Shown here one piece after another: positions 1-43,109 of a stretch of 43,109 nt of DNA; within the stretch, counting starts at the first letter, position 1, and every line of letters starts with the position of its first letter. The notes beneath the pieces were generated by a model. The model was given only the letters and a program-made list of their open reading frames with translations, was not told the DNA's origin and ran no database searches. The position numbers and the translations under genes are program-made. This DNA is from an uncultured Mollicutes bacterium (lineage in GTDB: Bacteria; Bacillota_I; Bacilli_A; Acholeplasmatales; Anaeroplasmataceae): positions 1-43,109 of the forward strand of contig CAMWKG010000014.1 of NCBI GenBank assembly GCA_947174785.1, in the 5' to 3' direction.

Positions 1-249
1 TATATTTTATTTAACATATCAAAGCAAGAAAAGAAAAATATAAAATTAGATTTCTTAAGAATATTAGGATATTCTAATCAAGGAAAAGCTTATTTAAACA
101 CAATAAAAAAAGATGTAAGCATCTTTACAAATATAAAAGAGGGCTTACATCCTATCCTAGATATCGAATTAAAAATAACAAAACTTCTTGATATGATTTA
201 CTCTACTTCCACTTTGAACCAAGAGCAAGGAAAACCACAAGAAATTTAA
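1..249 (+). CDS. C-terminal part of a TmcAL-like protein (tRNA-Met cytidine acetate ligase, partial)
   Basis: This open frame enters from the left edge and ends in TAA, giving 82 residues. It contains ILRILGYSNQGKAYL followed by NTIKKD, which resembles the C-terminal helical region of the YlbM/TmcAL family (old DUF795). There the pattern is a leucine-glycine-phenylalanine/tyrosine step, then G, a leucine and a lysine-rich helix. TmcAL makes N4-acetylcytidine at the wobble position of elongator tRNA-Met, using acetate and ATP. The nucleotidyltransferase core lies outside the window, so the call rests on the tail alone. A terminator follows directly. Confidence 0.55.
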   Translation, partial: YILFNISKQEKKNIKLDFLRILGYSNQGKAYLNTIKKDVSIFTNIKEGLHPILDIELKITKLLDMIYSTSTLNQEQGKPQEI

Positions 250-250
250 A

Positions 251-282
251 AATAAGGATGAAAGCATCCTTATTTTTTTATT
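251..282. terminator. Bidirectional intrinsic terminator
   Basis: AATAAGGATG and CATCCTTATT form a 10 bp stem around an AAAG loop. T-rich DNA follows on the plus strand and A-rich DNA precedes it, so it can end the plus-strand TmcAL-like gene and the minus-strand Nudix gene. Confidence 0.8.
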
Positions 283-817
283 TTATTTGAATCTTATTTT
301 GTTGAATTAAATAAGCTTGGATAGCACAGATGGTCTTTGCGTCCTTGATTGTTCCATTTTGAATCATGTCTAAAGCAGTCCTTAAATCTATCCATAAAGG
401 CTCTACAAATTCATCCTCATCTAAATGCTGCTTAGACTGTTCAAATTTTGTCACTAGATATAGAAATATCTTTTCACTAGAATACCCACATGTAGGATAG
501 ATTGTAGTAAGATAAGAAATGTCAAGAGCACGTTGACCAGTTTCTTCCTCAAATTCTCTAGATGCAGCAGAAAGGGGGTCTTCTCCCTGTTCTAATTTAC
601 CTGCTGGTATCTCATAGAGAACTTCATTATATGCATAACGAAATTGCTTGATGAATAGAATTTTATTTTCTTTTGTGATGCATAAAATTGCAGCACCACC
701 ATTGTGCCTAACAATTTCTCTATAGGCAAGCTTTCCGTTTTCACATTCTACTTGATCTAAATCCAATCTTAAAATTTTACCTTCATAGATTACTTTTCGA
801 TTTAAAAACTTTTCCAT
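278..817 (-). CDS. Nudix hydrolase, ADP-ribose pyrophosphatase type
   Basis: The 179-residue protein carries a complete Nudix box at residues 73-95 (G at 73, E at 79, then REFEEETG). The fold and the preceding YEIPAGKLEQGE match the ADP-ribose pyrophosphatase (NudF/YqkG) branch, which hydrolyses ADP-ribose to AMP and ribose 5-phosphate in the cytoplasm. Length is normal for the family. It starts 13 bp after the MATE transporter gene on the same strand and has an AAGGAAAG ribosome site, so the two are probably one transcript ending at the shared terminator. Substrate is inferred from family resemblance. Confidence 0.88.
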   Translation of the reverse strand: MEKFLNRKVIYEGKILRLDLDQVECENGKLAYREIVRHNGGAAILCITKENKILFIKQFRYAYNEVLYEIPAGKLEQGEDPLSAASREFEEETGQRALDISYLTTIYPTCGYSSEKIFLYLVTKFEQSKQHLDEDEFVEPLWIDLRTALDMIQNGTIKDAKTICAIQAYLIQQNKIQIK

Positions 818-830
818 ATATTCTCTTTCC

Positions 831-2381
831 TTATTCCTTTTTCTCTATTACTTCACTGTCTATCTCAGTTACCTCTATAGACTCTTGTGAGATAGGCTCT
901 TCTTTAGATTTTTCTAAATGTAGACCCATGTACCCTTTTTTCTTTATTTGAATCAAGAAAATAACAAGACAGATGATACTCATCAAAGCAATACAAATGT
1001 TAGATATTCCCATAGATAATCCAGCACATTCTACTCCAAGCTGTGGAAAGCAATAAAGGAGTAACACTAAAATTGGGATTCTAAAAATAAATGCTCTTGC
1101 AATATTAATAAACATAGTAAGCTTAGTTTTACCAAAGCCATATAGAACACCCAGTACCCCAGCATTTATAGCAAGTGATGGGATAGACCAAGAATCATAA
1201 TTATGAATCATTTTTACATATTTCATAAACTCTTCTGCCTGAGCTGGATCCTGATCCTGGCTATATAGCCCTATTAAAGCATTTTGAAATATAAATCGGA
1301 TAAATATCCACGCAACAAAGCCAATCGCTGTAGACAAGATAAATCCTTTGAAAAAACAATCAATAGCACGCTTTAGGTTTTTATTTCCTAGATTTTGGGA
1401 TATGATGGTAGATTCTGTTTCTTCAAACGCATTGATTGGGGTAGTTGCAATACCATTTAAATTGTTTGATACAGCAAGTGCTCCTACAACAAGACCAGCT
1501 GAAGCTTCTGCTGCCTTGACTGCCACCTCATCTGTAATATCAATTTGAGATTTCAATATTTCTAAATATCTAGCACCAAAGATAGAATTTACAGCAACCT
1601 TACCAAAGGAAAAAACAAACTTGCCTAAGAAAATAGGTATGGATAAAATCAAAATGGGCTTAACATATCTCCAAGACAGGCTAAATTGTTTTATACTAAT
1701 TCTAAAAATGTTATTCCTTCTTAGCATCATAAAACCCAAAATAAAGAAAAGAGTAATCTGAGAAATAAGAGTAGCTACTGCTATCCAAATAATGCTATTC
1801 ACATGAAAAGCATATATAAATATTACATTCAAAAGAAGCTTTACTCCCATGGTAACAAAATTCAAATAAAAAATAGATTTTGTATTTCCCTTAGATTTTT
1901 GTAATGCTATAAACACATTATTATATGCAATGAATAATAGTTCAATGATTTGAATAATAAAGTAACCCGTTGAGGCTGCTGCCTGAGCCTGCGATATACC
2001 AGAGGCTTTACAAATAGGGTATGCTAGTGGAATGCATATGACTGCTAATATAGCGGCAACAACACTTACCAATGTCACTAAAACATTGGCATTTTTTCTA
2101 GCTCTTTCATATTCACCTGCACCAAAGCATCTTGCAACAATAATTGCTCCACCAGCAGCAAGCCCTGAACCAAAGGAAGACAATAAATTTTTAATTTGTC
2201 CTAATGCAGCAACAGAGGATACAGAATCCGTTGAAATCTCATTTGCAAATATACTATCTACTAAGTTATATAAGGAATTAAATAAATTGTAGATAAATAA
2301 AGGAGCGCATATCGCAATGACTACCTTCCACATATTGCCATTTAATATTAAGTTTCGTCTTTTTTCATCTGTAATCTTCAT
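831..2381 (-). CDS. MATE family multidrug efflux transporter
   Basis: This is a polytopic membrane protein of about 516 residues with roughly 12 hydrophobic segments and the two-halved MATE layout. MATE proteins export cationic drugs or metabolites using Na+ or H+ gradients. The N-terminal segment (FIYNLFNSLYNLVDSIF, then GAGEYERARKNAN) is typical of Clostridium/Bacillus MATE proteins. The frame stays open to an ATG at 2402. I prefer the ATG at 2381 because ATGAGG lies just upstream as a ribosome site and a TATAAT at 2408-2413 would start the RNA near 2401. The acidic, lysine-rich C-terminal tail (about 30 residues) is cytoplasmic. It is followed by the Nudix gene. Confidence 0.9.
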   Translation of the reverse strand: MKITDEKRRNLILNGNMWKVVIAICAPLFIYNLFNSLYNLVDSIFANEISTDSVSSVAALGQIKNLLSSFGSGLAAGGAIIVARCFGAGEYERARKNANVLVTLVSVVAAILAVICIPLAYPICKASGISQAQAAASTGYFIIQIIELLFIAYNNVFIALQKSKGNTKSIFYLNFVTMGVKLLLNVIFIYAFHVNSIIWIAVATLISQITLFFILGFMMLRRNNIFRISIKQFSLSWRYVKPILILSIPIFLGKFVFSFGKVAVNSIFGARYLEILKSQIDITDEVAVKAAEASAGLVVGALAVSNNLNGIATTPINAFEETESTIISQNLGNKNLKRAIDCFFKGFILSTAIGFVAWIFIRFIFQNALIGLYSQDQDPAQAEEFMKYVKMIHNYDSWSIPSLAINAGVLGVLYGFGKTKLTMFINIARAFIFRIPILVLLLYCFPQLGVECAGLSMGISNICIALMSIICLVIFLIQIKKKGYMGLHLEKSKEEPISQESIEVTEIDSEVIEKKE

Positions 2382-2554
2382 AGACGTATACCTCATGTTC
2401 ATTTTTTATTATACGCCTATATTAGAAATTAGCATAGGAAAAATTAACACAAAAATCTAATCCATAGATTTAATGAAAACATTTTCAATTACTATGATAA
2501 TAAAATAGTGATACAATAGTAAATGTTCATTTTATGAAAGGAAATGAGAGAGTT

Positions 2555-3850
2555 ATGTTTTTAGAAGTATCTCAAAGCATAGAAGCCTTTCAGGTGCTAC
2601 TACCTCTAGCTTTAATTCTTGTCCTATCTAAGCTATTGAGTATAGGCTGTCGTAAAATTGGTTTGCCACAGGTAGTCGGTATGCTTTTAACAGGTATTTT
2701 ATTAGGATTAATTACCTTAATCCCAAATGAACCTATATTCAATAATGATGCTATGGCAGGAATCAATTTCATTGCAGAGATTGGTGTAATTCTTATTATG
2801 TTTTCTGCTGGAATTGAAACCGATTTAAAGCAGATTAAGGCCACAGGCATTGCTGCTATAGTTATTACAATTTTAGGTGTGGTCGTACCAATGCTTTTTG
2901 GGTTTTTAGTCGCTGGAATATTACCAGGTGGATTCGGTAAAGACTATATATTAAGAAATTTATTTTATGGAGTCATTTTAACTGCAACTTCTGTTTCAGT
3001 AACAGTGGCCACTTTAAAGGAGCTTGGTAAATTAAATTCAAAGATAGGTACAGCTATAGTCTCTGCAGCTATTTTGGATGATATTTTAGGTGTTATAGTC
3101 TTATCTATTGTCGTATCCTTAAATCATGCACTAAATAGTGCTTCTAGCAATTTAGCTATAGATATTTTGATTGTATTTGGAAAAACGATTGGATTCTTTG
3201 TTTTTGCGATTGTGTTAGGTATCGCACTTCGCATTTTATTTAAAAAACTCAGCAAAAGATATGGTCATCATCGAAGACTTCCTATCTTTGGGATTGCAAC
3301 TGCCTTCTTCTTCTCTTATGCAGCTGAAGAATGGTTTGGTATTGCTGATATTACAGGTGCCTTTTTTGCAGGATTAATGCTTTCAGGTGGGAAGGATGCA
3401 GATTATATTGAAAGACGTACGGATATTGCATCCTATATTCTCTTTACTCCAGTATTCTTTGCGAAGGTTGGATTGACCAGTCTTTCTAGTTTTAATGAAA
3501 TCGATTCTACCTTTATCTTATTTGGATTTTTGTTCATTATTGCAGGTATTGCAGGAAAGCTATTTGGATGTGCCATTGGTGCTAAGGTCACAAAAAACAG
3601 TTGGAAGGATTCTTACCGATGTGGACTTGGCATGATGTGCCGAGCTGAGGTGTGTCTAATATGTGCAAATAAAGGAATCTCAGCAGGAATTATTTCTGCT
3701 TCTATTCAACCGTTTATTTTGTGTTTAATTTTAATTACTTCCTTTGTTACCCCAGTCTTGTTAAAGAAAAGCTATAAAAATGAAATACCTCAAGAAATTT
3801 CCCATGACATAGTTACCTTGGAAAGTGCTCCTGAGATAGAAAATAATTAA
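2555..3850 (+). CDS. Cation:proton antiporter (CPA2/KefB-like membrane domain)
   Basis: This 431-residue membrane protein has about 12 transmembrane segments and matches the Na+/H+ exchanger domain of the CPA2 family. Visible family features are LPQVVGMLLTGILLG near the N-terminus, the aspartate pair in SAAILDDILGVIVLS (the ion-binding region), and ITGAFFAGLML. It has no cytoplasmic TrkA/RCK domain, so it is the short antiporter form rather than full KefB/C. The upstream ATG at 2534 lacks a ribosome site, while the ATG at 2555 follows AAAGGAAATGAGAG and is preferred. It is divergent from the MATE gene and ends at a strong terminator. Confidence 0.88.
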   Translation: MFLEVSQSIEAFQVLLPLALILVLSKLLSIGCRKIGLPQVVGMLLTGILLGLITLIPNEPIFNNDAMAGINFIAEIGVILIMFSAGIETDLKQIKATGIAAIVITILGVVVPMLFGFLVAGILPGGFGKDYILRNLFYGVILTATSVSVTVATLKELGKLNSKIGTAIVSAAILDDILGVIVLSIVVSLNHALNSASSNLAIDILIVFGKTIGFFVFAIVLGIALRILFKKLSKRYGHHRRLPIFGIATAFFFSYAAEEWFGIADITGAFFAGLMLSGGKDADYIERRTDIASYILFTPVFFAKVGLTSLSSFNEIDSTFILFGFLFIIAGIAGKLFGCAIGAKVTKNSWKDSYRCGLGMMCRAEVCLICANKGISAGIISASIQPFILCLILITSFVTPVLLKKSYKNEIPQEISHDIVTLESAPEIENN

Positions 3851-3881
3851 GCCTCGTTGTTTTTGCCAACGAGGCTTTTTC
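3851..3881. terminator. Intrinsic terminator of the antiporter gene
   Basis: GCCTCGTTG (3851-3859) pairs with CAACGAGGC (3867-3875) and is followed by TTTTTC. It sits between converging genes and begins directly after the antiporter stop codon. Confidence 0.88.
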
Positions 3882-4181
3882 TTATGAAGGAAATACTTCA
3901 TTTACGATATCAGGAAAAATTTTAATAAATTCTTCTGAACTCATTTCTTTACCATCATACACAACACTTCTTGTTGCCACATACCCTGATTTAGTATTTA
4001 AAATAATTTGATTATCATAAATTGATTGAACTCCACCATAGGGTAAATACTGCATAGTGATAGGTCCGTAATAGCGATATACCTCTTTTAGTATAAGCTG
4101 TTTGTCCTGAAACGTAGTGTATATATCTGAACCTATATTCACTTCTTCTGAGAAGTCAAATTGCTGATTTGCGTAAAACAT
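3882..4181 (-). CDS. Small protein resembling the C-terminal domain of methionyl-tRNA formyltransferase
   Basis: This is a 99-residue soluble protein. Its second half (IILNTKSGYVATRSV, then YDGKEMSSEEF) resembles the end of the Fmt C-terminal domain, where a dG-x-L/V-x-I segment is followed by x-E-GKKxMSAxxF. The formyltransferase catalytic domain is absent, so it cannot be an Fmt enzyme. It may be a stand-alone RNA- or protein-binding domain. The start codon has AAGGATGAA just upstream. It lies 18 bp after the 286-residue membrane protein on the same strand and is probably cotranscribed with it. Function is unknown and the Fmt resemblance is modest. Confidence 0.6.
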   Translation of the reverse strand: MFYANQQFDFSEEVNIGSDIYTTFQDKQLILKEVYRYYGPITMQYLPYGGVQSIYDNQIILNTKSGYVATRSVVYDGKEMSSEEFIKIFPDIVNEVFPS

Positions 4182-4199
4182 TTCATCCTTGTCTCTTTT

Positions 4200-5060
4200 C
4201 TATTTTAATATAGTTTGAAATACATCAATTTCATAAGCAGGAAAATAGACTCTCAAATCCTGATTAGGAATATTCATTGTTAATGATACGTAGTGATCTG
4301 CCTGATAAGTGTGTGTAGCTTTATTGATCAGCTCTATTCCATATTCTTCATAGGATTTTTCTTCTTTACTCTTATGCCAGTAGTCAAAGCGATAAGGCTC
4401 TTCCACCCTCTCAAATTCACTTAAATCTTTAATAGGAATTCCAATAACCACATATAAATCTGCAAAGCATAGTAAATCATTTTCAACAAATACACTTAAA
4501 AGTACATTTGAAAATTTTCTAATTTCATCCTTAGCTTCTTTTTCATTGTCAACCTCTTCCATTAGGATTTCTAAACTCTTTGCAGAATCTGGCACAGATA
4601 AAAATTCTTTTGAGGTTTCTAGTATTTTATTAAATACCTCTTGAGATACTTCTGCAGGCTTTAAGCCTTTTCTTTTCTTCTTTATAAGATGAGCTATAAC
4701 AATGCTGAAAACAAATATCACAACAGACACACCAAAAATCATGCCTAACCAAAGATATTCATTTATATGAATTCCTTTATTCTCTCTAGCATTAACAATC
4801 AAGGATACAATTAAAAATATAAAGCTTGTAAAGGTTGCTGTAAAGGAGATACGGTTGATCAAATTCAACCATTTTGGCATCCCTCTATTTCTTTTTGAAT
4901 CACTATACTTTTGACTTAATGAAGTTAATTCCTCTTCTTGCTTTTTAGATACTCTTCTAATCACAAAGCTATCATATTCAGCTATAGTCTTTTTTTCATT
5001 TTTATCGTAATATACCTGGAATAAATTCTTCAAGACTTCAACACCTCTTTTATTAGGCAA
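4200..5060 (-). CDS. Uncharacterised two-TM membrane protein
   Basis: I do not recognise this 286-residue protein. It has a lysine-rich N-terminal domain of about 65 residues, two closely spaced transmembrane segments (about residues 70-92 and 102-126), and a C-terminal cytoplasmic domain of about 160 residues rich in charged residues. The start at 5060 is a TTG with AAGGG about ten bases upstream. A second TTG at residue 11, with AGAGG upstream, is an alternative. The stop is TAG. It probably forms a two-gene unit with the Fmt-tail-like small gene downstream. Confidence 0.7.
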   Translation of the reverse strand: MPNKRGVEVLKNLFQVYYDKNEKKTIAEYDSFVIRRVSKKQEEELTSLSQKYSDSKRNRGMPKWLNLINRISFTATFTSFIFLIVSLIVNARENKGIHINEYLWLGMIFGVSVVIFVFSIVIAHLIKKKRKGLKPAEVSQEVFNKILETSKEFLSVPDSAKSLEILMEEVDNEKEAKDEIRKFSNVLLSVFVENDLLCFADLYVVIGIPIKDLSEFERVEEPYRFDYWHKSKEEKSYEEYGIELINKATHTYQADHYVSLTMNIPNQDLRVYFPAYEIDVFQTILK

Positions 5061-5152
5061 TAGTAGTATGCCCTTATTTTCCTTTTTTATTATTATTTAA
5101 TCTTATCATAGATTAAGCTATTTGTGAAGTATGCATTTTATTTTTATATAAG

Positions 5153-5181
5153 AAAAGGCATAGTTCGACACTATGCCTTTT
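5153..5181 (-). terminator. Intrinsic terminator of the uL15-like gene
   Basis: AAAAGGCATAGT (5153-5164) pairs perfectly with ACTATGCCTTTT (5170-5181) around a 5-base loop. On the minus strand the stem ends in T-rich sequence, just after the stop codon at 5189. Confidence 0.85.
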
Positions 5182-5188
5182 ATCCCTT

Positions 5189-6358
5189 TTATTTTACCTT
5201 ACGGACTTCTCCGCCAGTCAATACAATCATTTTAATAGCATCAATAGAATAATCCTGTGCTTCAATAATAAGGGGTTTATCTAAAACACCTCTAGCTAAA
5301 ACTTTAATATAATCCACCTTAGAAGATATCAGCTTCTTTTCCTTTAGGGTCTCAAGATTTACTAAGTCATCAGCATTAAAGTTTTTAGATAAAACATCAA
5401 TATTGATAATATCCTTTTTACTATATACTGTATTTTTATTAGAAGGGCTTTCCTCCACTTGAACATATTCTAATGCTGAATCATCTGTAATCAATTGCTT
5501 TGCCTCAGTAATTGTAACATTTTTACGAATGATATCTCCGACATTAGCTTGCTCAACAACAGTACCTTCTGTAACTTCATCTGAGGTATAAACCTTAATT
5601 AAATTATCTTCAATCAACTCTTCCTTAGTTTGCTTAGGAATAATAATTTCTTGTGGCTCTACTTCTTTACGAGTTAAGTTGTTTTCTGTAAAAATAGTAT
5701 TTAAAAGCTCTAAAACATATTTTTGCTTTCTGTCAGATGTAATCTTCATAAGTGTAGGAGTCTTTACAAAACGCTTTACTTCACTTAAATCAATCACATG
5801 ATATTTTGTTTCCTCAAATCTCTTTGGATCAAATGCATAGGCAACACATAACTTTTTACCCTTAAATACAAGCATAGCAAATGTATTTCTTCCTAAATAA
5901 ATACGTTCTTGCTTCCAGCTTGTAGATGTCTTTACTCCGTAAGGACGAACAAAGTTGATGATATCACGATATTGCTGCTGAACCTCAGGAGAAGCTAAAA
6001 TAAGCTTTGCTTTAAAGCTATAATTATATTGAACAAAAACTTTTCTACCATTTACAACCTGAACTACACGTTCTGGCTCCTCTTCTTCTTGGAAATCATT
6101 ATCTTGTTCATCAGCATCCTCAATAGAAGATTCCAAATTATCTATTGTATTTTTTTCAACTACTGGTTCTGGCTTAACCTCCTCAGCAGGTTTTTCTATG
6201 ACTGTTTTCTTTTCTGTAGCTCTTGGCTTGTCTACTTTCTTAGAATAAGCCTTAGCAACCTTATTCCTTTTTGGTAGCTTAGCAAAAATTAACAACGCTA
6301 TTATTGCACAAGCTACAACTGCCCAAACTACAATGACGATTATTTCAGTTGTTCTCAT
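5189..6358 (-). CDS. Membrane-anchored protein with a ribosomal protein uL15-like C-terminal domain
   Basis: The protein has 389 residues. One N-terminal transmembrane helix (about 5-28) is followed by a lysine/glutamate/proline-rich linker (about 30-98). Next comes a globular domain (about 105-225, with YSFKAKLI, SWKQERIYLGR and KKLCVAYAFDPKRF) that I associate with an uncharacterised domain repeated in other Bacillota proteins. The C-terminus (about 316-388) reads like the end of ribosomal protein L15: INIDVL, VNLETLKEKKLI, DYIKVLARGVLDKPLIIEA, then AIKMIVLTGGEV. It is not the ribosomal L15 gene, because it lacks the basic glycine-rich L15 N-terminus and is membrane-anchored. The start ATG follows AGGAGG. 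Function is unknown. Confidence 0.75.
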   Translation of the reverse strand: MRTTEIIVIVVWAVVACAIIALLIFAKLPKRNKVAKAYSKKVDKPRATEKKTVIEKPAEEVKPEPVVEKNTIDNLESSIEDADEQDNDFQEEEEPERVVQVVNGRKVFVQYNYSFKAKLILASPEVQQQYRDIINFVRPYGVKTSTSWKQERIYLGRNTFAMLVFKGKKLCVAYAFDPKRFEETKYHVIDLSEVKRFVKTPTLMKITSDRKQKYVLELLNTIFTENNLTRKEVEPQEIIIPKQTKEELIEDNLIKVYTSDEVTEGTVVEQANVGDIIRKNVTITEAKQLITDDSALEYVQVEESPSNKNTVYSKKDIINIDVLSKNFNADDLVNLETLKEKKLISSKVDYIKVLARGVLDKPLIIEAQDYSIDAIKMIVLTGGEVRKVK

Positions 6359-6412
6359 TATATAAATCCTCCTAAAACTATATTTTAATTATATCATAAC
6401 ACACATAAAATG

Positions 6413-7006
6413 CTATATGAAAATTTCTGAAAATTCATCAATTTTTTGTAAAACCTCATTCATACCATACTTTGTCTCTGAAGAAGTTAGAATGAAGCTA
6501 TCATTTTCCTCTAGTTTTAAAGTTTCCATTATTAGCTTTTTATTCTTACTATACTCACTTTTTTTTACTTTATCTGCCTTGGTTCCGATGACACATACAT
6601 CCTTATGATAATACTTTAAGAATTGATACATTGTAACATCATCATTTGTTGGCTTATGCCTAAAATCAACCAAAAGAAAAACAAGCTTTAGGTGTGGTCT
6701 TCCGACAACATATTCTTCTATCATTTTCCCAAAGGTTGCCTTTACTGTTTTACTGACATTGGCATATCCATATCCAGGAACATCTATAAAAAAGATAGAA
6801 TCATTAATATGGTAAACATTTAAGGTCTGTGTTTTTCCGGGATTGGAAGAGGTTTTAGCAAGCTTCTTTCTGTTTGTCAAAGCATTGATAAACGAAGACT
6901 TTCCAACATTAGATCTACCACAAAACATAAACTCTGGTTCATTATGAGAAGGTAGTCCTGCATTTTTTACAGCAGATATAATAAATTCAGCCTTTGTAAT
7001 TACCAT
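6413..7006 (-). CDS. engB: Ribosome biogenesis GTPase EngB/YsxC
   Basis: This 197-residue TRAFAC GTPase has G1 GRSNVGKSS (30-38), G2 around NPGKTQTLN, G3 DVPGYG (75-80), G4 TKAD (142-145) and G5 TSSETKYG (174-181). The family is essential for assembly of the 50S subunit in Bacillus. Length is typical. The start codon overlaps the last 7 bases of the PHP gene upstream, so translation is probably coupled. The stop is TAG. Confidence 0.95.
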   Translation of the reverse strand: MVITKAEFIISAVKNAGLPSHNEPEFMFCGRSNVGKSSFINALTNRKKLAKTSSNPGKTQTLNVYHINDSIFFIDVPGYGYANVSKTVKATFGKMIEEYVVGRPHLKLVFLLVDFRHKPTNDDVTMYQFLKYYHKDVCVIGTKADKVKKSEYSKNKKLIMETLKLEENDSFILTSSETKYGMNEVLQKIDEFSEIFI

Positions 7007-7815
7007 TGTAATCCCAGCCTTTCTTTGATAGGTAAAAACTCTTCTAAGGTTAAAGTAGAGGTTCCTATCATCGCATGCTTTGTTCCATGATCACCGTGGA
7101 AATCAGAGCCAGCAGAAATGAGTAAATTATGTTTTAAAGCGAGTGCTTTAAAATATTCTTCATCTCCATCCTGATTCTTAGGATAACGAACTTCAATGCC
7201 ATCAAAACCCATAGAAACAATTTCTTCTACAATATCTTTAGGTAGTAGACAAGGATGTGCTAAAATAGTGAAACAGCCAGCCTCTTTGACCATTTTCAAG
7301 CCATCCTTTATGGATAATTTAGTTGATGGAATGTAGGCCTTGGATTTATTATCTATATAGATTTCTGCCTCACGTTCCGAAATATGATTACATTTTGCAA
7401 TGTTATAGCACATGTTCGCACGTGTAATCACTTCGCTTTCTTTTAGTAAAGCATCCAAATCTATCTTTACATGATAAATATCCTTTATTTTTTCCATCAT
7501 CTTGATGGCTCTTTTTTTCCGTTCTTCCTTCTTGTTGTAAGAAAATTCAATCAGTTCTTCTGGAACTATATTGTTTTTAAACAAACAAACAATATGAACA
7601 GAATGCCCTTTGTATTCTGTAGAAAGCTCCATACCTGCTAAAACATGTATCCCATATTCCTCTGCATAAAGCTTAAGCTCCGAGCATCCAAATACACTAT
7701 CATGGTCTGTTAAAGCAAAACAGTCAACATGCTCTTTTTTAGCAATTTCTAAAAGCTCCTTTGGAGGGTATAGTCCATCTGAATAGGTGGAATGATTATG
7801 TAAATCTATTTTCAT
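7000..7815 (-). CDS. PHP domain phosphoesterase (TrpH/RNase AM-like)
   Basis: The 271-residue protein begins with the PHP metal motif KIDLHNHSTYSDG (histidines 6 and 8), continues with FALTDHDSV and ends with SAGSDFHGDHG. These supply the clustered His/Asp ligands for a trinuclear metal site. The full-length architecture matches the YciV/TrpH group. Its characterised members are 3',5'-nucleotide bisphosphatases or 5'-3' exoribonucleases that mature rRNA ends (RNase AM). The exact substrate cannot be read from sequence. It overlaps engB and follows the DUF5662 gene by one base, forming a tight cluster. Confidence 0.88.
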   Translation of the reverse strand: MKIDLHNHSTYSDGLYPPKELLEIAKKEHVDCFALTDHDSVFGCSELKLYAEEYGIHVLAGMELSTEYKGHSVHIVCLFKNNIVPEELIEFSYNKKEERKKRAIKMMEKIKDIYHVKIDLDALLKESEVITRANMCYNIAKCNHISEREAEIYIDNKSKAYIPSTKLSIKDGLKMVKEAGCFTILAHPCLLPKDIVEEIVSMGFDGIEVRYPKNQDGDEEYFKALALKHNLLISAGSDFHGDHGTKHAMIGTSTLTLEEFLPIKERLGLQW

Positions 7816-7816
7816 T

Positions 7817-8356
7817 TTATACCTCCATATCTTTATAGCTTTTTATTTTTTTAATTTTTTTAAAGGCCTTCTTTTCACCCAATTCACTTACCCAAGTCAA
7901 CCAAGTCTTTAAAACTAAAGCCGTCGTTGGATGCATTTGGTGATAGGAGCGCTCTCTTTTTTCAAAATATTCTAATGCAGAAGAGCAGGTATATTTCTTT
8001 TTTAAATAAACCTTACTAGCTGCAATTCTATCACATAGGCTCTCTTTTAAATATTGAATAGGCATTAGAACAGGAGCATACTCTCCTCCTTGTATATCTG
8101 TCCAATATTCGTAATGATGCTTATTTCTTCCCTTGTGATGCATCCAGGCTAGAGAATAGCCCTTTCTATCACGCTCATTTGCATTAGGAGATCGAGTTCC
8201 AGCATAATATCTTGCACCTCTCCAAAATTCTGTAAAAGAATATTTAGACAAATCATGAAATAATCCTTGGAACCCGATACCAACCTTGAAGCAATAATGC
8301 ATAACCTTATGCCTATGCTTAGTTATTGTAATAAAATGTCTAATTGGATGAAGCAT
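7817..8356 (-). CDS. DUF5662 family protein
   Basis: A 179-residue cytoplasmic protein with the histidine-rich pattern of DUF5662: ITITKHRHKV, FHDLSKYS, then AWMHHKGRNKHHYEYW. The conserved H, D and HH residues suggest a metal-binding, HD-like helical enzyme, but no activity is known to me. The ATG at 8356 is chosen because GGGGG lies 6 bases upstream. Starting at the earlier in-frame ATGs (8362, 8401) would give up that spacing. Its start overlaps the end of the upstream regulator gene by 17 bases. Confidence 0.82.
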   Translation of the reverse strand: MLHPIRHFITITKHRHKVMHYCFKVGIGFQGLFHDLSKYSFTEFWRGARYYAGTRSPNANERDRKGYSLAWMHHKGRNKHHYEYWTDIQGGEYAPVLMPIQYLKESLCDRIAASKVYLKKKYTCSSALEYFEKRERSYHQMHPTTALVLKTWLTWVSELGEKKAFKKIKKIKSYKDMEV

Positions 8357-8684
8357 ATGCATCCCCCATAAATGAATGTAATTTTGAAAACAAATTTTCA
8401 ATCTCTGTTAATCTTTCTGGATGGATTGCTAAATAATAGTAATTTTTAGTTCCATCCTTGTAAAACTTAATCAATTCTGCCTTACATAAAAGCTTCATAT
8501 GGAAAGACATCGTTGGTCTAGTAATGCATTTCTTTTGCTTGATTTCACATATCCTTAATCCCTTAGGATAAACTTTGGCAAGCTCCAAAATAATATCACG
8601 GCGAACTTTTGAAGAAAGTGCCTCTAAAATAGTCTCAGTTGTATCGAAGTTCTTTTTTAACTCATTTAACTCTTCCATATCCAT
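8340..8684 (-). CDS. ArsR/winged-helix transcriptional regulator
   Basis: A 114-residue winged-helix protein. ILEALSSKVRRDIILELA and the later TRPTMSFHMKLLCKAELI form the helix-turn-helix of the ArsR-like fold, followed by a wing with DGTKNYYYLA. No cysteine metal site like that of true ArsR/SmtB sensors is obvious. The frame stays open upstream into the ABC gene, but the ATG at 8684 has GGAG just ahead of it and lies 5 bases after the ABC stop codon, so I start there. It is probably cotranscribed with the ABC transporter and may regulate it. The stop is TAG. Confidence 0.82.
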   Translation of the reverse strand: MDMEELNELKKNFDTTETILEALSSKVRRDIILELAKVYPKGLRICEIKQKKCITRPTMSFHMKLLCKAELIKFYKDGTKNYYYLAIHPERLTEIENLFSKLHSFMGDAYASSN

Positions 8685-8689
8685 AGGTT

Positions 8690-11398
8690 TTACTCCGTTC
8701 TTAGAGCCACAACTGGATCCTTCTTTGCAGCAGATCTTGCTGGGATAACACCAGAGATTACCGTTAGGAGAATACTTACTAAAATCATAACTGCTGCTTG
8801 CCATAAAGGTAATGCTGCAATTGGTGTAACACCCGTAAGATTATCCACAATAATATTTAAAATTAAAGAAATAATATAGGTAACAATAATTCCAAATACA
8901 CCAGAGATTAGACCAATAATAAAGGTTTCAGCATTAAATAGATGTGTAACATCCTTCTTACGACCACCTAAGGAACGAATGACACCAATTTCCTTTACAC
9001 GTTCTACGACAGAAACATATGTGATGATTGCAATCATGAAGCAAGATACAACTAAGGATAAAGCTGTAAATGCAATCAAGGCCGTTGTAATGAGGTTAAT
9101 TAAACTATTGATCATATTTATCAATACCGCAATATTATCTGTGTATGTAATTTGTTCACGTTCTTCTGCTTTTAAGGTTACCATTTCTCCCTTACTATTT
9201 TTGAAGGTTAGAGTTTCATCCGAATTCCATGCATCTAAATGCTTAGTCACTCCATCCTTCAAATCAAAATTAATAGGATAGATAGAAATATCATTTGCAA
9301 TATCTGTACCACCTAATTGTCTTAAGGACAATGTTGTATACATAGCAGTCATAGAAGAACTGCTACCGCCTTCGCTTCCACCCATCATCATACTTAAAAG
9401 CTCAGACATAGCGTTTGCACTACCCACATAGCCTATAGCTGTTTTTGGTGTTTGCTCTCCACTAGGAGTATAATTGTAGGCATAGGTTATTGCCTTATTA
9501 TCAAATTGTCCATTTTCTTTAGTATACATTCCATAATAGGCTAAATCATTATCTATTAAATATTTTACAACCTCTGATTTCAATCCATCTTGAATAAACT
9601 TCTTAGCAAATGCTTCCGTATAGAAAAAGCCACTTGTCATACAGCCATAGGAAATGGAAGCCTTAGGCTTTAAAATCGCCTTAACCACAAGCTCTTGTCC
9701 TACTGCTTTATCCATTTCATGGTGATATTTAAATGGTCCTGAAAATGGAGTTTCAGCTTGCTTTTCATAAATCATATCATTAGGATAATAATAGAATTTC
9801 TTCCCAATCAATTCACTAAAGTCAAAACGATTCTTATCTATTTCTGGATTATAGCTTGGGTCATTTAAATGACGGAAGGTAGTATTGATAAATTGATCTT
9901 GCGTATAATATCCAAGCTGAGCCAACAATAAATCTGTTAATTCTTGATCACTATTGACAACAATCATAATTTCATTTTCTTTTGTTGCAATCTCATCACC
10001 ATATAAGAAATTATACTGACTTAAAATATAATCCTTATCATTAGGAGCCTGCTGGAAAACATTAGTAAGACCTGTAACATAGCTTGCATATCTTGAAAAC
10101 TCTGTTTCCCCTAATACTGAGGTATAAATGTTTTTGATTGCAGAAAGGCTAGTATTCTTCTTTTCTTCAGGCTTGTTGTAATGTACCTGATAATCTGTAT
10201 AGATGTTGTTTGTAACATCAATTCCATATTCTAAGCTAATTGCTGCAGCATAGCCTTCATCAATGCTATAAACATAGTCAATGTAATCTTGGGTAATATT
10301 ATTGCTAATTTGCATTTTCTCCATTGCTTGACCTTGAGTAATCAAACGTTTTATAACCTCATTGACATTGATTTTTCCATCAACAATATCTAAAGAGTTG
10401 ATTTTATCCATAGGGCTCATGCTTGTCATCATAGCGGATAGGTCATAAGCACTTTCTGATATTTGTACAGGATTTCCAGATAACATATCATCCTGCATAG
10501 AGGTAATATATCCTTGAACTCCACTAGAAACTGCTAACACACTAGATACGCCAATAATACCGATAGATCCAGCTACACAAATCAAAGCAGTTCTTGCCTT
10601 CTTTGTAAATAGATTTCTTAAGGAAAGCTTAAAAGCAGTCCAGAATGACATCTTAGCCTTTTCTTTCTTTTGAACTGAGTTTTCCTCTTCTATTTCAGTT
10701 TCTTTTTTCTCTTCTTCAAGAGTGTATGGATTAGAATCTGTTACAAGCTCTCCATCCAATAAACGTACTATACGTGTAGAATATTGCTTAGCTAAATCTG
10801 GATTATGGGTAACCATAATAACAAGCTTTTCTTGAGAAATCTCTTTGATAAGCTCCATAATCTGAATAGATGTTTGAGTATCTAGAGCTCCTGTAGGTTC
10901 ATCTGCAAGTAAGATTTCAGGTTCATTGACTAAAGCTCTTGCGATAGCAACTCTTTGACACTGCCCACCAGATAATTGATTAGGATGCTTGTTGTACTGT
11001 CCTTCTAGTCCAACACGATCTATGGCCTTCTTTGCACGCTCAATACGTTCTTCCTTTGTTAAACCTGCAATTGTAAGTGCTAGCTCTACATTTCCTAAAA
11101 TAGTTTGATGGGGAATCAAATTGTAGCTTTGGAAAATAAAACCTATTCTATGATTTCTATAGATATCCCAATCTCGATCTTTAAAATCCTTTGTACTTTT
11201 TCCATTGATGAAAAGATCACCTGAGGTATATTTATCTAGACCACCAATAATATTTAGCATAGTAGTCTTACCACAACCAGATGGTCCTAAAATAGAAACA
11301 AATTCATTTTCTCGGAAGGCTAAATTAATTCCTTTAAGTGCATGAACATAGGTGTCTGCAACCTTATAATCCTTTATAATATTTTCTAATCTTAACAT
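8690..11398 (-). CDS. ABC transporter, fused ATPase and MacB/FtsX-type permease
   Basis: The 902-residue protein joins an N-terminal ATPase to a permease. The ATPase has Walker A GPSGCGKTT (38-46), signature LSGGQ (142-146) and Walker B ILLADE (162-167) with PTGALD. A charged linker leads to one transmembrane helix (about 265-290). A large extracytoplasmic domain follows (about 300-740, with methionine-, serine- and glycine-rich stretches), then three C-terminal helices typical of FtsX permeases. MacB-type systems do mechanotransmission or peptide/drug efflux and act as dimers. It has no separate permease partner nearby and is followed by a winged-helix regulator. Substrate unknown. Confidence 0.9.
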   Translation of the reverse strand: MLRLENIIKDYKVADTYVHALKGINLAFRENEFVSILGPSGCGKTTMLNIIGGLDKYTSGDLFINGKSTKDFKDRDWDIYRNHRIGFIFQSYNLIPHQTILGNVELALTIAGLTKEERIERAKKAIDRVGLEGQYNKHPNQLSGGQCQRVAIARALVNEPEILLADEPTGALDTQTSIQIMELIKEISQEKLVIMVTHNPDLAKQYSTRIVRLLDGELVTDSNPYTLEEEKKETEIEEENSVQKKEKAKMSFWTAFKLSLRNLFTKKARTALICVAGSIGIIGVSSVLAVSSGVQGYITSMQDDMLSGNPVQISESAYDLSAMMTSMSPMDKINSLDIVDGKINVNEVIKRLITQGQAMEKMQISNNITQDYIDYVYSIDEGYAAAISLEYGIDVTNNIYTDYQVHYNKPEEKKNTSLSAIKNIYTSVLGETEFSRYASYVTGLTNVFQQAPNDKDYILSQYNFLYGDEIATKENEIMIVVNSDQELTDLLLAQLGYYTQDQFINTTFRHLNDPSYNPEIDKNRFDFSELIGKKFYYYPNDMIYEKQAETPFSGPFKYHHEMDKAVGQELVVKAILKPKASISYGCMTSGFFYTEAFAKKFIQDGLKSEVVKYLIDNDLAYYGMYTKENGQFDNKAITYAYNYTPSGEQTPKTAIGYVGSANAMSELLSMMMGGSEGGSSSSMTAMYTTLSLRQLGGTDIANDISIYPINFDLKDGVTKHLDAWNSDETLTFKNSKGEMVTLKAEEREQITYTDNIAVLINMINSLINLITTALIAFTALSLVVSCFMIAIITYVSVVERVKEIGVIRSLGGRKKDVTHLFNAETFIIGLISGVFGIIVTYIISLILNIIVDNLTGVTPIAALPLWQAAVMILVSILLTVISGVIPARSAAKKDPVVALRTE

Positions 11399-11473
11399 AC
11401 AATCACTCTTTCTTTGGTTGATTTTTTTCTACCACTTTATTATACTATACATTCGTCTTTCTAAAAAGAAAAA

Positions 11474-11504
11474 AGCACTAGTGAAAAACGTTTTCATTAG
11501 TGCT
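11474..11504 (-). terminator. Intrinsic terminator overlapping a stop codon
   Basis: On the minus strand AGCACTA...TAGTGCT is extended by TGAAAA/TTTTCA around a central CG and followed by TTTTTTC. The upstream arm contains the TAG stop of the 207-residue membrane protein gene. Confidence 0.8.
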
Positions 11505-12126
11505 AGATGAAATGCCCAAAAAATTTTGCTATTAAAGGGACAAATAAAGAACCAAAAACTACATATAATGCCACATAAAGCACCTCATTGGGATGGGGAA
11601 TATAAGAGTGACATATCATTAATATGCTAATACCTATCATCCCTACACAAGAGGTTATACCGATGCATCGCCAAGTGAAAAAGTTAATATTATAATCCCA
11701 AACAATACTTTCTGTATATTTGTCTCTGGTTAATGTTAAATAGTACTCTATCAATAAATTATAAAGCTCCTTCTTCTTTGCCTTTTCTGGATGCTTACGC
11801 ATAGAGGAGGGTGAAAAATAAATCCCATTTAAAGAAACCTTAACTACATCTAAATTTGTTTCTCTTCCCTCAATATAATCCAAAAGTACAAATAAATTTT
11901 CTAATTTTTCATTACTTCTGTCTAATTGAGATATTTTCTTTGAAAACAGTTCTCTTCTTTTTTGATTAATTAGAAAATAGGATATATACATCCATCCGAT
12001 TAAAGTAATAACAAACACAATTAGGATAGCCGTAGATAGTTCTGGAGAAGGGATAATGATGTCTACGATTAGCATTACTAAAGTAGCAACTGATAAAACG
12101 ATAGCCAAAATAATTGCTGTTAACAT
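11503..12126 (-). CDS. Uncharacterised membrane protein, four predicted TM segments
   Basis: This 207-residue protein has two N-terminal transmembrane helices (about 3-25 and 33-55), a charged cytoplasmic domain of about 85 residues (RRELFSKKISQLDRSNEKLE onwards) and two C-terminal helices. I recognise no family. The frame is open to 12189, but the ATG at 12126 follows GAAGGATGTGAG at good spacing and starts directly with the first helix. It stands alone between a terminator and the tRNA-Arg terminator. Confidence 0.68.
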   Translation of the reverse strand: MLTAIILAIVLSVATLVMLIVDIIIPSPELSTAILIVFVITLIGWMYISYFLINQKRRELFSKKISQLDRSNEKLENLFVLLDYIEGRETNLDVVKVSLNGIYFSPSSMRKHPEKAKKKELYNLLIEYYLTLTRDKYTESIVWDYNINFFTWRCIGITSCVGMIGISILMICHSYIPHPNEVLYVALYVVFGSLFVPLIAKFFGHFI

Positions 12127-12205
12127 ACACTCACATCCTTCACACAAAACAACTATCTCTATTTTATTATTTTTTATATCATCTTTCAATAGAAAAAAAA
12201 TAAAA

Positions 12206-12219
12206 ACGCCTAAAGGCGT
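12206..12219 (-). terminator. Intrinsic terminator behind tRNA-Arg
   Basis: ACGCC and GGCGT form a 5 bp stem with a 4-base loop. On the minus strand it is followed by TTTTTATTTTTTTT, directly after the tRNA 3' end. Confidence 0.75.
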
Positions 12220-12230
12220 AAAAATTTTTC

Positions 12231-12307
12231 TGGCGTCCCTAAATGGATTCGAACCATCGACTGATCACTTCGGAGGCGATTCCTCTATCCAACTGAGGTA
12301 TAGGGAC
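12231..12307 (-). tRNA. tRNA-Arg (anticodon CCG)
   Basis: On the minus strand the 7 bp acceptor stem GTCCCTA/TAGGGAC, the D-arm CCTC/GAGG, the anticodon loop CTCCGAA (anticodon CCG), the T-arm GATGG-TTCGAAT-CCATT and an encoded GCCA end are all present, 77 nt in total. It reads the rare arginine codon CGG. Its first 23 bases overlap the end of the GNAT gene on the same strand. Confidence 0.95.
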
Positions 12308-12581
12308 ATTCATATAAAACATCTTGATTTAAAGGATGCTTCTCAAACCAGTGCTTTGCATAAGAGCATTGAGGAATTGCTTTATATCCATTTGAACGTA
12401 TCACCTCATAGACCTGTTCCATAAGTCGTTCTGCTATTTTCATACCTCTTAATTCCTCACTCACATAAGTATGGTCTATAAGAACTACACCTTCTTCAAC
12501 TTGGGGAAAAGTAATAAATGCAATTTCCTCATTATTCTCATTCAAAATATAGACTTTATTTTTCTCCTTAATAATATTCAT
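12285..12581 (-). CDS. Small GNAT family N-acetyltransferase (YjdJ-like)
   Basis: A 98-residue single-domain acetyltransferase. LIDHTYVSEELRGMKIAERL is the family core: the beta strand, then the R-G-x-x-I/A acetyl-CoA pyrophosphate loop and its helix. The end (QCSYAKHWFEKHP) matches the short YjdJ/DUF-type GNAT proteins. The ATG at 12581 is 8 bases after AAGGA and is preferred over 12587. The last seven sense codons and the TAG stop lie inside the tRNA-Arg gene. The stop is supplied by the tRNA D-arm (GGATAG). Substrate unknown. Confidence 0.85.
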   Translation of the reverse strand: MNIIKEKNKVYILNENNEEIAFITFPQVEEGVVLIDHTYVSEELRGMKIAERLMEQVYEVIRSNGYKAIPQCSYAKHWFEKHPLNQDVLYECPYTSVG

Positions 12582-12707
12582 AATCATCTTCCTTATATTT
12601 TAATTTATGACACTAAATATAGTTTATGATAAAATCCCATTTTTAAAAGATATTTATTTTTATCATATACCAAATATAAGAATTCATTATAAGTTAAAAT
12701 AAATCTA

Positions 12708-12742
12708 AGAAAAAGAGAGGATATATGACCTACCCTCTTCTA
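12708..12742 (-). terminator. Possible terminator behind tRNA-Lys
   Basis: On the minus strand GAAGAGG, a loop of about 13 bases, and CCTCTC are followed by TTTTTCTT. The stem is imperfect and the loop large, so this is a moderate call. Confidence 0.5.
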
Positions 12743-12756
12743 AAATCAAATATAAA

Positions 12757-12832
12757 TGGTGGACCCTTGGAGACTCGAACTCCAGACCCACTGATTAAGA
12801 GTCAGTTGCTCTACCAACTGAGCTAAGGGTCC
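12757..12832 (-). tRNA. tRNA-Lys (anticodon CTT)
   Basis: The minus-strand acceptor stem GGACCCT/AGGGTCC, D-arm GCTC/GAGC, anticodon loop CTCTTAA (anticodon CTT, codon AAG), T-arm CTGGA-GTTCGAG-TCTCC and encoded ACCA are present, 76 nt in total. Confidence 0.95.
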
Positions 12833-12935
12833 ATTTTTAACTTGCATTGATTATTATAGCAAAATATAAAATAATGTCAAGAAATATTTGTTATTTTTTG
12901 AAAAAATTAACTTCTTTTTTATGGGATGCTTATGC

Positions 12936-12941
12936 TATAAT
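12936..12941 (+). promoter_or_regulatory. Extended -10 promoter of the radical SAM gene
   Basis: TGCTATAAT gives an extended -10 (TG-n-TATAAT) 20 bases before the start codon. No good -35 is visible. AGAGGAGGG follows as a strong ribosome site. Confidence 0.6.
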
Positions 12942-12961
12942 GTAGGAAGAGGAGGGATAGG

Positions 12962-13837
12962 ATGCATTATACTACTGCCAAAAGCATTTTAAGTGCAAAT
13001 AATGGCTTGAATATTTATAGAGGCTGTGAGCATGGATGTATCTATTGTGATTCTAGAAGCAAGTGCTATAATATGAATCATGAGTTTGAAGATATTGAAG
13101 TCAAAGAAAATGCCCTAGAGCTATTAGAAGCTGAGCTTAGCAAGAAAAGAAAAAAGGCAATCATCTCTACTGGTTCGATGTCTGATCCTTATATTCCTTT
13201 AGAAAAAGAATTAGGAATCACTAGAAAAATGCTTGAAATCATTTACAAATATGGATACGGACTACACCTGCAAACGAAATCGAATTTAATTCTTAGAGAC
13301 TTAGATTTGTTAAAGAAAATTAATAAGCAAACAGTAGCTAGAATTTCTATAACACTAACTACATATGATGAAAACTTATGCAAGATTGTTGAACCAAATG
13401 TTTGCACAACTAAAGAACGCTTTGAGGTATTAAAAAAATTAAATGAAGCAGGAATAGAAACCTATGTATGGCTATCTCCTATTCTTCCATATATTAATGA
13501 TACATTAGATAATTTAAGAGGAATACTCAACATGTGTAAGGAAGCTCATGTCAAAGGTATTATCTGCTTTGGCTTTGGTTTGACTCTAAGAGAAGGAAAT
13601 AGAGAGTACTTCTATCAAAAGCTAGATGAGCATTTTCCAAAATTAAAAAAACAATATATGCATGAGTTTAAAAACAACTACATCTGCAATTCTAAGTACC
13701 ATAAATATTTATACGATTTCTTTTTGAAATTTTGTAAAGCAAACGATATTATGTGTGATAATGATTTGATATTTGAAAGACTACATACATTATACGAAGA
13801 GGAAGAATATCAGCAATTATCTCTTTTTGAAGAATAA
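12962..13837 (+). CDS. SPL-like radical SAM protein (SplB/Rv2578c family)
   Basis: The 291-residue protein has the radical SAM cluster motif CEHGCIYC (C22, C26, C29) near its N-terminus after NIYRGC, and the conserved STGSMSDPY and QTKSNL segments. These belong to the spore-photoproduct-lyase-like group annotated as SplB or DNA repair photolyase. Members bind a 4Fe-4S cluster and cleave S-adenosylmethionine; their substrates are mostly unknown. True SplB (about 340 residues) has a different C-terminal part, so this is a relative rather than spore photoproduct lyase itself. The C-terminus carries QLSLF (285-289), identical to bacterial sliding-clamp-binding pentapeptides. It is monocistronic with its own terminator. 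Confidence 0.85.
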   Translation: MHYTTAKSILSANNGLNIYRGCEHGCIYCDSRSKCYNMNHEFEDIEVKENALELLEAELSKKRKKAIISTGSMSDPYIPLEKELGITRKMLEIIYKYGYGLHLQTKSNLILRDLDLLKKINKQTVARISITLTTYDENLCKIVEPNVCTTKERFEVLKKLNEAGIETYVWLSPILPYINDTLDNLRGILNMCKEAHVKGIICFGFGLTLREGNREYFYQKLDEHFPKLKKQYMHEFKNNYICNSKYHKYLYDFFLKFCKANDIMCDNDLIFERLHTLYEEEEYQQLSLFEE

Positions 13838-13841
13838 GAAA

Positions 13842-13880
13842 AGAACTATGTGAAATGGATACATAGTTCTTTTTTTATTT
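13842..13880. terminator. Intrinsic terminator between converging genes
   Basis: AGAACTATGT (13842-13851) pairs with ACATAGTTCT (13861-13870) around a 9-base loop and is followed by TTTTTTATTT. It ends the radical SAM gene and may also act on the opposite ABC operon. Confidence 0.87.
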
Positions 13881-15787
13881 TACTCTAATTCAAAGGCTCC
13901 TGTATAAAGCTGATAATAGGTCCCTTTTTCCTTTAATAAATCGTTATGACTACCACGTTCAATAATTCTGCCATGGTCCAAAACCATAATACAATCTGAA
14001 TTCCTAACTGTAGATAATCTATGAGCTATGACAAAAACAGTTCTTCCTTCCATAAGCTGGTCAGTTCCCTTTTGAACAAGGCTTTCTGTTCTTGTATCAA
14101 TAGATGAGGTTGCCTCATCTAAAATCATAACAGGTGCATCTGCAACTGCAGCTCGTGCTATACTTAAAAGCTGACGCTGTCCTTGACTAAGATTTGCTCC
14201 ATCCCCTGTAAGCATTGTATTAAAGCCTTCAGGCAAACGTGTGATAAAATCATATGCATTGGCTATTTTTGCAGCCTCGTATACTTCTTCATCTGTCGCA
14301 TCTAATCTTCCATAACGAATATTTTCCATTACGGTACCTGTAAAGAGGTTTGTATCCTGTAAAACGATACCTAAGCTTCTTCTTAAATCATCCTTTTTAA
14401 TATGGGTTATATCAATACCATCATATAAAATCTTGCCCTCTTGAATTTCATAGAAACGATTAATCAAATTAGTAATCGTTGTTTTTCCAGCTCCTGTAGC
14501 GCCTACAAAGGCTATCTTTTGGCCTGGATTAGCAAATATATTGACATCATGTAAAACAATCTTCTCTGGATAATATCCAAAATCTACATCCTCTAGCTTA
14601 ATATCTCCTGTTAAAGGAATAAGTGTTTCACTTCCATCTTCCTGTGGTACTTTCCAAGCCCAAGAGTTACTACGAGATGTTGTTTCTATGAGCTTACCAT
14701 CAGTTAACTCTGTATTCACTAAAGTGATATAACCTTCATCTGTTTCAGGTTCTTCTGCTAATAAATCCAAAATTCTTTGTGTACCTGCCATAGCCATAGC
14801 TATCATAGAAACCTGTTGTGAGATGTTTGATACACTTTGACTAAACTGTTTAGACATTGGTAGGAAGGCAATAATGATAGACATGCTCATCATACCAATT
14901 CCTGTGATGGATACATTAGGAACAGATGTAATATAAAATACTACCCCGATAATAGAGATTAAGGAATATTGAATATTTCCTATATTTCCTAAAATAGGCA
15001 TTAAAATATTAGAAAAATGGTTTGCTGTTTTAGTGTCATTGAAAAGCTGATTGTTGATTTTATCAAATTCCTCTTTGCAGGCTTCTTCATGAGAGAAAAC
15101 CTTAACTACCTTAGCACCATGCATCATCTCTTCTATGTAGCCTTCACATTTACCAGTACTGATTTGCATCTGCATAAAGTATTTTGCTGAATTACCACCA
15201 ATTCTTCTAGTTACAAGTAACATAGCTATTGCACCTATGATGACAATTAAGAATAACCAAACGCTATAGGTAAGCATAATTGCTATAGCAAAAATAATAC
15301 TTAAGCCTGTTGAAATACATTGTGGTAAGGATTGACATACAAATTGCCTTAGAGAATCAACGTCATTTGTGTAATGACTCATAATATCTCCATGAAGATG
15401 TCGATCAAAGTATTTGATTGGTAAAGACTCCATCTTATTAAACATTTCTTGACGAATTTTATTTAAGAAGCCTTGACCAATTACAGCCATTATTTGATTA
15501 TATACAATAGAGGAAACAATTCCTACACCATATAAGCTTACCATTACAATTAAGATTTGAAATAGTTTTGGCTGAATTTCTTTAAATAGCTCTAAAGATC
15601 CTTGCTGTTCATCTAAGGCTGTTTCTACAACAGAGATAATCTGCTGTAAGAATACACTGGCAGCAATATTACTGATTGCAGAAATAATCAAGCATATTAA
15701 TACAATAAAGCAAGGAAATTTATAGGAGGAAACTAAACGCTTTACAATAGGAACTAAAGTTTTCAAGCTGATTCTTCTTTTTTTCAT
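13880..15787 (-). CDS. Heterodimeric ABC exporter subunit with the consensus Walker B glutamate
   Basis: The 635-residue half-transporter has a six-helix exporter domain (about 1-330). A linker insertion of about 50 residues (about 345-395) follows, then an ATPase with Walker A GATGAGKTT, signature LSQGQ and Walker B MILDE with ATSSID. The glutamate after Walker B is intact, while the signature deviates from LSGGQ at the third position. This is the pattern of the TM288/BmrD/LmrD side of heterodimeric exporters. It begins one base after the partner gene ends. It is probably a drug or peptide exporter; substrate unknown. Confidence 0.92.
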   Translation of the reverse strand: MKKRRISLKTLVPIVKRLVSSYKFPCFIVLICLIISAISNIAASVFLQQIISVVETALDEQQGSLELFKEIQPKLFQILIVMVSLYGVGIVSSIVYNQIMAVIGQGFLNKIRQEMFNKMESLPIKYFDRHLHGDIMSHYTNDVDSLRQFVCQSLPQCISTGLSIIFAIAIMLTYSVWLFLIVIIGAIAMLLVTRRIGGNSAKYFMQMQISTGKCEGYIEEMMHGAKVVKVFSHEEACKEEFDKINNQLFNDTKTANHFSNILMPILGNIGNIQYSLISIIGVVFYITSVPNVSITGIGMMSMSIIIAFLPMSKQFSQSVSNISQQVSMIAMAMAGTQRILDLLAEEPETDEGYITLVNTELTDGKLIETTSRSNSWAWKVPQEDGSETLIPLTGDIKLEDVDFGYYPEKIVLHDVNIFANPGQKIAFVGATGAGKTTITNLINRFYEIQEGKILYDGIDITHIKKDDLRRSLGIVLQDTNLFTGTVMENIRYGRLDATDEEVYEAAKIANAYDFITRLPEGFNTMLTGDGANLSQGQRQLLSIARAAVADAPVMILDEATSSIDTRTESLVQKGTDQLMEGRTVFVIAHRLSTVRNSDCIMVLDHGRIIERGSHNDLLKEKGTYYQLYTGAFELE

Positions 15788-15788
15788 A

Positions 15789-17528
15789 TTATTCCTCCTC
15801 CTTTTTATTTTGTAAATTATATACTTCCTGATAGATGGTATTGCTTGCTAAAAGCTCATCATGTGTTCCAACAGCATGAATTCTTCCACCATCTAAAACG
15901 ATGATTTTATCTGCATCTTCAATAGAGGATACTCTTTGAGCAATAATAATCTTAGTTGTATTAGGAATACTTTCTTTAAAGGATTTACGGATAATAGCAT
16001 CTGTCTTGGTATCAACCGCACTTGTAGAATCATCAAGGATAAGTACCTTAGGCTTCTTTAGTAGTGCTCTAGCAATACAAAGTCTTTGCTTCTGTCCACC
16101 AGAAACATTAGTTCCTCCCTGCTCAATGTATGTATCATACTTTTCAGGAAATTGCTCAATAAATTCATCAGCACATGCTAAACGGCAAGCTTCCTTCGCT
16201 TCTTCTAAGGTAGCATTCTCATTTCCCCATCTCAAGTTTTCTAAAATCGTACCTGAAAAAAGGACATTCTTTTGTAATACTACTGCAACATTATCTCTTA
16301 ATGCTTTCAAATCATATTCCTTTACATTTTTACCACCAACAATAACCTCACCAACAGTAGTATCATAAAGTCTAGAAAGTAAATTTACAAAGGTTGTCTT
16401 AGAAGACCCTGTTCCTCCTAAAATACCAATAGTCTCTCCTGATTTGATTCTAATATTAACATCAGCTAAAGCAAATTTTTCTGCATCTAAGGAATACTTA
16501 AAGGAAACATCCTTAAACTCTATAGAACCATCCTCTACTTCATAAATTGGATTCTCTGGATTTTGTATTGTGCTTTCCTCCTTAAGAACCTCAACTACAC
16601 GACGCATAGAAGAAATGGATAAGGAAATCATAACAAAAATCATTGAAAGCATCATTAGGCTCATTAGAATTTGTGTTCCATAAGTAATTACGGCAGAAAC
16701 ATTTTCTATTCCAAGTTCTGTACTGTTCGTAGTCACAATTAAATATGCACTAAAAAAGGAAACCACTGTTAAAGAAACATACATGAAAAACATCATTACA
16801 GGCTGGTTCCAAGCAACAATACGTTCTGCTTTCACAAAATCACGGCGAACCTCTTCTGCAGACTTCTTAAATTTATCCTTTTCATAGTCTTCTCTTACAT
16901 AGGTTTTAACTACTCGAATGCCCTTAATATTTTCTTCTACAGAAGCATTCAGCTTATCATATTTATGGAATACTCGATCAAATCTTGGCATTGCACATTT
17001 TACTATGATAAACAATATGATTCCCAATAGAGGAATGATTGAAAGATAAATCAATCCAATTTTAACAGACATAACAAAGGTCAAGACTATGGAAAAAATC
17101 ATCATTAGTGGTACTCTTACTGTAATACGTATAATCATACCATAGGCCATCTGAATATAAGAAACATCTGTAGTCATACGAGTGACTAAGGATGCGGAAG
17201 AGAATCTATCTATATTTTCAAAGGAAAAATCCTGTGATTTAAAGAACAAATCTCGTCTTAAATTTTTGGCAAAGCCTGCTGCTGCAATAGCACCAAACTT
17301 CCCTGATAATACTCCAAAGGTCAAAGAGAAAAATCCTAAAACTACGATAACTAAGCTTAAAATAATAATTAAGGTTGTATCGGGAGCATCCTCTTGAGCC
17401 CTACCTAATATATAAGACATCAGTAAAGGGATTAAGCATTCCATAACAACCTCTAATGCAACAAATAACGGTGTTAATATAGAAGCTTTTTTATATTCTC
17501 TTATACTTTTCATTAAAATCTTAATCAT
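15789..17528 (-). CDS. Heterodimeric ABC exporter subunit with a degenerate Walker B
   Basis: The 579-residue half-transporter has six N-terminal helices (about 1-310) and an ATPase with Walker A GGTGSSKTT, a canonical signature VSGGQ and Walker B LILDD with STSAVD. The catalytic glutamate is replaced by aspartate. That is the hallmark of the degenerate subunit (TM287/BmrC/LmrC side) that pairs with a partner of consensus Walker B. Its ATG overlaps the TGA stop of the MarR gene (ATGA), so translation is coupled. Expression should follow the MarR operator upstream. Confidence 0.92.
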   Translation of the reverse strand: MIKILMKSIREYKKASILTPLFVALEVVMECLIPLLMSYILGRAQEDAPDTTLIIILSLVIVVLGFFSLTFGVLSGKFGAIAAAGFAKNLRRDLFFKSQDFSFENIDRFSSASLVTRMTTDVSYIQMAYGMIIRITVRVPLMMIFSIVLTFVMSVKIGLIYLSIIPLLGIILFIIVKCAMPRFDRVFHKYDKLNASVEENIKGIRVVKTYVREDYEKDKFKKSAEEVRRDFVKAERIVAWNQPVMMFFMYVSLTVVSFFSAYLIVTTNSTELGIENVSAVITYGTQILMSLMMLSMIFVMISLSISSMRRVVEVLKEESTIQNPENPIYEVEDGSIEFKDVSFKYSLDAEKFALADVNIRIKSGETIGILGGTGSSKTTFVNLLSRLYDTTVGEVIVGGKNVKEYDLKALRDNVAVVLQKNVLFSGTILENLRWGNENATLEEAKEACRLACADEFIEQFPEKYDTYIEQGGTNVSGGQKQRLCIARALLKKPKVLILDDSTSAVDTKTDAIIRKSFKESIPNTTKIIIAQRVSSIEDADKIIVLDGGRIHAVGTHDELLASNTIYQEVYNLQNKKEEE

Positions 17529-17962
17529 TTCATTTCCTCCTTAACATTTTGTTTTAAACGCTTAATCAAGCTTAAAAAAAGTTCTACTTCCTCTTCTGTA
17601 AAGCCCTTCTTTAGCTTCTTTTCAAAATCTATTTTTTCACAAGTCATAGTTTCATAAAGCTCTTTTCCTTTTTCAGTAATATGAATACTTTTAATTCTAC
17701 TATCACTTTTCAAAATCTCACGCGTAATCAATTGGTTTTTTTCCATATTTGTTAGTACTATAGAGGCAGTAGATCTTGTAATTCCTAAGACCTCTTCTAT
17801 CCTTTTTTGAGTAATCAACTCATCTTTATGGTTCATAAGATAGACAATGATATACCCATTGCTGCCAGTTAGCTTATTTAATATTTCTGTTGTCTTCAGA
17901 TTTGCAAAATATCTTTGAATCATATTATTCAAATTTTTAATTTCCAATCCAATATCTGACAT
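17525..17962 (-). CDS. MarR family transcriptional regulator
   Basis: The 145-residue protein has the MarR winged helix-turn-helix in the middle: LITQKRIEEVLGITRSTASI, then VLTNMEKNQLITR, and a wing with SDSRIKSIHITEKG. Long N- and C-terminal helices provide dimerisation. The ATG at 17962 follows AAAGGAAG; the longer frame to 18019 has no ribosome site. It is the first gene of a three-gene operon with the heterodimeric ABC exporter. A perfect 12 bp inverted repeat over its promoter suggests autorepression relieved by a drug-like ligand. Its stop is TGA. Confidence 0.92.
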   Translation of the reverse strand: MSDIGLEIKNLNNMIQRYFANLKTTEILNKLTGSNGYIIVYLMNHKDELITQKRIEEVLGITRSTASIVLTNMEKNQLITREILKSDSRIKSIHITEKGKELYETMTCEKIDFEKKLKKGFTEEEVELFLSLIKRLKQNVKEEMK

Positions 17963-17976
17963 ATAGGTTCTTCCTT

Positions 17977-18019
17977 TCAAACAATTTTCTATTATAAAAT
18001 TAAAATTGTTTGAAGTCAA
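17977..18019 (-). promoter_or_regulatory. Promoter and MarR operator of the ABC exporter operon
   Basis: On the minus strand, TTGACT (18014-18019), a 17-base spacer and TATAAT (17991-17996) form a near-consensus sigma-A promoter. A perfect 12 bp inverted repeat, TCAAACAATTTT (17977-17988) and AAAATTGTTTGA (18002-18013), flanks the -10 box and fills the spacer. Binding there would block RNA polymerase. Confidence 0.85.
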
Positions 18020-18063
18020 TCATTTTATTTTTTGATAAGATATGAAAGCGAATTCAAAAAAAA

Positions 18064-18090
18064 GAACTGTCCTTAGACAGTTCATTTTTG
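18064..18090 (-). terminator. Intrinsic terminator of the lipoprotein gene
   Basis: GAACTGTC (18064-18071) and GACAGTTC (18076-18083) form an 8 bp stem. On the minus strand it is followed by TTTTTTTT. Confidence 0.85.
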
Positions 18091-18091
18091 T

Positions 18092-19105
18092 TTAGTCTTC
18101 TATAACTTCATATTTTGCTTTTTCAGAAGCTGATAGAGTTCTTATTGTAGCTTTGTTATATTTAATTGCTAACTTACTTTCTAAAAGGAATGATTCAACA
18201 AGGGTCAATTCTGAAGATGGAGCTGTAGCAAAAATGTTTCCAATATAATTTAAAACCAAAGCATTTATTGCTTCTGCATTATCGAATACAAAACCAAATT
18301 CACAGAATCTACCAGTAGAAGCTTCTATACCATAAGTACAAGTAAAGCTGATTTTTGATAATAAAGTATTTAATTCTGCTTTATCTACATCTATCTGTTT
18401 TAAAACATCCTTTAAAGCTAAAGTTACTTCAAGATAAATCACTCCATTTTTCACACCTGAAATAACAAGCTTTGAATTTTCAAAGGTTTTATAGAACTCT
18501 TCAACTGTCATAGAGCCCATTCCATCCCCTATAGATGGAATATTTGTAGGGAAAAATTTAGAAAAAATTTCATCTTCTAATTCATCTATTAAAGTCATCG
18601 GATGGATTGCTCGTTTTATAACTTCTCTGGATGAGTCACTTGCATAGCTTGCATCTAAATAAAGATACTCCTTGCTTGTAGGCATCTTCTCTAGTTCACC
18701 CTCATACAAGGCATCTACACTAAAGCTAGAAATTTCTTTTCCTATGGATAATTGTCCTGAAGCAGAAAGATCCAATCCTTCCTTTTTACTTGCACTCAGT
18801 GTCATATCAGCAGAGCCTAACAATTTTGCTTTAGATTCCCAGCCTAATAAACCCGTAAAGTCATTAGAAAAGTTTGCACTTACAGAAATGGTTTCCTTTA
18901 AAGTAAAACTATCTATTTCATCATAATTAGCCTTACTTGCAAAATCCATAACAGTTTGGATTGTTTCTTTATCTTCTGTAGCTGTTACTTTTAAAGTTTG
19001 CTCCTCACCGTTACTATCTACATAAGTTATACTTGTATTTTCCTCACATGCAGTAAGGGAAACAAGACCTAACAAAACACTTAAACATAATATAATTTTT
19101 TTCAT
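18092..19105 (-). CDS. Lipoprotein of unknown function
   Basis: The 337-residue protein begins with a short lysine-start signal peptide ending in the lipobox LTAC (cysteine about residue 20), so it is lipidated and anchored to the outer face of the membrane. The mature part alternates beta-rich segments with repeated Asp/Glu/Ser-rich stretches. Its overall look resembles LppX/DUF-type Gram-positive lipoproteins with a large beta-sheet domain, but I cannot name a family. It is monocistronic with its own terminator. Confidence 0.75.
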   Translation of the reverse strand: MKKIILCLSVLLGLVSLTACEENTSITYVDSNGEEQTLKVTATEDKETIQTVMDFASKANYDEIDSFTLKETISVSANFSNDFTGLLGWESKAKLLGSADMTLSASKKEGLDLSASGQLSIGKEISSFSVDALYEGELEKMPTSKEYLYLDASYASDSSREVIKRAIHPMTLIDELEDEIFSKFFPTNIPSIGDGMGSMTVEEFYKTFENSKLVISGVKNGVIYLEVTLALKDVLKQIDVDKAELNTLLSKISFTCTYGIEASTGRFCEFGFVFDNAEAINALVLNYIGNIFATAPSSELTLVESFLLESKLAIKYNKATIRTLSASEKAKYEVIED

Positions 19106-19177
19106 AAAACTTATTCCTCCAACCTTTATTATATCATATTTTCTATAAAAATGTCGTATTTTTTTATAGTTTTGTAC

Positions 19178-20017
19178 CTATTCTTCTTTCTTTTTATCAT
19201 ACTCATCTAAAAAAGAAATCATCTCATCATCTTTTTTATATCCAATAATCTTGTTTAAATTTACATTATAAGCACTTTTAAATATATTCTTTTCAACTAG
19301 TGGATTATATTTCAAAAGTTCTTTAATTAATACCTTTGTATCATATCTTTTAGAACCAGATAAATCCTTTGTCTTATCTGTATTTTCTGTAAATTTACAA
19401 GCACAGTTAATAAATTTAAGTTCATTATAATTTGACCAACGAACGATATCACGTTCTCTTATATAATACATTGGTCGAATTAATTCCATTCCAGGATAAT
19501 TTTCTGAATGAAGCTTAGGAAGCATTGTTTGAAAAGAACCACTATTGAGCATATTCATAAGTGTTGTTTCAATGACATCATCAAAGTGATGTCCTAAAGC
19601 AATTTTATTGCAGCCTAAGCCTTGAGCAAGCTTATATAAAGCCCCTCTTCTCATCTTAGCACAAAGATAACAAGGATTCTTCATTTGTGCATTTGCAATA
19701 GCAAAGATATCTGTATTTAAGATTTCTGCATCGATATGCATCAGTTTTAAATTACTCTCTATTTGTTCTAAATTTTTAGGATTATATCCTGGATTCATGA
19801 CAAGATATTTAACATCAAATTCAAAATCAGAGTGACGCTTCAATTCCTGAAAAAGCTTTGCAAGAAGCATAGAATCCTTTCCACCGGATATGCATACACA
19901 TACTTTATCATTAGGAGAAAGTAATTTGTATTCCTTTAATGCTTTAACAAAGGGAGCCCAAAGATGAGCCCGATAGGTTTTTATGATTGTTCGCTCTATT
20001 TCTTTATAGCGTTCCAT
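19178..20017 (-). CDS. TtcA-like tRNA 2-thiocytidine synthetase family protein
   Basis: The 279-residue protein has the PP-loop SGGKDS (44-49) that binds ATP, a CYLC pair (C116, C119) and later cysteines in CACKF (C205, C207). GHHFDDVIETTLMNML is the TtcA/TilS-like core. TtcA uses a 4Fe-4S cluster held by CxxC and a third cysteine to thiolate C32 of some tRNAs. Bacillota members of this family are common, but their substrates are less certain. The ATG at 20017 follows AAGGATGGTG; the frame to 20095 is open but unsupported. A consensus promoter lies at 20106-20134. Confidence 0.85.
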   Translation of the reverse strand: MERYKEIERTIIKTYRAHLWAPFVKALKEYKLLSPNDKVCVCISGGKDSMLLAKLFQELKRHSDFEFDVKYLVMNPGYNPKNLEQIESNLKLMHIDAEILNTDIFAIANAQMKNPCYLCAKMRRGALYKLAQGLGCNKIALGHHFDDVIETTLMNMLNSGSFQTMLPKLHSENYPGMELIRPMYYIRERDIVRWSNYNELKFINCACKFTENTDKTKDLSGSKRYDTKVLIKELLKYNPLVEKNIFKSAYNVNLNKIIGYKKDDEMISFLDEYDKKKEE

Positions 20018-20105
20018 AATTTCACCATCCTTTTTAATCCTATACCTAATGCGTAAGTATCGTACTTGAAACATACAAGACAAACAATGTAACAACTATT
20101 TTTTA

Positions 20106-20134
20106 ATTATAAAACAATCAAATTCACTTGTCAA
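20106..20134 (-). promoter_or_regulatory. Sigma-A promoter of the TtcA-like gene
   Basis: On the minus strand TTGACA (20129-20134), a 17-base spacer and TATAAT (20106-20111) match consensus exactly. The RNA would begin about 80 bases upstream of the chosen start codon. Confidence 0.85.
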
Positions 20135-20150
20135 ATAAAACGCATAAAGA

Positions 20151-20173
20151 AAAGAGACTCTAAAAGTCTCTTT
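20151..20173 (-). terminator. Intrinsic terminator of the repeat lipoprotein gene
   Basis: AAAGAGACT (20151-20159) pairs with AGTCTCTTT (20165-20173). On the minus strand it is followed by TCTTT. Confidence 0.7.
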
Positions 20174-20178
20174 AAATT

Positions 20179-22734
20179 TTACTCATTGCTTTGCTCTACA
20201 GAATTGATGACAACATCTTTAAAGGTTACAGAAGCATTTTCTGTCTTAATACTACCTATAGTGTGAATATTATCGATATAAGCAGTGCAGCCATTTTCAA
20301 TCGTTATGACAGTACTAGAGGTTGCTTCAGCTTTTGTTGAAACCTCAAAATACCCATTTTTAATTTGTGCAGATGCTGAGGAAATAACAAGTACACTATC
20401 TGGCACAATTAAAGTATATCCTTCTAAATCAATCACTAATAGTTTTCCTTGAATGATGAGTTTTTCTTCTAGTAATTCTTCTTCTGTGTAGACCAAGTCT
20501 TCACAGAAAGACAAGCATTTATAAGCTAAATCTGAGGTAAGATATTCTTTTATATCTAAAGCCTCTATAACAGGCTTTGTAGCATAATCAGGAACTATAC
20601 TATTAGATGGATTATAAAGAATCGCATGTGTAGTAGTCAATAGCTGAACCTGATTTCCTATAGAAAGACTACTTGCATTATACTCATCGTTGGCGCCTTC
20701 AATCCAAAAGAAAGTATTTTGATCCCCTTTAAAGCTTTTCCGAAGAATACTCTTTTCTACAATGACACTACTTTCTTTTTGAGAACATATAGTAAAGGAG
20801 GTAGTGGCAGTAATATCTGCATTACAAATCAACGCATTAGCATTACAAATATTGATTCCACCAAAGGATGTAATATCTGCAATTCGTAGGTTTGCTTTAG
20901 AATCACTTGTGAGCACATATCCACCAAATGCATTGTTTAAATAGGTAGATAAATATCCATTTTGAATATAGGAATGCGTTGCCTTAAAGCATAACGTATT
21001 TTCTAGTAGAGTTAAGGTATATCCATTTAAATCAATGCTTGCATAGCTTCCATCTAAAATTGTATCTGTTTTTAATATAATATCATTTGTTAAAGTTAAA
21101 TCATAAGCATCCTTTTGAATATAGAAAAGGAATTCTTCCTCTGTACTGACATATTGCTTTATAGGAAGCTTTTCTACTTTTGAATCCTTATAGCTTTTGC
21201 CATCAATGAATACCTCTGCAAAATATTCCTTTAAGCCTTCTTTTTCAAATGTAGATTCCTGATTCTCTATTGTTATGGAATCTGATTCAAAGGTAAGTGT
21301 AGACTGATTACATTTACATAAAATATAAGCAGTCGCTAAATAACCATCAATTGTAGGAGTCCATTGCCATGAAGGATGTTCATAGTCGTAATCATGATGA
21401 GTGGCATCAATTGGTAGGATTTCTTCTTTTATATCCGTATAGCTTTTATCCTGAATATTTATATTTGCTGTATAAATAATTTTTCCTGTTGCTACACATG
21501 TTGCTGGAATTGTATTGGTTTGAATCTGAGCTGAATAAATATCAAAATGAGATGCATCATTCCTACAAGTAAAATATAGCTTGGCCTCTGAATAGCCTGT
21601 CCATTTCCACGTATGTTCATCATAATTAAAATCATGATGTAATGCATCAATAGTCTCTTCTTTTTCATCTGTATAGTCTTTCCCATCTACAGTAATAGTT
21701 GCCGTATAGGTATTCTTGCCATCTGTTGTACAGGTAGGAGATTTTGATTTCATACTAATTCGTGCATCATAGCTTACCTGATGGATTTTGTCATTTTTAC
21801 AAATCACCTTTGCAGAAACAGAGGAATATTCCACCCACGTCCAATCTATGTTCTCGTAATCAAAGGAATGCCCTGTTGCTGGAAGTTGAATTTCTTTGAC
21901 ATCTTCATAGGTTGTCCCTTGAATTGAAATTGTAGCCTTTGTAATTCTTTTTCCATTTGTTGTACAGGTAGCAGGAAGAATTTCTGTTTTCAATTCTGCA
22001 TCACACTGTAATGTATGTGAAGAATCATTTTTACAAGGAATTTGAGCAGTGGCACTTGTATCCTTATCCCAAGTCCAGCTAATATTTTCCAAATCAAAAT
22101 CATGATCTAATGGTAAAAGAATTTGTTCCTTTTGATTTTGATATTTCGTTTGGTCGATAAATACTGTAGCTGTGTGGATTGTTTTTCCTGCTTCTGTACA
22201 GGTAGCAGGGATTGTTGTGCTTGTCACATCTGCAATATAGGTAGTTTTATGCTCCTCATCGTTACTACAAGATACTACAAGCCTAGCTCTTTCTAATCCT
22301 TCCCACTGCCATTCTGCGTGGTCAAAATCATAATGATGTCCTAGTGCTGCAAGTTCTGTTTGCTCCTCTATAACCATTTTACAATAGGAACAATATCTTC
22401 CTCTAGTTACCCCAGTAGATTCGCATGTTGGACTTATTTCTGGATTTTCTTCAATAACATGATCTGTTTTAGGCAGCTTTGTTTCTTCCCAAGAAATCTC
22501 ATATCTGGCCTCTTTATCCCTATAGGCTCTATTACACTGTGAACAAAACCAATATTCAATTCGTCCTTCACTGATACAGGTTGGGTCTATTTTAAGAACA
22601 TGAACTTTTGTATGAACATGCTCTTCCTTTAGTGTTTTTTTATCACAGCCTACTAAGCATGCAAATAACAATCCTATGATAGAAAAAACTGTGATTTTTA
22701 GCATTTTATAACAGCCTTTTTTTATATACCTCAT
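20179..22734 (-). CDS. Surface lipoprotein with tandem cysteine-containing repeats and a beta-helix-like C-terminus
   Basis: The 851-residue protein has a signal peptide with lipobox LVGC (lipidated C30). Two short CxxC-type units follow (WFCSQC, then RYCSYC, each preceded by PTC). Five tandem repeats of about 78 residues (about 132-525) each start with H-x-[FY]-[DN] and W-x-W. The first four share C-[KRS]-ND-x-x-H, ATC/PTC and x-G-K, and end in K-E-x-x-L-P. The fifth repeat is degenerate. The C-terminal 320 residues contain LTNDIILKTDTIL and IDLNGYTLTL, typical of parallel beta-helix (pectate-lyase-like) surface proteins. The start ATG follows AAAGGGGAG. It is probably an extracellular binding protein; function unknown. 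Confidence 0.82.
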   Translation of the reverse strand: MRYIKKGCYKMLKITVFSIIGLLFACLVGCDKKTLKEEHVHTKVHVLKIDPTCISEGRIEYWFCSQCNRAYRDKEARYEISWEETKLPKTDHVIEENPEISPTCESTGVTRGRYCSYCKMVIEEQTELAALGHHYDFDHAEWQWEGLERARLVVSCSNDEEHKTTYIADVTSTTIPATCTEAGKTIHTATVFIDQTKYQNQKEQILLPLDHDFDLENISWTWDKDTSATAQIPCKNDSSHTLQCDAELKTEILPATCTTNGKRITKATISIQGTTYEDVKEIQLPATGHSFDYENIDWTWVEYSSVSAKVICKNDKIHQVSYDARISMKSKSPTCTTDGKNTYTATITVDGKDYTDEKEETIDALHHDFNYDEHTWKWTGYSEAKLYFTCRNDASHFDIYSAQIQTNTIPATCVATGKIIYTANINIQDKSYTDIKEEILPIDATHHDYDYEHPSWQWTPTIDGYLATAYILCKCNQSTLTFESDSITIENQESTFEKEGLKEYFAEVFIDGKSYKDSKVEKLPIKQYVSTEEEFLFYIQKDAYDLTLTNDIILKTDTILDGSYASIDLNGYTLTLLENTLCFKATHSYIQNGYLSTYLNNAFGGYVLTSDSKANLRIADITSFGGINICNANALICNADITATTSFTICSQKESSVIVEKSILRKSFKGDQNTFFWIEGANDEYNASSLSIGNQVQLLTTTHAILYNPSNSIVPDYATKPVIEALDIKEYLTSDLAYKCLSFCEDLVYTEEELLEEKLIIQGKLLVIDLEGYTLIVPDSVLVISSASAQIKNGYFEVSTKAEATSSTVITIENGCTAYIDNIHTIGSIKTENASVTFKDVVINSVEQSNE

Positions 22735-22882
22735 ACTATCTCCCCTTTTTCTTCAATATGAAATTATACTCTTCTACCTTGTCTATTTATAAAAATAAAT
22801 GCTGTCGTTTTTTTAAAACGATTTACATCTTTTATGGATTGCTGATAATTTATTTTATAATTTACTAGAAATAAACAAAAAA

Positions 22883-22910
22883 AACTATCGTAGATGCTCC
22901 TACGATAGTT
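22883..22910 (-). terminator. Intrinsic terminator of the carboxypeptidase gene
   Basis: AACTATCGTAG (22883-22893) pairs perfectly with CTACGATAGTT (22900-22910) around a 6-base loop. On the minus strand it is followed by TTTTTTTG. Confidence 0.88.
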
Positions 22911-22914
22911 GAAT

Positions 22915-24081
22915 TTATGTTAAGGTTTTTGTGAAAATCGAGCTCCAAAGTTCAAAGAAATTTTTCTTTTTTATCTCTTCTTTGCTGATGAGACTTCCCT
23001 CTTGAATTAATTTATCCCCTAGGTAAATTAAGACTTTTCCTGTACAACTATTATCTTCTAAAGAATACTCATACTTAACCTCATACTCTAGCTTATCACT
23101 TCGCTTAGATAGATAATAAACATCATCTTCAACCACAACATTAATTCTGTTTTTATAAAGAATGTGATCTATAGAATCTATTACTTTATCCTTTGGCACT
23201 ACCTTATCTAGCTTATAATTTGCATAACCCCAGCGTAATAATTCTAAGGATTCAGCATTTCTAGTGGTTGGCTTATCATATCCAAATACAACCGTGATTA
23301 AACCCATATTATCCTGTTTCATATGTAATGTAATACAATACTTTGAAAAAGAGGTATATCCAGTTTTTAAACCATCTAAATTTTTCACTCTACCAATCAT
23401 TTTATTTGTGTTTACTAGCCAAAATGGTTTTGCAGAATCTTTTCTAATGTAATCCTCTTGAAGATTGGTGTAATTTAAAACATCAGGATGCTTATTTATG
23501 AGTTCATTTGATATTACTGCTAAATCGTAGGCAGATGTATAATGATTTCTACTAGATAGTCCAGTGCAATCTGAAAAATGTGTATTCTTTAATCCTAGTT
23601 CTTCTACCTTAGCATTCATTTTTTCTACGAATGCAGATTCAGATCCAGCCAAATGCATCGCCATAGCTATGGCTGCATCGTTTGCTGAGGCAATACATAT
23701 ACATTTCAAAAGCTCATCTACGTTAATTTCATCTCCAATAGATAAGAATGCCTTTGAGCCTTCTACTCTTGTTGGTTCTTCGCCTATCGTCAGCATCGTT
23801 GATTTTGTAATTTGATTTGCCTCTAATGCCTCATAGATTAATAACAAAGTCATAATTTTAGTCATAGAAGCTGGTGGTAGTCGTCTGTCCTTCTCCTTAT
23901 TATATAATACTTTACCTGTACTTGTCTCAATCAATATTGCTGCAGTACTACCTCCACATAATTCTACAGTTTCAGTATCTACAGTTTTTTCTTCCTCTTC
24001 ATTGTTGCTTACTGCATTAGCTTTTGTAGAAAATAATCCGAATAGGCAAGCTGCTATCAGAACAAAAATCATCTTTTTCAT
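22915..24081 (-). CDS. D-alanyl-D-alanine carboxypeptidase (DacF/PBP5 type)
   Basis: The 388-residue penicillin-binding protein has a signal peptide ending around ANA (residue 23). The peptidase S11 motifs are SMTK (S72-K75, the nucleophile and general base), SAN (132-134) and KTG (239-241). It trims the terminal D-alanine of peptidoglycan stem peptides outside the membrane. A C-terminal beta-rich domain follows, and the last residues (FFELWSSIFTKTL) could form an amphipathic membrane anchor. The ATG at 24081 has GGTGAT upstream; the frame continues to 24141 without a better start. Confidence 0.92.
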   Translation of the reverse strand: MKKMIFVLIAACLFGLFSTKANAVSNNEEEEKTVDTETVELCGGSTAAILIETSTGKVLYNKEKDRRLPPASMTKIMTLLLIYEALEANQITKSTMLTIGEEPTRVEGSKAFLSIGDEINVDELLKCICIASANDAAIAMAMHLAGSESAFVEKMNAKVEELGLKNTHFSDCTGLSSRNHYTSAYDLAVISNELINKHPDVLNYTNLQEDYIRKDSAKPFWLVNTNKMIGRVKNLDGLKTGYTSFSKYCITLHMKQDNMGLITVVFGYDKPTTRNAESLELLRWGYANYKLDKVVPKDKVIDSIDHILYKNRINVVVEDDVYYLSKRSDKLEYEVKYEYSLEDNSCTGKVLIYLGDKLIQEGSLISKEEIKKKNFFELWSSIFTKTLT

Positions 24082-24129
24082 GTATATCACCAATAAAGTA
24101 TATGTCCTAAACTTTAGAATATAACAAAA

Positions 24130-24156
24130 AGCTATGCACAAATTATGTACATAGCT
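24130..24156 (-). terminator. Intrinsic terminator of the DUF368 gene
   Basis: AGCTATG and CATAGCT (24130-24136 and 24150-24156 on the plus strand), extended inward by a wobble pair and three more pairs, precede TTTTTG on the minus strand. Confidence 0.75.
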
Positions 24157-24165
24157 ATTAATAAA

Positions 24166-25056
24166 CTATTCTATCTTTTCTAAATCTGGTTCTTCTATTT
24201 CTTGTGTTTGTGCTTTTTTCTTTAAAAAATAGTAAAGCCCAACAAAGCAAGCTGTAATACATACAAAGCATGCACAGCCTATCCCAATATGTAAAGGAGT
24301 CAATAAATCCTTAAAATCAAATGCTAAGAATAGGGCAATAATAGAAGCAATCACAAAACCAAAAATAGCCCATTTCGTTTGTTCCTCATATTTACTTAAT
24401 AAATACTTCATAAGCTTTGCTATTGTAAAGAAGCCTATTACTAAACCAACTGCAAAGATTAAGAGTATCACAAAAGCATCTAGAGGTGTCTTTAATAAAT
24501 TAGATATTGTATCTAATAATGGCTTATATAGGCCTATAATCAATAATAGCATTGAGCCACTTATGCCTGGAACAACTAAGGCAATAGATGCTAAAATTCC
24601 TACTAAGAATAACGCTGGATACATATACCAAGGCATTTGTAGGTTTAATACAAGGTCCTTTCCAATAGGAATAAAGCATAAACCAAAGCATACTCCAAAG
24701 GCTACTATTGAAAATAGAATATCCCATTTTTTAAAGCCTGCAGTATAAGCATCCTTACCTATTTTTGGTGTAGAGCACACCATCAATGCAACAAAAATCA
24801 TACATAATTCAAAAGGAATATGCTCCAAAGCGAGCTTCAAAGGAAAATACATTGCCAGAAAAGCTAAAATCATTCCTAAGAATAAAGGAAGTAAGAACTT
24901 TATACTTTCTTTAAAATCCTTTTTTAAATTACTTATTCTAGTTATTAATTCTTCATATATCCCTAATAAAACAGCTAAGGTACCACCACTTACACCTGGA
25001 ATAATCATTCCAACACCAATGACAGCGCCCTTTGCTAAAATTTTCAAATATTTCAT
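24166..25056 (-). CDS. DUF368 (PopT-type) undecaprenyl-phosphate flippase
   Basis: The 296-residue protein has about 8-9 hydrophobic helices and the twin family motif: VGMIIPGVSGGTLA near the N-terminus and LVVPGISGSMLLL in the middle. DUF368 (PopT) proteins were shown to recycle the lipid carrier undecaprenyl phosphate across the membrane, alongside DedA-family proteins. The pair of inverted PG[VI]SG repeats fits that fold. The neighbouring D-Ala-D-Ala carboxypeptidase also serves envelope assembly, but a terminator separates them. Confidence 0.87.
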   Translation of the reverse strand: MKYLKILAKGAVIGVGMIIPGVSGGTLAVLLGIYEELITRISNLKKDFKESIKFLLPLFLGMILAFLAMYFPLKLALEHIPFELCMIFVALMVCSTPKIGKDAYTAGFKKWDILFSIVAFGVCFGLCFIPIGKDLVLNLQMPWYMYPALFLVGILASIALVVPGISGSMLLLIIGLYKPLLDTISNLLKTPLDAFVILLIFAVGLVIGFFTIAKLMKYLLSKYEEQTKWAIFGFVIASIIALFLAFDFKDLLTPLHIGIGCACFVCITACFVGLYYFLKKKAQTQEIEEPDLEKIE

Positions 25057-25138
25057 AACTACACCCTATACCCTTTTTCATATGTGCTTTAATATTATAG
25101 CATAGGATGAAGGTATTAAAAATACTTTACGACAAAAA

Positions 25139-25165
25139 AATGCACAAATTTTACTTTTGTGCATT
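25139..25165 (-). terminator. Intrinsic terminator overlapping the YcxB-like stop codon
   Basis: AATGCACAAA (25139-25148) pairs with TTTGTGCATT (25156-25165); the stop codon lies in the loop. On the minus strand TTTTTTTG follows. Confidence 0.8.
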
Positions 25166-25717
25166 ACTCTTATTTAAAGTTAGCTTCTTTTTAATCTTTG
25201 TCTTATGCTTGGCTAGTCCATAAAAAAATATTTCCATTTCCTTTAAAGAAGAGAAATTTTCTTTTTTACAGGTATAAAAATTATTTTCTCCAATTATAAA
25301 ACAAATCTTGTCATCATATTCTATGATTTTTTGTAAAGCATTATAGGGATATTCTACTTTTGTAATCTTATCTCCTATTTTAATCTGTAAGGAAAAGCTT
25401 TCTTCCTTAAAAGTAAAGGTACAATGCATTCCGTGTTGCATAATTTGAGGATTTTTTTTCATTGACCTTTTTTTCAGAGTAAAGATAGAATATGTGTTAA
25501 TTAAAACTAAAACAACTGCCAAACTCAAGAATAAAATTCCAATAACCATAGTATCTATTGAATTCCCTTGAGCAGCAACAATGCCAATCACGATTGCTCC
25601 TAAAATAGCTAAAATTCCTGCGAAAATATATTTCTTATAATAATATTTTTTAGAAAATTCTGCAATTTCTTCTATTGCTTCTTCTCCAGTTAAAGATGTT
25701 ATATTTTTTATAATCAT
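25151..25717 (-). CDS. YcxB-like membrane protein
   Basis: The 188-residue protein has a short N-terminal cytoplasmic region, two adjacent transmembrane helices (about 34-54 and 60-82) and a C-terminal beta-rich domain. The repeated beta strands in FTFKEESFSLQI and KVEYPYNALQKIIEYDDKIC, then FYTCKKENF, match the YcxB family. There an x-W/Y-x-x-I-x-x-I/Y strand turns a PH-like domain. The ATG at 25717 follows AAGGAG; the longer frame lacks a ribosome site. Function unknown. Confidence 0.7.
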   Translation of the reverse strand: MIIKNITSLTGEEAIEEIAEFSKKYYYKKYIFAGILAILGAIVIGIVAAQGNSIDTMVIGILFLSLAVVLVLINTYSIFTLKKRSMKKNPQIMQHGMHCTFTFKEESFSLQIKIGDKITKVEYPYNALQKIIEYDDKICFIIGENNFYTCKKENFSSLKEMEIFFYGLAKHKTKIKKKLTLNKSNAQK

Positions 25718-25810
25718 TTTATCACTCCTTATTAAATAAGTGTTTAATAAATTATACCATAGTATCCGTTCATTCAGCAAGAATGGTTTTTAGAAATTGA
25801 GGATTTTTTC

Positions 25811-25839
25811 TTTACAAGAATATGAATTTATGATACAAT
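25811..25839 (+). promoter_or_regulatory. Promoter of the tRNA-Gln/tRNA-Thr unit
   Basis: TTTACA (25811-25816), a 17-base spacer and TACAAT (25834-25839) lie 20 bases before tRNA-Gln. Confidence 0.75.
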
Positions 25840-25859
25840 TCATATTGGTCAATAAAAAT

Positions 25860-25934
25860 AGCAGTTTAGCCAAGCGGTAAGGCAACGGACTCTGACCCCG
25901 TCATTCATAGGTTCGATCCCTATAACTGCTGCCA
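25860..25934 (+). tRNA. tRNA-Gln (anticodon CTG)
   Basis: The acceptor AGCAGTT/AACTGCT, D-arm GCC/GGC with the AAGCGGTAA loop typical of glutamine tRNAs, anticodon loop CTCTGAC (anticodon CTG), T-arm TAGG-containing stem with TTCGATC, and encoded GCCA are present. The last anticodon-stem pair is an A-C mismatch (ACGGA against CCCGT). Codon CAG. Confidence 0.92.
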
Positions 25935-25940
25935 TATTTT

Positions 25941-26014
25941 GCTTGCTTAGTTCATCGGTAGAACGTATCCATGGTAAGGATAAAAGGCTAGTTCGATTCT
26001 GGCAGTGAGCACCA
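25941..26014 (+). tRNA. tRNA-Thr (anticodon GGT)
   Basis: The acceptor GCTTGCT/AGTGAGC pairs with two adjacent G-T wobbles, D-arm GTTC/GAAC, anticodon stem TATCC/GGATA with loop ATGGTAA (anticodon GGT), T-arm GCTAG-TTCGATT-CTGGC with one wobble, discriminator A and encoded CCA. It lies 6 bases after tRNA-Gln on the same transcript. The weak acceptor is unusual, but the cloverleaf is complete. Confidence 0.87.
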
Positions 26015-26024
26015 GATTAAAATA

Positions 26025-26055
26025 AAAACTCTTCAAAAAAGGAAGAGTTTTTTTA
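26025..26055. terminator. Intrinsic terminator of the tRNA unit
   Basis: AAAACTCTTC (26025-26034) pairs with GAAGAGTTTT (26042-26051) around a 7-base loop and is followed by TTTATT. It sits between converging transcripts. Confidence 0.85.
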
Positions 26056-26063
26056 TTATGTAA

Positions 26064-26387
26064 TTATTCTTGAGTTAAGCTTTCAGCAAATACTTTTATA
26101 AGTAGTTCAGAGGGAATACTTTGCCCCAAATAAATCTGCAGCATATCCTTAGGTGTAAATTTGTAATTCTGCAATTGCTTTTTGTATTTTTCCAATGCCG
26201 AAGCTTCAATATTTATATGATTCTTAAACGGAATCACTCGGACAAAGAGTGAACCAGAATAAAAGCTTGGCAAGCCTGCCCACAAGCGCGTTTCTAAAGA
26301 AGACACACTACTTCTTACTAAATTCACTATAGTATGGAATATCTCTTGTATTTCTTCAGGATACCTTTTTACATACTCATCAAACAT
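26064..26387 (-). CDS. DUF1801 (YdhG-like) protein
   Basis: The 107-residue single-domain protein shows the DUF1801 pattern: an N-terminal YPEEIQEIFHTIVNLVR helix, then W-x-G-x-P-S-F, and a basic strand around HINIEASAL. The family resembles the iron-chaperone-like frataxin fold in structure, but its role is unknown. The ATG follows AGGAGAGG. It lies 28 bases after the SAP/DUF6434 gene on the same strand. Confidence 0.82.
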   Translation of the reverse strand: MFDEYVKRYPEEIQEIFHTIVNLVRSSVSSLETRLWAGLPSFYSGSLFVRVIPFKNHINIEASALEKYKKQLQNYKFTPKDMLQIYLGQSIPSELLIKVFAESLTQE

Positions 26388-26415
26388 ATTCCTCTCCTGC
26401 CTTATAGCACAGTAT

Positions 26416-27012
26416 TTATATTTTATCCCTATTCTTTTCTATAAATTCTTTTGAATATACCTTGGGTAAATCAGAATTACGAAGTAACTTCCAAAAACGA
26501 CTTGCAGTTTTTAATTTTTCTCTATAAATGTCATTATCTTTATCTGCACAAAAGTCTTTTAAAAACTGATTCCACTGACAACTGGAATTATCAAATTTGG
26601 CATAGGATTTATTTCCATATTTAATATCAAGTAAATTTCTAAGGGTAAATTCTTTATCCTTAGTTTCTTTAACCACCTTAACTGTTGCCACCATATCAGC
26701 AGTAAATTTAAATTTTTGATCTCCAGTGATTTGAATAAAAAATTCTCTAAACCTTGGTCCAAAAGTAAAACCACAATCCAATAAGCTGGTATCTAGAGTC
26801 AAGTCGTTTATCCTTGCTTTAGATGTTGGTTTAGATTTGTGTGGAATCAAAATTCCATTAAAGTAAGACTCAATAATTTTATTTAAATCTTTTTTTTCGC
26901 CATTATACTCTAAATGCAAGCTTTTACAAATTGCTTGAAGCTCATCTCTATACCAATAATATTTTATAAATTCTTCATATGATTTTATATCATCAAACTT
27001 TGGTCTGTTCAT
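26416..27012 (-). CDS. SAP domain protein with DUF6434-like C-terminus
   Basis: The 198-residue soluble protein has an N-terminal SAP-like helix-turn-helix (about 8-55): YRDELQAICKSLHL, then KKDLNKIIESYF. A lysine-rich linker and a conserved domain (about 80-170, containing FGPRFREFF and CQWNQFLKDF) match the DUF6434 proteins. SAP domains often bind DNA or RNA, so a nucleic-acid role is inferred. It shares a direction with EF-P upstream and DUF1801 downstream, but no shared transcript is proved. Confidence 0.78.
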   Translation of the reverse strand: MNRPKFDDIKSYEEFIKYYWYRDELQAICKSLHLEYNGEKKDLNKIIESYFNGILIPHKSKPTSKARINDLTLDTSLLDCGFTFGPRFREFFIQITGDQKFKFTADMVATVKVVKETKDKEFTLRNLLDIKYGNKSYAKFDNSSCQWNQFLKDFCADKDNDIYREKLKTASRFWKLLRNSDLPKVYSKEFIEKNRDKI

Positions 27013-27027
27013 ATGAAATCAATATAA

Positions 27028-27579
27028 CTACGCTCTAGAGACATATGTGCCATCAATTGTTGACACAATAACCTGAGTACCATTTTCTAAGAATGCAGGT
27101 ACTGTTACCTCTAAACCTGTTTCTAATACAGCTCTTTTACGATCTGTTGAAGATCCTTTTACAGCTGGAGTTGTATCTGTGATAGTTAAAGTAACCTTAT
27201 CAGGAAGACTTACACCTAGGATTTCTCCTTCATAGAAGGTGATATTTACATTTGCCCCTTCAAGCATAAATTTCTTTTCCCAAGCAAGTCTTTCCTCAGG
27301 AATTTCAATTTGTTCATAGGTTTCCATATCCATAAAGGCAAGTGCTTCTCCTGTGTTATATATATATTGCATTTCCTTACGCTCAATATAGCAACGCTTA
27401 AATGCAGAATCGCTTCCCTTTAAAGCAGTTTCTGTAACAGTTCCAGTTCTTAAATCCTTCATCTTTACACGAACATAGGCAACCTTATTTTGAAGGACAT
27501 GCATAAACTCTAGGATTTGCATAAGCTTACCATCATATTCAATAACCATACCATTTTTTAAATCATTTGTTGATACCAT
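27028..27579 (-). CDS. efp: Translation elongation factor P
   Basis: The 183-residue EF-P has the normal three-beta-barrel layout and length: N-terminal KOW-like domain with NDLKNGMVIEYDGK, then the OB domains with PDKVTLTITDTTPAVKGSST. EF-P rescues ribosomes stalled on polyproline. The ATG at 27579 gives the correct N-terminus and has AGAGGAAG upstream. The usual loop PGKG, whose lysine is modified in Bacillus (K32), is replaced here by QNKV. K32 is retained, but the flanking proline and glycines are lost and the loop is one residue shorter. It lies downstream of enolase on the same strand, after a terminator. Confidence 0.93.
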   Translation of the reverse strand: MVSTNDLKNGMVIEYDGKLMQILEFMHVLQNKVAYVRVKMKDLRTGTVTETALKGSDSAFKRCYIERKEMQYIYNTGEALAFMDMETYEQIEIPEERLAWEKKFMLEGANVNITFYEGEILGVSLPDKVTLTITDTTPAVKGSSTDRKRAVLETGLEVTVPAFLENGTQVIVSTIDGTYVSRA

Positions 27580-27609
27580 AAATTTAACTTCCTCTTCTTT
27601 CAAACAAAA

Positions 27610-27627
27610 AGGAGGATAAATCCTCCT
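27610..27627 (-). terminator. Intrinsic terminator of enolase
   Basis: AGGAGGAT (27610-27617) pairs with ATCCTCCT (27620-27627) across a 2-base gap. On the minus strand it ends in TTTTTG. Confidence 0.75.
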
Positions 27628-27649
27628 AAATGTTTAATTTTTTCTTTTA

Positions 27650-29047
<1,398 letters not shown>

Positions 29048-29176
29048 TTAAAATTCATTTTTTAAGAAAACGTTTTTATAAAATCAATTTCCAAGAATTA
29101 TCTTTAGGAATTTTGTCATATAAACAAATATTTTATAAAAATATAAGATGTCCCTTCTATTAGAGACATCTTATCA

Positions 29177-29809
29177 TCATATTCTTTCATATAAAACTCT
29201 TAGTCTTTTATGAATCATTGCAGTAAATAAAACAACTATACTAGAGAGCATTAAATTAAACGGAATGACAGCTAAAAAGATATAGCATACCATAAAGGTA
29301 TCTTTGGTTGCTTCTACCTTACCAAAGGAAATCAATTTAAAAGCAGCATTGGACATTCCGATAAGAGGTGTCATATCTCCCTTAAAGAATAAATGAGTAT
29401 ACCAAGGAATATTTATAAATATATTTGCAAGTATTGCCATAACAACCCAGGAAATAACGACCATTGCAAAAGCCAAAACTGTTTTATTTTTAAAATGAGA
29501 TTTTTGATAAATCAATCCTGCAGGAATAACTACTGCAAGACCATTTAATATATCAGCTATTTCTCCTACATAGCCAGTACCTGTTCCTGGAGGTAAGATC
29601 CATTTTAAAAGACAACGTAAAACTACACAGATACAAGCATCCCATGGTCCTAGCATAAATGCACATATTAAGATAGGAATCATTGAAAAATTGATATCTA
29701 AAAAGGATGGAAAAATAGGAAGTGGAAATTTCACATAACAATATAAAATAATAGATATAGCTGCAAAAATTGCCACAAACGAAATACGTTTTATTGCATT
29801 TTTCTTCAT
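29177..29809 (-). CDS. ribU: Riboflavin ECF transporter S component RibU
   Basis: The 210-residue integral membrane protein has about six helices and the ECF S-component layout. The N-terminus (KRISFVAIFAAISIIL) and the FPLPIFPSFLDINFS loop are typical of RibU, the riboflavin-binding subunit that works with a shared EcfA-A'-T module, not seen in this window. The decisive evidence is an FMN riboswitch in its leader. The ATG follows AAAGGAAAG. It appears monocistronic. Confidence 0.92.
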   Translation of the reverse strand: MKKNAIKRISFVAIFAAISIILYCYVKFPLPIFPSFLDINFSMIPILICAFMLGPWDACICVVLRCLLKWILPPGTGTGYVGEIADILNGLAVVIPAGLIYQKSHFKNKTVLAFAMVVISWVVMAILANIFINIPWYTHLFFKGDMTPLIGMSNAAFKLISFGKVEATKDTFMVCYIFLAVIPFNLMLSSIVVLFTAMIHKRLRVLYERI

Positions 29810-29835
29810 AAATCATCTTTCCTTTCATTAAAAAA

Positions 29836-29860
29836 TATCCCCATATTTTATACGGGGATA
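29836..29860 (-). terminator. Terminator hairpin of the FMN riboswitch
   Basis: On the minus strand TATCCCC, an 11-base loop and GGGGATA are followed by TTTTTT. It lies between the aptamer and the ribU start. The CCCCG arm could pair with CGGGG of the aptamer, giving an antiterminator when FMN is absent. Confidence 0.8.
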
Positions 29861-29881
29861 CTTAAAAACAAAAATTATTTT

Positions 29882-29992
29882 TAACTTCTCTCATCCAGAC
29901 TCTACTGTCGGTATAGGAATTTCACCTATTCATGCACTTATGTGCTCGCGGACTTTACCGCCGGTATGGAATTACACCAAACCCCGAAGTTG
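29882..29992 (-). promoter_or_regulatory. FMN riboswitch (RFN element) controlling ribU
   Basis: On the minus strand the conserved RFN pieces appear in order: CTTCGGGG, GGTGTAATTCC, ACCGGCGGTAAAGTCCGCGA, ATAGGTGAAATTCCTATACC, GACAGTAGAGTCTGGATG and AGAGAAG closing the first stem with AACTTC. FMN binding should favour the downstream terminator and shut off riboflavin uptake. Confidence 0.95.
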
Positions 29993-30043
29993 ATATTTAC
30001 TTGGTTGCAGGATAGTAATATTCCTTATCTTGCAAGTGCTCTA

Positions 30044-30072
30044 ATTATAGCAAATCCTTTCCACTTTGTCAA
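30044..30072 (-). promoter_or_regulatory. Sigma-A promoter of the ribU leader
   Basis: On the minus strand TTGACA (30067-30072), a 17-base spacer and TATAAT (30044-30049) match consensus. The leader RNA would start near 30037. A 10 bp hairpin (30005-30035) precedes the aptamer. Confidence 0.85.
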
Positions 30073-30164
30073 TTCCTTATAGTTTCTATTATTTTTTCTT
30101 ATCAGAATCCTAGAATCATACTCTTGTTTAGAAAAAAAACAATATTTTATCAATACGATTTTTC

Positions 30165-30193
30165 TTGGTCATAGGAAATCCTTAACTTATAAT
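30165..30193 (+). promoter_or_regulatory. Promoter of the structured RNA candidate
   Basis: TTGGTC (30165-30170), a 17-base spacer and a perfect TATAAT (30188-30193). RNA would start near 30200. Confidence 0.65.
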
Positions 30194-30199
30194 AAACTT

Positions 30200-30540
30200 G
30201 AAAGGTAATAAAATGCTTTGTAGGCTAGAGAAGTCTACCCTTAGTCTGAAGGAATGTTTTCCATGACACAAGCTTGTGGGTTCATTTTTCAACTTCAGCA
30301 CCCAATCTAAATAACTCGTTGGGAGGTGTAGCTATGGTCAATTTCTTGAAATATATACTTTCTAAGATATTCAAAAAAAATAACTGTAAGTTTTCTCTTA
30401 CAGTTACGAAATTTGTAATAAAAAAGACAGTTTATATAAAAGAAAAAGATTCTACTTCTTCGCCTCACAAGCAGGAGTAGAATCTATGAACCATGGAAAA
30501 CATGGGGTTAGATTTTACTCTAGCCTTGCGTTTCTATTTA
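30200..30540 (+). ncRNA. Unidentified structured RNA candidate with paired 5' and 3' ends
   Basis: The two ends are complementary over four blocks: GGCTAGAG (30223) with CTCTAGCC (30518), TCTACCC (30234) with GGGTTAGA (30505), ATGTTTTCCATG (30254) with CATGGAAAACAT (30492), and GTTCAT (30280) with ATGAAC (30486). That makes about 33 pairs enclosing the middle. Inside are perfect hairpins AACTGTAAG/CTTACAGTT (30382-30405) and GATTCTACT/AGTAGAATC (30448-30484). The final stem GGTTAGA/TCTAGCC followed by TTGCGTTTCTATTTAT could terminate. I find no RNase P, tmRNA, SRP, 6S, T-box or common riboswitch signature. A small inverted-repeat mobile element or a folded toxin-type mRNA are alternatives. 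Confidence 0.55.
30334..30480 (+). CDS. Possible small peptide (48 aa) inside the structured RNA
   Basis: An ATG with a very strong ribosome site (GGGAGGTG, 5-6 bases upstream) opens a 48-residue frame. It starts with the basic amphipathic stretch MVNFLKYILSKIFKK and ends in TAG. The TTGGG next to the ribosome site can pair with CCCAA at 30301, partly hiding it. Two perfect hairpins lie within the frame, which suggests selection on RNA structure, so coding is uncertain. No family recognised. A 17-codon frame also starts at 30213. Confidence 0.35.
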   Translation: MVNFLKYILSKIFKKNNCKFSLTVTKFVIKKTVYIKEKDSTSSPHKQE

Positions 30541-30574
30541 TATTATATGCGAAATTTTTTGAAATTTCAATCCT

Positions 30575-32101
30575 TTATTTTACAATTAAGGATTTAGAAG
30601 TCATCTCTGCAGGAATTTCAACCTCAAGTAATTCTAATAAAGTAGGAGCAATATCAGATAATATACCATCTCTTAGATGAATACTCTTATCTGTTACAAC
30701 AACTGGAACTAAATTGGTAGTATGAGCAGTAAATGGTTTTCCATCTGCATCTAATAGCTTTTCAGCATTTCCGTGGTCTGCAGTAATTAAAGCAACTCCA
30801 CCTACTTCATCTAATGCTTCAACACAACGACCAACACAGGTGTCTACTGCTTCTACAGCGGCTATTGCTGCAGGAATAACTCCTGTATGTCCAACCATAT
30901 CACAGTTAGCAAAATTCAAGATAATACAATCAAATTCTTGACTGCGGATTGCTGCACATACCTTATCACAAACTTCATAAGCACTCATATGAGGCTGTAA
31001 ATCATAAGTAGCAACCTTTGGTGAATTTACTAAAATACGAGTAGCGCCTGGAATTTCTCTATCAGCACCACCATCAAAGAAGAATGTCACATGTGCATAT
31101 TTTTCAGTTTCAGCAATACGTAACTGCTTTAATCCTGCCTCACTTACTACATCTCCAAATAAATGATCAAACTTCTGTAAATCAAAAGCAAGAGGTCCCT
31201 TTACAGTGTCAGCATACTTCATCATAGATACAAAGAAAATATCCTTTGGAGCATGAGATAAATCCATACGATAAGGCTTTTCAGCATTATATACGATTCC
31301 TTCTGGATTTGACATGCAGGTTGAAATTTGGATAGCACGGTCTGGTCTAAAGTTTGCAAATACGATAGAGTCTCCACTTTCAACCATACCCTCTTTAGAG
31401 CTTACAAATGGAACCATAAATTCATCTGTAACGCCTTTTGCGTAGGATGCTTCAATTCCTTCAAATGGATCAGCATAGAATTCTCCTTTTGCAACTGTCA
31501 TTGCATCGTAGGCAACCTGAATACGGTCATAGTTCTTATCACGATCCATACCATAATATCTTCCACCTACAGTAGCAACGGTAACCTTACCTTCTTCTAC
31601 TATCTTCTTTAAATAAATGCTAGCACTCTTAGGAGCTACATCACGTCCATCTAAGAAGGCATGATAATATACCTTATCAAGTCCTAAGCTATGTGCAAGC
31701 TTTGCAATTGCAATGATATGAGATGTATGAGAGTGAACACCACCATCGCTACAAAGTCCAAAAATATGGAACTTCTTATGAGTATTTTTGGCTCTAATGA
31801 TAGCCTCAACGATAGCTTCATTTTGATTAAATACACCTGTCTTAATTGAATTATTGATACGGGATAGAGATTGCCATACAATTCTACCTGCACCGATATT
31901 CATATGTCCTACTTCAGAATTTCCCATCTGTCCTTCTGGTAGGCCTACTGCCTCACCACTAGCATTTAGAGTTTTTGTATCAAATTCTTTAAAAATTCTG
32001 TCAAGATTAGGTTTCTTTGCTTGGCAGACAGCATTTCCATTTGAGCTTTCTGCAATACCATATCCATCCATTATAATTAACATTACTGGTCTTTTCTTCA
32101 T
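30575..32101 (-). CDS. gpmI: 2,3-bisphosphoglycerate-independent phosphoglycerate mutase
   Basis: The 508-residue alkaline-phosphatase-superfamily enzyme begins with LIIMDGYG (metal-binding aspartate). It has the catalytic serine in GQMGNSEVGHMNIG, then GLCSDGGVHSH and the C-terminal ligand segments NFANCDMVGHTG and ITADHGNAEK. It interconverts 3- and 2-phosphoglycerate with two Mn ions and is the normal form in Bacillota. The ATG follows ATGGAGGA. Length is typical. Confidence 0.97.
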   Translation of the reverse strand: MKKRPVMLIIMDGYGIAESSNGNAVCQAKKPNLDRIFKEFDTKTLNASGEAVGLPEGQMGNSEVGHMNIGAGRIVWQSLSRINNSIKTGVFNQNEAIVEAIIRAKNTHKKFHIFGLCSDGGVHSHTSHIIAIAKLAHSLGLDKVYYHAFLDGRDVAPKSASIYLKKIVEEGKVTVATVGGRYYGMDRDKNYDRIQVAYDAMTVAKGEFYADPFEGIEASYAKGVTDEFMVPFVSSKEGMVESGDSIVFANFRPDRAIQISTCMSNPEGIVYNAEKPYRMDLSHAPKDIFFVSMMKYADTVKGPLAFDLQKFDHLFGDVVSEAGLKQLRIAETEKYAHVTFFFDGGADREIPGATRILVNSPKVATYDLQPHMSAYEVCDKVCAAIRSQEFDCIILNFANCDMVGHTGVIPAAIAAVEAVDTCVGRCVEALDEVGGVALITADHGNAEKLLDADGKPFTAHTTNLVPVVVTDKSIHLRDGILSDIAPTLLELLEVEIPAEMTSKSLIVK

Positions 32102-32185
32102 AATAATCCTCCATTAATCCATACGTATTATATAACAAATTCAATAAAACTTCCATTCTTTTTAATAAAAAGGATAAAACTTTTC

Positions 32186-33661
32186 TTATTTTAAGGATGC
32201 TTTTCTTATGGCCTTATTCCATCCTTTTAATTTAGTCTCACGTTCTTCCTTAGACATATTAGGAATAAAGGTTCTTTCTATAGGATTCTTTAATTTGATT
32301 TCTTCTAAGCTATCAAACAGCTGAAGCTCTAACGCTGCTAAATAAAATGCACCTAAGGCAGTAACCTCTTTATTCTTTGGTCTTGCAATATAAGCATTTG
32401 AAATATCGGCTTGAAATTCCATTAAAAAATTATTTCCTATGGCACCACCATCTACTTCAATCGTTAGGATATCTACTCCTATATCCTTCTTCATTGCCTC
32501 TACTACATCATTCACCTCAAAAGCAATTGCCTCTAAGGCTGCACGCGTGATATGAGCTTTATTTGTGCCTCTAGTGATACCTGTAATTAAACCTTCTGCT
32601 TCAAAATTCCAATACGGTGCACCTAAGCCTACAAAGGCTGGAACTAAATAAACTCCATTTGTATTCTCTACACTTCTAGCCAAAGCTTCAGATTCTGTTG
32701 CGCTAGAAATAACTTTTAGTTCATCTCTTAGCCACTGAATCACTGCACCGCCAACAAATACACTTCCCTCAAGTACATAGGAAGGCTTTTGATTTGTTTG
32801 ACATCCTAAGGAGGTAATAAGTCCATTTTTAGAAACGAAAGCTTCAGATCCTGTATTCATTAAAAGAAAGCATCCTGTTCCATAGGTTACCTTCAAGTCT
32901 CCCTTTTCAAAACAGCACTGTCCAAAAAGTGCAGATTGCTGATCTCCTGCAACTCCACAAATAGGAATCTTAAAGCCCAATATCTCTTGATCTGTATAGC
33001 CATAGATATGACTAGAAGGACATACCTCTGGTAAAATATTTTTTGGAATACCAAATAAATCACAAAGCATAGAATCCCAACAAAGCTCATGTATATTATA
33101 AAGCATCGTACGAGAGGCATTTGTATAATCCGTTTTATAAATCTTACCACCAGAAAGCTGCCACATTAAAAAGGTGTCAATAGTGCCAACACATAATCGA
33201 TTCCTATCTAAAAGCTCCTTAGCTTTATCCACATTTTTTAAAAGCCATTCTATTTTACTAGCTGAAAAATAAGAATCCAGTTTTAAACCTGTACGCTTTA
33301 AAATCTCTTCTTTATACTCTTCTAACTCAATACATCGACTCATCGTTCTTCTACACTGCCAAACAATTGCATTATAAATGGGTTCTCCAGTTTGCTTATC
33401 CCACATCACAATACTTTCCCTTTGATTGGTAATTCCCATACCAATGAGTTCAGAATGCTTTACACGTGCTTCTGTTAAAGCAGTGGAAATTACGCTTCTT
33501 ACACTAGATAAAATATCTATAGGATCATGTTCAACCCAACCTGGATGCGGATATATTTGCTTAAACTCCTGTTGTGCTTGCCCCACAGCCTCTCCATTCA
33601 CATTAAAAAGAATTGCCCTACTTGATGTAGTGCCTTGATCAATAACTAAAATATATTTCAA
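32186..33661 (-). CDS. glpK: Glycerol kinase
   Basis: The 491-residue FGGY kinase starts with YILVIDQGTTSSRAILFN (phosphate loop) and has GITNQRES, the FGGY signature region KVTYGTGCFLLMNTG and the ALEAIAFEVNDVVEAM segment. It phosphorylates glycerol to glycerol 3-phosphate. The start codon is TTG, eight bases after GAGGGTG. No glpF or glpD is adjacent, so it stands outside the usual glp operon. Lineage PTS/HPr control cannot be judged here. Confidence 0.96.
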   Translation of the reverse strand: MKYILVIDQGTTSSRAILFNVNGEAVGQAQQEFKQIYPHPGWVEHDPIDILSSVRSVISTALTEARVKHSELIGMGITNQRESIVMWDKQTGEPIYNAIVWQCRRTMSRCIELEEYKEEILKRTGLKLDSYFSASKIEWLLKNVDKAKELLDRNRLCVGTIDTFLMWQLSGGKIYKTDYTNASRTMLYNIHELCWDSMLCDLFGIPKNILPEVCPSSHIYGYTDQEILGFKIPICGVAGDQQSALFGQCCFEKGDLKVTYGTGCFLLMNTGSEAFVSKNGLITSLGCQTNQKPSYVLEGSVFVGGAVIQWLRDELKVISSATESEALARSVENTNGVYLVPAFVGLGAPYWNFEAEGLITGITRGTNKAHITRAALEAIAFEVNDVVEAMKKDIGVDILTIEVDGGAIGNNFLMEFQADISNAYIARPKNKEVTALGAFYLAALELQLFDSLEEIKLKNPIERTFIPNMSKEERETKLKGWNKAIRKASLK

Positions 33662-33753
33662 ATTGCAACACCCTCTTGTTTTGATTTAATGCCTTAATAA
33701 TTTTTTTTCTTAATTCCATTATAATATTTAACATATTTAAAGTCAAACAAAAA

Positions 33754-33777
33754 GCCCTATAGAACAGTCTATAAGGC
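33754..33777 (-). terminator. Intrinsic terminator of the obg-DUF1294 unit
   Basis: On the minus strand GCCTTATAGA and TCTATAGGGC form a 10 bp stem with one wobble, followed by TTTTTGTTTG. Confidence 0.83.
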
Positions 33778-33778
33778 A

Positions 33779-34066
33779 CTATAGCAATATTGCTAAACAA
33801 ATAAATAGGGAAGCCTGCACAATGAGTGCTAACAGATTGTTTAAGGGAAAATACCAATGCTGTGTTTTATGTCTTACTGCATAGATTCCAAAAAAACCAC
33901 CTATTCCACCCATAAGCCATGGTAGGATAAGAAGTGTTTTTTCTTTGGTTCTCCATAAACCTCTTTTAGCTAATATCTTATCTCTTTTATAAGCAATAGC
34001 TGTAATCAAGGACATAATCCCCTCTACAATGGTTAAAACACAAAGGAGTATCTCTTTGTTAGTCAA
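33779..34066 (-). CDS. DUF1294 membrane protein
   Basis: The protein of about 95 residues has three hydrophobic helices and the DUF1294 core: KRDKILAKRGLWRTKEKTLL, GGIGGFFGIYAVRHKT and a following F. The start is uncertain. A TTG at 34066 overlaps the obg stop codon, would use translational coupling and keeps the first helix. An ATG at 34015 with AGAGGGG gives 79 residues but loses much of that helix. Function unknown. Confidence 0.75.
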   Translation of the reverse strand: MTNKEILLCVLTIVEGIMSLITAIAYKRDKILAKRGLWRTKEKTLLILPWLMGGIGGFFGIYAVRHKTQHWYFPLNNLLALIVQASLFICLAILL

Positions 34067-35333
34067 CGAATTCAAACTCAAAATCAAAGATGCGAACTGT
34101 ATCTCCATTTTGTACCCCAAGCTTTCTTAAGGAATCATCAAGTCCATAGGTTCTAAGCTGTCTAGCAAAACGCATACGCCCATAATCAGAATCAAAATCT
34201 GTCATATCAAACAGACGTTTTAATTTTGTTCCTGTAACATTATAGACACCATCATTTTGTTTTTCAATTGTAAAGAAAGGCTCTTCCTCTTTTATTCCAT
34301 ATTCAACCTCTTCTATTTCTTCATCCTCAAATAAAGAAAATTCTGGTGTAACTGCCAAGATATCAGCTATCTTATATAATAATTCATTTAAATTTTGTTT
34401 TGTATAAGCAGAAATCTCTATGATTGGTTCTTTAACCTTCTTCTTAAATTCCTTTAAGTTTTCCTTAGCTGCTTCCATATCCATTTTGTTTGCGACAATA
34501 ATCTGTGGACGCTTTGTTAAATTCATTTTATAGCTTGCAAGCTCCTGATTGATGATTAAATAATCAGAATAAGGATCTCTTCCATCCGTCGCAGCCATAT
34601 CAATAATATGGACAATTACTCTACAGCGTTCAATATGTCTTAAGAATTGCAAGCCTAAACCAGCACCTTGATGAGCACCTTCAATAATACCAGGTAGGTC
34701 AGCCATTACAAAGTTTCTGCCATCAGCAACTTCAACCATACCTAGATTAGGAACTAAAGTAGTGAAATGATATTCGGCAATCTTTGGTCTAGCCTTAGAT
34801 ACAGCAGCAATCAATGTTGACTTACCTACACTAGGGAAACCTACAAGCCCACAATCAGCTAAAACCTTAAGCTCACAACGAATTGTTTTCTTTTCTCCTG
34901 GCTCGCCCTTTTCACAAAAATCAGGACATTTTAAAGTTCCAGTAGCAAAAGCCATATTCCCTCTGCCACCACGGCCACCCTTACAAACTAAAACCTCCTG
35001 TTTATGCTTTGTAATATCGCCAAGAATTCTACCCGTAGTCTCATCAAAAATGATAGTACCCACAGGAACCTTGATATAAGTATCTAAAGCATTTGCTCCA
35101 GTCATACCTTTATGAGCGCCCTTTTCTCCAGGGGTCCCTTTAATGATTTTATTATATCTTAAATCTAACAATGTAGATAATCCTTCTTCACCAACAAAAA
35201 TGATAGAGCCACCATTTCCACCATTTCCACCAAAAGGACCACCCTTTTCCACTTTAAGCTCTCTACGATAAGCGACAATGCCATCGCCACCACGTCCTGC
35301 CTCAAGCTCCATCTTCACTAAATCAACAAACAT
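34059..35333 (-). CDS. obg: Obg family GTPase ObgE/CgtA
   Basis: The 424-residue protein has the glycine-rich Obg fold (about 1-158), the G domain with G1 GFPSVGKST, G3 DLPGIIEGAHQGAGLG, G4 NKMD and G5 SAYTK, and the C-terminal OCT domain (about 345-424). Obg acts in 50S ribosome assembly and stress signalling. The ATG follows AAAAGGAGG. In Bacillus the order is rplU-prp-rpmA-spo0B-obg; here spo0B is missing and a terminator precedes obg. Confidence 0.97.
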   Translation of the reverse strand: MFVDLVKMELEAGRGGDGIVAYRRELKVEKGGPFGGNGGNGGSIIFVGEEGLSTLLDLRYNKIIKGTPGEKGAHKGMTGANALDTYIKVPVGTIIFDETTGRILGDITKHKQEVLVCKGGRGGRGNMAFATGTLKCPDFCEKGEPGEKKTIRCELKVLADCGLVGFPSVGKSTLIAAVSKARPKIAEYHFTTLVPNLGMVEVADGRNFVMADLPGIIEGAHQGAGLGLQFLRHIERCRVIVHIIDMAATDGRDPYSDYLIINQELASYKMNLTKRPQIIVANKMDMEAAKENLKEFKKKVKEPIIEISAYTKQNLNELLYKIADILAVTPEFSLFEDEEIEEVEYGIKEEEPFFTIEKQNDGVYNVTGTKLKRLFDMTDFDSDYGRMRFARQLRTYGLDDSLRKLGVQNGDTVRIFDFEFEFVD

Positions 35334-35361
35334 AAATTTTCCTCCTTTTAAGGATTAAAAA

Positions 35362-35381
35362 GTGCCCAAGAACTTGGGCAC
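35362..35381 (-). terminator. Intrinsic terminator of the rplU-prp-rpmA operon
   Basis: GTGCCCAAG (35362-35370) pairs with CTTGGGCAC (35373-35381). On the minus strand it is followed by TTTTTAATC, ahead of obg. Confidence 0.83.
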
Positions 35382-35391
35382 CATAATTTTA

Positions 35392-35676
35392 TTATTCTGC
35401 AACTGGATAAACAGAAACCTGCTTTTTGTCGCGGCCCTTACGTTCAAAACGTACGATACCTGCTACCTTAGTATATAAAGTATCATCGCCACCACGTCCA
35501 ACATTATTGCCTGGGAATACTTTAGTACCTCTTTGACGATATAAAATTGAACCTGCAGTTACATATTCTCCGTCACTTGCCTTAGCACCAAGGCGCTTAG
35601 CTTCTGAGTCACGGCCGTTCTTAGTTGAACCAACACCTTTTTTAGATGCGAATAATTGTAAATTAAGCTTTAGCAT
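35392..35676 (-). CDS. rpmA: Ribosomal protein L27 with cleavable leader
   Basis: The 94-residue bL27 begins with MLKLNLQLF before ASKKGVGST. This is the Bacillota leader that must be removed after F9 so that the new N-terminus can reach the peptidyl-transferase centre. The rest ([16 protein letters not shown]-like region) is canonical. The protease that does it, Prp, is encoded directly upstream. The start follows AGGAGG. Confidence 0.97.
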
Positions 35677-35689
35677 ATAAGAAATCCTC

Positions 35690-35998
35690 CTAGTTTATAA
35701 ATTTCAAATTCTTCGGATATTGCTTAGATATTTCCTCTAATGTATATTCTAAATTCTCAAATATAGCATTTGCAGTTGAGTCTGTAGTCTTTACCTGTAA
35801 ACGGAAATATCCTTCCTCACAAACTAAATCGATAATGTTGTAACTTAAGTTTAATTTTTCGATTAGGTTTGCAGTAAATATTAAAGCTGTTGAAATACTT
35901 GCACATACAATATCATTGCCATAGCTGGCATAATTTGAATGTCCTTGTACCTCTAACAAAGCTTCATGTTCTTTTCTTTTAATTTTATATGTTGTCAT
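35690..35998 (-). CDS. prp: Prp protease that cleaves the L27 leader
   Basis: The 102-residue cysteine protease (YsxB/Prp) has the family motif [18 protein letters not shown] with the catalytic histidine H20 and cysteine C32. It removes the N-terminal peptide of L27. It lies between the L21 and L27 genes, the conserved Bacillota order, with 2- and 13-base gaps. Confidence 0.95.
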
Positions 35999-36000
35999 AA

Positions 36001-36309
36001 TTAAGCGTTGATAGCTTCAACAACTAACTTTGTATAAGATTGACGATGACCTTGCTTAGATGCAGAATGCTTTTTAGGACGATACTTGAAGATTACAATC
36101 TTCTTGCCACGGCCTTGCTTCTCACACTTTGCAGTTACTGTAGCACCCTTAACATATGGAGCACCAACTAAAGTCTTCTCACCAGATACGTATAATACCT
36201 TATCAAAAGTATAGGTTTCACCTTCAGCAACATCTAGCTTTTCAACATAGATTGCTGAACCAACCTCTACTTGTACTTGCTTACCGCCAGTTTCTACTAT
36301 TGCATACAT
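36001..36309 (-). CDS. rplU: Ribosomal protein L21
   Basis: The 102-residue bL21 begins [11 protein letters not shown] and ends with the rRNA-binding [16 protein letters not shown] region. It is the first gene of the L21-Prp-L27 operon. The ATG follows AGGAGG. Confidence 0.97.
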
Positions 36310-36402
36310 GTCGTATTACCTCCTGTTTTAATATTTTAAGACACACTATTAAGGTAGATTTTTCATCATTTTAGACCTGTTCTAAGTGGTGCATGTTACA
36401 AC
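36310..36402 (-). promoter_or_regulatory. rplU leader, possible L21 leader element
   Basis: About 93 bases lie between the predicted RNA start and rplU. They hold a palindromic AGAACAGGTCT and other short complementary pieces. A structured L21 leader is known upstream of rplU in Bacillota, so this is the likely site of autogenous control. I could not align it fully. Confidence 0.45.
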
Positions 36403-36408
36403 ATTATA

Positions 36409-36437
36409 ATGATATACTATTTTAATAAAATAGTCAA
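36409..36437 (-). promoter_or_regulatory. Promoter of the rplU operon
   Basis: On the minus strand TTGACT (36432-36437), a 17-base spacer and TATCAT (36409-36414). A TATAAT lies a few bases further down and could be an alternative -10. Confidence 0.7.
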
Positions 36438-36464
36438 TCTTTTTTTGAAAAAACAAGAAAATAT

Positions 36465-37097
36465 TTACTTCTTTTTTTTCTTATAAAGGATTTGAAAAAG
36501 AAAACCAGTTCCTAATCCTGTTAAAGAGAATCCCGTACCAAATAAAAACATATAAAAATCCATAAGAGTCAAATCGCTAAAATTATATGAGTTTTTAAAG
36601 GAAAAGGTAAGCAATTGAGTTAATGAATAAAAGATACCATAAGCTATCGATACTAAAAACCACCCTTTATGATTTAAAATAGTTCCTAAAATAAATGAAG
36701 TGACAAAAATAGTAAATGGACTAATAAGATAAAACACCAAAAGAGAGTATCCAAGTGGTGACTCTTTTGCTCCACCACACCAAAACCAAAAAATCAGGAG
36801 CACCCAAATGATGAAATATAATCCAAGAGATAACAATTGGATGAGTCGGTTTCTGCTTTGCACTATATTTGTACTTTTTTCTAAATGCCTTACCATCTTC
36901 TCATCTTCTTTTACAAGCTCATCTAAGCTCATAGAGTATAATTCACTTAACTGTATAATTTGAAGAACATCTGGATAGGATTTTGAATTTTCCCAATTCG
37001 ATACGGTTTGTCGAGTTATCTTTAATTTTTCTGCAAGCTCATCCTGCGTAAGTCCTTGACTCAATCTTGCATTTTTCAGTTTTTCTCCAACATTCAT
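36465..37097 (-). CDS. XRE-family regulator with membrane-spanning C-terminal domain
   Basis: The 210-residue protein has an N-terminal Cro/XRE helix-turn-helix (about 5-60): LTQDELAEKLKITRQTVSNW, then ENSKSYPD. Four hydrophobic helices follow, so the DNA-binding domain is tethered to the membrane. The N-terminal pattern is common in Bacillota regulators adjacent to transporters. It lies 100 bases downstream of the second MATE gene. A palindrome in its promoter suggests autoregulation. Confidence 0.85.
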   Translation of the reverse strand: MNVGEKLKNARLSQGLTQDELAEKLKITRQTVSNWENSKSYPDVLQIIQLSELYSMSLDELVKEDEKMVRHLEKSTNIVQSRNRLIQLLSLGLYFIIWVLLIFWFWCGGAKESPLGYSLLVFYLISPFTIFVTSFILGTILNHKGWFLVSIAYGIFYSLTQLLTFSFKNSYNFSDLTLMDFYMFLFGTGFSLTGLGTGFLFQILYKKKKK

Positions 37098-37113
37098 AAA
37101 GCTTTCTTCTCCT

Positions 37114-37128
37114 TATAGTTTAACTATA
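37114..37128 (-). promoter_or_regulatory. Palindromic operator at the XRE gene promoter
   Basis: TATAGTTTAACTATA is a perfect 15-base palindrome. On the minus strand it includes a -10 like TATAGT, 17 bases after TAGACT. Binding there would block transcription of the XRE gene. Confidence 0.6.
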
Positions 37129-37141
37129 CTTTAGAATATAT

Positions 37142-37191
37142 AAAAAGTCTATCAAAACTTTTTTACATTGGCACATTTTAATAGACTTTTT
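37142..37191 (-). terminator. Long inverted repeat between MATE and XRE genes, terminator-like
   Basis: AAAAAGTCTATCAAAA (37142-37157) and TTTTAATAGACTTTTT (37176-37191) form 16 pairs with one mismatch around an 18-base loop. It follows the MATE stop codon on the minus strand and overlaps the -35 region of the XRE promoter. Confidence 0.65.
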
Positions 37192-37197
37192 ATATAT

Positions 37198-38565
37198 TTA
37201 TTCTTTTTTTAGCTGACCTTTAAAGAAAAGAATTGTTAATATTCCTGCAATAATAATACCAATAGCATCTGCAATAGGTGCTGCATATAAAATGCCATCT
37301 ATTCCTAATCCCAAAGGAAGGCAAACAACTAATGGTATAAAACAAACAATATCTCTTGTTAAAGAAACAATCGTTGCCTTTACTGTTTGTCCAACTGCTT
37401 GGAAAAAGATAGAGGTCATCTTTATTAAACAGGTCCCTGTGACTAAGGATAAAAAAATTCTAAATAGCTTTCTTGAAAACTCTAAGTATAATGGATCATT
37501 TGCAGAACCAAATATTCCAATTACCGCATCAGGGAATACTTCAATAATTAAAGTAGATACGAGACCTACTATCAAGCTAGATAATAATATTAGCTGATAG
37601 GTCTTCTTTACCCTAGCAACATTTCCTGCTCCATAATTATATCCTATAATCGGTTGTCCACCTAATACTATACCAACAACAATATTAATGATGATTGTAA
37701 ATACTTTTGTTTCAATACTAATTGCAGAAATAGGAATATCTGGTCCATATTTAGAAAGTGCTCCATATTTTGCAAGCATAATATTACATACCAAAGATAT
37801 GATTACAATAGACATTTGTGCTATAAAAGTAGAAATTCCTAATAATAAAGCATTCTTAAATATTTTAAAGTTTGGAATAAAGCTTTTTAAAATAAACTTA
37901 AATGTCTTTGTTCTAAAGCAATAAATTACTGTTAAAACAAAAGATACAACTTGTCCTATGACAGTAGCCCAAGCTGCTCCTGCTATTCCAAAATGACACG
38001 CAAAAATAAAGATTGGATCTAATATAATATTGACTATGGCACCTGATGCCATAGCAATCATAGAAAATGCGGGACTGCCATCTGCCCTAATTACAGAGTT
38101 CATCATATTCATCACCATAAATACTGGGAAAAATGGTATGACAATAACAAAATAATCAATAGCTAAATCAATTGTATTATCTGAAGCACCAAATAGTCTT
38201 AACAAAGGTTCTTTAATAATTAAAAATAAAGTTAATAAAATGATACTTATGATAACAGTTATGGTAATACCTGTTCCAATACATTTATGGGCACTTTTTG
38301 TATCCTTTCTTCCTTGACATAAGCTTAAATATGCTGCAGAACCATCTCCTATGCACCATGCAAATGCTTGAGCAATAATTAAAATTGGAAATACAATTCC
38401 TGTGGCTGCATTACCTAAATAGCCTAGTTCACTATTTCCTACAAAGATTTGATCCACAATGTTATAAAGTGCACTAATGAGTAATGATAAAATACAAGGT
38501 ATTGAGAATTTGAGTAAAAGCTTTGAAACCTTCTCAGTACCTAAAAATGAATTTTCTTGTTCCAT
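37198..38565 (-). CDS. MATE family efflux transporter
   Basis: The 455-residue protein has 12 predicted helices and the classic Na+-type MATE layout: MLNIPSLI-like N-terminus (LLKFSIPCILSLLISALYNI, then VDQIFVG), and the repeated GYNYGAG segment (QPIIGYNYGAGN). It is a different copy from the transporter at the left of the window, with less similarity than a recent duplicate would show. The ATG follows AAAAGGAG. It is followed by the XRE regulator gene. Confidence 0.92.
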   Translation of the reverse strand: MEQENSFLGTEKVSKLLLKFSIPCILSLLISALYNIVDQIFVGNSELGYLGNAATGIVFPILIIAQAFAWCIGDGSAAYLSLCQGRKDTKSAHKCIGTGITITVIISIILLTLFLIIKEPLLRLFGASDNTIDLAIDYFVIVIPFFPVFMVMNMMNSVIRADGSPAFSMIAMASGAIVNIILDPIFIFACHFGIAGAAWATVIGQVVSFVLTVIYCFRTKTFKFILKSFIPNFKIFKNALLLGISTFIAQMSIVIISLVCNIMLAKYGALSKYGPDIPISAISIETKVFTIIINIVVGIVLGGQPIIGYNYGAGNVARVKKTYQLILLSSLIVGLVSTLIIEVFPDAVIGIFGSANDPLYLEFSRKLFRIFLSLVTGTCLIKMTSIFFQAVGQTVKATIVSLTRDIVCFIPLVVCLPLGLGIDGILYAAPIADAIGIIIAGILTILFFKGQLKKE

Positions 38566-38637
38566 ATGTTTCTCCTTTTAAATAAAATTTAGAGTCTTTA
38601 TCAGAGAAAAGCTACATGAAAACTACGCCAAAAAGAA

Positions 38638-38666
38638 AAGCGTAAAACTATCAAAGTTCTACGCTT
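38638..38666 (-). terminator. Intrinsic terminator of the zinc-ribbon/DUF2085 unit
   Basis: On the minus strand AAGCGTA...TACGCTT, extended by AACT/AGTT, is followed by TTCTTTTT. Confidence 0.75.
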
Positions 38667-38723
38667 AAAAGCTGTTTGACTTACTTATTTTAGCATAAAA
38701 TTTATTTTAAAACAAGCAAAATT

Positions 38724-39224
38724 TTAGAAAAATAAGCTCCATTTTTTAAATGGCAAATAGAGAAAATATCCAATACCAAAGCCTGCTAAAAATCCAGTTA
38801 AAGCTCGAATAATATTTGTGGATTCATAACGGGTAGATAGCTGAAGGATTCCATCAAAAAAGCAAGGCAAAATAAATAAAAAACTAAAGATAATATAAAA
38901 ATAATGAATTCTTATTTTCTTTAAATACATTATGAAAAAGGACAGTATCCCACCTAGAATAATAAAAGTACAACGATAGCATAAAACAAATACAAAGCTT
39001 CCAAAATGGATACCACGTTCTTCTTTCAAATTGCATAAAGGCTTATTCCCGAAATTTGCAAATCGCGTATATGGAAAGGGAATAAATTTTACTATCAATA
39101 GGATACAGCCAATACAGGCAATCAAATTCACTATAAAGGCTATCATATTGAAAACTCTATGCTTTTTCTTAATGAACCATACTAAACCTAAAAAAGGAAC
39201 AAAAAAGCTTAAGCCCTTTTCCAT
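38724..39224 (-). CDS. DUF2085-like membrane protein
   Basis: The 166-residue protein has several hydrophobic helices. It keeps DUF2085 landmarks: a cysteine-containing loop (PLCNLKEERGIHFGS, then VLCYRCTFI), PCFFDGILQLSTRYESTNI and RALTGFLAGFG. The family normally shows C-H-x-x-P-x-R-S with a C-x-R-C-x-G-I motif; this one is divergent, with histidine and other residues changed. The ATG at 39224 lies 4 bases after the stop of the zinc-ribbon gene, so coupling is likely. Function unknown. Confidence 0.72.
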   Translation of the reverse strand: MEKGLSFFVPFLGLVWFIKKKHRVFNMIAFIVNLIACIGCILLIVKFIPFPYTRFANFGNKPLCNLKEERGIHFGSFVFVLCYRCTFIILGGILSFFIMYLKKIRIHYFYIIFSFLFILPCFFDGILQLSTRYESTNIIRALTGFLAGFGIGYFLYLPFKKWSLFF

Positions 39225-39228
39225 AAAA

Positions 39229-39675
39229 TTAGAATTTGAAGCTTTGTACATAGTTATGAATGTTAGAATCGTTGATTATATCATCCCAATCCACACTTAA
39301 ACAGCAGCATAAAATAGCGCTAGAAAAAAGTATTCCCAAGATAAATCCAATCAAGGCACCTATACCACATTGCTTTGCAGATTTTGGCTTATCATTTTTC
39401 CAAACACAAAACAAAATAAGACCAATAAGTGGAAAGAAAAATCCTAAGATAGCATACCAAATAGAACCGCGATCAACTGGATCTTCATTTTTCATATTGG
39501 AAAAACTATAATTTTCTGATTTTCTTTCCTTTTCTTCATAAATATTAGTATCTGGAAATAAATTTTCTTCTTTTTCGGAATCCACTTCTTTTTCTCTTTC
39601 TTCTACAGGTTCTTCACAAAATGGACAAATATCTTCATCATCAGGAATATTTGCCCCACATTTTTTACAAATCAT
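39229..39675 (-). CDS. Zinc-ribbon membrane protein
   Basis: The 148-residue protein starts with a zinc ribbon (C3, C6, C17, C20: ICKKCG and ICPFCE). A charged, acidic linker and two transmembrane helices follow (about 73-95 and 105-128), then a short tail. The ATG at 39675 follows GGGGTGAAG; a GTG three codons upstream is less likely. Such zinc-ribbon plus membrane proteins are common and uncharacterised in Bacillota. It is cotranscribed with the DUF2085-like gene. Confidence 0.78.
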   Translation of the reverse strand: MICKKCGANIPDDEDICPFCEEPVEEREKEVDSEKEENLFPDTNIYEEKERKSENYSFSNMKNEDPVDRGSIWYAILGFFFPLIGLILFCVWKNDKPKSAKQCGIGALIGFILGILFSSAILCCCLSVDWDDIINDSNIHNYVQSFKF

Positions 39676-39784
39676 AAACTTCACCCCTATATTTCTTTAT
39701 TATAAGACAATTATAAAAATAATGCAAATAGAGAATATATAACATTTTTCAACAGATTTAAGCATATAGTATAGTGGTGATACT

Positions 39785-39982
39785 ATGTCAAATCTCTTAA
39801 ATTATATTAAAGAAAATTATAAAATTATTATTGGTACTATTTTAGTCTATCAGCTAATCATAACAATTTTCTTCTTTTCTGCACAAAATCTCGTTATACT
39901 TGCTGCCATTTCCATAATTGTTGCAGGATATATCATTGTTCTAAATTTCAAGGATGCACTCCTAGATTTTTTCAAAAAATAA
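39785..39982 (+). CDS. Small two-TM membrane protein
   Basis: A 65-residue protein with two hydrophobic helices (about 13-33 and 35-54) and basic ends. GGTGAT lies just before the ATG. A terminator hairpin follows immediately after the stop codon. Family not recognised. Confidence 0.6.
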   Translation: MSNLLNYIKENYKIIIGTILVYQLIITIFFFSAQNLVILAAISIIVAGYIIVLNFKDALLDFFKK

Positions 39983-40002
39983 AAGTAGATTTCTCTACTT
40001 TT
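39981..40002. terminator. Bidirectional terminator between converging genes
   Basis: AAAAGTAGA (39981-39989) pairs with TCTACTTTT (39994-40002). The stronger T-tract is on the minus strand (TTTTATTTTTTG), where the stem also carries the TAG stop of the 291-residue gene. Confidence 0.78.
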
Positions 40003-40870
40003 CCATTATTTCTTTAAAGGATGCTATAAAGCATCTTATTTTTTTAGTCAAAAGAAGGTAATTTGCTGTACTATAGGTGTTCAAAACCACTTCCAAGTTC
40101 ACATTTAAAATCATAATGTAAAGACACATAAAGCAAAAATATTTTTGATTGAAGGAATCTAGACGTTTTACTTCTTCAACTAAATTAGGAGTATCTAGCT
40201 GCAAATAACATCTACAATATAACATTGAAATAGGTGCATAATAGAGATCAAAGCTAGGTAATAACCTTTGTTTGTTATAAAGATCTGGATCTATCCTACG
40301 ATATAATATGCCATAAGGAACGATTAATTCTTTGTCTATAGCTTTAAAAATATCGCTTTGTAAATCATACAAATATATTTTAGCATCTAATATAATATTG
40401 TATTTAGAAAGAATTACCCAACTAATATCATTTTTTATAGGATTCATTTCTATTTCTCTAATACGCATTTCTAGGTAAGAAAATTTATTATCTAATACCT
40501 TGTAGATGTTATTTACGTTTACAAGATGCTCCTTTTTCAGTGTAATTTCAAAGCTAGAAGATTCATGGATTTCTCTTAAAATATGTATGATTCTATCAGA
40601 CTTAACCTTTTCTTCTGTCATATTTTCATACTCAAAAAATAAAAGAAATCCACCACTAACTCTAGTTTCATAGACAGCCTGTTTTAATCGTTTCGTATAC
40701 CGAATTAAATCTAAATAGGTTTGATACTCTTTATCCGTAACAAACCTACATAAATACTCTTCATTATTTGTTGTTTTTATTAATTCATAATCCTTTAAAG
40801 GGCGGCTGAAGGCTATCTCAAATGGGAAATTACTCGTAGCTAAATATGACCTTGTGAGATTGTCTGTCAT
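39995..40870 (-). CDS. Unknown protein, possible divergent YsxE-like (CotS kinase-fold) protein
   Basis: The 291-residue soluble protein has no clear catalytic motif. ELIKTTNNEEYLCRFV near the N-terminus and LYRRIDPDLYN with the later SFDLYYAPISML resemble a decayed aminoglycoside-kinase-like fold of the CotS/YsxE type, with the usual HGDxxxxN loop lost. In Bacillus, ysxE follows spoVID. Here the gene follows a SpoVID-like gene and overlaps it by 41 bases. The name is therefore mostly contextual. The stop is TAG. Confidence 0.6.
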   Translation of the reverse strand: MTDNLTRSYLATSNFPFEIAFSRPLKDYELIKTTNNEEYLCRFVTDKEYQTYLDLIRYTKRLKQAVYETRVSGGFLLFFEYENMTEEKVKSDRIIHILREIHESSSFEITLKKEHLVNVNNIYKVLDNKFSYLEMRIREIEMNPIKNDISWVILSKYNIILDAKIYLYDLQSDIFKAIDKELIVPYGILYRRIDPDLYNKQRLLPSFDLYYAPISMLYCRCYLQLDTPNLVEEVKRLDSFNQKYFCFMCLYIMILNVNLEVVLNTYSTANYLLLTKKIRCFIASFKEIMEK

Positions 40871-41504
40871 AACCTGCTAGAAGCACTTCAAGCTTCACAT
40901 TATATTCCTTTGCTATAGTTTCTAGTTCCTGTTCTGTCTCAACGTATAAACACTTTAACTTATAATAGCTTTGCTTAGAGTCAAAGAAATTTAAGAACGA
41001 TTCTACACTATTATGTGTTTTAGTTGCAATCACTTTATCTCCTCGATTAAGATTACTTGCTAACTTATCCTCATAATACTCCATCATATCCTCTTTAATT
41101 TTTTCTAAGGTTTTTTGGGGCTGTTCTAAAACAGGCTCATCTTCTACAGAAAATTGAATATCCTCTTCTCCTATTACGTTTATTTCTTCTACAGGCTCTA
41201 AAGGCAAATAATTTACCACTAATTCATAATTAATATCTAGTCCCTGTCCTTCTACAAGATAAACATTTACATGTCCAATTAAAACCTCTAATATCTTTAA
41301 AGATTCTAAATCTAATTCAAAAGGAAAATCCAAAGATTTAAAGCATTCTAATCCTTCAAAATCGTTATAGGAAACATTGATTTCAACATTTCCTGTAGCT
41401 TTTGAATTATTTACAACTACATTACTTAGTTTTTCTAAATGATTCTTAATATTTGATATTCCTTCAAGCTGACAAAAATTGTTTTTCTCTATATTTAATT
41501 GCAT
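40830..41504 (-). CDS. SpoVID-like protein with C-terminal LysM-like segment
   Basis: The 224-residue protein has an N-terminal beta-rich region (about 30-105). SLDFPFELDLESLKILEVLI, then LDINYELVVNYLP, recalls the FPxDITIPxxRVxxLEDV pattern of SpoVID. An acidic, proline-rich middle follows. The C-terminal segment (YVETEQELETIAKEYNV, then KLEVLLAGYD) resembles a LysM domain. SpoVID is a spore-coat encasement protein that binds SpoIVA and SafA in Bacillus. The call is by pattern only, and a basic sporulation set would need to be found elsewhere in the genome. It precedes a possible YsxE-like gene. Confidence 0.55.
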   Translation of the reverse strand: MQLNIEKNNFCQLEGISNIKNHLEKLSNVVVNNSKATGNVEINVSYNDFEGLECFKSLDFPFELDLESLKILEVLIGHVNVYLVEGQGLDINYELVVNYLPLEPVEEINVIGEEDIQFSVEDEPVLEQPQKTLEKIKEDMMEYYEDKLASNLNRGDKVIATKTHNSVESFLNFFDSKQSYYKLKCLYVETEQELETIAKEYNVKLEVLLAGYDRQSHKVIFSYE

Positions 41505-41558
41505 AATATCACCATTACAATATATTCTACACCTAAAACTTTTATGCCAAACTAAAAG

Positions 41559-41577
41559 GCATCCCTAAAAGAGATGC
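41559..41577. terminator. Possible terminator hairpin
   Basis: GCATC (41559-41563) pairs with GATGC (41573-41577), extended by CT/AG after a mismatch. T-rich DNA follows on both sides. It marks the border between the SpoVID-like gene's upstream region and the degenerate segment. Confidence 0.4.
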
Positions 41578-41656
41578 ATATATTTTTCCAATATTAAACT
41601 CTATTTATCTAAACTATAGAGTGCAATATATAGTATAAATATTGTTTTAAATTTTA

Positions 41657-41684
41657 TTGAATAATTTGAAAAATATGCTATAAT
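41657..41684 (+). promoter_or_regulatory. Promoter of the RhuM leader
   Basis: TTGAAT (41657-41662), a 16-base spacer and an extended -10 TGCTATAAT (TATAAT at 41679-41684). RNA would start near 41691. Confidence 0.6.
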
Positions 41685-41751
41685 AAATCTATGAAAAATA
41701 ATGTAATATTTTTAGTGTATCACATTTTACAATTTCAAAAAAAATCACTAT

Positions 41752-41784
41752 AGACTCATCCGAAAGGGTGGGTCTAATTTTTTT
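41752..41784 (+). terminator. Leader terminator upstream of the RhuM pseudogene
   Basis: AGACTCATCC (41752-41761) and GGGTGGGTCT (41766-41775) form a 10 bp stem closed by a GAAA tetraloop and followed by AATTTTTTT. It lies between the promoter and the ribosome site AAGGAG, so full-length transcription requires read-through. Confidence 0.8.
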
Positions 41785-41806
41785 ATCAAAAAAGGAGAAA
41801 AGCACT

Positions 41807-42331
41807 ATGTTAATTAGCGAAAACAAATACGATTTAATCAAATTTGAAGATGGAGAGTTTTCTTTAAATGTCAATGTAAGTCCACAAGAAAATACAGTCT
41901 AGCTAACACAACAACAATTGGCTTCACTATTTAATTCAACTAAGCAAAATATTAGTTTACATATAAACAACATATTTAAAGACAACGAGTTAGAACGATA
42001 GTCAGTTGTCAAGGATTCCTTTACAACTGCTGCTGATGGCAAACTATACAATACTAAATTATATAATTTAGATATTGTCATTTCTGTCGGATATAGAGTC
42101 AAGTCTAAAAGAGGGGTTATCTTTAGAAAGTGGGCTACCTCTATCTTAAAACAATATATGCTAAATGGTTTCTCAGGCAATGAGAAGCGTTGTTTAGATT
42201 GTCAAGAAAATCTTGTTAGCTTAAATAACAAAGTTAATACTTTAATTGAACATGACATTAAGCATTCTCAAGAAATTTCGAGCTTATCTACTCCTAATAC
42301 ATTACTATCAGACAAACTATTCTATGAATAA
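41807..42331 (+). pseudogene. RhuM family protein pseudogene, two in-frame TAG codons and truncated
   Basis: An ATG with AAGGAG upstream opens a frame that, across two TAG codons (41900-41902 and 41999-42001), clearly encodes a RhuM-family protein. Landmarks are LTQQQLASLFNSTKQNISLH, NNIFKDNELER, SVVKDSFTTAADGK, NLDIVISVGYRVKSKRG and FRKWATSILKQYM. The first TAG sits where the family normally has tryptophan (VWLTQ); the second precedes SVVKDS. The frame has no shift over 174 codons, but it ends at LFYE, short of the C-terminal part. Function of RhuM proteins is not established. Standard genes nearby use TAG as a stop, so the gene is probably dead. Confidence 0.85.
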
Positions 42332-42600
42332 GTAAATTGCTATAGCAAAAGCTATGGAAGGTAGATAGGGTAACTCTTGTTTCTCTACCTAATAGGTTTT
42401 CTAGTCTGGATTTCATTTGGTTTGCTGCCTTATTGGTAAAGGTAAAGGCTGCAATATCTTGTGCTTTAATGTTGTGTTGAATTAAGTATAGAATTCTGTG
42501 GATTAGAACTAGTTTTGCCTGTTCCTGCTCCTGCCATGATTAGGACTTTTTTATGGGGTGTTTTTACTGCATATTGTTGTTTGGAATTTAGGGTATTCAT
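42326..42600 (-). pseudogene. UvrD/PcrA-type helicase fragment, frameshifted and truncated
   Basis: A minus-strand ATG at 42600 with AAGGAGG upstream starts MNTLNSKQQYAVKTP, then VLIMAGAGTGKTS, the N-terminus and Walker A of a superfamily 1 UvrD-like helicase. A frameshift right after GKTS leads to a stop. In the next frame the protein continues with LIHRILYLIQHNIKAQDIAA, FTFTNKAANQMKSRLENLLG and STFHSFCY, the standard motif Ia/Ib region. Beyond that the match is lost at the 3' end of the RhuM pseudogene, so most of the helicase is deleted. Confidence 0.87.
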
Positions 42601-42685
42601 TGGTGTTCCTCCTTATAAGGGTTGTTGAAGTTTTTATGGTTCTTCACCTTACTGGACAGGAAGTTGAGTATTCGCACCTATAGAA

Positions 42686-42742
42686 AAGAAAAAAAGTCAT
42701 TAAATATAAGGGAAAATAATAATTCCTTATGTCTAATGACTT
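42686..42742 (-). terminator. Strong minus-strand terminator
   Basis: AAGTCATTA (42694-42702) pairs with TAATGACTT (42734-42742), with an inner ATATAAGG/TTCCTTAT extension. On the minus strand it is followed by TTTTTTTCTTTTC. It would end the transcript of the DUF6194 gene or of the structured segment. Confidence 0.85.
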
Positions 42743-42874
42743 GGTTTGTTTATATTTAGTTTTAGTTTGGAATACCTGTGGGACACAGGACGGGCTATCA
42801 GCTCAGACATATTACTAGAGTAATACTCGCTTCTATCCCTTATTCGGGGGGGAGATTATAAATTGAAATTTATC
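42743..42874 (-). other. Unexplained structured segment
   Basis: No gene is seen here. On the minus strand the DNA contains TATTAC-TCTA-GTAATA and CCTGTG-TCC-CACAGG hairpins, enclosed by GGG and CCC, and a run of seven C. It lies between the DUF6194 stop codon and a strong terminator. It may be a 3' untranslated RNA, a small RNA, or a remnant of another element. No family recognised. Confidence 0.5.
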
Positions 42875-43109
42875 TTACTTTCTTTTAGAATATTTTTCCT
42901 TTGCATACTCATAAGCCTCTTGAACTAGCGGCTTTAATTGTTCAAAGGTCGTATCGGACGGATTGAGCACACACACCCAACTCATCCAAGCGTAAACGGG
43001 GTGCGGCAATATTTTATCCGTTTGCGTAAAGTCATACGGCATATCTACAATTCCGCCTTTTGACGGACGAGCAGGAACAGCACCGAATAAATTTATAAAA
43101 GTGTTTTTA
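42875..43109 (-). CDS. DUF6194 family protein (C-terminal part)
   Basis: The frame runs off the right edge, leaving 77 residues and a TAA stop. FINLFGAVPARP, DFTQTDKILPHPVYAWMSWV and VLNPSDTTFEQLKPL are the DUF6194 landmarks (LPHPVY, then SWVCVLNPS). Codon use (CCG, ACG, GTG, CGT) is richer in G and C than that of genes elsewhere in the window, so it may have been acquired. Function unknown. Confidence 0.75.
   Translation of the reverse strand, partial: KNTFINLFGAVPARPSKGGIVDMPYDFTQTDKILPHPVYAWMSWVCVLNPSDTTFEQLKPLVQEAYEYAKEKYSKRK

Follow-up and report, generated by a model that had tools for sequence, protein, structure and literature searches.

A predicted membrane protein of an uncultured Mollicutes bacterium carries a paralogue of the globular domain of ribosomal protein uL15

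The window, by which we mean the whole stretch of 43,109 nucleotides analysed, from an uncultured bacterium of gut type, contains a gene for a 389-residue protein of composite structure. The gene starts with ATG and is separated by 54 bp from an engB/ysxC-type GTPase gene. The features of the locus are the following.

5189..6358, reverse strand: whole gene, 389 amino acids, encoding in order a transmembrane helix, a charged linker, a DUF5655-related domain, a conserved connector and a uL15-like domain (from the open reading frame listing)
6368..6373, reverse strand: ribosome-binding site AGGAGG, 9 nt 5' of the ATG (direct sequence reading)
6287..6343, reverse strand: transmembrane helix, residues 6–24 (hydropathy 3.39 over 19 residues)
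6041..6268, reverse strand: charged linker, residues 31–106, fast-evolving (amino acid identity 40–69%, compared with 73–87% in domain A)
5594..6040, reverse strand: domain A, residues 107–255, DUF5655-related, with a possibly YdhG/YjbR-like fold
5411..5518, reverse strand: conserved connector, residues 281–316, of the type V-x3-EA-x4-xD-x2-A-x3-V-x2-E (alignment of relatives and comparison with rplO)
5204..5410, reverse strand: uL15-like domain, residues 317–385 (Pfam PF00828, E = 2e-11; Foldseek matches to uL15 chains)
5153..5181, strand not applicable: terminator-like hairpin of 12 pairs, just 3' of the stop codon (pattern scan)
6413..7006, reverse strand: engB/ysxC-type GTPase gene, next upstream (Pfam MMR_HSR1, E = 2.4e-19), listed for context only

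The coordinates, domain limits and transmembrane helix given in a preliminary description of this DNA are correct, as is its account of a charged linker leading from the helix to a separate globular domain, here called domain A, which AlphaFold2 models with a mean pLDDT of 95.9. One K/R residue precedes the helix and five follow it, and by the positive-inside rule this K/R-rich flank would place the N-terminus outside the cell and the C-terminus inside. Profiles built from relatives define two mobile units in such proteins: domain A, of about 148 residues, and a uL15 unit of about 105 residues that includes the connector.

The similarity of the C-terminal domain to uL15, proposed in the preliminary description, is borne out by profile searches, profile–profile comparison and predicted fold. 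The last 69-residue stretch (residues 317–385) matches Pfam PF00828 (Ribosomal_L27A, covering L15/L18e/L27A) over positions 1–71 of the 72 in the profile; the score of 44.6 bits exceeds the gathering cut-off of 21.5 bits and so places the protein in the PF00828 superfamily (uL15/eL18 fold). A single-sequence phmmer search of the PDB returned 50S L15 chains as the top matches (E = 4.7e-4), and in a profile–profile comparison with hhalign, 25 relatives aligned with 31 rplO sequences of the same class over 73 columns with a probability of 99.4% and E = 4.8e-21, compared with at most 13% for control pairs of unrelated profiles. The predicted fold agrees with that of uL15. The AlphaFold2 model of the uL15 unit has a pLDDT of 88.4, with about 95 within the uL15 part, and its Foldseek matches are bacterial and chloroplast uL15 chains (best E = 1.1e-5, probability 1.00), with a TM-score of about 0.6 of the 112-residue query. 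The C-terminal globular fold and the G-x-L-x-K and GG motifs are common to both. True homology to the uL15 globular domain is established for residues 317–385; chance resemblance is ruled out by the PF00828, Foldseek and profile–profile matches together with the dN/dS constraint reported below. Weak single-sequence Pfam matches to DUF3587 and PASTA were dropped because most relatives did not reproduce them.

The protein also differs from ribosomal uL15 in several respects. The rplO equivalog profile TIGR01071 matches it over the second half alone (positions 68–143) with 37 bits, which is below the equivalog cut-off of 77.95 bits. A PF00828 search of the assembly found two places, an ordinary 149-residue rplO on contig 3 and the 5189–6358 gene, where the position of residues 317–385 scored 48 bits. 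Since the genome has its own ordinary rplO, the 389-residue protein, with its uL15-like domain joined to a transmembrane helix and domain A, is the product of a second, paralogous gene and not of a displaced ribosomal gene. A pseudogene or misassembled rplO fusion is ruled out by intact full-length relatives of the same architecture in several genera and in Clostridia, and by purifying selection. In a tree built from 72 columns, 24 units and 30 rplO sequences fall on opposite sides of a branch with 100/98 support, and do so in 100% of the bootstrap trees examined, with no grouping of units with rplO among them; being unrooted, the tree shows separation rather than direction or a single gain. 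The 24 rows of this uL15-paralogue clade come from Bacilli and Clostridia.

Ribosomal uL15 has a basic, Gly-rich N-terminal extension that enters the 23S rRNA. The genome's own rplO (L006) possesses it in the form GRG..GKT..GRGSKGQ..GFEGGQ, whereas it is absent from the 389-residue protein and from the aligned units. In its place stands another conserved segment, the connector, which occurs in most unit proteins and is absent from ribosomal uL15 in the alignment. A position-by-position comparison shows further that the columns conserved as basic in rplO are those that change most in the units. Column 87 is K/R in 30 of 31 rplO sequences and D/E in 22 of 25 units; column 84 is K in 26 of 31 rplO sequences, while 13 of the 25 units have E/D there and 7 have K; column 63 is K/R in 27 of 31 rplO sequences and mostly S or D in the units. 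Column 94 shows the opposite change, from E in rplO to K in the units, K79 is kept in all 25 units, and K59, R74 and K94 are gained. Over the last columns, from IKVLARG on, the mean net charge is +4.5 in rplO, +1.4 in the units and −1 in the 389-residue protein. The missing tail and the altered charge argue against docking in the uL15 site and, judging from sequence conservation, this uL15 copy most likely acts outside the ribosome, its capacity for rRNA docking presumably lost. The kept and gained basic positions make it possible that another face of the domain binds RNA.

Domain A occurs in one to three copies per protein. No Pfam family reaches its cut-off on domain A; PF18899 (DUF5655) has no match in the 389-residue protein and a single weak one (E = 0.037) among 30 domain A members, and a search of PDB sequences with the domain A profile found nothing. 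By hhalign, domain A matches a DUF5655 (PF18899) profile set over 114 columns with a probability of 97.0% and E = 1.1e-10 (controls low), the set consisting of five rows, three of which the domain A profile had first brought up, although Pfam independently names them DUF5655. The top Foldseek hits are structures of YjbR (2fki, E = 2.6e-3, TM 0.49), YdhG (2oc6) and 9t2w, and these hits are weak throughout (E = 2.6e-3 to 0.06, TM 0.39–0.49). Direct profile homology to the YjbR or DUF1801 sets is unsupported by hhalign (YjbR 0.2%). Domain A differs from DUF5655, YdhG-like (DUF1801) and YjbR proteins in its greater length, an extra C-terminal helix, an LIxxGLIK motif and tandem repeats, and it merits a family entry of its own. 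YjbR has a double-wing fold (PMC7641849) and YdhG has been described as frataxin-like (PMC10855754). DNA binding has been suggested for a YjbR-like fold, so no one function is settled for the fold class.

Domain A appears in varied company. It is found in proteins with an ectodomain and a transmembrane helix, and it is rare, occurring in 8 of 291 genomes, in the class of one of the Clostridia metagenome-assembled genomes (MAGs) mentioned below. Two further proteins of the same genome contain it: one (L038:1471-2400; G000 contig 24, ~9560-10489) combines domain A with a CBM20-like starch-binding domain (E = 4e-5) and has no predicted transmembrane helix, and the other (L039:1-2052; G000 contig 3, ~75950-78001) is an EAL-domain protein of the c-di-GMP phosphodiesterase type with a long coiled-coil region followed by a C-terminal domain A. 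A 1049-residue protein (L032:127-3273) has three nearly identical copies behind an N-terminal part that resembles signal peptidase I, with no Pfam hit. Distant relatives of domain A (L052, L053, L054) combine a weak NucS_C or HSDR_N-like nuclease domain with a C-terminal DUF5655. Within the window, a 124-residue frame at 26181–26381 on the reverse strand matches DUF5655 with 23.4 bits, below the cut-off of 24.

A class-wide search found full-length relatives within the genus at 62–85% identity, and many other proteins with one or both domains. Those of the close relatives that carry names are MAGs assigned to Anaeroplasmataceae and Mollicutes. The order transmembrane helix, linker, domain A, uL15 unit recurs in two MAGs labelled Clostridia, at 36–37% identity, and in a further genome (L049) that belongs to the same class as one of these two. 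The uL15 unit has been reused in modular fashion. Most of the unit proteins examined have at least one transmembrane helix N-terminal of the unit, four have domain A without a transmembrane helix, and six are soluble and without domain A; the unit also stands behind a long K/A/E-rich coiled coil with no transmembrane helix. Unit proteins thus comprise membrane proteins, soluble proteins with coiled coils and forms in which the unit is the tail of a surface protein, and relatives have Big_3-like and other extracellular-type regions on the far side of the helix.

Of 296 near-complete genomes in the class, 30 gave two or more matches to the unit profile, a count in which the matches may include divergent or duplicated ones. 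All 13 sampled genomes of the source genome's family are among the 30, the remaining 17 belong to a few scattered families, and the order's other two families, as sampled, contribute none. Plasmid and phage records gave no matches to the unit, and on this ground a mobile element or phage gene was ruled out.

The uL15 part shares 75–97% amino acid identity with its counterparts in four congeners, with dN/dS of 0.009–0.088 (three estimable pairs; the fourth was saturated). The corresponding dN/dS ranges are 0.095–0.152 for domain A, 0.26–0.37 for the linker and 0.22–1.05 for the transmembrane helix. The uL15 part is under purifying selection, and no other large part is as constrained in any of the comparisons that could be estimated. 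Since its fold is kept and so strongly constrained, the uL15-like domain probably has a specific partner.

We compared twenty gene neighbourhoods of 12–19 kb. The adjacency to engB, which the preliminary description had pointed out, holds in the window and in close congeners but is not conserved beyond them: engB, a PHP gene and several other neighbours are common to close congeners only, one of which has two extra genes between engB and the unit gene. On the basis of synteny we reject an engB operon as a conserved functional pair outside this group. In three genomes of another family (f7), genes for soluble proteins with a coiled coil and a uL15 unit lie directly before rpsL-rpsG-fusA-tuf (L123 8475-9149, L124 8985-9752, L125 8772-9401). 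The gap to rpsL is 250–350 bp and contains a promoter-like site (11/12) in the two genomes scanned, which makes co-transcription of the unit gene with rpsL doubtful; in the same two genomes the unit gene sits 22–38 bp behind a peptidase M32 gene. In another genome (G122) the unit gene precedes infC and rplT on the same strand. Unit genes adjoin truA in G316 and, with an integrase between, in G384; thrS and a dnaI-like gene in G227 and G261; leuS and LCP in G028; Wzz/CpsD-like genes in G146 and G350; atpC in G185; and pilus genes in G158. Translation genes are frequent near unit genes without being universal. As a raw tally this amounts to a hint, such genes being common conserved neighbours in small genomes, but the soluble relatives beside rpsL-rpsG-fusA-tuf or infC-rplT make some link with translation possible. 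In the two genomes of family f21 the gene for the protein with the uL15 unit (L132, L137) has Wzz/CpsD-like capsule genes as neighbours, which suggests that the protein serves the envelope in these genomes.

These results lead us to propose that the 389-residue protein acts in the cytoplasm as an adaptor tethered to the membrane, with its uL15 domain exapted, and is not a component of the ribosome; we consider this somewhat likelier to be right than wrong. The transmembrane helix would anchor the protein with the remainder in the cytoplasm, the charged linker would give reach, and domain A and the uL15-like domain would bind partners, the latter probably keeping some cytoplasmic protein, or possibly RNA, at the membrane. 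A cytoplasmic tail may likewise hold partners in related surface proteins. With the tail gone and the charge altered, the partner is more likely to be non-ribosomal. Some observations fit the adaptor less well. The translation genes beside relatives are unexpected for a purely non-ribosomal role, the DNA binding proposed for the YjbR-like fold would point to a nucleic-acid partner, and the basic K79, K59, R74 and K94 could serve RNA binding by another face; moreover, the argument about rRNA contacts draws on conservation and not on contacts mapped in a solved ribosome.

The preliminary description had suggested that the ribosomal fold links ribosomes or rRNA to the membrane; the homology and the fold on which it built stand, whereas the link itself appears unlikely, though it is the leading alternative to the adaptor. 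In such a scheme the uL15-like domain would dock on the 50S subunit, on assembly intermediates lacking uL15, on rRNA or on r-protein mRNA, and bring them to the membrane or to EngB. The true uL15 fold, the engB gene next door in the window and close congeners, the soluble unit genes before rpsL-rpsG-fusA-tuf in three genomes and before infC/rplT in a fourth, and the tRNA-modification or aminoacyl-tRNA synthetase genes (truA, thrS, leuS) adjoining other units are all consistent with it. Against these stand the missing rRNA-binding tail, the change from K to D/E at column 87 and the common E/D at column 84, the loss of engB adjacency outside close congeners, and the gap, promoter-like site and nearby peptidase M32 gene of the f7 arrangement. 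Further units are found in settings of capsule/LCP, ATP-synthase or pilus genes, and translation genes carry the weight of a hint for the reasons given above. A narrower form, in which a membrane-anchored uL15 mimic docks either on r-protein transcripts or, within incomplete 50S particles, on a uL15 partner that is protein or RNA, seems to us quite improbable; if true, a group of Bacilli would assemble or synthesise ribosomes at the membrane.

The protein might instead be a membrane-tethered binder or regulator of nucleic acids, with domain A binding DNA and the uL15-like domain assisting or dimerising. We judge this distinctly unlikely: YjbR is the best Foldseek hit of domain A and DUF5655 is fused to nuclease-like domains in relatives, but the structural match is weak and the profile–profile match to YjbR nil, YdhG has been described instead as frataxin-like, and the fusions of domain A to EAL and CBM20 fit a general interaction role equally well. 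That the module of domain A and uL15 unit couples surface or capsule machinery to the cytoplasm, as the tail of an envelope organiser, is very improbable for the 389-residue protein, which has five residues before its helix and therefore no ectodomain; soluble unit proteins also speak against it. Such a role would suit the f21 unit proteins, which have a signal-peptide-like helix, an ectodomain and a transmembrane helix and are encoded beside Wzz/CpsD-like genes together with an LCP-like or PHP-phosphatase-like gene (by sequence reading), as well as the unit gene next to LCP in G028 and the relatives with Big_3-like and other extracellular-type regions across the membrane.

Ribosomal proteins are usually regarded as tied to one job. 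Events in which ribosomal folds were put to use outside the ribosome are known. Other bacterial membrane proteins, of the YqjD/ElaB type, have been proposed as ribosome anchors. They resemble the adaptor proposed here in having a single transmembrane helix and a cytoplasmic part, a likeness of layout and not one from comparing their sequences, and to our knowledge they have no uL15 domain. Literature searches on DUF5655, the uL15 family name and uL15 domain fusions, with most subscription literature outside their coverage, returned no description of the uL15-paralogue clade, the connector, the pairing with domain A or the membrane forms. The globular half of uL15 has been copied, has shed the tail that enters rRNA and now serves in membrane and coiled-coil proteins of an unnamed family; this makes a clear case of exaptation, in a family present in 13 of 13 sampled genomes of one bacterial family and patchy elsewhere. 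Because PF00828 would label them, automatic annotation likely misnames unit proteins as ribosomal protein uL15, and such mislabelled units would confuse marker-gene counts in metagenome bins. Elsewhere in the window, an FMN riboswitch lies on the reverse strand at 29879–29995 (109 bits).

Follow-up and report, generated by a model that had tools for sequence, protein, structure and literature searches.

The element at positions 30,165 to 30,540 is very probably a type I toxin-antitoxin locus, in which the plus strand is predicted to encode a small toxic peptide and the minus strand an antisense RNA that would control it. The best reading is a new family of such systems, with a layout like that of txpA/RatA and bsrG/SR4 and end pairing like that of hok. 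The window, the whole stretch of 43,109 nucleotides analysed here, is contig G000:C14 of a 1.84-Mb genome in 53 contigs. An earlier note on this DNA had offered a type I toxin-like mRNA, silenced by hok-like pairing of its ends, as one candidate. Of its candidates the toxin-like mRNA is the one supported: relatives carry toxin-like ORFs, and the antisense promoter, its terminator and the 5′–3′ pairing are all conserved. Hok-like hiding of the Shine-Dalgarno (SD) sequence is not seen in the window copy. The statement that the element fits no known RNA class also holds: no Rfam model matches it at the gathering threshold, and a relaxed search stayed far below that threshold.

The features of the element are collected in Table 1. 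The four nested blocks by which the ends were said to pair are recovered by string search, and the other parts described from the letters are likewise present: the two internal hairpins (9 and 10 bp), the TATAAT box, the 48-codon frame and a ribosome site, GGGAGG, that is in part paired. The RNA folds at −103.4 kcal/mol, compared with −73.6 kcal/mol (sd 5.1) for shuffled sequences (z −5.85; none of 100 shuffles as good). With TGGTCA as the −35 box and a 16-nt spacer, the sense promoter scores 10/12, and its −10 box is kept in the copies. The 5′-terminal hairpin is weaker in the window copy (GAAAGG), and the alternative local 5′ stem is compensated, as judged by eye, in L046 (CTTGAAG/CTTCAAG) and L048 (CAGAG/CTCTG). 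By sequence, the stem of the sense terminator competes with blocks 1 and 2. Elsewhere in the window, an FMN riboswitch (RF00050, 109 bits) lies at 29879–29995 on the minus strand, upstream of the minus-strand ORF 29177–29809, which is for this reason probably a riboflavin transporter gene.

Table 1. Features of the element and its promoters (positions in the window).
Feature	Position	Strand	Basis or remark
Operator-like site, AACAATATTTTATC-AATAC-GATTTTTCTT	30138..30166	+	21 bp before the −10 box
Sense promoter	30165..30193	+	weak −35 (TTGGTC or TGGTCA); −10 TATAAT at 30188-30193
Predicted toxin mRNA, ~335 nt	30200..30535	+	start ~7 nt past the −10 box; end set by the terminator
5′-terminal hairpin, CAAGG...CTTTG type	30200..30221	+	seen by eye in clades
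5′ arms of blocks 1 and 2	30223..30237	+	fold, duplex test, string search
Block 1, 8 pairs	30223-30230/30518-30525		string search
Block 2, 7 pairs, one G-U	30231-30237/30509-30515		string search
Alternative local 5′ stem, CTGAAG/CTTCAG	30246..30298	+	by eye
Block 3, 12 perfect pairs	30254-30265/30492-30503		5′ arm ATGTTTTCCATG
Block 4, 6 pairs	30280-30285/30486-30491		string search
SD-sequestering hairpin	30301..30326	+	window SD unpaired 0.29
Toxin-like ORF, 48 codons, MVNFLKYILSKIFKKNN...	30334..30480	+	ORF reading, pN/pS
Hairpin within the ORF, terminator-like on the minus strand	30382..30405	-	terminator scan
Predicted antisense (antitoxin) RNA, ~95 nt	30440..30535	-	conserved promoter and terminator
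Antisense terminator, hairpin 30447-30485 then TTTTTCTTTT	30440..30485	-	overlaps the 3′ end of the ORF with its stop codon
3′ arms of blocks 4, 3, 2 and 1	30486..30525	+	fold, duplex test, string search
Sense terminator, GGTTAGA/TCTAGCC and T-rich tail	30506..30535	+	terminator scan
Antisense promoter, TTGAAA-17-TATAAT	30542..30570	-	11/12 match; convergent with the sense promoter

The minus strand, which the earlier note overlooked, carries a near-consensus promoter and T runs past both internal hairpins. All 10 examined copies of clades A1 and A2 that keep this end have an inward-facing TTGnnn-17-TATAAT on that strand (10–11/12), and a score of at least 9/12, which 25% of shuffled segments also reach, is found near the same position in 20 of 22 members. 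One pair of the terminator stem is C-A on the plus strand and G-U on the minus strand in L044 and L046; the same pair is a full G-C in L052 and L053. Because of the conserved inward promoter, the T run and this pair, the first covariance model was built on the antisense strand, from 10 copies in one Anaeroplasmataceae genus. Across 20 distinct antisense sequences, once aligned, pairing holds in 93.4% of cells and compensatory (double) changes occur at 18 of 24 pairs; in helix 4, the terminator hairpin, all 10 pairs show them. Covariation is 0.513, as opposed to 0.200 in shuffled alignments (0 of 500 reach the observed value) and at most 0.141 in slid ones. G-U wobbles fall in 51 cells in the minus sense versus 2 in the plus sense. 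The alignment, having been fitted to a model made on the minus strand, is biased towards the structure and its strand; L201, L203, L206–L209 and later finds lie outside the pair count. Helix 5 supplies 21 of the 51 minus-sense wobbles, U-G being the commonest type at one of its pairs, and the terminator hairpin contributes 7 in the minus sense and none in the plus sense. The predicted antisense RNA, 30535–30440, lies inside the final ~95 nt of the predicted mRNA. By its conserved promoter, fold and terminator, the minus strand reads as a putative gene for an antisense RNA able to pair with the toxin mRNA.

By BLAST, the genome of the window contains three copies, two of them complete and the third truncated where its contig ends, and strong copies are present in 4 of the 10 other genomes of the genus (G002, G007, G009 and G010); outside the genus, the matches listed are short and weak. 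The ORF appears in named database records at four loci, all in metagenome-assembled genomes (two named Anaeroplasmataceae bacterium, two uncultured Mollicutes bacterium). Clade A2 comprises two diverged copies of G010, L052 and L053, the latter with a peptide identity of 36%. Run over 55 genomes of the family, the first covariance model recovered the copies and added, at E 2e-7 to 0.02, loci in G000, G001, G002, G004, G006, G008 and G009 that the listed BLAST matches did not include and that have unrelated sequence in the same layout. The peptides of these clades, MNFLSIITQILVLINAVVNTVITFYRVKKVIQEKENSTLRRPSK in H1 (a tandem pair in G000), MSLIFTIVVTILNLVVSIVQW... in H2 and MEILLLILNIIFIILRIAFEMINFIKKQKKSS... 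in H3, each contain a membrane helix (best 19-residue hydropathy 2.1–2.7) and a basic tail. Where the 5′ side of a distant locus is intact, one can make out by eye the sense promoter, the SD, the 5′ and 3′ arms and the antisense unit, and the second L196 copy (L196:6854-6958, G009:C15) and L201 (G006:C8) keep the 3′ end and have lost the 5′ arm. A SAM-I/IV riboswitch (RF01725) was noted near the H3 locus of G004, at L200:1558-1672 on the minus strand.

A second covariance model, made from 21 matches and run over 160 genomes of the order, places the family in 9 of the 11 genomes of the genus (not in G003 or G005). In G000 the loci are the window, C13, C45 (partial), two at C1, C37 and C2, and many copies across these assembled genomes stand at contig ends. 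Within the genus, L207 has no strong 5′–3′ duplex. Outside the genus, six genomes gave matches with E values of 2e-4 to 0.05, none of them convincing on reading. L227 is the end of an ffh-like ORF, L208 and L209 are ORF ends with weak 5′–3′ duplexes, L228, L229, L230 and L232 also have weak duplexes, and L231 forms a duplex of −43.1 kcal/mol but has no ORF of 20 codons listed. L206 (G029:C62:29682), from a different genus within the family, is a possible genuine analogue, with a hydrophobic small ORF and a 5′–3′ duplex of −51.1 kcal/mol in unrelated sequence. No relative was found in 149 pattern stretches of viral contigs.

The 5′–3′ helix recurs in five sequence clades (15 members). Mean duplex energies are −47.0 kcal/mol for a member's own arms, −45.3 kcal/mol for arms of the same clade and −35.0 kcal/mol for arms of other clades; same-clade arms are thus nearly equal to own arms, and the own arm beats every other-clade arm in only 9 of the 15. 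This test was made apart from the partial copies L039, L041, L042, L043, L044, L045 and L049, from L047 (unrelated 5′ side), the 5′-truncated second L196 copy and L201, and from L204, L205, L242 and L246, which were recognised later. Block 2 varies in sequence across clades and retains its pairing, and block 3 has another sequence in clade A2 and is still paired. The 12 pairs of block 3 are broken in L040 and absent, by eye, from the H clades, and block 4 is mostly a peculiarity of the window, 4 of its pairs being left in L038 and L040 (by eye). By the earlier note, uncompensated variation of the blocks in homologues would have refuted its proposal; such variation was seen once, in the 12-pair block of L040, and not for the helix as a whole.

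The expectation that the end pairing hides the SD, as in hok, is not clearly borne out by folding. At equilibrium, which is how accessibility was computed rather than co-transcriptionally, the SD is unpaired at 0.40 or less in 13 of the 15 full-length members, and mean accessibility is 0.27 at full length, 0.31 after trimming and 0.30 with the antisense target masked; the window copy gives 0.29, 0.27 and 0.28, respectively. Trimming raises accessibility by at least 0.2 in three members (L195a, L196a and L197), and L198 and L200 exceed 0.5 in all states. Since the mean and window values barely change between states, no general SD switch is indicated, and no clear hok-like switch was seen among full-length, trimmed and antisense-bound states of the 15 members at equilibrium. 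The 5′–3′ helix may rather protect the 5′ end of the mRNA and compete with the antisense RNA, the 5′ part of which has nearly the same sequence as the 5′ arm of the mRNA.

Type I toxins are usually hydrophobic with basic tails. The window peptide, of 48 residues, is short, basic and amphipathic and has no membrane helix by hydropathy (0.54). Besides the window's, six of the seven complete A1/A2 ORFs are open at 48–51 codons, the exception being L046, which is frameshifted. Pooled pN/pS over 5 copies is 0.52, a moderate degree of purifying selection, with neutral P values of 0.03, 0.04, 0.06 and 0.31 in four comparisons with the window (L046 and partial ORFs were left out, and one L047 codon was dropped for alignment). 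Searches of Pfam, NCBIfam and PHROGs with the peptides gave nothing above cut-off or chance; the best NCBIfam match was TrbJ (E 0.0016, 18.6 bits against a cut-off of 164). A single-sequence AlphaFold model of the peptide has two helices (pLDDT 76, pTM 0.33) and is given no weight as evidence. Retention of the ORF in the copies read other than L046 and the membrane peptides encoded by relatives make the peptide a candidate toxin.

The 29-bp operator-like site is common to the window-type promoters, the gene of an XRE-like regulator and recQ promoters of the genus. At the regulator gene, which encodes ~400 residues and, where read, follows what we take to be dnaD- and nth-like ORFs, it also lies 21 bp before the −10 box. 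Searching the 11 genomes with TTTTATCMANNNNWWWTT-N25-TATAAT, at most one mismatch allowed, returned 25 matches: 10 at the regulator (all genomes but G001), 7 at a RecQ-family helicase (G000:C32, G004:C10, G005:C9, G007:C305, G008:C2, G009:C1 and G010:C53), 7 at window-type elements and 1 at G001:C51:246. The same pattern read backwards gave 2. With the 10 regulator sites as training set, a matrix gives scores of 29.5–38.8 at 8 of 8 element sites, including that of a decayed copy. Upstream of recQ it beats shuffled sequence (P ≤0.017) in 8 of 10 genomes, including a G003 site (score 3.0) that is without the −10 spacing. The G004 recQ site is weak (P 0.19) and correctly positioned, and the matrix found no site upstream of recQ in G006. 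Nine promoters of other toxin clades all score 0.4 or less. The helicase passes TIGR00614, and the helix-turn-helix of the regulator is weakly recognised (ClgR at E 1.9e-5, far below cut-off; PDB at E 0.02). A LexA DNA-binding domain exceeds the cut-off in none of the 11 genomes of the genus, 7 of which have weak sub-threshold matches; it does so in 9 of 14 control genomes. The weak −35 box of the sense promoter suggests activation rather than repression. The left motif, together with an empty site at G000:C12, was also considered as a recombinase att site; this reading was dropped, as the motif is missing from the empty window sites in G009, G002 and G006 and stands at a fixed distance from the regulator and recQ −10 boxes in genomes where the element is absent there.

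As proposed for the toxin-antitoxin locus, the plus strand would give an mRNA of ~335 nt for the basic peptide, and the minus strand an antisense RNA of ~95 nt against the last ~95 nt of that mRNA, covering about a dozen codons, the stop codon and the 3′ UTR. During growth, the antisense RNA would bind the mRNA 3′ end and cause decay, block translation or both, by analogy to RatA and SR4. Pairing within the mRNA would compete with the antisense RNA for the 3′ target, because the mRNA 5′ arm resembles the 5′ part of the antisense RNA, and would probably sequester the 5′ end, leaving a stable, untranslated pool. In window-type copies, transcription would be set by the operator common to the XRE-like regulator gene and recQ. 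Once there is more toxin mRNA than antisense RNA, the peptide may act on the cell's own membrane, as the relatives with membrane helices suggest by analogy.

Other readings of the element were weighed against this one. That it is a structured regulatory ncRNA, with an incidental small ORF and a convergent promoter belonging to a second ncRNA gene, we regard as improbable: the constraint on the ORF is only moderate, one copy is frameshifted and the window peptide is without a membrane helix, as such a reading would have it, but nearly all complete A1/A2 ORFs have stayed open at similar length and toxin-like ORFs stand at the same place in distant members. It is slightly harder still to see the peptide, instead of as an intracellular toxin, as one that is secreted and serves the XRE-like regulator as a signal or bacteriocin-like peptide, in an RRNPP-like circuit. 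The operator common to the element and the regulator gene itself and the short, basic, amphipathic character of the peptide would suit such a circuit; other clades, however, lack the operator and code for membrane peptides, a pheromone gene would not be expected to have an antisense RNA, and searches found no TPR repeats in the regulator.

A small non-autonomous, MITE-like mobile element, another candidate of the earlier note, is less likely than a type I toxin-antitoxin locus and, in our estimate, very unlikely; what stands of the proposal is the short direct repeats flanking one site, as opposed to the few loci per genome, the decayed copies at a common site and the fact that no transposase was seen. 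Copies do occur at different sites, many at contig ends, and the window site, which is occupied in G010, is empty in G009, G002 and G006 and, by eye, holds no element in G003, G004, G005 or G008 (G007 gave no match; G001 was left out). A second site lies between what we take, from reading, to be yebC- and fba-like ORFs; both ends of a copy, on separate contigs, were found there in G009 and G007. By eye, a 10-bp direct repeat, ATCAATACGA, flanks this copy in G007, and the imperfect pair TCAATTCCTTAT/TCAATCCTTTAT flanks the window site, but the flanking sequences read by eye show no consistent target-site duplication. The inverted repeats begin at the transcript ends and not at the element ends, the left direct repeat lies within the operator and its right partner in the −35 region of the antisense promoter, the left direct repeat of G009 reads ATCCAGTCGA, and G000 has a tandem pair, all of which count against mobility. 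The fba-site copy is present in G009 and G007 and survives only as decayed remnants in two other genomes (a left end at G000:C12 ~2812, L004, and a right end at G002:C5 ~5381, L203), a pattern that suggests inheritance with loss. We read the copies as having dispersed and in part been lost, and nothing that could have moved them was found.

The type I toxin-antitoxin reading can be set beside known systems as excerpts of the cited papers describe them. In txpA/RatA and bsrG/SR4, the antisense RNA binds by its 3′ end to that of the mRNA, which brings about decay; SR4 also strengthens SD sequestration (PMC6562991, in part). Similar to these Bacillus subtilis systems, the antisense RNA here overlaps the 3′ end of the toxin mRNA and the SD lies in a short helix (PMC6562991); unlike them, the element has a long 5′–3′ helix with an antisense-like 5′ arm and an operator common to a regulator and recQ. 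Compared through family libraries only, no homology to either was found (no Rfam match at gathering, no Pfam or NCBIfam match). Long-distance 5′–3′ pairing of the mRNA, here predicted and conserved, is shared with hok/sok and aapA/IsoA. The 5′–3′ helix of aapA and hok controls the SD in the excerpted account (PMC6733600), whereas 3′ trimming here gives no clear SD release, and the antisense RNA of hok is described at the 5′ region (mok) rather than the 3′ end (PMC6562991). Like the element, Fst/par of pAD1 has convergent promoters, an SD hairpin and a helix that sequesters the 5′ end; in Fst RNA I this "upstream helix" is comparable to the 5′-end protection proposed here (PMC7472228, in part). 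In place of the direct repeats and shared bidirectional terminator of Fst/par, the element has inverted arms and separate terminators, and, by eye, its peptides lack a PXXXG motif. A toxin promoter tied to the regulator of other genes recalls the SOS type I toxins tisB, symE and dinQ with their Lex boxes (PMC6562991, in part), although the operator here goes with an XRE-like regulator. Clostridioides difficile modules of the CD2517.1-RCd8 type likewise have convergent overlapping genes and toxins of 50–53 residues, with control that involves sigma B, a likeness by description and not by sequence; the same source, in the part cited, gives a hydrophobic peptide with a basic tail as the typical type I toxin composition (PMC6563280). 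Type I systems are stated to be known in Tenericutes in the cited part of PMC12390103; for type I toxins in Mollicutes, Acholeplasma, Anaeroplasma, Tenericutes, Mycoplasma and Spiroplasma, no title among the literature matches listed concerns such a system.

A wider proposal, to which we give rather less than an even chance, is that the XRE-like regulator, itself autoregulated, would run a very small regulon of its own gene, RecQ and dispersed type I toxins in organisms without a recognisable LexA, with a DNA-stress or competence-like signal releasing membrane-active peptides and the mRNA 5′ arm serving as a built-in antitoxin copy that competes for the antitoxin target. With the family described here, relatives of the wall-less Mollicutes would gain a multicopy toxin-antitoxin family with strong covariation that went unrecognised by the protein and RNA family libraries used. 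Its diverged natural variants are available for probing the purpose of end-to-end pairing in toxin mRNAs. One operator would tie a type I toxin to a helicase, a link that, to our knowledge, is otherwise known only from the SOS system.
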